Below are positions 1 through 35,516 of a stretch of 35,516 nucleotides of DNA, piece by piece. Numbering within the stretch: position 1 is the first letter of the stretch; every line of letters starts with the position of its first letter. The notes under the pieces were generated by a model. That model made no database searches. It saw nothing but the letters and a program-made list of their open reading frames with translations, and was not told the DNA's origin. The stretch is from an uncultured Flavobacteriaceae bacterium (GTDB lineage: Bacteria; Bacteroidota; Bacteroidia; Flavobacteriales; Flavobacteriaceae), in the NCBI GenBank assembly GCA_937923735.1, contig CALDUJ010000025.1, positions 1 to 35,516 on the forward strand. The letters are read 5' to 3'. Position numbers and translations under genes: made by a program.

Positions 1-2
1 CC

Positions 3-485
3 AGTGGTTTTAAGGAAATGTTTATTGGTTCAAACACCGAAAAGGTTGTTCGCACATCCGAAGTCCCCGTATTGGTAATAAAAAATGAACATAGCAGTTT
101 AAGCATTAAGGATTTTGTATACGCATCTTCGTTTACCGAAGAAAATAAGAAACCATTCAAAAAAGCTGTAGCATTGGCAAATAATCTAGGTGCTAGAATG
201 CATTTACTTGTTATTAATACTGTCAATAATTTCTACACAACAGCCGAAGCAGAAGATATGATGAATAGTTTTGTAGCGCACTCTAAACCAGACAGTTTTA
301 CCGAAAACATATATAATGATGAAACCATAGAAAAGGGCATCCTGAATTTCTCAAAACTTATTGGCGCGGACCTTATAGGTATGAGCACTCATGGAAGACA
401 AGGCTTGGCTCATTTTTTTAACGGAAGCATTAGCGAAGACTTAGTAAACCATGCTAGACGCCCTGTTATTACGTTTAAGATGTAA
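3..485 (+). CDS. Universal stress protein, C-terminal part (5' end outside window)
   Basis: The reading frame is open to the left edge, so the gene is cut by the window; the first visible in-frame ATG at 18 is not the start. The fragment opens with the end of one UspA domain (FIGSNTEKVV, then SEVPVLVI) and continues into a second complete one that ends with THGRQG, NGSISEDLV and RRPVITF. This is the tandem two-domain UspA layout common in Flavobacteria. The glycine-rich HGRQG...GS loop is the usual ATP-binding region of the family, so nucleotide binding is plausible but not shown. UspA proteins are cytoplasmic stress-response factors with no single known reaction. Two hairpins follow the stop, the second a clear terminator. 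Confidence 0.9.
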   Translation, partial: SGFKEMFIGSNTEKVVRTSEVPVLVIKNEHSSLSIKDFVYASSFTEENKKPFKKAVALANNLGARMHLLVINTVNNFYTTAEAEDMMNSFVAHSKPDSFTENIYNDETIEKGILNFSKLIGADLIGMSTHGRQGLAHFFNGSISEDLVNHARRPVITFKM

Positions 486-492
486 AACAAAA

Positions 493-521
493 AAACCTCA
501 TCAAGTAATTGAATGAGGTTT
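493..521 (+). terminator. Hairpin just after usp stop
   Basis: Arms AAACCTCAT (493-501) and ATGAGGTTT (513-521) pair perfectly over 9 bp. The distal side lacks a pure T-run (TAGCATTTTT follows). It is probably a first, weak terminator or mRNA-stabilising 3' stem of the usp transcript. Confidence 0.5.
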
Positions 522-530
522 AGCATTTTT

Positions 531-557
531 CCCGCCGAAAAGTCGGGATTAGTTCAA
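531..557 (+). repeat. Small hairpin with CGGGATTAGTTCAA tail, copy 1
   Basis: CCCG (531-534) pairs with CGGG (544-547) and is followed by ATTAGTTCAA. The 14-mer CGGGATTAGTTCAA recurs at 34876-34889, again as the 3' arm of a CCCG hairpin with an A-rich loop. Two copies of the same stem-plus-tail design in one window suggest a short interspersed hairpin element. Confidence 0.4.
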
Positions 558-562
558 AAACA

Positions 563-594
563 AAAAAGACCATTATAAAAATAACGGTCTTTTT
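563..594. terminator. Bidirectional intrinsic terminator between usp and tRNA-Gln
   Basis: AAAAAGACC (563-571) pairs with GGTCTTTTT (586-594). The stem continues through TTAT/ATAA past one A-C mismatch and closes on an AAAA loop. T-runs flank it in both reading directions, so it can end both the usp transcript and the convergent tRNA-Gln transcript. Confidence 0.8.
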
Positions 595-607
595 CTATTT
601 CACTAAG

Positions 608-680
608 TTGGCCCACTAGGGATCGAACCTAGACTCTTCGGTACCAAAAACCGATGTGTTGCCAGTTACACCATAGGCCA
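608..680 (-). tRNA. tRNA-Gln (anticodon TTG)
   Basis: Read on the minus strand it forms a complete cloverleaf. The acceptor stem TGGCCTA pairs with TGGGCCA through one T-G wobble. The anticodon stem TCGGT/ACCGA encloses the loop TTTTGGT, giving anticodon TTG. The T arm is CTAGG-TTCGATC-CCTAG. CCA is not encoded. It has its own strong promoter upstream and a terminator downstream. Confidence 0.95.
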
Positions 681-698
681 ATACTTAAAATGCGATTG

Positions 699-729
699 CA
701 AATTTATAACAAACTTTTATTTGCACAAA
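699..729 (-). promoter_or_regulatory. Bacteroidota-type promoter of tRNA-Gln
   Basis: On the minus strand, TTTG (plus 726-729) is followed after exactly 19 nt by TAAATTTG (plus 699-706). This matches the Bacteroidota sigma-ABfr consensus TTTG-N19-TAnnTTTG fully. The expected start is about 6 nt downstream, some 13 nt before the mature tRNA 5' end. Confidence 0.85.
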
Positions 730-855
730 CTATTTATGTATAAACTTAAAAAATAAAACATGCAATTTCTTTCAATTACTTAACGTTTCCTTAAAAAATC
801 TAAAGTCTAGTCTTTTTATTCTTAAATTCGCCCTCAAGTAATTTTACTAAAGTTT

Positions 856-3800
856 ATGGCTCAATTCAATTTCAAGAAATGGAACACCATATTAGGATGG
901 GTTTCTTTTGCTGTCGCATTGATAACATATAGTTTAACAGTAGAACCAACTGTAAGTTTTTGGGATGCTGGAGAGTATATTTTAACATCCTCTAAATTAC
1001 AAGTTGGCCATCCTCCAGGAGCACCTTTGTTCCAGATGTTTGGTGCCTTTTTCTCAATATTTACAACGGACCCATCTCAAATTGGGCTGATGATGAATAT
1101 GATGAGTGCGGTATCGAGTGCATTCACAATCCTGTTTATGTTCTGGACGATTACGCTCTTACTAAAAAAGCTTGTTGTAAATAGTGATGAGATATCTACT
1201 GGCAAAAGCTATGCAATACTTGGCAGTGCTTTAGTAGGGTCATTGGCTTTTACATTTACTGATTCTTTTTGGTTTAATGCTGTAGAAACTGAAGTATACG
1301 CTATGGCTACATTAATTATGTCAAGTATGTTTTGGTTAGGGTTGCGTTGGGAACAAGACATGAATAAACCTAGAGGCAATAGATGGTTAATACTTATATC
1401 TTTCATTATTGGCTTATCATTTGGGGTGCATTTCATGGGCCTATTAACAATTCCTGCCATAGGATTGATTTACTTTTTTAAGAACTATAAGGAAGTAACT
1501 GTAAAAAACTTCATCATTGCTAATGTAGTTGTAGTCGCTATTTTGCTAGCCATATTCAAATTACTATTGCCAAATGCCTTGAAATTCTTTGGTGTTGCCG
1601 AAGTGTTCTTTGTTAACTCTATTGGGTTACCCTTTAACTCAGGTAGTATTATTGCAGGACTCGTATTGATTGCTGCTTTTTACTACGGCTTAAAGTATAC
1701 TAGAGACCGACAATTAAAGTTAGCTAACACACTTATCCTATGTGTGGTTTTTATATTTATAGGTTTTTCTTCCTGGATGATGCTACCAATAAGAGCTAAT
1801 GCTAATGTAGTAATCAATGAAAATAATCCTTCTAGTGCTCGAGAATTACTTGCCTATTATAACTTAGAACAGTATCCAGAAACAAAGTTATTTTATGGTC
1901 CTCAATTCACAGATCAGTATTCTGGTTTAGATGAAGATGAACCTTATTTAGATGACAAACCTAAATACGAAAAAGACAAGGAAAAAGGAGAGTATATTAT
2001 TGTAAATGAATGGGAAAGAGCCAAACAAAATTCTAACTCAGAACATAAAGCCATATTACCACGTATGTGGAGTGCAGAACATGCCGAGAATTATATGCTT
2101 TTTACAGGCTATCTGAATTTTAAAATTAAAGACGGCTATCTTATGGATAACGACCTGCGTAAAGCCGTAAATGATTTTAAAAATAATGTTGCTCGTGGCA
2201 TGGTCGATTATGAAGACTACCATGGTTTCCTTAAACAATTTGGCCAATATATAGATGTAGAGAAACCTAGTCTCGGTAGTAATATTTCTTATTTACTAGA
2301 GTACCAACTAGGCTATATGTACTGGCGCTATTTTATGTGGAATTTTGTTGGACGTCAAGACGATATACAAGGTAAATACGATAATCATGGTAACTGGATT
2401 AGTGGCATCAAATTTATAGACGAATGGCATTTAGACATGTCTCAAGATAATCTGCCAACAGATGTAAAAAATAACAAAGGAAGAAACACTTACTACTTCT
2501 TGCCATTAATTCTCGGATTAATAGGCTTGTTTTTCTTATTCAATACAGACAAAAAATTATTTTGGGTGATGTTAGTATTCTTCCTGTTTACAGGATTGGC
2601 GATACAAGTTTACACCAATGTTAGACCTTTTGAACCACGAGAGCGTGATTATTCAGTAGTAGGATCTTTTTATGTATTTGCTATTTGGATTGGATTCGGG
2701 GTTTACGCCATATACAATGCACTCAAAAAGTATGCATCTAAAAAATTAGTGGCGCCAATTGTTACTGTGGTTTGTTTGATTTTAGTTCCCGGAATTTTGG
2801 CGGCTAACAACTGGGATGATCACGATCGTTCTGGTAAATACACAGCACAATCTATGGCTCATAAATACCTAGATTCTTGTGCCGAAAATGCCATTCTATT
2901 CACCATTGGAGACAACGATACTTTTGCACTTTGGTATGCTCAAGAAATAGAAGGCTACAGAACAGATGTAAGGGTGGTAAATACGAGTCTGTTTCAAACA
3001 GATTGGTACATCGACCAAATGAAACGAAAAGCTTATGAAAGCGACCCTGTGCCATCTCAATACACTCATGACCAATATAAATATGGAACTCGTGACTATG
3101 TTGTTAAGCAGCCTATCACCAAAGATACCATGATGATTAAGGATTTCTTGAATTGGATTGGTAATGACAACCCTAAAACCAAAGTAAAATACATCTTGCA
3201 AAACTCTGGAGAAGATGTGAGTTATTATCCAAATCAGTATTTGAATTCTAATTATTTTCCAACCGAGCATGTGCGGATTCCTGTAAATAAGCAGAATGTA
3301 TTAGAAAATGGCATTGTACAACCAAAAGATGCTGACGAGATTGTTCCTTATATCGATATTAGAATCAAAGGAAACGCATTATACAAAAACAGATTACTAA
3401 TGCTAGATATTGTAGCAAATAACTATTGGAAACGCCCTATCTACTTTACTGGTGGTGCATTCGCTGATGAAGACTATATCTGGATGAAAGATTACTTACA
3501 ACTAGATGGCATGTGCTATAAGCTAGTGCCGATTCGCACACCAGTAGATAGAGCAAATCCTTTTGATATGGGACGGGTTGATGCTGATTTGATGTATGAA
3601 AAAGTAAAAAAATGGAATTGGGGCAATAGTGAAGGCGATATTTATCATGACCCTGAAACTCGAAAAAATGCTATCACTTACAGAGGTAATCTAGCGCGAT
3701 TAATAGAGGAATTTATTAATGACGATAAGCCAGAGAAAGCAGAAGAAATTGCTGACTTAGCTATGGAGAAAATGCCTGTGCAAAAATTTGGTTACTACAC

Positions 3801-4176
3801 ACTTCTTGAGCCATATATAAGTGCTTACTACGAAGTAGATGCAGATGAAAAAGCAAGAGACTTATACAAACAAGTTGCTACTAAGTACCAAGAAAATTTA
3901 AAGTACTACAGCGACCTTGAAATAGATAAGCAATATGACCTTGCTGAAGATATCATCACCGATATCGAACGCTATAAAAGCTTAGTTGGTATCGTTGCAT
4001 TATATGACAAAGAGATTGCAGATGAAGAAATGGAAGCTTTCAGAAATCATTTAAAGTTATTCAGTCATTTTTACGAAAATGATGCCGATGATATTAACCT
4101 GGTTCCTGAAGATGCAGATATTCCAAATCAAGATAGCATACAAGCCATTATAGACAGCTTAAAACTAGAAGAGTAG
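856..4176 (+). CDS. DUF2723 membrane protein, TMEM260/O-mannosyltransferase-like (1106 aa)
   Basis: The N-terminus carries the DUF2723 signature: FWDAGEYI at residues 35-42 and GHPPGAP at 51-57, between a first membrane helix (about 11-30) and many later ones. Asp37 and Glu40 sit where the acidic catalytic pair of GT-C transferases lies. Further helices occupy about 545-655. From there to the end the protein is probably periplasmic, with an IGDNDTF motif near residue 687 and helical, TPR-like repeats in the last 150 residues. DUF2723 is related to human TMEM260, an O-mannosyltransferase; in Bacteroidota a role in protein O-glycosylation is likely but inferred. A polysaccharide deacetylase follows after 2 nt, suggesting a shared cell-envelope role. 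TAAATTCG at 823-830 may be a weak -7 box. Confidence 0.85.
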   Translation: MAQFNFKKWNTILGWVSFAVALITYSLTVEPTVSFWDAGEYILTSSKLQVGHPPGAPLFQMFGAFFSIFTTDPSQIGLMMNMMSAVSSAFTILFMFWTITLLLKKLVVNSDEISTGKSYAILGSALVGSLAFTFTDSFWFNAVETEVYAMATLIMSSMFWLGLRWEQDMNKPRGNRWLILISFIIGLSFGVHFMGLLTIPAIGLIYFFKNYKEVTVKNFIIANVVVVAILLAIFKLLLPNALKFFGVAEVFFVNSIGLPFNSGSIIAGLVLIAAFYYGLKYTRDRQLKLANTLILCVVFIFIGFSSWMMLPIRANANVVINENNPSSARELLAYYNLEQYPETKLFYGPQFTDQYSGLDEDEPYLDDKPKYEKDKEKGEYIIVNEWERAKQNSNSEHKAILPRMWSAEHAENYMLFTGYLNFKIKDGYLMDNDLRKAVNDFKNNVARGMVDYEDYHGFLKQFGQYIDVEKPSLGSNISYLLEYQLGYMYWRYFMWNFVGRQDDIQGKYDNHGNWISGIKFIDEWHLDMSQDNLPTDVKNNKGRNTYYFLPLILGLIGLFFLFNTDKKLFWVMLVFFLFTGLAIQVYTNVRPFEPRERDYSVVGSFYVFAIWIGFGVYAIYNALKKYASKKLVAPIVTVVCLILVPGILAANNWDDHDRSGKYTAQSMAHKYLDSCAENAILFTIGDNDTFALWYAQEIEGYRTDVRVVNTSLFQTDWYIDQMKRKAYESDPVPSQYTHDQYKYGTRDYVVKQPITKDTMMIKDFLNWIGNDNPKTKVKYILQNSGEDVSYYPNQYLNSNYFPTEHVRIPVNKQNVLENGIVQPKDADEIVPYIDIRIKGNALYKNRLLMLDIVANNYWKRPIYFTGGAFADEDYIWMKDYLQLDGMCYKLVPIRTPVDRANPFDMGRVDADLMYEKVKKWNWGNSEGDIYHDPETRKNAITYRGNLARLIEEFINDDKPEKAEEIADLAMEKMPVQKFGYYTLLEPYISAYYEVDADEKARDLYKQVATKYQENLKYYSDLEIDKQYDLAEDIITDIERYKSLVGIVALYDKEIADEEMEAFRNHLKLFSHFYENDADDINLVPEDADIPNQDSIQAIIDSLKLEE

Positions 4177-4178
4177 GT

Positions 4179-4883
4179 ATGTTGTTTCCCGCGAAAATGC
4201 CATGGTTGCTAAAAAAACTATTCCCAAACTATGTTTGGGATTTTTTTTCTAAAAACAAAAATTCTTCAAAAAAGGTATTGTATTTAACTTTTGATGATGG
4301 CCCAGTCCCAGAAGCTACTGAATTTGTTTTGGAAGAACTAAAAAAGCACAATGCTAAAGCCACCTTCTTTTGCATAGGAAGTAACGTCGAGAAACATCCT
4401 GATATATTTAAAAAAGTAGTTAATGACGGTCATGCTATAGGAAATCACACGCAACATCATGTAGAAGGGTGGAACACGTCAACTCAAAATTATATTAACA
4501 ACACATTAGAAGCTCAACAAATTATTGATAAGCATCTAAAAAAAATCCAAGCATCAAATTCCAACAATTCTGATATCAAAAATCGTCAATCGAAAATCGT
4601 CAATCTTTTTAGACCTCCATATGGTCGAATTAAAAGAAGCCAAGGAAAGCAATTAAGAAAATTGGGTTATAATATTATTATGTGGGATGTGGTAAGTAAG
4701 GATTGGAGAGAAGATGTGTCTGAAGAAGATTGCTTAAAAAATGTGATTGACAATACAGTAAAAGGAAGTATCATCGTCCTCCATGACAGCTTAAAAGCAT
4801 TGAAAAATGTAAAATTTACACTACCAAAAACGCTAGAGTATTTTAGCAGCAAAGGGTATCGATTCGAGAAAATCGAACTCTAA
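4179..4883 (+). CDS. Polysaccharide deacetylase family protein (NodB/CE4 fold)
   Basis: All five CE4 motifs are present: TFDDGP (37-42, with Asp39 base and Asp40 metal ligand), HTQHH (90-94, metal ligands His90 and His94), RPPYGR (145-150), DVVSKDW (170-176) and LHDS (201-204, His202). The enzyme should remove N-acetyl groups from a GlcNAc-containing polymer or glycan using a divalent metal. No clear signal peptide is visible, only a hydrophobic N-terminus. It starts 2 nt after the DUF2723 gene and probably shares its transcript. Residues about 124-142, between motifs 2 and 3, are a polar, Asn/Ser-rich insertion encoded partly by a 14-bp tandem repeat. The 3' end overlaps the convergent thioredoxin gene by 4 bp. 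Confidence 0.9.
   Translation: MLFPAKMPWLLKKLFPNYVWDFFSKNKNSSKKVLYLTFDDGPVPEATEFVLEELKKHNAKATFFCIGSNVEKHPDIFKKVVNDGHAIGNHTQHHVEGWNTSTQNYINNTLEAQQIIDKHLKKIQASNSNNSDIKNRQSKIVNLFRPPYGRIKRSQGKQLRKLGYNIIMWDVVSKDWREDVSEEDCLKNVIDNTVKGSIIVLHDSLKALKNVKFTLPKTLEYFSSKGYRFEKIEL
4579..4605 (+). repeat. 14-bp tandem repeat inside the deacetylase gene
   Basis: AAAATCGTCAATCG occurs almost twice in direct tandem and encodes part of the polar insertion between CE4 motifs 2 and 3. The period is not a multiple of three, so the two copies are read in different frames, which marks this as a DNA-level duplication rather than a protein repeat. Confidence 0.7.
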
Positions 4884-5176
4884 ATATATTCTTGAATAAT
4901 ACCAATTAATGTGTTGGCATCTTGCTCACCGCTTTGACGCCATTTCATTTCGCCGTTTTTGTAAATAATAAGTGTTGGCAAGCCTTTAACACGAAGTGCC
5001 TCAGAGAGTTCCTTGTTTTTGTCAACATCTATTTTGATGACCTTTGCCTTATCACCAAGGGCGGCAGCAACATCTCTTAATACTGGATGCATAGCTGTTG
5101 ATTGGTCATTCCATTCTGTATAAAAATCTAACAAAACTGGAATTTCAACATCTATTAATTCCCCGAATTTTGACAT
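4880..5176 (-). CDS. Thioredoxin-fold protein lacking the catalytic cysteines (98 aa)
   Basis: The length and sequence are those of a single thioredoxin domain: LLDFYTEW (15-22), the central KVIKIDVDKN strand, and the cis-proline loop GLPTL near residue 65. The active site, normally WCGPC, reads WNDQS (22-26), and the whole protein contains no cysteine. It therefore cannot carry out thiol-disulfide exchange and is more likely a binding or chaperone-like partner. There is no signal peptide, so it should be cytoplasmic. It lies downstream of the metallophosphoesterase, but a TATCTTTG -7 box in the 53-nt gap suggests its own promoter. Its stop overlaps the convergent deacetylase gene. Confidence 0.88.
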   Translation of the reverse strand: MSKFGELIDVEIPVLLDFYTEWNDQSTAMHPVLRDVAAALGDKAKVIKIDVDKNKELSEALRVKGLPTLIIYKNGEMKWRQSGEQDANTLIGIIQEYI

Positions 5177-5207
5177 ACATTAAAGTTTTAAATCAATATG
5201 TATAACG

Positions 5208-5215
5208 CAAAGATA
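5208..5215 (-). promoter_or_regulatory. -7 box of the thioredoxin-like gene
   Basis: TATCTTTG on the minus strand matches TAnnTTTG exactly and lies 31 nt before the ATG. I see no TTG at 17-23 nt upstream, so the -33 part is weak or absent. Confidence 0.5.
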
Positions 5216-5229
5216 ACATTTCCATACAA

Positions 5230-6459
5230 TTATACCTCCGCACTACCTTTTTTGAGTTCGATAACAGTAATCTCTGGCCAAATACCTACTCGCCCCGGAA
5301 ATGCTAAATAACCAAAGCCTCTATTTACATTTATGTATTGCCCAAGTTCTTTGTAGACACCTGCCCAATACTTATAACGCCATTTTACAGGACTCCATTT
5401 TATCCAACCCGGTATTTCTATACCAAATTGCATGCCATGTGTATGCCCACTTAGTGTTAAATGATAGTGATAATCGTCTTGTATAACTTTTTCCTCCCAA
5501 TGTGACGGGTCATGACTCATCAATATTTTGAAATCATTTTCACTAATATTCTCAGATGCCTTCTTTAAATCCCCTGCTTTCTTAAAACCTCCTTTACCCC
5601 AATTCTCAACACCAACTATGGCAATTCTTTCTCCATTCTTTTCAATGAATCTACTTTCATTTAACAATAAATCAAAACCCATGTCCTTTTGAATAGATTT
5701 TAGGTCTTCAAGGTTTTTAATTTTTGCCTTTTTATCATTGTTCCAATCGACATAATCTCCATAATCATGGTTTCCTAACACAGAATAAAGACCATCTTTA
5801 GCGTTCAATTTTCCAAAGACATCCTTCCAAGGCTCCATTTCTTCAGCCTTATTGTTCACCATATCACCTGTAAAGAAAATAGCATCCGATTGCTGTTCAT
5901 TAATTAAATTAACCGCATACTCAACTTTCTCTCTATTGTCAAAACTTCCAGAATGTATATCGCTTATCTGCGTAATTTTATAACCGTCAAATGCTTCAGG
6001 AAGATCTTCAAAATGTAAGGTGTAATTAAGAACTTTAAAATTATACTTGCCGCGATACATTCCGTATAGCATAGCGCCAAAAGGAATAGCAGCTAATCCA
6101 AGTGCTATTTGACTGATAAATTTTCTTCTTGATGGTAAGTGAAAAGAATCCTGAGAACCGACTAATTTATCATATCCTGCAAACACGATTCTTATAATAT
6201 CTTCTGCAAATAAAATAGGCAACAGAACTATATTAAAGACCATAAAAGATAAGAGCAACCCAAGCGAATAACTAAATGCGGATGTAAACACACGCCCATC
6301 CAAGTACTGTACGAAACGGAAAATAAAATTCCCCAAAATAAAGAGAGCAAATAGAATATAAGCGTATTGAATCCATACACTCTTAGTTATGGTTTTCACT
6401 GCTTGAAACCCATAGATGATGAAAATAATATATCCGATGATTAAAACCCAACGTATCAT
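5230..6459 (-). CDS. Membrane-anchored metallophosphoesterase (YkuE/YaeI-type)
   Basis: The calcineurin-like metal motifs appear in order: DIH (Asp167, His169), FTGDMVNN, VLGNHDYG, LMSHDPSHW and SGHTHGMQ. This is the COG1408 group, whose members hydrolyse phosphoesters, including lipid-linked ones. The first 95 residues contain three membrane helices (about 3-18, 32-50, 62-85). A fourth hydrophobic stretch (about 115-133) follows SRRKFISQ (110-117), which resembles a twin-arginine motif, so the catalytic domain is probably outside the membrane. Bacillus YkuE is a known Tat substrate. The natural substrate cannot be told from sequence. It stands alone on the minus strand, divergent from the lipoprotein gene at 6597. 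Confidence 0.88.
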   Translation of the reverse strand: MIRWVLIIGYIIFIIYGFQAVKTITKSVWIQYAYILFALFILGNFIFRFVQYLDGRVFTSAFSYSLGLLLSFMVFNIVLLPILFAEDIIRIVFAGYDKLVGSQDSFHLPSRRKFISQIALGLAAIPFGAMLYGMYRGKYNFKVLNYTLHFEDLPEAFDGYKITQISDIHSGSFDNREKVEYAVNLINEQQSDAIFFTGDMVNNKAEEMEPWKDVFGKLNAKDGLYSVLGNHDYGDYVDWNNDKKAKIKNLEDLKSIQKDMGFDLLLNESRFIEKNGERIAIVGVENWGKGGFKKAGDLKKASENISENDFKILMSHDPSHWEEKVIQDDYHYHLTLSGHTHGMQFGIEIPGWIKWSPVKWRYKYWAGVYKELGQYINVNRGFGYLAFPGRVGIWPEITVIELKKGSAEV

Positions 6460-6596
6460 ATTCTACTTTTAAAATCAAAAATAGCCTATTTTAACATTTG
6501 AAAAGCTTAATTAAAATAAGTTTAACGAAACAATCAATATTTGTTATCTTTCTACTTATTAATCGAATTTGAGCTAGCCATTAAAACTAATCGAAT

Positions 6597-7481
6597 ATGG
6601 AAAGACTAAAAAGCCTTAATACAATAGGTAACCTATTACCTATGATTATCGTTTTTTTAATTTTCTTAAACAGTTGCAAGCCTACTTTTAATATATCCGA
6701 AGAAAAGCCAAGAATTGTAAACGCCCTCAAAAATGATCTTTTCAATAAAAACTCCATTCATGAAAGGGTTGAAATGTTCTTTCCGAAAGAATACTGGAAG
6801 ACAAATTCAAAACATGAATTAATAAAATCTATTGATAGCATTCAGGAACTATTAAGAGGCCCTTTACATTCGGAAAAGAAAAGAATAACCAAGCACAATA
6901 TCTCTATTAATAAGTTTAGTAACCTTATCAAGATTAGAAATACATACTTTGTTTTAATAAGTATAAATGAAGCTTTTGATGTCATTAAAACAGCTCATTT
7001 GGAAGGCGCTGATGACATAGAAAAGTATATCAAACGTAATTTAATTTTGTATGTCGATGACCCATTTAAGATTATTGCCAACACTAATAGTGACATATTA
7101 GGTCAATACGATAATGTGGCTAAAAAGTGGATATACTATAATTTCAATGAAGGGCTATTTTTGAAAGCTTATGGGATGAAAGACACAAAAAAAATCATTG
7201 ATTTATATTTTGCTGAAATTTTTGAATATTCAGATGAAGAATGGACCAAACAGGAAATCAAAGAAATTAAAGACTTATACAGAGAGTCTTGGGATTTAGA
7301 ACAATACAAATATTTGAATTTTGATGATTATTGTAATTGCAAAATAGAATATCAGAAAAAATGGACAGATGATGTACCTGATGAATATTTTGAACAAAGT
7401 GAGGCTTTGCTCGAATCGATTTACAGGTGCAGAATATATTCGACTAATTTAAAAAAATATGAAACGCAGAAACTTCCTTAA
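6597..7481 (+). CDS. Putative lipoprotein of unknown function (294 aa)
   Basis: I do not recognise a family. The N-terminus has a hydrophobic stretch (about 13-24) ending in the lipobox LNSC, so Cys27 is the likely lipidation site. The rest is soluble, charged and mixed alpha/beta, with several aromatic-rich segments and a small cysteine cluster near the end (CNC in DDYCNCKIEY). TATCTTTC at 6545-6552 is one base off the -7 consensus. The last 23 nt overlap the glycosylasparaginase start in another frame, so the two genes are probably translationally coupled. Confidence 0.7.
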   Translation: MERLKSLNTIGNLLPMIIVFLIFLNSCKPTFNISEEKPRIVNALKNDLFNKNSIHERVEMFFPKEYWKTNSKHELIKSIDSIQELLRGPLHSEKKRITKHNISINKFSNLIKIRNTYFVLISINEAFDVIKTAHLEGADDIEKYIKRNLILYVDDPFKIIANTNSDILGQYDNVAKKWIYYNFNEGLFLKAYGMKDTKKIIDLYFAEIFEYSDEEWTKQEIKEIKDLYRESWDLEQYKYLNFDDYCNCKIEYQKKWTDDVPDEYFEQSEALLESIYRCRIYSTNLKKYETQKLP

Positions 7482-8460
7482 AAACGCAACACTAACAACT
7501 GCAGGATTAGCCGTAGGAAGCACTTTAGCAAGTTGTGCTGAATCCGATTCAAAAGAAAAGAAAGTCATTACAACACCCCAAGCATCATTACCATTAGTAA
7601 TTGCTACTTGGAATGTCCCAAATGCGACGGCTAAAGCATGGGAAATTCTAAATAATGGTGGTTCAGTGTTAGATGCCCTAGAGCAAGGCTGTATGGTTGA
7701 AGAAGCAGATATTAAAAATCAATCTGTGGGTAAAGGCGGACGTCCTGACCGTGATGGCAATGTTACATTAGATGCTTGCATAATGAATAAAGATGGAAAT
7801 TGTGGGTCAGTAGTCTACATGAAAAACATCACCCATGCCATAACAGTAGCCCGAAAGGTTATGGAAGACACACCTCATGTAATGTTGGCGGGGAAAGGTG
7901 CAGAAGATTATGCGGTTTCAATTGGGATGAAACGTGAAAATTTATTAACCGAAGCTTCAAAAAAAGAATGGAAAGAATGGTTAGTTGAAAAAGAATACAA
8001 ACCCATTATTAATATAGAAAACCACGACACTATTGGCATGCTAGCCATCGACAAAAACGGTGATATTTCTGGAGCTTGCACCACAAGCGGATTAGCTTAT
8101 AAAATGGGCGGACGTGTAGGTGATAGCCCAATCATTGGTTCTGGCTTATTCGTCGATAACCAAATAGGCGCTGCAGTTGCTACTGGCATGGGCGAAGAAG
8201 TGGTGAAAACCGTAGGTAGCTTTTTGGTTGTAGAGCTAATGCGTAAAGGCAAATCGCCACAAGAAGCTTGTGAAGAAGCTATTAAGCGTATTGTTAATAA
8301 ACCTAATAGTGATTACAAAAACTTTCAAGTGGGTTATATCGCTGTTAATAAACAAGGAGAAACAGGCGCTTATTCAATTCATGAGTGGTTTAGTATGACT
8401 AAGTTTCAGGATGGTAAAAATGAGAATATACAGTCGGATTTTTTTAATAAAACAGTGTAA
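7459..8460 (+). CDS. N4-(beta-N-acetylglucosaminyl)-L-asparaginase (glycosylasparaginase), exported
   Basis: This is an Ntn-hydrolase of the glycosylasparaginase/isoaspartyl-peptidase family. The autoprocessing site is HDTIGM: cleavage before Thr191 makes that threonine the N-terminal nucleophile of the beta chain. Other conserved pieces are GGSVLDALEQGC, SVGKGGRPDRDG and the GDSPIIGSGLF loop after it. The family hydrolyses the GlcNAc-Asn bond left after N-glycoprotein breakdown. The N-terminus MKRRNFLKNA is a twin-arginine signal, and LASC places a lipidated Cys26, so the product is probably a Tat-exported lipoprotein. It overlaps the preceding lipoprotein gene by 23 nt. Confidence 0.92.
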   Translation: MKRRNFLKNATLTTAGLAVGSTLASCAESDSKEKKVITTPQASLPLVIATWNVPNATAKAWEILNNGGSVLDALEQGCMVEEADIKNQSVGKGGRPDRDGNVTLDACIMNKDGNCGSVVYMKNITHAITVARKVMEDTPHVMLAGKGAEDYAVSIGMKRENLLTEASKKEWKEWLVEKEYKPIINIENHDTIGMLAIDKNGDISGACTTSGLAYKMGGRVGDSPIIGSGLFVDNQIGAAVATGMGEEVVKTVGSFLVVELMRKGKSPQEACEEAIKRIVNKPNSDYKNFQVGYIAVNKQGETGAYSIHEWFSMTKFQDGKNENIQSDFFNKTV

Positions 8461-8528
8461 GTAGCAGTTAATTAATTTCAATTCGATACATAAGTTTCGT
8501 AGATTTATATGCTACAAAAACAATCATT

Positions 8529-11366
8529 ATGTCCGACCAAAAACGACTATTTCTAGTCGATGCATACGCTCTTATTTTTAGAGGTTATTACGCATTTATA
8601 AAGAACCCTAGAATTAATTCTAAAGGAGAAGATACTTCAGCCATTATGGGTTTTATGAATTCTTTGTTAGATGTTATAAAACGTGAGCGCCCAGACCATT
8701 TAGCGGTGTGTTTTGACAAAGGCGGAAGTGCAGATAGGGTGGAAATGTATGAAGCCTACAAAGCCAATAGAGATGAAACTCCTGAAGGCATTAAGACGGC
8801 AGTCCCTTACATCTATGACATATTAAAGGCCATGCACATCCCTATCATGGTGAAAGAAGGGTTCGAGGCAGATGATGTTATAGGCACGCTCTCAAGACAA
8901 GCAGAAAAAGAGGGGTATAAAACTTTTATGGTAACGCCTGATAAAGATTTTGCGCAATTAGTAACGGAAAATGTATTTATGTATCGTCCCGTTTTTGGTG
9001 GCGGTTATGAAACTTGGGGCATCCCAGAAGTACAGAAAAAATTTGAAGTAGAAGACCCAATGCAGGTCATTGATTTTCTGGGCATGATGGGTGATGCCTC
9101 TGACAATATTCCTGGGTTACCTGGTGTTGGCGAAAAAACAGCCAAAAAATTTATTAGCCAATTTGGTAGCATGGAAGGCCTTTTAGCAAATACTGACCAG
9201 TTAAAAGGTAAAATGAAAGAAAAAGTAGAAGCTAATGGCGAACTTGGTCTACTCTCAAAAAAGTTAGCAACCATCATGCTCGATGTTCCTGTAACCTTTA
9301 ATGCGAAGGATTTTGAGCTAGACCAGCCTGATATCGAAAAAGTAAAAGAGATATTCGAAAAATTAGAGTTTAGACGTCTCACAGATAATTTCTTGAAAAC
9401 TTTCGTTGCGGAAACTGTTACTAAATCAGCTACTGATCAAAAACCAGAAGTAGCAACCCCAAAAAAGCCAACTTCTGCTGGAGCTGGGCAGTTCTCATTA
9501 TTTGGCGGTGATATTGCTTCAACAGAAGAACAAACAGAAACCACTAGTAGTCGAAAAACAATCACTACAACTGAGCATTTATACCAAAGTATTGCTCCTG
9601 GTATGGCTATGAAATTATTTGTATCTAATTTACTTAAGCAGAAAAGCGTTTGTTTTGACACAGAAACTACCGGGCTTAATCCAATTACAGCTGAATTAGT
9701 AGGTATTGCTTTTTCTTGGGAAGTTGGTAAAGGCTTTTATGTTCCCTTCCCTGAAGATAAAAATGAGGCGCAAGAACTCATAGAGCAATTACGCCCGTTT
9801 TTTGAAAACGAAGGCATTGAAAAAATAGGTCAGAATCTTAAATACGATATTAAAGTCTTAAAGAAGTATAATCTGCAAGTAAAAGGTAGGTTGTTTGACA
9901 CTATGTTGGCACATTACCTCATTAATCCTGATATGCGACATAACATGGATGTTCTAGCAGAAACATATTTGAATTACACACCTGTTTCCATTACAGAGCT
10001 CATAGGCAAAAAAGGCAAAAATCAATTGTCCATGCGACAAGTACCAGTGGAACAACAAACAGAATATGCTGTTGAAGATGCTGATATAACACTTCAATTA
10101 AAAGAGCATTTTGAAAAAGAATTAGGCGAAGCTAATACCCAAAAACTATTTGATGATATTGAAGTGCCTTTACTTCGAGTGCTTGCTGATATGGAGCTTG
10201 AAGGCATCAACTTAGATACAGAATTCCTTAATTCGCTTTCAGAAGTACTTAATAGCGATATTGCCAATCTCGAGAAAAGCATCTATGAAGCTGCAGGCGA
10301 AGAATTCAATATTGCGTCACCGAAACAACTAGGTGTCATTTTGTTTGAAAAAATGAAACTGGTCGACAAACCAAAAAAGACAAAAACAGGTCAGTATTCA
10401 ACCGCCGAAGATGTCCTCAGTTATCTAGCTAAGGATCATCAGATTATTCAAAATATTCTTGATTTTAGAGGGCTATCAAAACTTAAAAGCACCTATGTAG
10501 ATGCACTGCCAACTCAAGTCGAATCTTCTACTGGTCGTGTACATACCGATTATATGCAAACTGTTGCTGCAACTGGACGTTTGAGCAGTAACAATCCTAA
10601 CTTACAGAATATCCCTATCCGCACAGAACGTGGTCGCCAAGTACGAAAAGCGTTTGTGCCAAGAGACGAAAATCACACCTTGCTGGCTGCAGATTATTCG
10701 CAAATAGAATTGCGGATTATTGCCGCACTAAGTGAAGAAGAAACCATGATTGATGCTTTTAAAAAAGGCAAAGACATTCACGCATCAACAGCAGCCAAAG
10801 TCTTTAATGTCCCTATTGACGAAGTTACACGTGAACAGCGAAGCAACGCTAAAACCGTCAACTTCGGAATCATCTATGGGGTTTCTGCTTTCGGGCTCAG
10901 CAATCAAACCGACCTTAGCAGAACTGAGGCTAAAGAATTGATTGATACCTACTACAAAACTTACCCAAAATTACGCAATTACATGAGCGAGCAAGTTGAT
11001 TTTGCAAGAGATAACGGATACGTACAGACCGTTCTAGGCAGACGTCGTTATCTTAAAGACATTAACTCTCGAAATGCTGTTGTTAGAGGTGCTGCAGAAC
11101 GAAATGCCGTAAATGCTCCTATTCAAGGAAGCGCGGCGGATATCATTAAAATTGCCATGATCAACGTTCATAAGAAATTAGAAGAAGGTAACTATAAATC
11201 CAAAATGCTTTTACAAGTACATGATGAATTAGTTTTTGATGTCTATAAACCTGAATTAGAAGCAATGAAAGTGCTTATTAAATCCGAAATGGAAAGTGCT
11301 TACAAATTATCTGTACCTCTTGATGTTGACTTAGATATTGGCGATAATTGGTTGGAAGCGCATTAA
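8529..11366 (+). CDS. polA: DNA polymerase I
   Basis: At 945 aa this is a full three-domain PolA. The N-terminal 5' nuclease (about 1-295) has LFLVDAYALIFRGYYAF, the acidic DDVIGT and TPDKDFAQL motifs and a helix-hairpin-helix (GLPGVGEKTA). A low-complexity linker (about 305-345) follows. The 3'-5' proofreading domain keeps its metal ligands in FDTETTGL (Asp377, Glu379) and a YAVEDADIT motif. The polymerase domain has motif A DYSQIELR (722-729), motif B RSNAKTVNFGIIYG and motif C QVHDELVFD. It fills gaps in repair and removes RNA primers. A GH109-like gene follows after 16 nt, so they may share a transcript. Confidence 0.98.
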   Translation: MSDQKRLFLVDAYALIFRGYYAFIKNPRINSKGEDTSAIMGFMNSLLDVIKRERPDHLAVCFDKGGSADRVEMYEAYKANRDETPEGIKTAVPYIYDILKAMHIPIMVKEGFEADDVIGTLSRQAEKEGYKTFMVTPDKDFAQLVTENVFMYRPVFGGGYETWGIPEVQKKFEVEDPMQVIDFLGMMGDASDNIPGLPGVGEKTAKKFISQFGSMEGLLANTDQLKGKMKEKVEANGELGLLSKKLATIMLDVPVTFNAKDFELDQPDIEKVKEIFEKLEFRRLTDNFLKTFVAETVTKSATDQKPEVATPKKPTSAGAGQFSLFGGDIASTEEQTETTSSRKTITTTEHLYQSIAPGMAMKLFVSNLLKQKSVCFDTETTGLNPITAELVGIAFSWEVGKGFYVPFPEDKNEAQELIEQLRPFFENEGIEKIGQNLKYDIKVLKKYNLQVKGRLFDTMLAHYLINPDMRHNMDVLAETYLNYTPVSITELIGKKGKNQLSMRQVPVEQQTEYAVEDADITLQLKEHFEKELGEANTQKLFDDIEVPLLRVLADMELEGINLDTEFLNSLSEVLNSDIANLEKSIYEAAGEEFNIASPKQLGVILFEKMKLVDKPKKTKTGQYSTAEDVLSYLAKDHQIIQNILDFRGLSKLKSTYVDALPTQVESSTGRVHTDYMQTVAATGRLSSNNPNLQNIPIRTERGRQVRKAFVPRDENHTLLAADYSQIELRIIAALSEEETMIDAFKKGKDIHASTAAKVFNVPIDEVTREQRSNAKTVNFGIIYGVSAFGLSNQTDLSRTEAKELIDTYYKTYPKLRNYMSEQVDFARDNGYVQTVLGRRRYLKDINSRNAVVRGAAERNAVNAPIQGSAADIIKIAMINVHKKLEEGNYKSKMLLQVHDELVFDVYKPELEAMKVLIKSEMESAYKLSVPLDVDLDIGDNWLEAH

Positions 11367-11382
11367 ATATTAAAAACGTTTT

Positions 11383-12783
11383 ATGAAAAACCTAGGTAGA
11401 AGAGATTTTTTAAGAAAAACAGCCCTATCTGGAGCTGCAGTAGCGGTAAGCCCATTACTGAATAGTTGCGCTGAAACGGAAAATCAGAGGCCGGCATCTG
11501 GTGGGCAATATATGGGTGGATTTGCCGCTCCAAAAATCGAAAACATCCGTATGGCTTTTATTGGTGTTGGAGCAAGAGGTGGTTATCATATGGAATTTGC
11601 AGGTTTATTACCAGGCACCGAAATTGTTGCCATAAGTGACTTGTACGAAGATAATGTAAGAAAGTGGTCAGCAAAAGCTAATGAAATTGGTGGTGGACAA
11701 CGACACAAAGATGTTGCACTTTACTATGGCGATGAGCATAAATGGAAAACAATGCTAGATGAAGTAAAACCAGACGTTGTTTTTATTGCTACCAATTGGA
11801 AGAACCATGCACCTATGGCCATTGAAGCCATGGAAAAAGGTGCCCACGCTTTTGTAGAGGTGCCCATCGCAGTCACTTTAGAAGAGATGTGGGATATTGT
11901 TGATACATCTGAACGTACCCAGAAGCACTGTATGATGATGGAAAATGTTAACTATAGCCGTGATGAACTGATGTTTCTAAATATGTGCCGTCAAGGAGCT
12001 ATTGGAGAGCTACTACATGCCGAAGCTGCCTATATCCACGAACTCCGTTGGCAAATGGAAGAGCAAGAACGTGGTACAGGGTCTTGGAGAACACTTCATT
12101 ATGCCAATAGAAATGGGAATTTATACCCAACACATGGATTGGGCCCTGTGGCTCAGTATATGAATATCGGAAGAACCGACGATACATTTAATACATTAGT
12201 CTCTTACTCAACGCCTTCTCTAGGAAGAAAAAAGTATTCGGAAAAAAATTATGCAGCAGACCATAAATGGAATCAATTAGATTTTAAAGGTGGCGATTTA
12301 AATACGTCCATCATAAAAACAAACTTAGGACGCACTATTATGGTGCAATGGGATGAAACCAGTCCACGACCATATTCCAGACATAATTTAATCCAAGGCA
12401 CTAAAGGCATTCTCGCAGGTTTTCCGACTCGTGCAGCTTTTGATGGAGGTTTTGATGGCATTACCGAAAACCATCATCGTTGGGTACAAGGTGAACATTT
12501 GGCGGCTCTTTATGAGAAGTACGATCATCCTTTATATAAGCGCCTTAATGAGACTGCAAAAGGCAGTGGACATGGCGGTATGGATGGCATTATGGTGTAT
12601 CGTATTATTGAATGTCTACAAAAAGGACTTCCCTTAGATCAAAATGTTTATGAAGGTTGTCTTTGGAGTGCCGTATCACCACTCAGCGAAACTTCTGTAG
12701 CAAATGGTGGAATGCCACAAGTTTTTCCGGATTTCACCAGAGGTAATTGGGAAACAACGACGCCCTTAGATATTGTTGGCTAA
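11383..12783 (+). CDS. Gfo/Idh/MocA oxidoreductase, GH109-type (alpha-N-acetylgalactosaminidase-like)
   Basis: The Rossmann motif FIGVGARGGYH (59-69) opens the NAD-binding domain. The C-terminal half carries segments I recognise from GH109 enzymes such as Elizabethkingia NagA: YIHELRW (217-223), GNLYPTHGLGP (with His251), TIMVQWDETSPRPYSR and FPDFTRGNW. GH109 removes terminal alpha-GalNAc by a redox mechanism using tightly bound NAD. The N-terminus GRRDFLRKT is a twin-arginine signal and LNSC gives a lipidated Cys29, consistent with folding around cofactor before Tat export. Together with the nearby glycosylasparaginase it suggests glycoprotein use. Activity on GalNAc is inferred; some close relatives have other sugar specificities. 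Confidence 0.88.
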   Translation: MKNLGRRDFLRKTALSGAAVAVSPLLNSCAETENQRPASGGQYMGGFAAPKIENIRMAFIGVGARGGYHMEFAGLLPGTEIVAISDLYEDNVRKWSAKANEIGGGQRHKDVALYYGDEHKWKTMLDEVKPDVVFIATNWKNHAPMAIEAMEKGAHAFVEVPIAVTLEEMWDIVDTSERTQKHCMMMENVNYSRDELMFLNMCRQGAIGELLHAEAAYIHELRWQMEEQERGTGSWRTLHYANRNGNLYPTHGLGPVAQYMNIGRTDDTFNTLVSYSTPSLGRKKYSEKNYAADHKWNQLDFKGGDLNTSIIKTNLGRTIMVQWDETSPRPYSRHNLIQGTKGILAGFPTRAAFDGGFDGITENHHRWVQGEHLAALYEKYDHPLYKRLNETAKGSGHGGMDGIMVYRIIECLQKGLPLDQNVYEGCLWSAVSPLSETSVANGGMPQVFPDFTRGNWETTTPLDIVG

Positions 12784-12849
12784 AAATGAAAAGTGTCCGC
12801 TTCTATACCATAAGAAGTAGTTTAGTAATACAAAATAACTGTAACATTA

Positions 12850-12895
12850 TTTCTCAAATACTAAAAACAATTTTCTAAAAAAGTGTTTAGAGAAA
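12850..12895 (+). other. Imperfect hairpin between the GH109 and SDR genes
   Basis: TTTCTC (12850-12855) pairs with GAGAAA (12890-12895), and the stem continues with AAA/TTT and AC/GT. There is no T-run after it, so it is at best a weak terminator or processing stem. Confidence 0.3.
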
Positions 12896-12983
12896 CATGT
12901 TTTTGCAATCAAAAATTTATAATCAATATTAGGTTTTTGCTAATTTAGCGCTTACTAACTATTAACCGTCAATACATCATATC

Positions 12984-13847
12984 ATGAGTGATTCAAACAA
13001 ATCTATGAGTAAAAAAATATGCATTATAACTGGTGCTACATCTGGTATTGGTAAAGAAACCGCATTCGCATTAGCGGAAAAAGGAGGATCGGTTATTGTT
13101 GTTAGTCGCAACGATAAAAAATGTATTTCTACAGTAAAAGCAATAAAGAAAAAAACAGGTAATAACCATGTTGATCATATATCTGCGGACCTTTCAGATT
13201 TAAAACAAGTTCGTAATCTAGCCAGACAGCTTAAGGAAAAGTACCCATGTATTGATGTGCTTATTAATAATGCTGGCGGGTATTTTAAAACACGCCTCGA
13301 AACTGTAGATGATTACGAAATGAATTTTGCTCTGAATCATCTTAGTCCATTTTTATTAACTAATTTACTCATCGACAATCTAAAAGAAAGTAGTCAGGGT
13401 AGGATTATCAATGTATCTTCTAGCGCTCATTTTAAAGGCAAGATTAAATTTGAAGATCTTCAATTACAAAACGATTTTAATGGTTTTAACGCTTATGCGC
13501 AATCTAAATTAGCACTTACATTATTTAACCATAAACTCGCTGAGCAACTTAAAGATACTAACGTAACTGTTAATGCATTGCATCCAGGATTGGTAGCCAC
13601 CAATTTCGGAAAAAACAATGGTTTGCTTAGATTCTATGTAAGACGCCTATTAAACAAAAATGAGATAACCCCACTAGAAGGTTCTAAAACTATTACGTAT
13701 TTGGCTTCTTCGGCAGAGGTGGCTGAGATTACAGGTGGTTATTTTGAAAAAGAAAAAAATACTAAGTCTTCAGACAATTCGTACAATCAGGAACTATCCA
13801 AAAAACTATGGGAGGTTAGTGAAACCTTAACTAATGTATCGTCTTAA
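12984..13847 (+). CDS. Short-chain dehydrogenase/reductase (SDR), retinol-dehydrogenase-like
   Basis: This is a classical SDR: cofactor motif TGATSGIG (16-23), NNAG (95-98), a VSSSAHF serine segment, and the catalytic pair in YAQSK (Tyr171, Lys175). The sequence around HPGLVATNFGKN and the length of 287 aa resemble the RDH/WW-domain oxidoreductase-like SDR branch. It should oxidise or reduce a hydroxyl/carbonyl substrate with NAD(P), with the substrate unknown. An in-frame ATG eight codons in is an alternative start that still leaves the Rossmann fold whole. It stands alone, with about 200 nt before it and 143 nt after it. Confidence 0.9.
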   Translation: MSDSNKSMSKKICIITGATSGIGKETAFALAEKGGSVIVVSRNDKKCISTVKAIKKKTGNNHVDHISADLSDLKQVRNLARQLKEKYPCIDVLINNAGGYFKTRLETVDDYEMNFALNHLSPFLLTNLLIDNLKESSQGRIINVSSSAHFKGKIKFEDLQLQNDFNGFNAYAQSKLALTLFNHKLAEQLKDTNVTVNALHPGLVATNFGKNNGLLRFYVRRLLNKNEITPLEGSKTITYLASSAEVAEITGGYFEKEKNTKSSDNSYNQELSKKLWEVSETLTNVSS

Positions 13848-13883
13848 GATTATCTATTTTTTGTAATCACTTTAAGATTATCT
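13844..13883 (+). repeat. 12-bp direct repeat at the end of the SDR gene
   Basis: TTAAGATTATCT occurs at 13844-13855, spanning the stop codon, and again at 13872-13883. It is AT-rich and could be chance or a small local duplication. Confidence 0.4.
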
Positions 13884-13990
13884 TGATGTATTATAATATG
13901 TTGCCGTATTTCAGGATAAGACATTAATAATATCATATTGGAGTAAGTTTTATAGATTCTCACGTACTAAATCCAATAGGATTTAAACTA

Positions 13991-14962
13991 ATGACCAAAA
14001 AATATTCTGTATTTATAACACTTTTTCTTTTGGGTATCAACGTTAAAGCACAAACTTGTTGTTCTGGCGGTATCCCTTTGTCAAATAATATTGGTTTAAG
14101 CACTCAAAAAAAAGGTACGTTTCAAATAGGTGTAAATTATGATTACAATAATTTAAATACACTTAATAATGAAGATGAAAAATTAGATGATAATGCTCGT
14201 CTGAGAATAACACACAGTGCATTAATAAATGTTGGGTATTCCGTTACAGATAAAATCGCTATTGAAGGCCTTTTTACATGGGTTAATCAGCGCAGAAAAA
14301 TAACACAATTTGGCAACGAAAATTTAGACCAGACTTCTGGAATTGGTGATGCCGTTTTATTACTAAAGTATAATTTAAAGAATCTTATTGGCGAGAATAG
14401 CAATGTAGCTTTAGGTATTGGCACAAAGATTCCTATTGGTTCTTCAACAGAAACCAATGAGCAAGGCATTACGTACAATGCCGATTTACAACCTGGCAGT
14501 AATGCTTGGGATTTAATTTATTGGTCATCAATAAACAAGAGTTTTAATTTTAGACCTTCTCTTAATTTCTCCTCTCGATTAATATATAGAAGTACAGGAA
14601 GTAATAATTCATACTTCGAGGATTCAACTTACAAGTTTGGAAACGAGTTTCAATTCTTCTTAGGATTCTCAGATCAGTTTTTATTATTCAAAACATTAAT
14701 TGACTCTAGCCTAATATTTAAGTATCGAAACGCTGAAAAAGATAAAACTGGAGATTTTAATTTAGATAGCACTGGTGGAGACTGGATTTTTATAATCCCC
14801 AACGTATCAATTAATATTAACTCATCTATTGCATTTTCAACTAGAGTCGAATTACCAATTTATGCTAGAGTTGACGGAACGCAGCTAACACCAACATACA
14901 GATTAACAACTGGGATATTGGTTTCTCTTTTTGAGAAATCTACATTACCAATCATAAATTAA
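13991..14962 (+). CDS. Outer-membrane beta-barrel protein, MetA/transporter-like
   Basis: A signal peptide (about 1-20, ending VKAQ) is followed by TCCSGGIPLS, which puts a Cys-Cys pair at the mature N-terminus. The remainder is a series of alternating amphipathic strands with turns rich in Asn, Asp and Gly, ending in a strand near LTTGILVSLF. This is the pattern of a 12-16-strand barrel of the phenol-MetA/putative-transporter superfamily. The DUF3179 lipoprotein begins only 6 nt after the stop, so the pair is almost certainly one operon. The cargo is unknown, and the CC pair could bind metal, which is inference. Confidence 0.7.
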   Translation: MTKKYSVFITLFLLGINVKAQTCCSGGIPLSNNIGLSTQKKGTFQIGVNYDYNNLNTLNNEDEKLDDNARLRITHSALINVGYSVTDKIAIEGLFTWVNQRRKITQFGNENLDQTSGIGDAVLLLKYNLKNLIGENSNVALGIGTKIPIGSSTETNEQGITYNADLQPGSNAWDLIYWSSINKSFNFRPSLNFSSRLIYRSTGSNNSYFEDSTYKFGNEFQFFLGFSDQFLLFKTLIDSSLIFKYRNAEKDKTGDFNLDSTGGDWIFIIPNVSININSSIAFSTRVELPIYARVDGTQLTPTYRLTTGILVSLFEKSTLPIIN

Positions 14963-14968
14963 AACACT

Positions 14969-16078
14969 ATGAAAACTAAAATTTATTTATTCCTCGCATT
15001 ATTAATGGTTGTTAGTGCATGTAGCAGCAATGGTGACGATAGCGGAACTTCATCCTCGGGAGGAAATGGGGGCAATGGAGACAATGGTGATGGTGACGGT
15101 GACACTAATTCAGGTTGGCTAATCCCAGTTGCAGATGTGAAAGATGGTGGTCCTGGGAAAGATGGTATTCCTTCAATTGATAGACCTACATTCATTAATC
15201 CTGAAGATGAAACAGTTCTAGCTATTACTGATGATGAATTAGTTGTTGGCTATGTAGACAGAGGTCAAGCAAAAGCAATTCCACACTATATACTAGACTG
15301 GCATGAAGTCGTTAATGACAATCTTGATATTCCAGGAGAAGCGATTACAATTTCTTACTGCCCTTTAACCGGAACAGCATTTGGCTGGGAAAGCTCTTCT
15401 GGTGGTATGACTTCTAGTTATGGTGTTTCAGGTTTATTGTATAACACTAATTTAATAATGTATGACAGAAACACAGACAGTAATTGGTCTCAAATGCGTT
15501 TACAATGTGTTAATGGAGAGTTGATTGGAGATGTACCTACCATGGTTGATGTCTTAGAAACAGACTGGGCCACATGGAAACAACTATATCCTGACACCAA
15601 GATTATCAGCGCTAATACTGGATTCGACAGAGCATACGGGTTCTATCCTTATGGAAATTATAAAGAAGACCATGATGCTTTTCTTTTTACACCATCTCCT
15701 ATGAGCGATTTGTTACCCAATAAACAACGCGTATTCGCAATATTGGGTGAAAATAGAGCCAAAGCGTATACGTTTTCACCTTTTACAGGCGGTAATGCCA
15801 TTAGGGATACTTTTAATGGTAAAAATTATTTAGTAGTAGGTAACGAGAAAGCAATAACAGCATTTGAATTAAATGGCAATCTTTCCTTATTAACTTTTGA
15901 ATATGAACTTTCCGATTCAGGTGGATTCTTCAAGGATAATGAGGGCAATATTTGGGATGTTTTCGGAAAAGCTATTTCTGGCCCAAGAATTGGGCAACAA
16001 CTTCAAACACCATCAAAAGTAACAAGCATGTGGTTTGCTGTTGCGGCATTTTATCCAGTTCCTTTATTACAGTCATAG
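14969..16078 (+). CDS. DUF3179 lipoprotein
   Basis: The signal ends in the lipobox VSAC (Cys18), followed by a Gly/Asp/Asn/Ser-rich tether (about 19-46) that would hold the domain off the membrane. The DUF3179 domain begins at DGIPSIDRPTF and includes DDELVVGYVDRGQAKAIPHYIL, WHEVVND, ISYCPLTGTAFGWE and SNWSQM. The YCPLTGTA segment with its single cysteine is the most conserved feature I recall for this family. Function is unknown. The linked barrel gene suggests the two proteins work together at the outer membrane. Confidence 0.85.
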   Translation: MKTKIYLFLALLMVVSACSSNGDDSGTSSSGGNGGNGDNGDGDGDTNSGWLIPVADVKDGGPGKDGIPSIDRPTFINPEDETVLAITDDELVVGYVDRGQAKAIPHYILDWHEVVNDNLDIPGEAITISYCPLTGTAFGWESSSGGMTSSYGVSGLLYNTNLIMYDRNTDSNWSQMRLQCVNGELIGDVPTMVDVLETDWATWKQLYPDTKIISANTGFDRAYGFYPYGNYKEDHDAFLFTPSPMSDLLPNKQRVFAILGENRAKAYTFSPFTGGNAIRDTFNGKNYLVVGNEKAITAFELNGNLSLLTFEYELSDSGGFFKDNEGNIWDVFGKAISGPRIGQQLQTPSKVTSMWFAVAAFYPVPLLQS

Positions 16079-16200
16079 TTTTAAAGATTTTCAAAGTCTC
16101 AATCTAAAAGCTTCAAGTCTTATTTCTTTAGCTAAATGAATAGTTCGTTGAAGATAAAATCTAATAAAACAAACTTTACCAAAATAATGCACATTTAGGG

Positions 16201-16231
16201 TTTGGTAATATCATTATTAATCGTAAATTTG
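16201..16231 (+). promoter_or_regulatory. Consensus Bacteroidota promoter of rplM-rpsI
   Basis: TTTG (16201-16204), a 19-nt spacer, then TAAATTTG (16224-16231) match TTTG-N19-TAnnTTTG completely. Transcription should begin at about 16237, leaving a roughly 40-nt leader before the GTG start of rplM. Confidence 0.88.
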
Positions 16232-16235
16232 CAAA

Positions 16236-16278
16236 CTCTTTTTAAGAGCCAAATGTTTAATACGTAAATATATTTAAT
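16236..16278 (+). promoter_or_regulatory. Short rplM leader with 5' hairpin (possible L13 autoregulatory site)
   Basis: CTCTT (16236-16240) and AAGAG (16244-16248) form a small hairpin at the predicted 5' end of the mRNA. A leader motif upstream of rplM (L13-Bacteroidia) is known in this phylum, in which L13 is thought to bind its own mRNA. I cannot confirm that this leader matches that family. Confidence 0.4.
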
Positions 16279-16734
16279 GTGGATACATTAAGCTACAAAA
16301 CAATTTCAGCGAATAAAGCTACTGCTAATAAGGAGTGGGTTTTAGTGGATGCTGATGGACAAACTCTTGGACGTTTAGCGTCTAAAGTTGCCAAAATGTT
16401 AAGAGGAAAGCACAAACCTAACTTCACACCTCATGTTGATTGTGGTGATAACGTAATTGTTATCAATGCAGAAAAAATCAACTTATCAGGAAACAAGTGG
16501 ACAGAGAAATCTTATATCCGTCACACTGGATATCCTGGAGGACAGAGAAGTTTAACAGCTAATGAGTTATTTGCAAAGAACCCTGCAAGAGTGATAGAAA
16601 AATCTGTAAAAGGAATGCTTCCTAAAAATAAATTAGGAGCAGACTTATTTCGTAATCTAAATGTAGTTGTTGGAGCTGAGCATAAGCATGAAGCTCAAAA
16701 ACCAAAAACTATCAACTTAAACGAGTTTAAATAA
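16279..16734 (+). CDS. rplM: 50S ribosomal protein L13
   Basis: The sequence is a typical L13 (151 aa): [52 protein letters not shown] and GMLPKNKLG. It binds 23S rRNA early in large-subunit assembly. The start is GTG, chosen because the N-terminus MDTLSYKT is conserved in Flavobacterial L13. An ATG at 16277-16279 overlaps it in another frame and gives only a four-codon ORF. It is driven by the consensus promoter at 16201-16231, and its stop overlaps the rpsI start by one base (TAATG). Confidence 0.97.
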
Positions 16735-17120
16735 TGGACGTAATTCACAAAATTGGTCGTAGAAAAACGGCTGTAGCTCGTGTATACCTTTCTAAAGTAA
16801 AAGGAAATATCACAGTCAATAAAAAAGACGTTAATACATACTTCCCTACTGCTACTTTACAGTACAAAGTAAATCAGCCATTAGTAATGACTGAAAACGA
16901 AAAAAACTTTGACGTAAAAGTAAATGTTTATGGTGGTGGAATCACTGGTCAAGCAGAAGCTATTCGTTTAGCATTATCTAGAGCCATGTGCGAGGTAGAT
17001 GCAGAGAACAGAACGATTCTTAAGCCAGAAGGTTTATTGACAAGAGACCCAAGAATGGTAGAGCGTAAGAAATTCGGACAGAAGAAAGCTCGTAAGAAAT
17101 TCCAGTTCTCTAAACGTTAA
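16734..17120 (+). CDS. rpsI: 30S ribosomal protein S9
   Basis: S9 is recognisable from IGRRKTAVARVYL at the start, GGGITGQAEAIRLALSRAM in the middle and the basic tail ending KKFQFSKR; the final SKR reaches the P-site tRNA in known ribosomes. The length of 128 aa is normal. Translation is probably coupled to rplM through the one-base stop/start overlap. No T-rich terminator follows, and the structured rpsB leader begins directly, so some transcripts may read through into rpsB. Confidence 0.97.
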   Translation: MDVIHKIGRRKTAVARVYLSKVKGNITVNKKDVNTYFPTATLQYKVNQPLVMTENEKNFDVKVNVYGGGITGQAEAIRLALSRAMCEVDAENRTILKPEGLLTRDPRMVERKKFGQKKARKKFQFSKR

Positions 17121-17125
17121 TATAC

Positions 17126-17280
17126 ATTCCCGACTCGTTTTTGGGAATCTCACGAAGCAAGAGTCGTTGCTTCAATATATATTGAATTTTAACCAGTTAT
17201 TGTTGCCCATGACGGTAAACGTCAGGGTTTAGTTAAGCATCTAAATGGTTGAGGCGAATGTAAAAATGACCACTCAATCA
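17126..17280 (+). promoter_or_regulatory. Structured rpsB leader with complementary hairpin loops
   Basis: Four hairpins fill the gap before rpsB. H1: ATTCCC 17126-17131 with GGGAAT 17143-17148. H2: GAAGCAA 17154-17160 with TTGCTTC 17167-17173. H3: CCC+TGACG 17206-17214 with CGTCA+GGG 17220-17227, one bulged A. H4: TGGTTGAG 17246-17253 with CTCAATCA 17273-17280. The H1 loop GACTC (17132-17136) is the exact complement of the H2 loop GAGTC (17161-17165), so a kissing interaction is possible. A 16-bp palindrome (17171-17186) overlaps the end of H2 and could compete with it. S2 represses its own mRNA in other bacteria, so a similar role here is a reasonable inference. Confidence 0.6.
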
Positions 17281-17312
17281 TTGCTAATCAACAGAACGTA
17301 AACTATTACAAA

Positions 17313-18086
17313 ATGGCAAAAATCGAGGTAAAAGAATTACTCGACGCAGGTGTACACTTCGGTCACCTAACAAGAAAATGGGATCCAAATATGGCTCCTT
17401 ATGTATATATGGAGCGTAATGGGATCCATATTATAAATCTTTACAAAACAGCTGCTAAAATTGAGGAAGCTTCAGAAGCAATGAGCAAAATTGCTGCTTC
17501 AGGGAGAAAGATTCTTTTCGTAGCAACTAAAAAACAAGCAAAAGACATCGTTGCTGAAAAAGCAGGTAATGTTAATATGCCTTACATCACAGAAAGATGG
17601 CCAGGCGGAATGCTTACTAACTTTGTAACGATAAGAAAAGCTGTTAAGAAAATGGCAGCTATTGATAGAATGAAGAAAGACGGAACGTTCATGACGCTTT
17701 CTAAAAAAGAGCGTTTACAAGTAGACCGTTTAAGAGCTAAACTAGAAAAGAATTTAGGTTCTATTTCGGACATGACACGTCTTCCAGGAGCACTATTCGT
17801 AGTAGATATTAAGCGTGAGCATATTGCAATAAAGGAAGCACAGAAATTAAACATTCCAATCTTTGCAATGGTAGATACTAACTCTGACCCACGTCAAGTT
17901 GATTATGTAATTCCTGCAAACGATGATGCTTCAAAATCAATCAATAAAGTATTAACTGCTGTAACAGATGCAGTAGCTAATGGATTGGCTGAGCGTAAAG
18001 CTGAAAAAGATGGTGGTGATAAAGCTCCAGCTAAAAAAGAAGCCAAAGCTGAAAAGGCACCAGTAGCATTACAAGAAGAAGAATAA
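17313..18086 (+). CDS. rpsB: 30S ribosomal protein S2
   Basis: Canonical S2: ELLDAGVHFGHLTRKWDPNM at the start, FVATKKQAKDIV, ERWPGGMLTNF, RLPGALFVVDIKREHIA and IPIFAMVDTNSDP. The first 225 residues match the usual core, and the 257-aa length includes a Lys/Ala/Glu-rich tail (about 228-257) common in this group. S2 joins the small subunit late and helps hold S1. A highly structured leader precedes it and a terminator-like hairpin follows, so it is partly uncoupled from tsf. Confidence 0.97.
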   Translation: MAKIEVKELLDAGVHFGHLTRKWDPNMAPYVYMERNGIHIINLYKTAAKIEEASEAMSKIAASGRKILFVATKKQAKDIVAEKAGNVNMPYITERWPGGMLTNFVTIRKAVKKMAAIDRMKKDGTFMTLSKKERLQVDRLRAKLEKNLGSISDMTRLPGALFVVDIKREHIAIKEAQKLNIPIFAMVDTNSDPRQVDYVIPANDDASKSINKVLTAVTDAVANGLAERKAEKDGGDKAPAKKEAKAEKAPVALQEEE

Positions 18087-18107
18087 CACTAATTATAATA
18101 AAGTAAT

Positions 18108-18156
18108 AAAGTCGTTTAGTGAATTTCTTCTAGAAATGAATTGAACGACTTTTTTT
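18108..18156 (+). terminator. Intrinsic terminator/attenuator between rpsB and tsf
   Basis: AAAGTCGTT (18108-18116) pairs perfectly with AACGACTTT (18144-18152), followed by a T-run to 18156. The loop holds a second hairpin, ATTTCT (18123-18128) with AGAAAT (18132-18137). With no obvious tsf promoter it may act as an attenuator that lowers tsf relative to rpsB. Confidence 0.8.
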
Positions 18157-18166
18157 AAATTTTAAT

Positions 18167-19141
18167 ATGAGTACCATGGTAAAAATAACAGCCGCAGAAG
18201 TAAATAAATTAAGACAAGCAACAGGAGCAGGTATGATGGACTGCAAAAATGCTTTGGTTGAAGCCGAAGGAGATTTTGACAAAGCTATCGAAGTGCTTCG
18301 TAAAAAAGGTCAGAAAGTAGCAGCTAAAAGAGCAGATAGAGAATCTAGTGAAGGTGCTGCAGTTGCTAAAGTAAACGCTGACAACACAGCTGGTATAGCA
18401 ATCGTTCTTGGATGTGAAACTGACTTCGTTGGTAAAAACGAAAACTTCTTGAAGCTTGCTAGTGATATGGCTGACATTGCTTTAAATCACGATTCTAAAG
18501 AGGCATTCTTAGCTGCTGATTTCGGAGGAATGACTGTTGCCGATAAGTTAATCGAGCAAACTGGTGTGATTGGTGAAAAATTAGACATCAAAGCTTTTGA
18601 AAAAATAGAAGCAGCTTACGTTGGAGCATATGTTCACATTAACAAGATTGCTGCTGTAGTTGGATTATCATCTGCTGTAGATAAGGCTGATGTTTTATCT
18701 AAAGATATTGCTATGCAAGTGGCATCAATGGGAGCAACTACATTGTCTTACAAAGATTTTGACCCAGCATTTGTAGCATCCGAAACTGAAGCTAGAATTG
18801 CAGTAATAGAGAAAGATAATGAAGAACTAGGACGTTTAGGAAAAACACTTAAAAATGTACCAAAGTATATTTCTATGGCGCAGTTAACACCAGAAGTATT
18901 AGCTGCTGCAGAAGAGGCTGCAAAAGCAGAATTAAAAGCTGAAGGTAAGCCTGAGCAAATCTGGGACAGAATTCTTCCAGGAAAAATGGAGCGTTTTATC
19001 TCTGATAATACAACATTAGATCAGGAACAGTGCTTATTAGATCAAAATTTCATTAAAGATGAGAAACTAAGCGTTGCTAAATATGTAGAGTCTTACGGTG
19101 ATGTATCCGTAACAGGTTTTAAAAGAGTTACTCTAGGGTAA
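18167..19141 (+). CDS. tsf: Translation elongation factor Ts
   Basis: EF-Ts motifs are clear: KLRQATGAGMMDCKNALVEAEGDFDKAIEVLRKKG (N-terminal UBA-like module) and the EF-Tu-contacting TDFVGKNENF. It recycles EF-Tu by releasing GDP. At 324 aa it is a little longer than the E. coli protein, as usual in Bacteroidota. The ATG at 18176 (three codons in) is an equally possible start. A terminator hairpin separates it from rpsB and a very strong one follows it. Confidence 0.97.
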   Translation: MSTMVKITAAEVNKLRQATGAGMMDCKNALVEAEGDFDKAIEVLRKKGQKVAAKRADRESSEGAAVAKVNADNTAGIAIVLGCETDFVGKNENFLKLASDMADIALNHDSKEAFLAADFGGMTVADKLIEQTGVIGEKLDIKAFEKIEAAYVGAYVHINKIAAVVGLSSAVDKADVLSKDIAMQVASMGATTLSYKDFDPAFVASETEARIAVIEKDNEELGRLGKTLKNVPKYISMAQLTPEVLAAAEEAAKAELKAEGKPEQIWDRILPGKMERFISDNTTLDQEQCLLDQNFIKDEKLSVAKYVESYGDVSVTGFKRVTLG

Positions 19142-19161
19142 TCGCAACATAATTTATATTT

Positions 19162-19194
19162 AAAAGCCCAGACCATAAATGTCTGGGCTTTTTT
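19162..19194 (+). terminator. Strong intrinsic terminator after tsf
   Basis: A perfect 12-bp stem, AAAAGCCCAGAC (19162-19173) with GTCTGGGCTTTT (19181-19192), has a 7-nt loop and ends in six T. Confidence 0.95.
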
Positions 19195-19205
19195 GTTTGT
19201 AGACT

Positions 19206-19234
19206 TTTGTTTTCTAAATTAAGAAGTATATTTG
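19206..19234 (+). promoter_or_regulatory. Promoter of pyrH-frr
   Basis: TTTG (19206-19209) and TATATTTG (19227-19234) are spaced by 17 nt, within the range accepted for Bacteroidota. Transcription would begin near 19240, which supports the ATG start of pyrH at 19278 over the upstream GTG at 19251. Confidence 0.7.
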
Positions 19235-19277
19235 CTAAACCTTTGTTCTTGTGAAGACGAGAATCTCATTCATGACT

Positions 19278-19985
19278 ATGAAATATAAAAGAATACTCCT
19301 CAAATTATCCGGCGAAGCCTTAATGGGGTCTCGTCAATACGGTATAGATCCAGAAAGACTTGCTGAATACGCAGAAGACATTAAAAAAATCACTGAAAAA
19401 GGTGTAGAAGTAGCAATAGTAATTGGTGGTGGTAATATTTTTAGAGGTGTCGCTGGAGCTAGTAATGGTATGGATCGCGTTCAAGGTGACCATATGGGCA
19501 TGCTAGCAACTGTTATAAATGGTTTAGCACTTCAGAGCGCTTTAGAAGATGCTGAAGTTCCAACACGCTTACAAACAGCTATTAAAATAAATGAAGTTGC
19601 AGAACCATTCATCCGCAGAAAAGCAATGCGTCATTTAGAGAAAGGTAGAGTGGTTATTTTTGGTGGAGGTACAGGGAATCCTTATTTCACTACGGACTCT
19701 GCAGCCGTTTTAAGGGCCATAGAGATTGAGGCTGATGTGATACTCAAAGGCACTCGGGTAGATGGTATCTACAATGTAGATCCAGAAAAAGATAAAGCAG
19801 CTATAAAATTTGATAATATTACGTTTGATGATGTGATACGAAAAGGCCTGAAAGTAATGGACACAACTGCTTTTACTCTAAGTCAAGAGAATAAATTACC
19901 TATCATCGTTTTTGATATGAATAAACGAGGAAACCTAATGAAAGTGCTTCAAGGAGAGAAAATTGGTACAGAAGTTAACTTCTAA
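19278..19985 (+). CDS. pyrH: UMP kinase
   Basis: Bacterial UMP kinase of the amino-acid-kinase fold: [17 protein letters not shown] at the N-terminus, [36 protein letters not shown] and DTTAFTLSQ. It phosphorylates UMP to UDP for pyrimidine nucleotides and is normally a GTP-activated hexamer. The reading frame is open from a GTG at 19251, but family conservation begins at MKYKR and the promoter lies just upstream, so I place the start at 19278 (235 aa); ATG 19272 is the alternative. It forms the usual pyrH-frr pair. Confidence 0.95.
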
Positions 19986-20039
19986 AAATACTTGTGGCTT
20001 AATTTTTGAATTGATAGTTTTATAATAATTTTTTAATCC

Positions 20040-20597
20040 ATGAACGAAGAGATACAATTTATAGTAGATACGGCTAAAGAAGCAATGGATAAAGCGCTTA
20101 AGCATCTAGAAAAGCAACTGTCTAACATAAGAGCAGGTAAAGCTAGCCCAGCAATGTTAGGTAGTGTTATGGTAGACTATTACGGCACACAAACACCATT
20201 AAGCCAAGTAGCAAATGTTAATACACCAGATGGACGAACCATTTCTATACAGCCTTGGGAAAAAAGTATGATTCAGGAAATAGAACATGGTATCATGTTG
20301 GCAAATCTTGGATTTAACCCACAGAATAATGGTGAGAGCGTTATTATAAATGTACCACCATTAACAGAAGAACGTAGAATGCAGTTAGCTAAACAGGCAA
20401 AAGCCGAAGCAGAAGATGCTAAGATTGGAGTACGTAACGCAAGAAAAGATGCCAATAACGATATTAAAAAAGTAGATGATATTTCTGAAGACCTTCAGAA
20501 AAATACAGAAGTAGATGTACAAACTCTAACGGATAAATACATTCAGCGAATAGATGACATCTTTGTTAATAAAGAAAAAGAAATCATGACTGTTTAA
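20040..20597 (+). CDS. frr: Ribosome recycling factor
   Basis: RRF of normal length (185 aa): HLEKQLSNIRAGKASPAML, the VDYYGTQTPLSQVANVNTPDGRT hinge region, IQPWEKSM, and the C-terminal helical segment with LTEERRMQLAKQAK and VRNARKDANNDIKK. With EF-G it splits post-termination ribosomes. It lies 54 nt after pyrH and is closed by its own terminator. Confidence 0.97.
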   Translation: MNEEIQFIVDTAKEAMDKALKHLEKQLSNIRAGKASPAMLGSVMVDYYGTQTPLSQVANVNTPDGRTISIQPWEKSMIQEIEHGIMLANLGFNPQNNGESVIINVPPLTEERRMQLAKQAKAEAEDAKIGVRNARKDANNDIKKVDDISEDLQKNTEVDVQTLTDKYIQRIDDIFVNKEKEIMTV

Positions 20598-20602
20598 TAT
20601 CC

Positions 20603-20628
20603 AAGCGACATATATTGTCGCTTTTTTT
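20603..20628 (+). terminator. Intrinsic terminator after frr
   Basis: AAGCGACA (20603-20610) pairs with TGTCGCTT (20616-20623) around a TATAT loop, and seven T follow. It ends the ribosomal/pyrH/frr block. Confidence 0.92.
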
Positions 20629-20665
20629 ATACGAATACATAATATGTCCCGTTAATACTGTTCTT

Positions 20666-21403
20666 ATGAAGCTATTAAAATATATATCGATTTTTGTTAT
20701 TGCCTTGCAAATCCCAAACGGATTCTCGCAATCCTATGATTTTGTTTCTTCAGAATTAATTCAGCTTAGTGATGATGATGTGGCAAAAATGAATATTATG
20801 ATTACTCCTGGCATTAAACTTTATAACGATAAAGGAAATCAATTAGGAATGGATCAATTATCATTAATGACCAATCCTGAATTCAGGCCTATTTTTTATG
20901 CCAACACTGATGGAAAAATAAAAGCGATAGTTTTTGAGAACAAACTTGAAAACCCAATTCTAGTCCAACACAACTCCGAAGCTGATTTTACAGAAGGCGA
21001 ATATGCTATGGATTTCCTCGCAGAAGATATGAATGGCAGTATTGTGAAACTATCTGAATTGCGTGGCAAAGTTGTAGTATTAAATTTTTGGTTTATAAAA
21101 TGTGCCCCATGTGTGATGGAAATGCCTGATCTTAACGAAGTTGTTAGTATGTACGATTCTGATGATGTAGTTTTTATCGGTATTACATTCGACTCAAAAG
21201 AACTTGTTGAACAGTTTTTACAATCCAAAGATTTTGAATATACTATTACTCCTAATGCTAATGATGCAATAAGTATTTATGGGGTGCAGAGTTTTCCAAC
21301 CAACATGGTGATTAATCAACAAGGACAAATTGTACTCAAAGAAATAGGTTACCGCACTAATATGAAAGATGTGCTAGTGTCAGCTATTAATAAACTCCTT
21401 TAA
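20666..21403 (+). CDS. TlpA-like secreted thioredoxin (thiol-disulfide oxidoreductase)
   Basis: The start is ATG 20666; an open upstream TTG lies inside the frr terminator and is rejected. The product (245 aa) has a signal peptide (about 1-21, ending GFSQ) and an N-terminal region of about 95 residues of unknown fold. A redoxin domain follows: FLAEDMNGSIVKLSELRGKVVVLNFWFIKCAPCVMEMP with the CxxC pair Cys146/Cys149, then the cis-proline loop SFPTNMV. Such proteins reduce or shuffle disulfides in the periplasm. The stop is 3 nt from the next gene, an outer-membrane barrel, so the oxidoreductase may serve that protein or its partners. Confidence 0.88.
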   Translation: MKLLKYISIFVIALQIPNGFSQSYDFVSSELIQLSDDDVAKMNIMITPGIKLYNDKGNQLGMDQLSLMTNPEFRPIFYANTDGKIKAIVFENKLENPILVQHNSEADFTEGEYAMDFLAEDMNGSIVKLSELRGKVVVLNFWFIKCAPCVMEMPDLNEVVSMYDSDDVVFIGITFDSKELVEQFLQSKDFEYTITPNANDAISIYGVQSFPTNMVINQQGQIVLKEIGYRTNMKDVLVSAINKLL

Positions 21404-21406
21404 TTA

Positions 21407-22672
21407 ATGGGTTTATCTCGTTTTCTGGTTTTTTGCATGCTAATTAGTTGTTGTAATAGCTTTGCTCAGAAACCCAATCAAGAAAACTCAAAAACCCAAA
21501 ATGATTCCGTTAAAAAGATTGAGCTAGCCAAAAGTCTAGGGAATGGATATTTGCCTTCGAAATTCTTTGATTTAGACTTACGCTATCTCATAAAATTTAA
21601 TCAATATGAAGGTCTGAGAACTGGCCTCGGAGGTGTCACAAACAAAAGATTTTCAGAAAACTTTAAAATTCAAGGATATACAGTGTACGGCTTTAAAGAC
21701 CATCGCTTTAAATATAGTATTGGTGCAGGTTTTAGGATTTCTGAAGCGAGTAATACTTGGCTTCATGCATCTTACACAGATGATCTTCAAGAAACTGGGA
21801 GTTCAAAATTCCTAACAGATAAACGGTTCTTTCAATTCTTCGAACCCCGCCTTATTAACATTGATTTGTTTCATAAACACATTACAAAAGCAATAACCCT
21901 AGAACATCGAATTTCAACAAAGATATTGACAGAAACACAACTATCAATTAGTAAAATAGACCCAACATATAGTTACACTTTTGACTTAGGAAGCGAAAGT
22001 TTCAATAATTATGATTTGAGCTTAGCAAGAATTTCCACTCAGTGGAATCCTTTTGATAGCTTTGATGGTGATGACACCATTTCAGGGTATCCTCAATTCA
22101 CCTTTCAATACACTCAAAGTTTTGAAAATCTTTTAAAGGGTAATTTTAATTTTTCAAAATTTGATTTTAGAACGGTTCAGAAATTTAAGCACCAAAATAA
22201 GGCTTCAACTGAATTTGTTCTCTCTGCAGGAATTGTAAGTGGAGAAGCGCCTATTACACATCTCTACCACGCCTACCCGAATAATGTGAACAAAGAAACT
22301 ATCCTCCAACGTTTCTCAGTTGCTGGCATCAATAGTTTTGAGACCATGTATTTTAATGAGTTCTTTTCTGATAGATTTGCAACGCTCCAGATTAAGCACA
22401 GACTAAAACCCTTTGATATATCAAGACGTTTTAAACCTGAGCTCGTGCTGATTTCTAGATATGCACTCGGAAATATGAATAATATCGACAGGCATCAAAA
22501 CATAACTTTTAACACACTGGAAAATGGCTATTCTGAATCTGGTTTTGAAATAAATAAACTGCTTTTTGGTTTCGGATTGAGTTTTGCTTACAGATATGGC
22601 GCCTATAACTTACCAGAATTCGAAGATAATTTTGCTTTCAAATTTACATTTAATATCAATCTTGAGAATTGA
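21407..22672 (+). CDS. Outer-membrane barrel resembling the C-terminal half of DUF5686 proteins
   Basis: After a signal peptide (about 1-20, ending SFAQ) and a polar linker, the sequence runs RYLIKFNQYEGLRTGLGGVTN, YTVYGFKDHRFKYSIGAGFR, and later FETMYFNEFFSDRFATLQIKHRL. These segments are typical of the DUF5686 beta-barrel. Full DUF5686 proteins also have an N-terminal carboxypeptidase-regulatory-like plug domain, which is absent here, and at 421 aa this looks like a barrel-only member. The function is unknown. It is almost fused to the TlpA-like gene upstream (3-nt gap). The family call rests on remembered motifs. Confidence 0.65.
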   Translation: MGLSRFLVFCMLISCCNSFAQKPNQENSKTQNDSVKKIELAKSLGNGYLPSKFFDLDLRYLIKFNQYEGLRTGLGGVTNKRFSENFKIQGYTVYGFKDHRFKYSIGAGFRISEASNTWLHASYTDDLQETGSSKFLTDKRFFQFFEPRLINIDLFHKHITKAITLEHRISTKILTETQLSISKIDPTYSYTFDLGSESFNNYDLSLARISTQWNPFDSFDGDDTISGYPQFTFQYTQSFENLLKGNFNFSKFDFRTVQKFKHQNKASTEFVLSAGIVSGEAPITHLYHAYPNNVNKETILQRFSVAGINSFETMYFNEFFSDRFATLQIKHRLKPFDISRRFKPELVLISRYALGNMNNIDRHQNITFNTLENGYSESGFEINKLLFGFGLSFAYRYGAYNLPEFEDNFAFKFTFNINLEN

Positions 22673-22713
22673 GTTTCCATAGTAGTTAAAGCTACTTATC
22701 CGTAGTATTTTTC

Positions 22714-22721
22714 TACCTTTG
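22714..22721 (+). promoter_or_regulatory. -7 box of the MMPL transporter gene
   Basis: TACCTTTG fits TAnnTTTG and lies 18 nt before the ATG. No clear TTG element is seen 17-23 nt upstream. Confidence 0.5.
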
Positions 22722-22739
22722 CGGGATTATAGGTAATTA

Positions 22740-25139
22740 ATGACCAAGCTTTTTTCTACAAATTTCTGGGAAACCGTTGCAAGACTTATTTTACGCAACA
22801 AAATCCTGATTCTCATCGTGGTTGCAGCAGCAACTATTTTTTTGGGCTATCAGTGGAAAAACATGCGATTTACCTATACTGAGGCCAATCTATTACCTGA
22901 TGAACACGAAGTAAATAATACCTATAATAACTTTCTTGATAAATTTGGTGAAGAAGGTAACCTCATTATTCTTGGTGTAAAAGACTCCACGCTTTTTACA
23001 GTTGAAAAACTAAATGCATGGAATAAACTATCCCATGAGTTTGGTAAATACGAAGAAATTGAAACTGTTGTTTCTCTAGGTGACCTCCAAAAATTAATAA
23101 AAAACACCAAAACTGAACAATTTGACATCGAACCTTTCATCAAGGATTCATTGTCTTCTATAAAGCAAGTAGAAACGCTTCAAAAAGAGTTGTTTCAAAA
23201 ATATCCTTTTTATGATAATTTCTTGTTCAACAAAAAAACTAAGACTGTAAGGACTGCACTCTACCTAGATAAGGCTATAGTTAATAAACCTGCAAGAAAA
23301 GATTTTATTGTGGATATCCTCATCCCAAAAGTGACTGAATTCGAGGAACGATATAATATGGATGTTCGGGTTTCGGGAATGCCTTATATTCGCACACTTA
23401 ATTCTCAGAATATAATAGATGAAATAGGCACTTTTATTAGTCTAGCGCTACTAGTTACTTCAATAATATTTTTCTTTTTCTTTCGATCTTATCGAGCCAC
23501 TTTTATCTCCATGATAGTTGTACTTATTGGAGTTGCTTGGACTTTTGGTATACTTGGGCTTCTTCAATACGAGATTACAGTACTTACTGCTTTAATCCCT
23601 CCACTAATTATTGTAATCGGAATTCCTAATTGTATTTTCTTAATTAATAAATACCAGCACGAAGTCAAGAAACATGGCAATAAAGTAAAATCACTCCAGC
23701 GTGTTATTACTAAAATTGGGAATGCTACATTAATGACTAACGTAACCACTGCATCAGGTTTTGCGACCTTTATTATTACAGACAGTAAGCTTTTAACGGA
23801 GTTTGGAATCGTCGCGTCTTTAAGTATTCTCGCCATTTTTATTTTATGCTTACTCATCATTCCTATCATCTATAGCTTTATGCCGCATCCAAAAGATAAA
23901 CATTTAGAGCATCTTAATAGGCGTTGGGTAAATGGATTTGTAGATTGGATGGAGCGGATGGTAAAGCATCACAAAATTACTATATATATCACTGCGGTTG
24001 TTTTATTGACTGTGAGTTTAATCGGCATCAATCAAATAAAAATATCGGGTAGTCTCATTGAAGACATGCCAAAAAAAACAGAGTTTTACAAAGACATTAG
24101 GTTTTTTGAATCGGAGTTTAATGGCATTATGCCATTGGAAATTATGGTTGACACAAAGCGTAAAAAGGGTGTTATGAAAATTGCGACGCTTAAACGCATG
24201 AATGAATTGCAAGAACTTATTGAGGAAACGCCAGAATTATCTAAACCGATTTCTGTTGTTGAGTTAGTTAAATATGCCAAACAAGCTTATTATAATGGCA
24301 ATCCAAAATACTATCAATTACCAACATCACAAGAAAATAGTTTCATTTTATCTTATGTAAAAAATTCATCATCTGATGTAAGTCTACTTAAAAATTTTGT
24401 AGACAGTACTGGTCAATATGCCCGTATCACGACATTTATGAAGGATATAGGTACTGATAAGATGGAACGCATTGAAGAAAATATTCAGAATAAAATTAGC
24501 AAAGCATTTCCCAAGGAGAGATATGAAGTCACTATGACGGGCAAAGCTTTAGTGTTTCAAAAAGGCACAAAATATTTGGTCAACAATCTGGTCTTATCCC
24601 TTTCGCTAGCGATATTCTTGATATCGCTTTTCATGGCTTATATGTTCAGATCATTCAGGATGATTATTGTTTCTTTGATTCCTAATTTACTTCCATTACT
24701 AGTAACTGCCGGATTGATGGGTTATTTGGGCGTCCCGATAAAACCGTCAACTATTTTGGTATTTAGTATTGCTTTTGGGATATCCGTAGATGATACGATA
24801 CATTTCTTAGCTAAATACAGGCAGGAACTACAGGCCAATAATTGGAAGATTCGAAAATCTGTATATGCTGCCTTACGCGAAACTGGAGTTAGTATGTTCT
24901 ATACGTCAATCGTTCTCTTCTTTGGTTTTTCAGTATTCACTATTTCTAGTTTTGGTGGAACTGTAGCCTTAGGTGCTTTAGTTTCTGCCACACTGTTATT
25001 TGCCATGTTAGCAAATTTATTGTTATTACCGTCACTCTTATTATCGTTAGAAAGAAGTATTGCCAATAAAGAGGTTCTAAAAGAACCTAACTTCAAAATT
25101 ATTCCTGAAGAGGAGGAACAAAACAAATCTGAATCATAA
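22740..25139 (+). CDS. MMPL/RND-family transporter
   Basis: The 799-aa protein has the two-fold RND layout. A first helix (about 17-38) precedes a large periplasmic loop and five helices including TVLTALIPPLIIVIGIPNCIFLINKY. Another loop-and-helices half begins at about residue 415 and contains SIAFGISVDDTIHFLAKYRQEL. The Asp684-Asp685 pair in the second half is the proton-relay site of MMPL proteins; the equivalent position in the first half reads IPNC, so only one half keeps it. MMPL members move lipids or hydrophobic compounds; the cargo here is unknown and no membrane-fusion or outer-membrane partner is adjacent. A terminator at 25276-25298 ends its transcript. Confidence 0.88.
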   Translation: MTKLFSTNFWETVARLILRNKILILIVVAAATIFLGYQWKNMRFTYTEANLLPDEHEVNNTYNNFLDKFGEEGNLIILGVKDSTLFTVEKLNAWNKLSHEFGKYEEIETVVSLGDLQKLIKNTKTEQFDIEPFIKDSLSSIKQVETLQKELFQKYPFYDNFLFNKKTKTVRTALYLDKAIVNKPARKDFIVDILIPKVTEFEERYNMDVRVSGMPYIRTLNSQNIIDEIGTFISLALLVTSIIFFFFFRSYRATFISMIVVLIGVAWTFGILGLLQYEITVLTALIPPLIIVIGIPNCIFLINKYQHEVKKHGNKVKSLQRVITKIGNATLMTNVTTASGFATFIITDSKLLTEFGIVASLSILAIFILCLLIIPIIYSFMPHPKDKHLEHLNRRWVNGFVDWMERMVKHHKITIYITAVVLLTVSLIGINQIKISGSLIEDMPKKTEFYKDIRFFESEFNGIMPLEIMVDTKRKKGVMKIATLKRMNELQELIEETPELSKPISVVELVKYAKQAYYNGNPKYYQLPTSQENSFILSYVKNSSSDVSLLKNFVDSTGQYARITTFMKDIGTDKMERIEENIQNKISKAFPKERYEVTMTGKALVFQKGTKYLVNNLVLSLSLAIFLISLFMAYMFRSFRMIIVSLIPNLLPLLVTAGLMGYLGVPIKPSTILVFSIAFGISVDDTIHFLAKYRQELQANNWKIRKSVYAALRETGVSMFYTSIVLFFGFSVFTISSFGGTVALGALVSATLLFAMLANLLLLPSLLLSLERSIANKEVLKEPNFKIIPEEEEQNKSES

Positions 25140-25242
25140 AAAAAGCCGCCAACTCAAGAGTCAGCGGCAATAGTATGATAAATCCCCATTTATCATAGAG
25201 CTTGATAATTAAACCTTATCAAGTAACATATTGATTAATAGC
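25138..25242 (-). ncRNA. Candidate small RNA, about 105 nt, three hairpins and terminator
   Basis: Read on the minus strand, a promoter-like TTG-N17-TATCTTTG is followed by three consecutive stems. H1 is CTTGATAA/TTATCAAG (plus 25201-25223). H2 is a perfect 10-bp TATGATAAAT/ATTTATCATA (25174-25196). H3 has GCCGC/GCGGC outer arms (25145-25168) and runs straight into seven T, a proper intrinsic terminator only in this direction. Two tiny ORFs lie inside: MLLDKV (25209-25229) and MINGDLSYYCR (25161-25196), the second stopping within the terminator stem. The RNA is antisense to the 3' UTR of the MMPL gene. I do not recognise an Rfam family. Confidence 0.55.
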
Positions 25243-25246
25243 AAAT

Positions 25247-25275
25247 CAAAGATAGTAATAAAATCAATGCGCAAT
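25247..25275 (-). promoter_or_regulatory. Minus-strand promoter of the candidate small RNA
   Basis: On the minus strand, TATCTTTG (plus 25247-25254) matches the -7 consensus exactly. ATTG (plus 25272-25275) lies 17 nt upstream as a -33 element. No protein gene on this strand starts downstream. Confidence 0.6.
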
Positions 25276-25298
25276 AAGGGGAAAAAACCCCTTTTTTT
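25276..25298 (+). terminator. Intrinsic terminator of the MMPL transcript
   Basis: AAGGGG (25276-25281) pairs with CCCCTT (25288-25293) around six A, followed by T to 25298. It separates the MMPL 3' UTR from the asnS promoter. Confidence 0.85.
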
Positions 25299-25333
25299 AA
25301 ATAATTCGCTGAGGCTAAAAAACATTAAAGAAT

Positions 25334-25341
25334 TATCTTTG
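25334..25341 (+). promoter_or_regulatory. -7 box of asnS
   Basis: TATCTTTG matches TAnnTTTG exactly, 21 nt before the ATG. The -33 position is poor (TTCG at 25305-25308). Confidence 0.55.
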
Positions 25342-25362
25342 CACCTTTAATTATAAGATACA

Positions 25363-26796
25363 ATGAAAACCAGTAAAGTAATTGCGTTATTATCTCAGGA
25401 TAAAAAGCATGTAGAAGTAGATGTAAAAGGATGGGTAAGAACTTTTAGAGCAAATCGTTTTATTGCTCTAAATGATGGCTCTACAATTAATAATATCCAA
25501 TGTGTTGTTGATTTTGAAAATACTGATGAGGATACCCTAAGACGGATTACAACTGGTGCGGCAGTGCATATAAAAGGTTTACTTGTAGAAAGTCAGGGAA
25601 AAGGACAGACTGTAGAGATACAAGTATCTGAAATTGCTATTCTTGGAGATTCCGACCCTGAAGCGTATCCTATTCAGCCAAAGAAACACTCCATGGAATT
25701 CCTCCGTGAGAACGCACATTTAAGAGTTCGTACAAATACTTTTAGTGCTGTCATGCGTTTACGCTCTGCGTTGGCTTTTGCAGTGCATCAGTTTTTTCAA
25801 ACAAATGGTTTTAATTATGTAAATACGCCCATAATTACCGGAAGTGATGCCGAAGGTGCAGGAGAAATGTTTAAAGTAACTTCTTTAGATTTAAAGAATC
25901 CACCTAAAGACGATAAAGGCAATATCGATTACTCAGAAGATTTCTTCGGAAAAGAAACTAATTTAAGTGTTTCTGGGCAATTAGAAGCAGAAACTTACGC
26001 CATGGGATTAGGTAATGTGTACACATTCGGTCCAACGTTTAGAGCAGAAAATAGCAATACCACGCGCCACCTATCTGAATTCTGGATGATTGAACCAGAA
26101 ATGGCGTTCTACGAATTGGATGACAATATGGATTTGGCTGAAAAATTCATAAAGTACGTCGTGCAATACGCTCTAGACAATTGTAAAGATGATTTAGAGT
26201 TCCTAAACAAACGCCTGCTAGATGAAGAAAAAACAAAACCTCAAGCTGAACGCAGTGAACTATCTCTTTTAGAGAAATTACATTTTGTTACTGATAACAA
26301 TTTTAAACGTGTTACCTATACAGAAGCTATTGAAATACTGAGAAATTGTAAGCCAAATAAGAAAAAGAAATTTCAATATTTAATTAATGAATGGGGAGCA
26401 GACTTGCAAAGTGAGCATGAACGCTTTTTAGTAGAGAAGCATTTTAAATGTCCGGTAATATTATTTGATTACCCAGCTAACATTAAGGCCTTCTATATGC
26501 GATTGAATGAAGATGGAAAGACCGTTAGAGCTATGGATATATTATTCCCAGGCATTGGAGAAATTGTTGGTGGATCCCAAAGAGAAGAACGCCTAGATGT
26601 ATTAAAATCTAAAATGGCGGCCTTAGATATAGATGAAAAAGAACTGTGGTGGTACCTAGATTTGCGTCGATTCGGGACTGCTGTACATAGCGGATTTGGT
26701 CTTGGTTTTGAGCGCTTGGTAATGTTTGCAACAGGAATGAGCAATATACGTGATGTCATTCCGTTTCCAAGGACTCCTCAAAATGCAGAATTCTAG
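25363..26796 (+). CDS. asnS: Asparaginyl-tRNA synthetase
   Basis: A class IIb synthetase of 477 aa. The N-terminal OB-fold anticodon-binding domain (about 15-105) includes [18 protein letters not shown]. The catalytic core has the motif 2 region [25 protein letters not shown] and motif 3 [16 protein letters not shown] followed by IRDVIPFPR. The [14 protein letters not shown] segment and lack of an aspartate-specific insertion favour AsnRS over AspRS. It charges tRNA-Asn. It has its own -7 box upstream and a strong terminator downstream. Confidence 0.97.
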
Positions 26797-26816
26797 TCCT
26801 TCACAACAAAAACATA

Positions 26817-26855
26817 AAACAATCTACATACTACCATTTGTAGATTGTTTTTTTT
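26817..26855 (+). terminator. Intrinsic terminator after asnS
   Basis: A perfect 12-bp stem, AAACAATCTACA (26817-26828) with TGTAGATTGTTT (26839-26850), ends in a run of eight T. Confidence 0.95.
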
Positions 26856-26880
26856 AAATTTATACAAATACCTTGTCCTA

Positions 26881-28338
26881 ATGTTAAAGCAGTATTTACA
26901 ATTTAAATTATCACAAAAATTATCTCCTCAACAAATACAGTTGATGAAGCTAATTCAACTGCCTACGCAAGCATTCGAACAGCGCATAAAACAAGAGTTA
27001 GAAGAGAATCCTGCATTAGAAAGTGGCAAAGAAACTTCCGATGATTTAGACGACACGTTTGACAATACTAAGGATGAGTATGATGACAATGAGAGTATTG
27101 CTGCAGAAGACATTAATGTAGATGACTACTTGAGTGATGATGAAATACCTGATTACAGAACTCAAACAAGTAATTACAGTGCCGATGACGATGAAAAAAG
27201 TATCCCTTATGCCTCTGGAATGTCATTCGCTCAGCATTTAAAGAACCAATTAAATACATTTCGTCTAGACGACGAAGAACAGCAGATAGCTGAGTTTTTG
27301 GTTGGTAGTGTTGATGAAAGTGGTTACATAAGACGTTCTCTAAGCGACATTATGGATGACTTGGCCTTCACTCAAAACGTATACACTACAGAGGAAAAAA
27401 TCGAAGAGGTTTTGATGATAGTCCATAAACTCGACCCTTCTGGTGTTGCTGCTAGGAATCTTCAGGAATGTTTATTAATCCAGTTGCGTAGAAAAACTCA
27501 AAACCCTGATGTAGAGCTAGCAACTGATATTATTGAAAAAGCTTTTGACCACTTCACAAAGAAGCATTATAAAAAATTGCTTCAAAAATTTGATGTTACC
27601 GAAGTTCAGCTTAAAGATGCTATCGAAGAAATAGAACGTCTAAATCCAAAACCTGGAGGGTCTTATGCTGGTAATACAAGAATGGTAGAACATGTAGTTC
27701 CTGATTTCGCTATAAAAATTGTAGAAGGTGAACTTGAACTAACCCTAAATGGACGTAATGCTCCAGAACTTCATGTATCTCGTGAGTACAATAACATGAT
27801 GAAGGGCTATAAAGAAGCTAAAGATAAGTCCAAATCTCAAAAAGATGCCGTGCAGTTTATCAAACAAAAATTGGATGCTGCCAAATGGTTTATTGAAGCT
27901 ATAAAACAACGTCAGCAAACGCTTTTTGTAACTATGAGTTCGATAATGCATTACCAGAAAGAATACTTTCTAACTGGTGATGAACGAAAACTTAGGCCAA
28001 TGATTCTTAAAGATATTGCAGACGAAATTGAAATGGATGTGTCTACTGTTTCTCGAGTTGCTAATAGTAAATATGTAGATACACCTTACGGTACTAAACT
28101 CATTAAAGAATTCTTTAGTGAATCTATGACTAATGATAAAGGAGAGGAAGTATCAACCAGAGAAATTAAGAAAATTCTTGAAACTGTTATTATTGAAGAA
28201 GACAAGAAAAAACCCCTAACGGATGAAAAGCTTGCTAAAATTCTTAAAGAAAAAGGCTACCCTATAGCACGTCGTACAGTTGCAAAATATAGAGAGCAAT
28301 TAGATTTTCCTGTAGCTAGACTTCGTAAAAAGATGTGA
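26881..28338 (+). CDS. rpoN: RNA polymerase sigma-54 factor
   Basis: The start is ATG 26881; an in-frame TTG at 26845 lies within the asnS terminator. The protein (485 aa) begins with the activator-interacting Q/L-rich region I (MLKQYLQFKLSQKLSPQQIQLMKLIQLPTQAFEQRIKQELEENPAL), then an acidic spacer (about 45-100). The core-binding domain (about 110-290) and the DNA-binding domain follow, with the helix-turn-helix DIADEIEMDVSTVSRVANSKYV and the RpoN box ARRTVAKYRE. It directs transcription from -24/-12 promoters with bacterial enhancer-binding proteins. The stop overlaps the next gene's ATG by one base. Confidence 0.97.
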   Translation: MLKQYLQFKLSQKLSPQQIQLMKLIQLPTQAFEQRIKQELEENPALESGKETSDDLDDTFDNTKDEYDDNESIAAEDINVDDYLSDDEIPDYRTQTSNYSADDDEKSIPYASGMSFAQHLKNQLNTFRLDDEEQQIAEFLVGSVDESGYIRRSLSDIMDDLAFTQNVYTTEEKIEEVLMIVHKLDPSGVAARNLQECLLIQLRRKTQNPDVELATDIIEKAFDHFTKKHYKKLLQKFDVTEVQLKDAIEEIERLNPKPGGSYAGNTRMVEHVVPDFAIKIVEGELELTLNGRNAPELHVSREYNNMMKGYKEAKDKSKSQKDAVQFIKQKLDAAKWFIEAIKQRQQTLFVTMSSIMHYQKEYFLTGDERKLRPMILKDIADEIEMDVSTVSRVANSKYVDTPYGTKLIKEFFSESMTNDKGEEVSTREIKKILETVIIEEDKKKPLTDEKLAKILKEKGYPIARRTVAKYREQLDFPVARLRKKM

Positions 28339-28946
28339 TGCACCATATCTTAAAAAGCATATCATATATATTTCATCCATTATTAATGCCTATTCTTGGT
28401 GTTATTTTTTACTTCTCCAAAACACCTCGATATATTCCAATCCCTATTATAAAGGCTAAGCTTGTCTCCATTTTTATATTAACCGTAGTTTTACCTGTGC
28501 TTCTATACTATTTGTTAAAAACTCTAAAAAGGGTAGACACTATAAATTTAGAGACTACAAAAGAGCGTATCATTCCGCTAGTTTTAAACGCGGTAATTAT
28601 AGTTCTTGTAATACAACGTATACTCCCCCAAAACGAAGTTATTGAATTATATTATTTCTTTTTAGGAATATTATTATCCACCATTGCTTGTTTAATACTT
28701 GCTATTTTAAAATTTAAAGCAAGTATTCATATGATTGCTATTGGCGGTATATTTATGTTCTTCATTGCTCTCAGCATACATTTTAGCATTAATATAAACG
28801 GAACGATAGCATTTCTATTTATTCTTATAGGAGCTATAGCTTCTTCAAGGCTTTATCTTAAAGCGCATGATAATATAGAGTTACTAATAGGCTTTTTCGT
28901 TGGACTCTTTCCTCAACTATTAATGTTAAATTATTGGCTACAATAA
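28338..28946 (+). CDS. PAP2-like multi-pass membrane protein
   Basis: The start is taken as ATG 28338, which overlaps the rpoN stop (TGATG); a GTG one codon earlier is possible. The 202-aa product has about six membrane helices and almost no soluble loops. ASIHMIAIGG and SSRLYLKAHDNIELLIGFFVG are placed like motifs 2 and 3 of PAP2 phosphatases (SGH and SRxxxxxHxxxD), but the Gly of SGH and the last Asp are changed. It may therefore be a degenerate, non-catalytic PAP2 relative. Its 3' end overlaps the convergent barrel gene by 9 bp. Translational coupling to rpoN is likely. Confidence 0.65.
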   Translation: MHHILKSISYIFHPLLMPILGVIFYFSKTPRYIPIPIIKAKLVSIFILTVVLPVLLYYLLKTLKRVDTINLETTKERIIPLVLNAVIIVLVIQRILPQNEVIELYYFFLGILLSTIACLILAILKFKASIHMIAIGGIFMFFIALSIHFSININGTIAFLFILIGAIASSRLYLKAHDNIELLIGFFVGLFPQLLMLNYWLQ

Positions 28947-29630
28947 ATAAAACATTAGGCCTATTTTAATAGATCTCATCTCAATTGCTTTATTGCTTAG
29001 CGTTGCTTGGCCATTAAATATAGAACTAAGCCCATAATACAAATGAAAATTCCATGTATTGTAACCTAAACTAGCCGTTAAGCCATATTGAAAATCGTTA
29101 AAGTGGTCTATATTACTGTATTGCTCTTTACTAGGGGAACCTCTAAATTTGGTTGTATGGGTAAATAAGTATCCAACCTTAAAACCAGCATATATCCTCC
29201 AGAATTTATAGTCAGAAACCGTCGAGCTTCGCCATCTAAATTCAAATGGCAATTCTACTAAGTGCAAAGCAAATTTGTTTTTCGTAAAGTCATCATTATT
29301 TGTAAGAACTGAATAAGTGACATTTTTCATATCGTCTTTACCTATTTTTAAATTTTGATTAAATGAGTTAGCAGTATAACCAAGACCTATGCCTAAAGCA
29401 ATATTTCTTTTTTTATTCAAAGGAATATCTCTAATAAAACCGATATGAAATCCGCTTGAAAATCCGCTCTGAGATATACTATCAGGTCTTTTTACCATCA
29501 AATTATAAGTAACCCCAGCATATATTTGATCCTCTCTATAAAGCGAATCGATTTCAACAAACTTATTATCCTGGGCAAAACTAGGAATTACAGTGAAAAA
29601 AATGAATATGAATGAGAGTACAAATTTCAT
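28938..29630 (-). CDS. PorT-family outer-membrane beta-barrel protein
   Basis: A signal peptide (about 1-19, ending SFAQ) is followed by a small eight-strand-type barrel: AGVTYNLMV, SSGFHIGFIRDIPL, ALGIGLGYTANSF, LVELPFEFRWRSS, IYAGFKVGYLF and a final aromatic strand KIGLMFYLL. The ELPFEFRWR segment and overall size resemble the PorT/PF13568 family. PorT itself belongs to the type IX secretion system, but it is usually found next to ubiE, which is absent here, so this is more safely a paralogue than PorT/SprT itself. It lies downstream of the exb genes but is separated from them by a terminator. Confidence 0.75.
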   Translation of the reverse strand: MKFVLSFIFIFFTVIPSFAQDNKFVEIDSLYREDQIYAGVTYNLMVKRPDSISQSGFSSGFHIGFIRDIPLNKKRNIALGIGLGYTANSFNQNLKIGKDDMKNVTYSVLTNNDDFTKNKFALHLVELPFEFRWRSSTVSDYKFWRIYAGFKVGYLFTHTTKFRGSPSKEQYSNIDHFNDFQYGLTASLGYNTWNFHLYYGLSSIFNGQATLSNKAIEMRSIKIGLMFYLL

Positions 29631-29690
29631 AATAACTCAACGTGTATTTAAATGTAACGTTTTTACTGACGAATTAATTTTTTATAACTA

Positions 29691-29724
29691 AAAAAGGCAC
29701 TCTTTTCAGAATGCCTTTTTTTTT
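29691..29724. terminator. Intrinsic terminator after the exb operon
   Basis: AAAAAGGCA (29691-29699) pairs with TGCCTTTTT (29712-29720). TCT/AGA continue the stem beyond a C-A mismatch around a TTTC loop. A- and T-runs on both sides make it work in either direction; the exbD transcript on the minus strand is the one that needs it. Confidence 0.85.
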
Positions 29725-29744
29725 ATAACTATAAAATCAAGGTA

Positions 29745-30218
29745 TTAGTTTTCTAAAGCATCACCTTGTCTGGTTGTATAATTAATTTTAAGAGCATTTT
29801 CTTTTCTTAGCTCTTGCTTAATATCAGATACAAGTCCCATATTAGCTTCACTATCGACTTTCAGAGCAGTAGTTAAGAATGGTATTAACTCTTCACGTTT
29901 GCTCGCTCTTTCTTCTCTGATAAAGCTTCTAACGTCGCTCACATTAGCTAACTTATCATTTAACTGAATACGTGGCTGATCTCCAAGATTTCTATACTGA
30001 GAACTTGGTTTTCCCGCGTAAATGTACATTACTAAATCTTTCTTAGCCAGTTTCTCGACCTGATTTGCCTGTGGCAATTTGTTTTCAATCATCAAGGTGT
30101 TCTCTCTCATTACAGTTGCAACCATGAAAAAGAATAATAGCATAAATACAATATCTGGTAATGATGCTGTGTTTACTGCTGGTAAATCGCCTCCTTTTTT
30201 CTTTTTAAATTTAGACAT
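29745..30218 (-). CDS. exbD: ExbD/TolR-type biopolymer transport protein (second copy)
   Basis: The typical layout is a short basic cytoplasmic N-terminus, a single membrane helix (about 23-38) and a periplasmic domain. Asp22 in SLPDIVFMLLFFFMV corresponds to the proton-carrying aspartate of ExbD. The protein is 157 aa. With the adjacent ExbB it uses the proton gradient to energise TonB-dependent outer-membrane receptors. It lies 13 nt after the other exbD copy. Two different ExbD subunits next to one ExbB are common in Bacteroidota and suggest a heteromeric ExbD pair. Confidence 0.9.
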   Translation of the reverse strand: MSKFKKKKGGDLPAVNTASLPDIVFMLLFFFMVATVMRENTLMIENKLPQANQVEKLAKKDLVMYIYAGKPSSQYRNLGDQPRIQLNDKLANVSDVRSFIREERASKREELIPFLTTALKVDSEANMGLVSDIKQELRKENALKINYTTRQGDALEN

Positions 30219-30231
30219 ATCTGTTTCTTAT

Positions 30232-30867
30232 TTAATTAGACTTAGGCTCAGCTTCTGATAATTTTTGAGGAATTAAAGCTTTAACTGCCTCCAGTCGCTC
30301 TTTTAACTTCTCTTTCACAGAAGCATCTGTAGTTCTTGGATCGTTATACGCTTTATTAGCTTCCTCAAAATTCATACCACTATTAGGATATAACCTTTGG
30401 AATTCTCTATTTCTTAACTGATTGTAAGCAGCGATTAACTCGTTTTGTACAGCAATGTATGTTTTATACTTTGTTTGTCTGTCGTTCTGTAACGAAATAA
30501 TTGCTTTGTCTGGATTATCTGAAGAACTTGGGTTTTTCTTTCCTCTACAGAAAGAGCAAGCTTCATCTCCTTGACCTCCACCATTATCGAGAAAAGCAAC
30601 TGCCAATTCTCTAAGATTTTTCAGTTCGACTACTTCCCCATCGTTACCGTTAGCTTTTAAGAACAATTGGTCATTCTTATTAACCGATAACTGGAAAATA
30701 TTCTTTTCCTTAATAATTGGTGGCTCAGTTTCCTCCATTGGAGGTAATTTCCTATTTAGCCCTGAATCAGTCTCTATGGTAGTTGTTACCAAGAAAAAGA
30801 TTAAAAGCAAGAAAGCAATGTCAGCCATCGAGCCTGCATTAACTTCCGGTGCTGCACGTTTTGCCAT
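30232..30867 (-). CDS. exbD: ExbD-type protein with periplasmic CxxC insertion (first copy)
   Basis: Asp16 in MADIAFLLLIFFLVTTT is the conserved membrane aspartate. At 211 aa it is longer than usual. The periplasmic part contains ACSFCRGKKN (Cys104/Cys107), then SSSDNPDKAIISLQNDRQT and a long charged helix (about 140-205). The CxxC could form a disulfide or bind metal; it may be redox-controlled, but this is inference. The start is one base after the preceding membrane-protein gene's stop, so translation is coupled within the operon. Confidence 0.9.
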   Translation of the reverse strand: MAKRAAPEVNAGSMADIAFLLLIFFLVTTTIETDSGLNRKLPPMEETEPPIIKEKNIFQLSVNKNDQLFLKANGNDGEVVELKNLRELAVAFLDNGGGQGDEACSFCRGKKNPSSSDNPDKAIISLQNDRQTKYKTYIAVQNELIAAYNQLRNREFQRLYPNSGMNFEEANKAYNDPRTTDASVKEKLKERLEAVKALIPQKLSEAEPKSN

Positions 30868-30868
30868 A

Positions 30869-31324
30869 TTATTTAATCATTTTTTTGATTCCAGTAAACA
30901 ACATTGCTCCACCTGCTATTATTGCAAGCAAGTAAAACATATATAATCCAGCGCCTACTAATTTCGAACCGCCTTCAGAGAGTACTTCGCCATCTCGCAG
31001 TGGAGTTTCCACACCATTTGCTAATACAAAATAGCATATAGCAAATAGTAGTAAAAATGCACCAACACCTTTAATTGCACTCATTAGAGAAGCTTTGTTA
31101 GAAAATATATTCTTTAGAGAAAATATTACTACCAGTACTAAGATAATTCCTAGTACTAAATAAGCTACCCAAGCCATTGGATTTAGGAGTCCATCCACTA
31201 ATCCAGAGTCTCCTGCTTTTGCTGCCGATTGTATAGCTGTATCTCCCGTACTAATAATACGTCCTAAAAGGATAATAGAGATAACACCTACAACGGCTCC
31301 TATTATGGTTATTATTTTTTTCAT
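30869..31324 (-). CDS. Small four-helix membrane protein of the exb operon
   Basis: I do not recognise a named family. The 151-aa product is mostly hydrophobic with about four helices (roughly 4-21, 50-68, 85-103, 124-145) and short loops. Its position between exbB and exbD, with a one-base gap to exbD, strongly suggests it belongs to the ExbBD motor complex or its assembly. Confidence 0.75.
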   Translation of the reverse strand: MKKIITIIGAVVGVISIILLGRIISTGDTAIQSAAKAGDSGLVDGLLNPMAWVAYLVLGIILVLVVIFSLKNIFSNKASLMSAIKGVGAFLLLFAICYFVLANGVETPLRDGEVLSEGGSKLVGAGLYMFYLLAIIAGGAMLFTGIKKMIK

Positions 31325-31348
31325 AATTCTAGATTTGATTGTGAGTGA

Positions 31349-32122
31349 TTACTTCTTGTGTCTTACTAACATATCCATCAAAGTTATTGATGAATCTTCC
31401 ATATCGTTAACGATGCTGTCAATCTTAGCGATGATGTAGTTGTAAAATATCTGAAGTATAATTGCCACTATCAAACCAAATACTGTCGTTAAAAGTGCTA
31501 CTTTAATACCACCTGCAACAAGCGATGGCTGCATATCTCCCGCAGCTTCAATTTTATCAAAAGCTTGAATCATCCCGATTACCGTACCCATGAAACCAAG
31601 CATTGGCGCTAGTGCGATAAATAATGATATCCAAGACACATTCTTTTCTAACTGTCCCATTTGCACACCTCCGTAAGCAACTACAGCTTTTTCGGCATCT
31701 TCAAGACTATTATCAGCTCTGTCTAATCCTTGATAGAAAATAGATGCAACAGGTCCTTTTGTATTTCTACAAACCTCTTTAGCTGCCTCAAGACCTCCAG
31801 ATTCGAGAGCGTCTTCTACATTCTGAGTTAACTTCTTTGTATTTGTTGTAGAAAGATTTAAATAGATAATTCTCTCGATAGCAATCGCTAATCCAAGGAT
31901 TAAACATAAAAGTACGATTCCCATAAAGCCTGGTCCACCTTCAATAAAACGTTTCTTAAGTTCTTGATGGAAATTTAAATCTTCTTCAGCGTCTGCTGCT
32001 GCTCCATCATCCTGAGTTGAACTTGCAATCGTGCTAACAATAGTATTAGCGTTTGTTGTAGCGTTTGCTGTACCGAAAGCCATGACACAAGCGATGGCTA
32101 TAATTGAAAATAATCTTTTCAT
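31349..32122 (-). CDS. exbB: MotA/TolQ/ExbB proton channel protein
   Basis: The 257-aa product has a cleavable-looking signal (about 1-21), then a first channel helix (about 66-84) and two later helices around LFIALAPMLGFMGTVIGMIQAFDKI and GIKVALLTTVFGLIVAIILQIFYNYI. The GFMGTVIGMI and ALLTTVFGL segments line the TolQ/ExbB proton pore. It is the first gene of the exbB-membrane protein-exbD-exbD operon. A signal peptide before the channel domain is usual for Bacteroidota ExbB. TATCTTTA (minus strand, about 32155-32162) is a weak -7 candidate. Confidence 0.92.
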   Translation of the reverse strand: MKRLFSIIAIACVMAFGTANATTNANTIVSTIASSTQDDGAAADAEEDLNFHQELKKRFIEGGPGFMGIVLLCLILGLAIAIERIIYLNLSTTNTKKLTQNVEDALESGGLEAAKEVCRNTKGPVASIFYQGLDRADNSLEDAEKAVVAYGGVQMGQLEKNVSWISLFIALAPMLGFMGTVIGMIQAFDKIEAAGDMQPSLVAGGIKVALLTTVFGLIVAIILQIFYNYIIAKIDSIVNDMEDSSITLMDMLVRHKK

Positions 32123-32385
32123 TGTGATTGTTCTTAATTTTATTAGTTAAAGGTTAAAGATATAAAAAAATTGTAATTAAAAAATTAAATTTTATGCTGT
32201 ATTAGCGGTATTTCTATTAATATCTTGCGGAATTATCTCGCATCTGTTTAAGGATCAATATTGTCTGCTAATTAACCAATATGATAAACTCCTACTAGAC
32301 AGTTATAACTTAAGTTAGATTGAACTCGAAGATTTGGGTAATCTTTACATTATTTGGATTGACTCACTCTATTTGCCATCCTGAT
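32123..32385. other. Noncoding, AT-rich; exbB upstream region
   Basis: I see no gene here. It holds the probable exbB promoter region and one small hairpin, AAGATT (32329-32334) with AATCTT (32340-32345). Nothing else is supportable. Confidence 0.5.
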
Positions 32386-32740
32386 TAGTTGCGCTTGAAA
32401 TGCAATTACTGCGCAATAATAATCAAACTAAAGGATTCACTCACTTCGTTCGTGCATCCCTTTTACAGCTTTTAGCAAATGCAACTTACAATTCTTCCAG
32501 AATTGACAACTTAAAAATTAGCACACTACGCTAAAGTAAACTTAGCTTCGTTACTAATTTTTAAGTTGAGCCAAAGTTGCGCTTGACAGCAGAGAGGAAG
32601 GGATTAGCTTCGCTTTTCCCTATTTCTCTTATTTGGCTTTTACAAGCATAAAACTAAAAGTATTTCCTTCGTCAATACTTCTGTCTTTATGAAACTTTAA
32701 AATAATTCTAACTAGTTAGCAAATTATAAAGTTTCATAAA
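32386..32740. repeat. Cluster of inverted repeats beside tRNA-Ser
   Basis: At least six hairpins follow one another. (1) TTGCGC/GCGCAA 32389-32416. (2) AAAGGAT/ATCCCTTT 32430-32463. (3) CAATTC/GAATTG 32489-32505. (4) a perfect 15-bp pair CAACTTAAAAATTAG/CTAATTTTTAAGTTG at 32507-32521 and 32554-32568. (5) AGAGAGGAAGGGA with TCCCTATTTCTCT at 32591-32629, inside AGCCAAA/TTTGGCT 32569-32638. (6) AAGTATT/AATACTT 32658-32680. (7) a perfect 14-bp pair TTTATGAAACTTTA/TAAAGTTTCATAAA at 32686-32740 enclosing the palindrome CTAACTAGTTAG. CTTCG lies at or near the loop in 2, 4, 5 and 6. AGTTGCGCTTGA occurs twice (about 32387 and 32575). There is no ORF of note. Confidence 0.7.
32589..32605 (+). repeat. 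17-bp duplicate of the tRNA-Ser 3' end (att-like)
   Basis: GCAGAGAGGAAGGGATT at 32589-32605 is identical to 32771-32787, the 3' end of tRNA-Ser with two flanking bases, 182 bp away and in the same orientation. It lies on the 3' side of the tRNA, where the distal attachment site of a tRNA-integrated element would be. Confidence 0.6.
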
Positions 32741-32771
32741 TCCAGCTGCAAGCAGTTTAGTTTCTTTTGCG

Positions 32772-32859
32772 CAGAGAGGAAGGGATTCGAACCCTCGATA
32801 CGCTATTAACGTATACACGCTTTCCAAGCGTGCGCCTTAAGCCACTCGGCCACCTCTCT
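32772..32859 (-). tRNA. tRNA-Ser (anticodon GGA)
   Basis: On the minus strand: acceptor stem AGAGAGG/CCTCTCT, D arm with GCCGAGTGGCTTAAGGC, anticodon stem CACGC/GCGTG around TTGGAAA (anticodon GGA), a long variable arm (TATACGTTAATAGCGTAT) typical of serine tRNAs, and T arm GAGGG-TTCGAAT-CCCTT. CCA is not encoded. No consensus promoter is visible upstream. Confidence 0.95.
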
Positions 32860-32872
32860 TAATAAAACCCAA

Positions 32873-32937
32873 TTTTGAGAAGTTTTAACGACTTTCTCAA
32901 AAAACAAGTTGAATTAACCCCCTTGAATAAGAGGGGT
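32873..32937. terminator. Two hairpins between tRNA-Ser and the asparaginase gene
   Basis: TTTTGAGA (32873-32880) pairs with TCTCAAAA (32895-32902), and ACCCCCTT (32917-32924) pairs with AAGAGGGGT (32929-32937) through one bulge. They lie just past the asparaginase stop on the minus strand and probably end or protect that transcript. T-runs are poor in that direction, so this is tentative. Confidence 0.4.
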
Positions 32938-33003
32938 AATTTTTATTATAGGCGTCGAAATAACAAAAAAAAGTTCAACCACTAAAACTTTGACTTGTTA
33001 ATT

Positions 33004-34035
33004 TTAGGACATTTCTCCTCTTAAGGGTGTTTCGTAAATCTTTTTGAATTTCTCATCCTCTATTTTCAGACCCAACATGTACATTAATTTACAAATAGCG
33101 GCTTCAGTGGTTATATCCTTACCAGAGATGACACCAATTTTCTTAAGATGCGAACTTGTTTCATATTGCCCCATAATAACACTCCCTCCAGAGCATTGAG
33201 TTACATTTATTATATGTATGCCTTTTTTAATTGCTTTTTTCAAGACATCAATAAACCATTTCTCTGTAGTACAGTTTCCAGCTCCATAGGTTTCCAAGAT
33301 AACTCCTTTAAGTCCTGACCTATTGAGCATACATTCTATGGTATTCTCATTAATTCCAGGAAACAGCTTAATGAGAACAATATTATCATCCATTTCCTTA
33401 TGGACTCTAAGCTTCCTTCTCAAATTAGGCTTCCTAAGAGATTCTTCATTCACTTTTAAATGAACTCCTGATTCAGCCAAATCAATATAATTAGGAGAAG
33501 AAAAAGCTTCAAAATGCTCCGCATTAATTTTTGTTGTTCTATTTGCTCTATATAATTTATATTCAAAATACAAACCCACTTCTCTAATAACAGGCTTGTT
33601 GTTTTTTTGAAGTGATGCAACTTGAATGGAAGTAATTAAATTCTCCTTGGCATCTGTACGTAAATCACCAATTGGTAATTGTGACCCAGTGAATATAACT
33701 GGTTTTGACAAATCTTCGAGCATAAAACTCAGAGCAGATGCTGTGTAACTCATTGTGTCGCTCCCATGTAATACTACAAAGCCATCAAAAGACTGGTAAT
33801 TAGTTTCAATAATTTCAACTATTTGAATCCAATAATCTGGATTCATATTTGAGGAATCAATGGGTTGACTAAATGATATGGTTTCTATATCACAATCCAA
33901 CAACTTCAGTTCAGGAATTTTTACCAATAGATTGTCAAAATCAAAAGCTCTCAATGCTCCTGTTTCTGCATCTTTTATCATACCAATGGTTCCACCAGTA
34001 TATATAAGGAGTATGTTTGGTTTAGATTGACCCAT
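33004..34035 (-). CDS. ansA: Type I (cytoplasmic) L-asparaginase
   Basis: The nucleophile motif YTGGTIGM (12-19, Thr16) and the second catalytic motif HGSDTMSYT (90-98, Thr with Asp93) are intact, followed by KPVIFTGSQLPIG and the C-terminal domain with GVILETYGAGN and TQCSGGSV. There is no signal peptide and the length is 343 aa, both pointing to the type I cytoplasmic form. It hydrolyses asparagine to aspartate and ammonia. Its ATG directly follows the tatD stop with no gap, so the two are translationally coupled. Confidence 0.95.
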   Translation of the reverse strand: MGQSKPNILLIYTGGTIGMIKDAETGALRAFDFDNLLVKIPELKLLDCDIETISFSQPIDSSNMNPDYWIQIVEIIETNYQSFDGFVVLHGSDTMSYTASALSFMLEDLSKPVIFTGSQLPIGDLRTDAKENLITSIQVASLQKNNKPVIREVGLYFEYKLYRANRTTKINAEHFEAFSSPNYIDLAESGVHLKVNEESLRKPNLRRKLRVHKEMDDNIVLIKLFPGINENTIECMLNRSGLKGVILETYGAGNCTTEKWFIDVLKKAIKKGIHIINVTQCSGGSVIMGQYETSSHLKKIGVISGKDITTEAAICKLMYMLGLKIEDEKFKKIYETPLRGEMS

Positions 34036-34806
34036 TTATATATTGAATATTTCTTTTGAATTCTGTGTAGTAATTTCGGCAATTTTTTCTTTTGAAAGCT
34101 GATATATATCTGATAGTTTTTCTAAAACATTAATAATGTATCCACTCTCATTTCGCTTACCTCTGTATGGAACAGGAGATAGGTATGGCGAATCTGTTTC
34201 CAACACAATATGCTTTAAATCTATTTGATTCAAAAATTGGTCAATCTTTCCATTCTTAAAAGTCACTACACCACCAATACCCAGTTTCATGTTGTACGAA
34301 ATTGCTTTATGTGCTTGTTCCAAGGTTCCTGTAAAGCAATGAAAAATTCCGAAAAGATTATCATCTTTTTCTTCTTCTAAAAGTTCGAAAATTTCGTCAA
34401 AAGCTTCTCTACAATGAATAACAATGGGTAATTTGTATTTTTTTGCCAAATTGATTTGATGCCTGAATGCTTCTTGCTGAATTCCTAAAGTAGATTTATC
34501 CCAATACAAATCAATACCAATTTCACCAATTGCGCAAAACTGATGTGTTGCTAACATCTCTTCAACATGTTTTAATTCTTCTTCATAATTTTCCTTAACG
34601 GAAGTAGGATGTAAACCCATCATTAAATGCACCTTATCTGGATACGCTTCCTTTAAAGAAAACATACTCTTTGTGTATGAGGAATCTATAGCAGGAATAA
34701 AAAAACGTTGCACTCCTAAATCGATAGCTCGTTTTATCATCTCTGCCCTATCATCGTCAAAAGCTTCACTATATAAATGTGTATGTGTGTCTGTTATAAT
34801 CATCAT
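34036..34806 (-). CDS. TatD-family metal-dependent hydrolase (DNase)
   Basis: A TIM-barrel amidohydrolase-type nuclease of 256 aa. Metal ligands are visible in DTHTHLY (His8, His10), the glutamate of AIGEIGID, the histidine of IVIHCREAF, FHCFTG and the aspartate of LETDSPYLSP. TatD enzymes have 3'-5' exonuclease or deoxyribonuclease activity and are linked to DNA repair and turnover. A second ATG one codon later is an alternative start. It is the first gene of the tatD-ansA pair. TATTTTTG lies only 2 nt upstream of the ATG and is too close to be a normal promoter. Confidence 0.93.
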   Translation of the reverse strand: MMIITDTHTHLYSEAFDDDRAEMIKRAIDLGVQRFFIPAIDSSYTKSMFSLKEAYPDKVHLMMGLHPTSVKENYEEELKHVEEMLATHQFCAIGEIGIDLYWDKSTLGIQQEAFRHQINLAKKYKLPIVIHCREAFDEIFELLEEEKDDNLFGIFHCFTGTLEQAHKAISYNMKLGIGGVVTFKNGKIDQFLNQIDLKHIVLETDSPYLSPVPYRGKRNESGYIINVLEKLSDIYQLSKEKIAEITTQNSKEIFNI

Positions 34807-34832
34807 GCCAAAAATAATTGATTTGGTTAAGT

Positions 34833-34840
34833 TATCTTTG
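34833..34840 (+). promoter_or_regulatory. -7 box, probable promoter of the aspartic protease gene
   Basis: TATCTTTG matches TAnnTTTG; no well-placed TTG is present upstream. If used, it gives a leader of about 95 nt that contains the hairpin at 34863-34879. Confidence 0.4.
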
Positions 34841-34862
34841 TCTTAAAGACAATAAAAAAGCT

Positions 34863-34889
34863 CCCGTTGCAAAAACGGGATTAGTTCAA
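34863..34889 (+). repeat. Small hairpin with CGGGATTAGTTCAA tail, copy 2
   Basis: CCCGTT (34863-34868) pairs with AACGGG (34874-34879), followed by ATTAGTTCAA. The CGGGATTAGTTCAA 14-mer is identical to 544-557. On the minus strand the same stem runs into AGCTTTTTT and so resembles a terminator, though no gene on that strand ends here. Confidence 0.45.
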
Positions 34890-34940
34890 TTAACAATTTT
34901 GATTAATCTATATAGACGTATCAAAACTGAATTTCACTAA

Positions 34941-35390
34941 ATGACAAATACTTTAGGAGATTATCTTACTGAACGCGGCTATAAAAAAATAAAACTCCGC
35001 TTAACAAAGACAAATCATTTTGAAATACGTGCGACAATTAACGGTGTAAAGGGTAGGTTTATTCTTGATACTGGCGCCTCAAGTTCTTGCATCGGCTTTG
35101 ATGAAGCTGAACAATTTAACCTCATCACAAAAGCATCTGATATCATGGCTGCTGGCGCAGGCGCCACTAATATGGAAACAAGAATTAGCAACAAAAACTC
35201 ATTAAAAATAGGGAGGTGGAAACATGACAAAGTGGTTCTTGTGCTATTCAACTTAACTCATGTCAATACAGCTCTAACAAATCATAATTCGCAGCCCGTT
35301 GATGGTATTATTGGCGCGGATATATTAAAAAAAGGAAAGGCGATTATAGACTATGAGAAGAAATACCTTTATCTGAATGAGTCGTCCTAA
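34941..35390 (+). CDS. Small retropepsin-like aspartic protease
   Basis: The 149-aa protein has one clan-AA aspartic protease domain: FILDTGASSSCI (40-51, catalytic Asp43) and the closing GIIGADILKKGKAIIDY. With a single DTGA it must act as a homodimer, like retroviral proteases. No signal peptide or membrane helix is evident, so it is probably cytoplasmic. The substrate is unknown. It is a lone gene between a leader with a repeat hairpin and a strong terminator. Confidence 0.88.
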   Translation: MTNTLGDYLTERGYKKIKLRLTKTNHFEIRATINGVKGRFILDTGASSSCIGFDEAEQFNLITKASDIMAAGAGATNMETRISNKNSLKIGRWKHDKVVLVLFNLTHVNTALTNHNSQPVDGIIGADILKKGKAIIDYEKKYLYLNESS

Positions 35391-35431
35391 AAAAGGTTGA
35401 CTGATTATTAGATAAAATTAGTATTATTATT

Positions 35432-35468
35432 AGAACCATCAAAAGCTAGCTTTTGATGGTTCTTTTTT
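35432..35468 (+). terminator. Intrinsic terminator after the aspartic protease gene
   Basis: A perfect 32-nt palindrome (35432-35463), with arm GAACCATCAAAAGC centred on the AGCT core at 35446-35449, is followed by a T-run to 35468. Confidence 0.92.
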
Positions 35469-35516
35469 GTCCATTTTTTAAGTTTTATGTTCTGTTGTTT
35501 ATGTGCCTGATTTGGC

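Follow-up and report, generated by a model that had tools for sequence, protein, structure and literature searches.

Small-RNA sponges, or decoys, mimic the target site of a regulatory RNA and thereby titrate it. FopS and GibS of Bacteroides are multicopy sRNAs in which a conserved single-stranded 5' part is followed by an intrinsic terminator; the FopS RNAs are described as paralogues, and the part of that report available to us describes no family of complementary RNAs and makes no mention of a sponge (PMC11697453). Within the Flavobacteriaceae, Rfp18 of Flavobacterium psychrophilum is a structured sRNA predicted to pair via its third stem-loop, according to the available part of a transcriptome study whose text, to that extent, leaves the tag described below unmentioned (PMC9723704).

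We analyzed a stretch of 35,516 nt from an uncultured Flavobacteriaceae bacterium (the window). On its minus strand, between the gene for an MMPL-family transporter and asnS, the sequence TTG-N17-TATCTTTG precedes a pair of hairpins and then an intrinsic terminator that has seven T residues (Table 1). Comparison between genomes gives good support to the reading of this segment as a small-RNA gene. The larger finding, absent from a preliminary description of the locus made from the sequence alone, is that the unpaired first 13 nt of the window RNA, GCUAUUAAUCAAU, recur as the first bases of several other RNAs. RNAs that begin with this tag are referred to here as A RNAs, and those that carry its complement are referred to as B RNAs. 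In the literature searched, of which coverage was partial, we found no description of the tag TGCTATTAATCAAT or of such a network.

Compared with the available description of FopS and GibS, the A RNAs are alike in being multicopy, in having a single-stranded 5' part, and in ending at an intrinsic terminator; FopS RNAs are described as paralogues, whereas the A RNAs are accompanied by mRNAs with the sense tag and by B RNAs with the complement. Rfp18 and the window RNA, compared by description only, are structured sRNAs of the same bacterial family, for which the F. psychrophilum study describes sigma-A promoters of the same type, but the pairing of Rfp18 is predicted via its third stem-loop, while the window RNA would, as proposed here, pair via its 5' tag. 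The A RNAs differ from the sponge class in arising from several independent loci per genome, in carrying the tag at the predicted 5' end, and in being family-wide. The 6S-Flavo and Flavo-1 RNAs are, like the window RNA, RNA motifs of the same bacterial group, but their Rfam models do not match it.

TABLE 1. Features of the window at and around the small-RNA gene
Feature	Position	Strand	Basis or remark
TTG of the -33 element	25272..25274	-	Direct sequence reading
Spacer from TTG to TATCTTTG	17 nt	-	Direct sequence reading
-7 element TATCTTTG (TAnnTTTG)	25247..25254	-	Sequence; in relatives, TATATTTG / TAGCTTTG / TATCTTTG
Predicted small RNA, 105 nt, predicted +1 at 25242	25138..25242	-	Fold, conservation, -7 box spacing (PMC9723704)
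Unpaired 5' tag GCUAUUAAUCAAU, common to other RNAs	25230..25242	-	Unpaired in 8 of 8 folds
Hairpin H1, 8 bp	25201..25223	-	Predicted fold; in other lineages, new sequence with pairing kept
Hairpin H2, 10 perfect bp, GGGG loop	25174..25197	-	Predicted fold; comparison of lineages
Intrinsic terminator, 10-bp stem and 7 T	25138..25168	-	Stem 25168-25145, T residues 25144-25138
MMPL-family transporter gene (PF03176)	22740..25139	+	3' UTR would be antisense to the sRNA
asnS (class II D/K/N tRNA synthetase, PF00152)	25363..26796	+	Pfam; name asnS assigned by eye
TATCTTTG belonging to asnS	25334-25341		
Terminator-like GGGG-A6-CCCC repeat with T-run	25276..25300	+	Possible 3' end of the MMPL transcript; immediately upstream of the sRNA promoter

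The preliminary description had proposed a probable undescribed minus-strand small RNA of about 105 nt with its own promoter, three stacked stems, and a T-run found on the minus strand only, and the sequence bears these features out: TTG and TATCTTTG are separated by 17 nt, the stems are H1, H2 (the middle one, with 10 perfect pairs), and the terminator stem, and the T-run is confined to the minus strand. In the available part of the F. psychrophilum study, the sigma-A box is placed at -12 to -5 (PMC9723704); by this spacing, +1 would be the G at 25242 and the RNA would be 105 nt long, with a promoter of the Bacteroidota type (TATCTTTG at -12 to -5 and TTG 17 nt upstream). A generic sigma-70 scan returned 6 promoter-like sites against 7.1 in shuffled sequences, and the sRNA promoter was not among them; the case for the promoter thus rests on the Bacteroidota consensus and on conservation. 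The predicted fold, in which nt 1 to 19 are unpaired, is more stable than those of 200 of 200 dinucleotide shuffles (z, -5.1). The RNA has its own terminator and contains no ORF of at least 60 aa, ORFs under 60 aa being beyond the cutoff. Beyond the terminator (positions 20000 to 30000), all minus-strand ORFs of at least 60 aa lie inside plus-strand genes, in line with the original claim that no protein gene on this strand needs these signals; a leader of a minus-strand gene was therefore rejected.

With Rfam 15, the whole window returned two tRNAs only at gathering score. Near the gene, 12 weak hits were obtained at E values up to 10, with 10.8 to 20.3 bits against cutoffs of 39 to 67, and neither 6S-Flavo nor Flavo-1 was among them. 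At 20 A or B loci elsewhere, 5 hits were obtained at E values up to 0.05, the best with 36.4 bits (BSnc120, cutoff 114). FopS was matched neither near the gene nor at these 20 loci, in a release that may or may not include a FopS model. Known Rfam families were thus rejected for the window, A, and B RNAs, none being found at gathering score, and the search against 6S-Flavo, Flavo-1, and all other families that the preliminary description had proposed leaves the window RNA undescribed. The two tRNA genes lie at 608-680 and 32772-32859 (-).

An RNA at the identical place and on the same strand between MMPL and asnS is present in eight genomes of four lineages: G000, G001, and G002 (the window genus); G079 and G259 (one genus); G023 and G311 (one genus, G311 being Zhouia amylolytica); and the metagenome-assembled genome (MAG) IP29b_bin.47 (L175). 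Promoter, tag, stems, and terminator are kept across these lineages. All eight folds leave at least 18 nt at the 5' end unpaired ahead of two hairpins; the MAG copy was folded as 101 nt, and its terminator was thereby cut off. H2 reads TATGATAAAT-GGGG-ATTTATCATA in genomes of the window genus; G079 and Zhouia have AGGTT-TGGGGG-AACCT, and the MAG has TAAGT-TGGGGG-ACTTA. These are three different stems in four lineages, with the pairing and a run of four or five G residues in the loop retained. The sequence of H1 is likewise replaced in the other lineages with its pairing kept, so that a look for compensatory changes, as envisaged at the outset, finds both stems replaced and still paired. The TGATAA/TTATCA arms shared by H1 and H2 are indeed present in the window genus, as had been noted, but only there among the eight genomes; the exchange of partners between the hairpins that had been suggested is not conserved. 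The GGGG or GGGGG loop run of H2 (25174-25197 in the window, and in relatives), which persists while the stems change, may be a second binding site.

The tag recurs widely. Without requiring a promoter, we counted 134 copies of the 13-mer GCTATTAATCAAT in 16 genomes picked for carrying it (2 to 12 per genome), against 1 for the reversed control. A TAnnTTTG box matching at least 5 of 6 positions lies at exactly -12 from 47 of the 134 tags, with 0 to 6 at each of 52 other offsets, and a 6-of-6 box lies there at 20, with 0 or 1 at other offsets; a good -7 box is missing at 87 of the 134 sites. Most copies (122 of 134) fall outside the chosen ORFs of at least 100 aa. With up to two mismatches allowed, TANNTTTGNNNNGCTATTAATCAAT has matches in 195 of 397 Flavobacteriaceae genomes, and the reversed control is nonzero in 53 of 397; in G000, G007, G070, G228, and G231, the true pattern has 6 to 12 matches and the reversed control has 0. 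G311 and G465 are one genome, and G158/G466 and G071/G468 are apparent pairs, which were not mixed in the 16- and 397-genome counts. A scan of named genomes with TTTGNNNTGCTATTAATCAAT found at least 119 stretches, and the 80 loci listed are mostly from Flavobacteriaceae; the few outside the family among the matches listed (Microcoleus, Calothrix, and a Clostridia MAG) look like chance. Many weak matches elsewhere of a 144-nt query from the locus, the G023 copy among them, span query positions 12 to 54, which hold the promoter and the tag; these may be other tagged loci or chance. Tag variants differ mostly at the 3' end and tend to be locus specific, and the common core is GCTATTAA.

The tag often stands at the predicted transcription start of terminator-ended small RNAs from unrelated loci and of mRNA leaders, and the A RNAs have little in common beyond it. 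A strong terminator follows the forward tag directly at 6 of 134 sites. Recurrent tag loci lie after the type III glutamine synthetase gene (cluster c1), either before an outer-membrane-like gene (c3, assigned by eye) or before an AIR-synthase-related gene (c4); others lie after c0 genes, after c2 or c6 genes (with a LuxR-type response regulator as the c2 representative), after a GSCFA-family gene (c13), and between asnS and MMPL. The Pfam identities of c1, c2, c4, and c13 come from one representative each. Tagged leaders precede genes for curlin-repeat proteins (PF07012; E values, 1.7e-19 and 6.4e-26), whose ATG codons lie 24 and 27 nt downstream of +1. Lacinutrix (L316) has two such tagged genes with curlin repeats, one of 500 aa (Curlin_rpt) and one with a similar open part of 396 aa, and an uncultured Olleya (L121) has one, of 381 aa (Curlin_rpt). 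In several genera, the glutamine synthetase locus instead holds an ORF of 45 to 50 aa, which may be a shortened relative. In other cases (L184 in Robertkochia, L150 in Galbibacter, L277 in Zhouia, L117, and L134), the tag starts a longer terminator-ended RNA in place of a small ORF, located in L184, L150, and L277 between the type III glutamine synthetase and AIR-synthase-related genes. Tandem tagged small RNAs, with the tag GCTATTAATTAGTTCTTA and variants, were seen at L462, L463, L442, and G371:C97:76798-77269; in G046, G036, and G019, they lie about 10 to 14 kb from asnS.

The octamer pair 5'-GCUAUUAA / UUAAUAGC is recurrent in Flavobacteriaceae, where both sides co-occur. A strong terminator comes 0 to 6 nt after the complement ATTGATTAATAGC at 18 of its 134 sites, compared with 14 of 3977 positions used as controls, in a test that misses terminators with loops of more than 9 nt. 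One of the B RNAs, B1, is a small RNA from the opposite strand in the interval that separates purE (PF00731) from an M3-peptidase gene (PF01432), with a complement ending in UUAAUAGC. At 50 purE loci, made up of the 30 best matches to one query and 20 picked by hand, many of the latter with A hits, TTAATAGC precedes the terminator exactly at 32 and with one mismatch at 3, and it is degenerate or missing at 15. An exact TAnnTTTG starts 55 to 68 nt before the seed end in 32 of 46 candidate B elements; downstream of it lie, in order, a variable region with a hairpin, the seed, and the terminator. The B sequences that went into the alignment and the model had been selected for the octamer, and its invariance in those 33 is a selection effect. 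Further copies of the complement lie at mRNA 3' ends, before terminators. A second set of 17 B elements, reached via the model built on octamer-chosen B1 RNAs, has TTAATAGC exactly in 14 and in variant form in 3; 11 of them lie about 23 to 43 kb from asnS, 3 lie elsewhere, and 3 have no asnS position. Two B copies with different extensions are present in G152, G070, G199, and G462.

Complements that match a tag of the same genome exactly or nearly so are found before terminators. In the window genus, B1 at purE is degenerate (it reads ATTGATTAGTA in both G000 and G001), and a single B element whose octamer is intact lies at a second locus of G001; no B1 was seen at purE in G023, a genome with the window RNA. 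A candidate B site that seemed to precede asnS in W. vincentii and Hanstruepera was rejected: judged by their translations, the genes there resemble aspS and have an RND pump before them, which makes this another locus; gene cluster c9 lumps asnS-like and aspS-like synthetases. At L263 and L261 (G000) and L287 (G001), ATTGATTAATAGC apparently lies between inverted hairpin arms, not directly before a terminator. Beside purE in G000 (L468), the genome of the window, a further tag-like GCTATTAATCATT and a terminator-like hairpin stand next to the degenerate B1.

We examined whether A and B are linked. A covariance model of 33 B1 RNAs matched 109 of 397 genomes at E values of 1e-7 or less, and at least two A hits were present in 101 of these 109 genomes, against 34 of the 288 others (odds ratio, 94, with kinship between genomes not corrected); conversely, 34 of the 135 genomes with at least two A hits have no strong B hit. 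At E values of 0.001 or less, the model matched 323 of 397 genomes, which we read as mostly unspecific terminator signal. Pairing was predicted for 58 of 92 tags from 17 genomes, coding-like or unrelated-looking tags being dropped and with them all tags of G000, G001, G023, G465, G206, and G185; in this set, which favors pairing because G000 and G001 have degenerate B1 and none was seen in G023, the duplex of a tag with B1 of its own genome averaged -11.9 kcal/mol, against -3.6 for shuffled tags. The complementarity extends to 18 nt in one A-B pair, from G031. Swapping B1 among genomes gave no significant loss of predicted pairing (P = 0.40). Two groups of 8 genomes (16 in all, with G087 left out) differ in B1 type, and their tag extensions shift with it as expected (interaction, -2.4 kcal/mol; P = 0.0016 by permutation of labels, kinship not corrected), but group 2 A tags have better mean pairing with group 1 B1 (-12.9) than with group 2 B1 (-11.2). 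The core of the tag varies too little for compensatory changes in it to be assessed. None of 6 genomes yielded Hfq (PF17209) in a search that was positive in 5 of 14 control genomes, so that no chaperone is known. Computation shows a conserved small-RNA gene, the tag at predicted starts, the complement before terminators, and the co-occurrence of the two.

The shared tag and the set of complements suggest an undescribed control network based on base pairing. We propose that the window transcript would start exactly with GCUAUUAAUCAAU and would belong to the A RNAs, whose common 5' tag is carried by small RNAs and by mRNA leaders, those of curlin-repeat genes included. The B RNAs, i.e., the small RNA at purE and the M3-peptidase gene and certain mRNA 3' ends, with the complement just before the terminator, would pair with the 5' ends of A mRNAs near the start codon and thereby hinder translation. 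The A small RNAs, including the window RNA, would act as decoys that take up B RNAs, thus releasing the A mRNAs. We infer the pairing of A with B, the repression of tagged mRNAs by B, and the titration of B by tagged small RNAs, and we put this explanation as a whole at just under an even chance.

It is conceivable that the roles are reversed: the A small RNAs would be a FopS-like multicopy set whose 5' seed acts on target mRNAs, with the B RNAs as antagonists or targets. FopS RNAs, as far as the available description goes, are laid out in the same way, with many copies of an unpaired, conserved 5' part that leads into a terminator (PMC11697453), and B elements do lie at mRNA 3' ends, an ORF stop being found 4 to 102 nt upstream in 17 of 17 second-locus elements. 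The complement is located 10 to 60 nt before a start codon at 8 of 134 sites; however, the tag itself leads into an ORF within 10 to 60 nt at 16 of 134, curlin-repeat genes included, and these cases are left unexplained if the roles are reversed, the difference between the two counts being twofold only. We regard the reversal as unlikely, though far from negligible. Improbable in our view is a third reading, in which the tag works as a DNA element or a protein-binding site (at +1 to +13, a downstream promoter element or an operator; alternatively, a 5' site for an RNA-binding protein) and the complement would serve the same factor. Its position exactly at the predicted start site, the near invariance of its core, and the failure to find Hfq would all fit such an element, but for a start-site element, one would not expect a strand-specific complement ahead of terminators, carried by an RNA that has a promoter of its own.

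The sRNA overlaps the 3' side of MMPL fully, and the preliminary description had presented it as antisense to the MMPL 3' UTR; a local antisense RNA, or a device for asnS or MMPL only, is nevertheless very improbable. We inspected a further 28 loci from other genera, chosen as the best matches to asnS in the 198 of 199 genomes that bear the gene; G079, G259, G023, and G311, all of which have the RNA, are not among them. MMPL is kept upstream at 27 of the 28, and the tag occurs within two mismatches at none of these 27, from which the RNA is absent, while it is found at loci with different neighbors. Antisense control of MMPL as the main or general role of the RNA thus falls away, and the expectation that the stems would be conserved in relatives keeping the gene order holds for the four lineages and fails at the 27 further loci. 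Among the loci examined, the window RNA at MMPL-asnS appears limited to the four lineages. That no RNA is made, and that a chance promoter happens to lie beside hairpins, is hardly credible given that promoter, tag, stems, and terminator are kept in four lineages with stem replacements that still pair.

To our knowledge, post-transcriptional control in Flavobacteriaceae has been little studied. Extending the reading in which the A small RNAs are decoys, we tentatively envisage, with somewhat less than even confidence, a Flavobacteriaceae-wide RNA-RNA network in genomes of which six were searched for Hfq and none was positive: an octamer right at the 5' end of many small RNAs and of some mRNAs for surface proteins, partly of the curlin type, would pair with the complement located directly before the terminators of a conserved small RNA and of mRNA 3' ends, and decoys and regulators would arise at many loci via the gain of a tag of 8 to 13 nt. 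If this is true, complementary tags, at 5' ends on one side and before terminators on the other, would mark out a defined regulon that includes curlin-type proteins and operates where Hfq was not found. Such a regulon would be open to testing via a change of eight bases, and decoy RNAs would have arisen repeatedly in this family by the gain of a short 5' tag.
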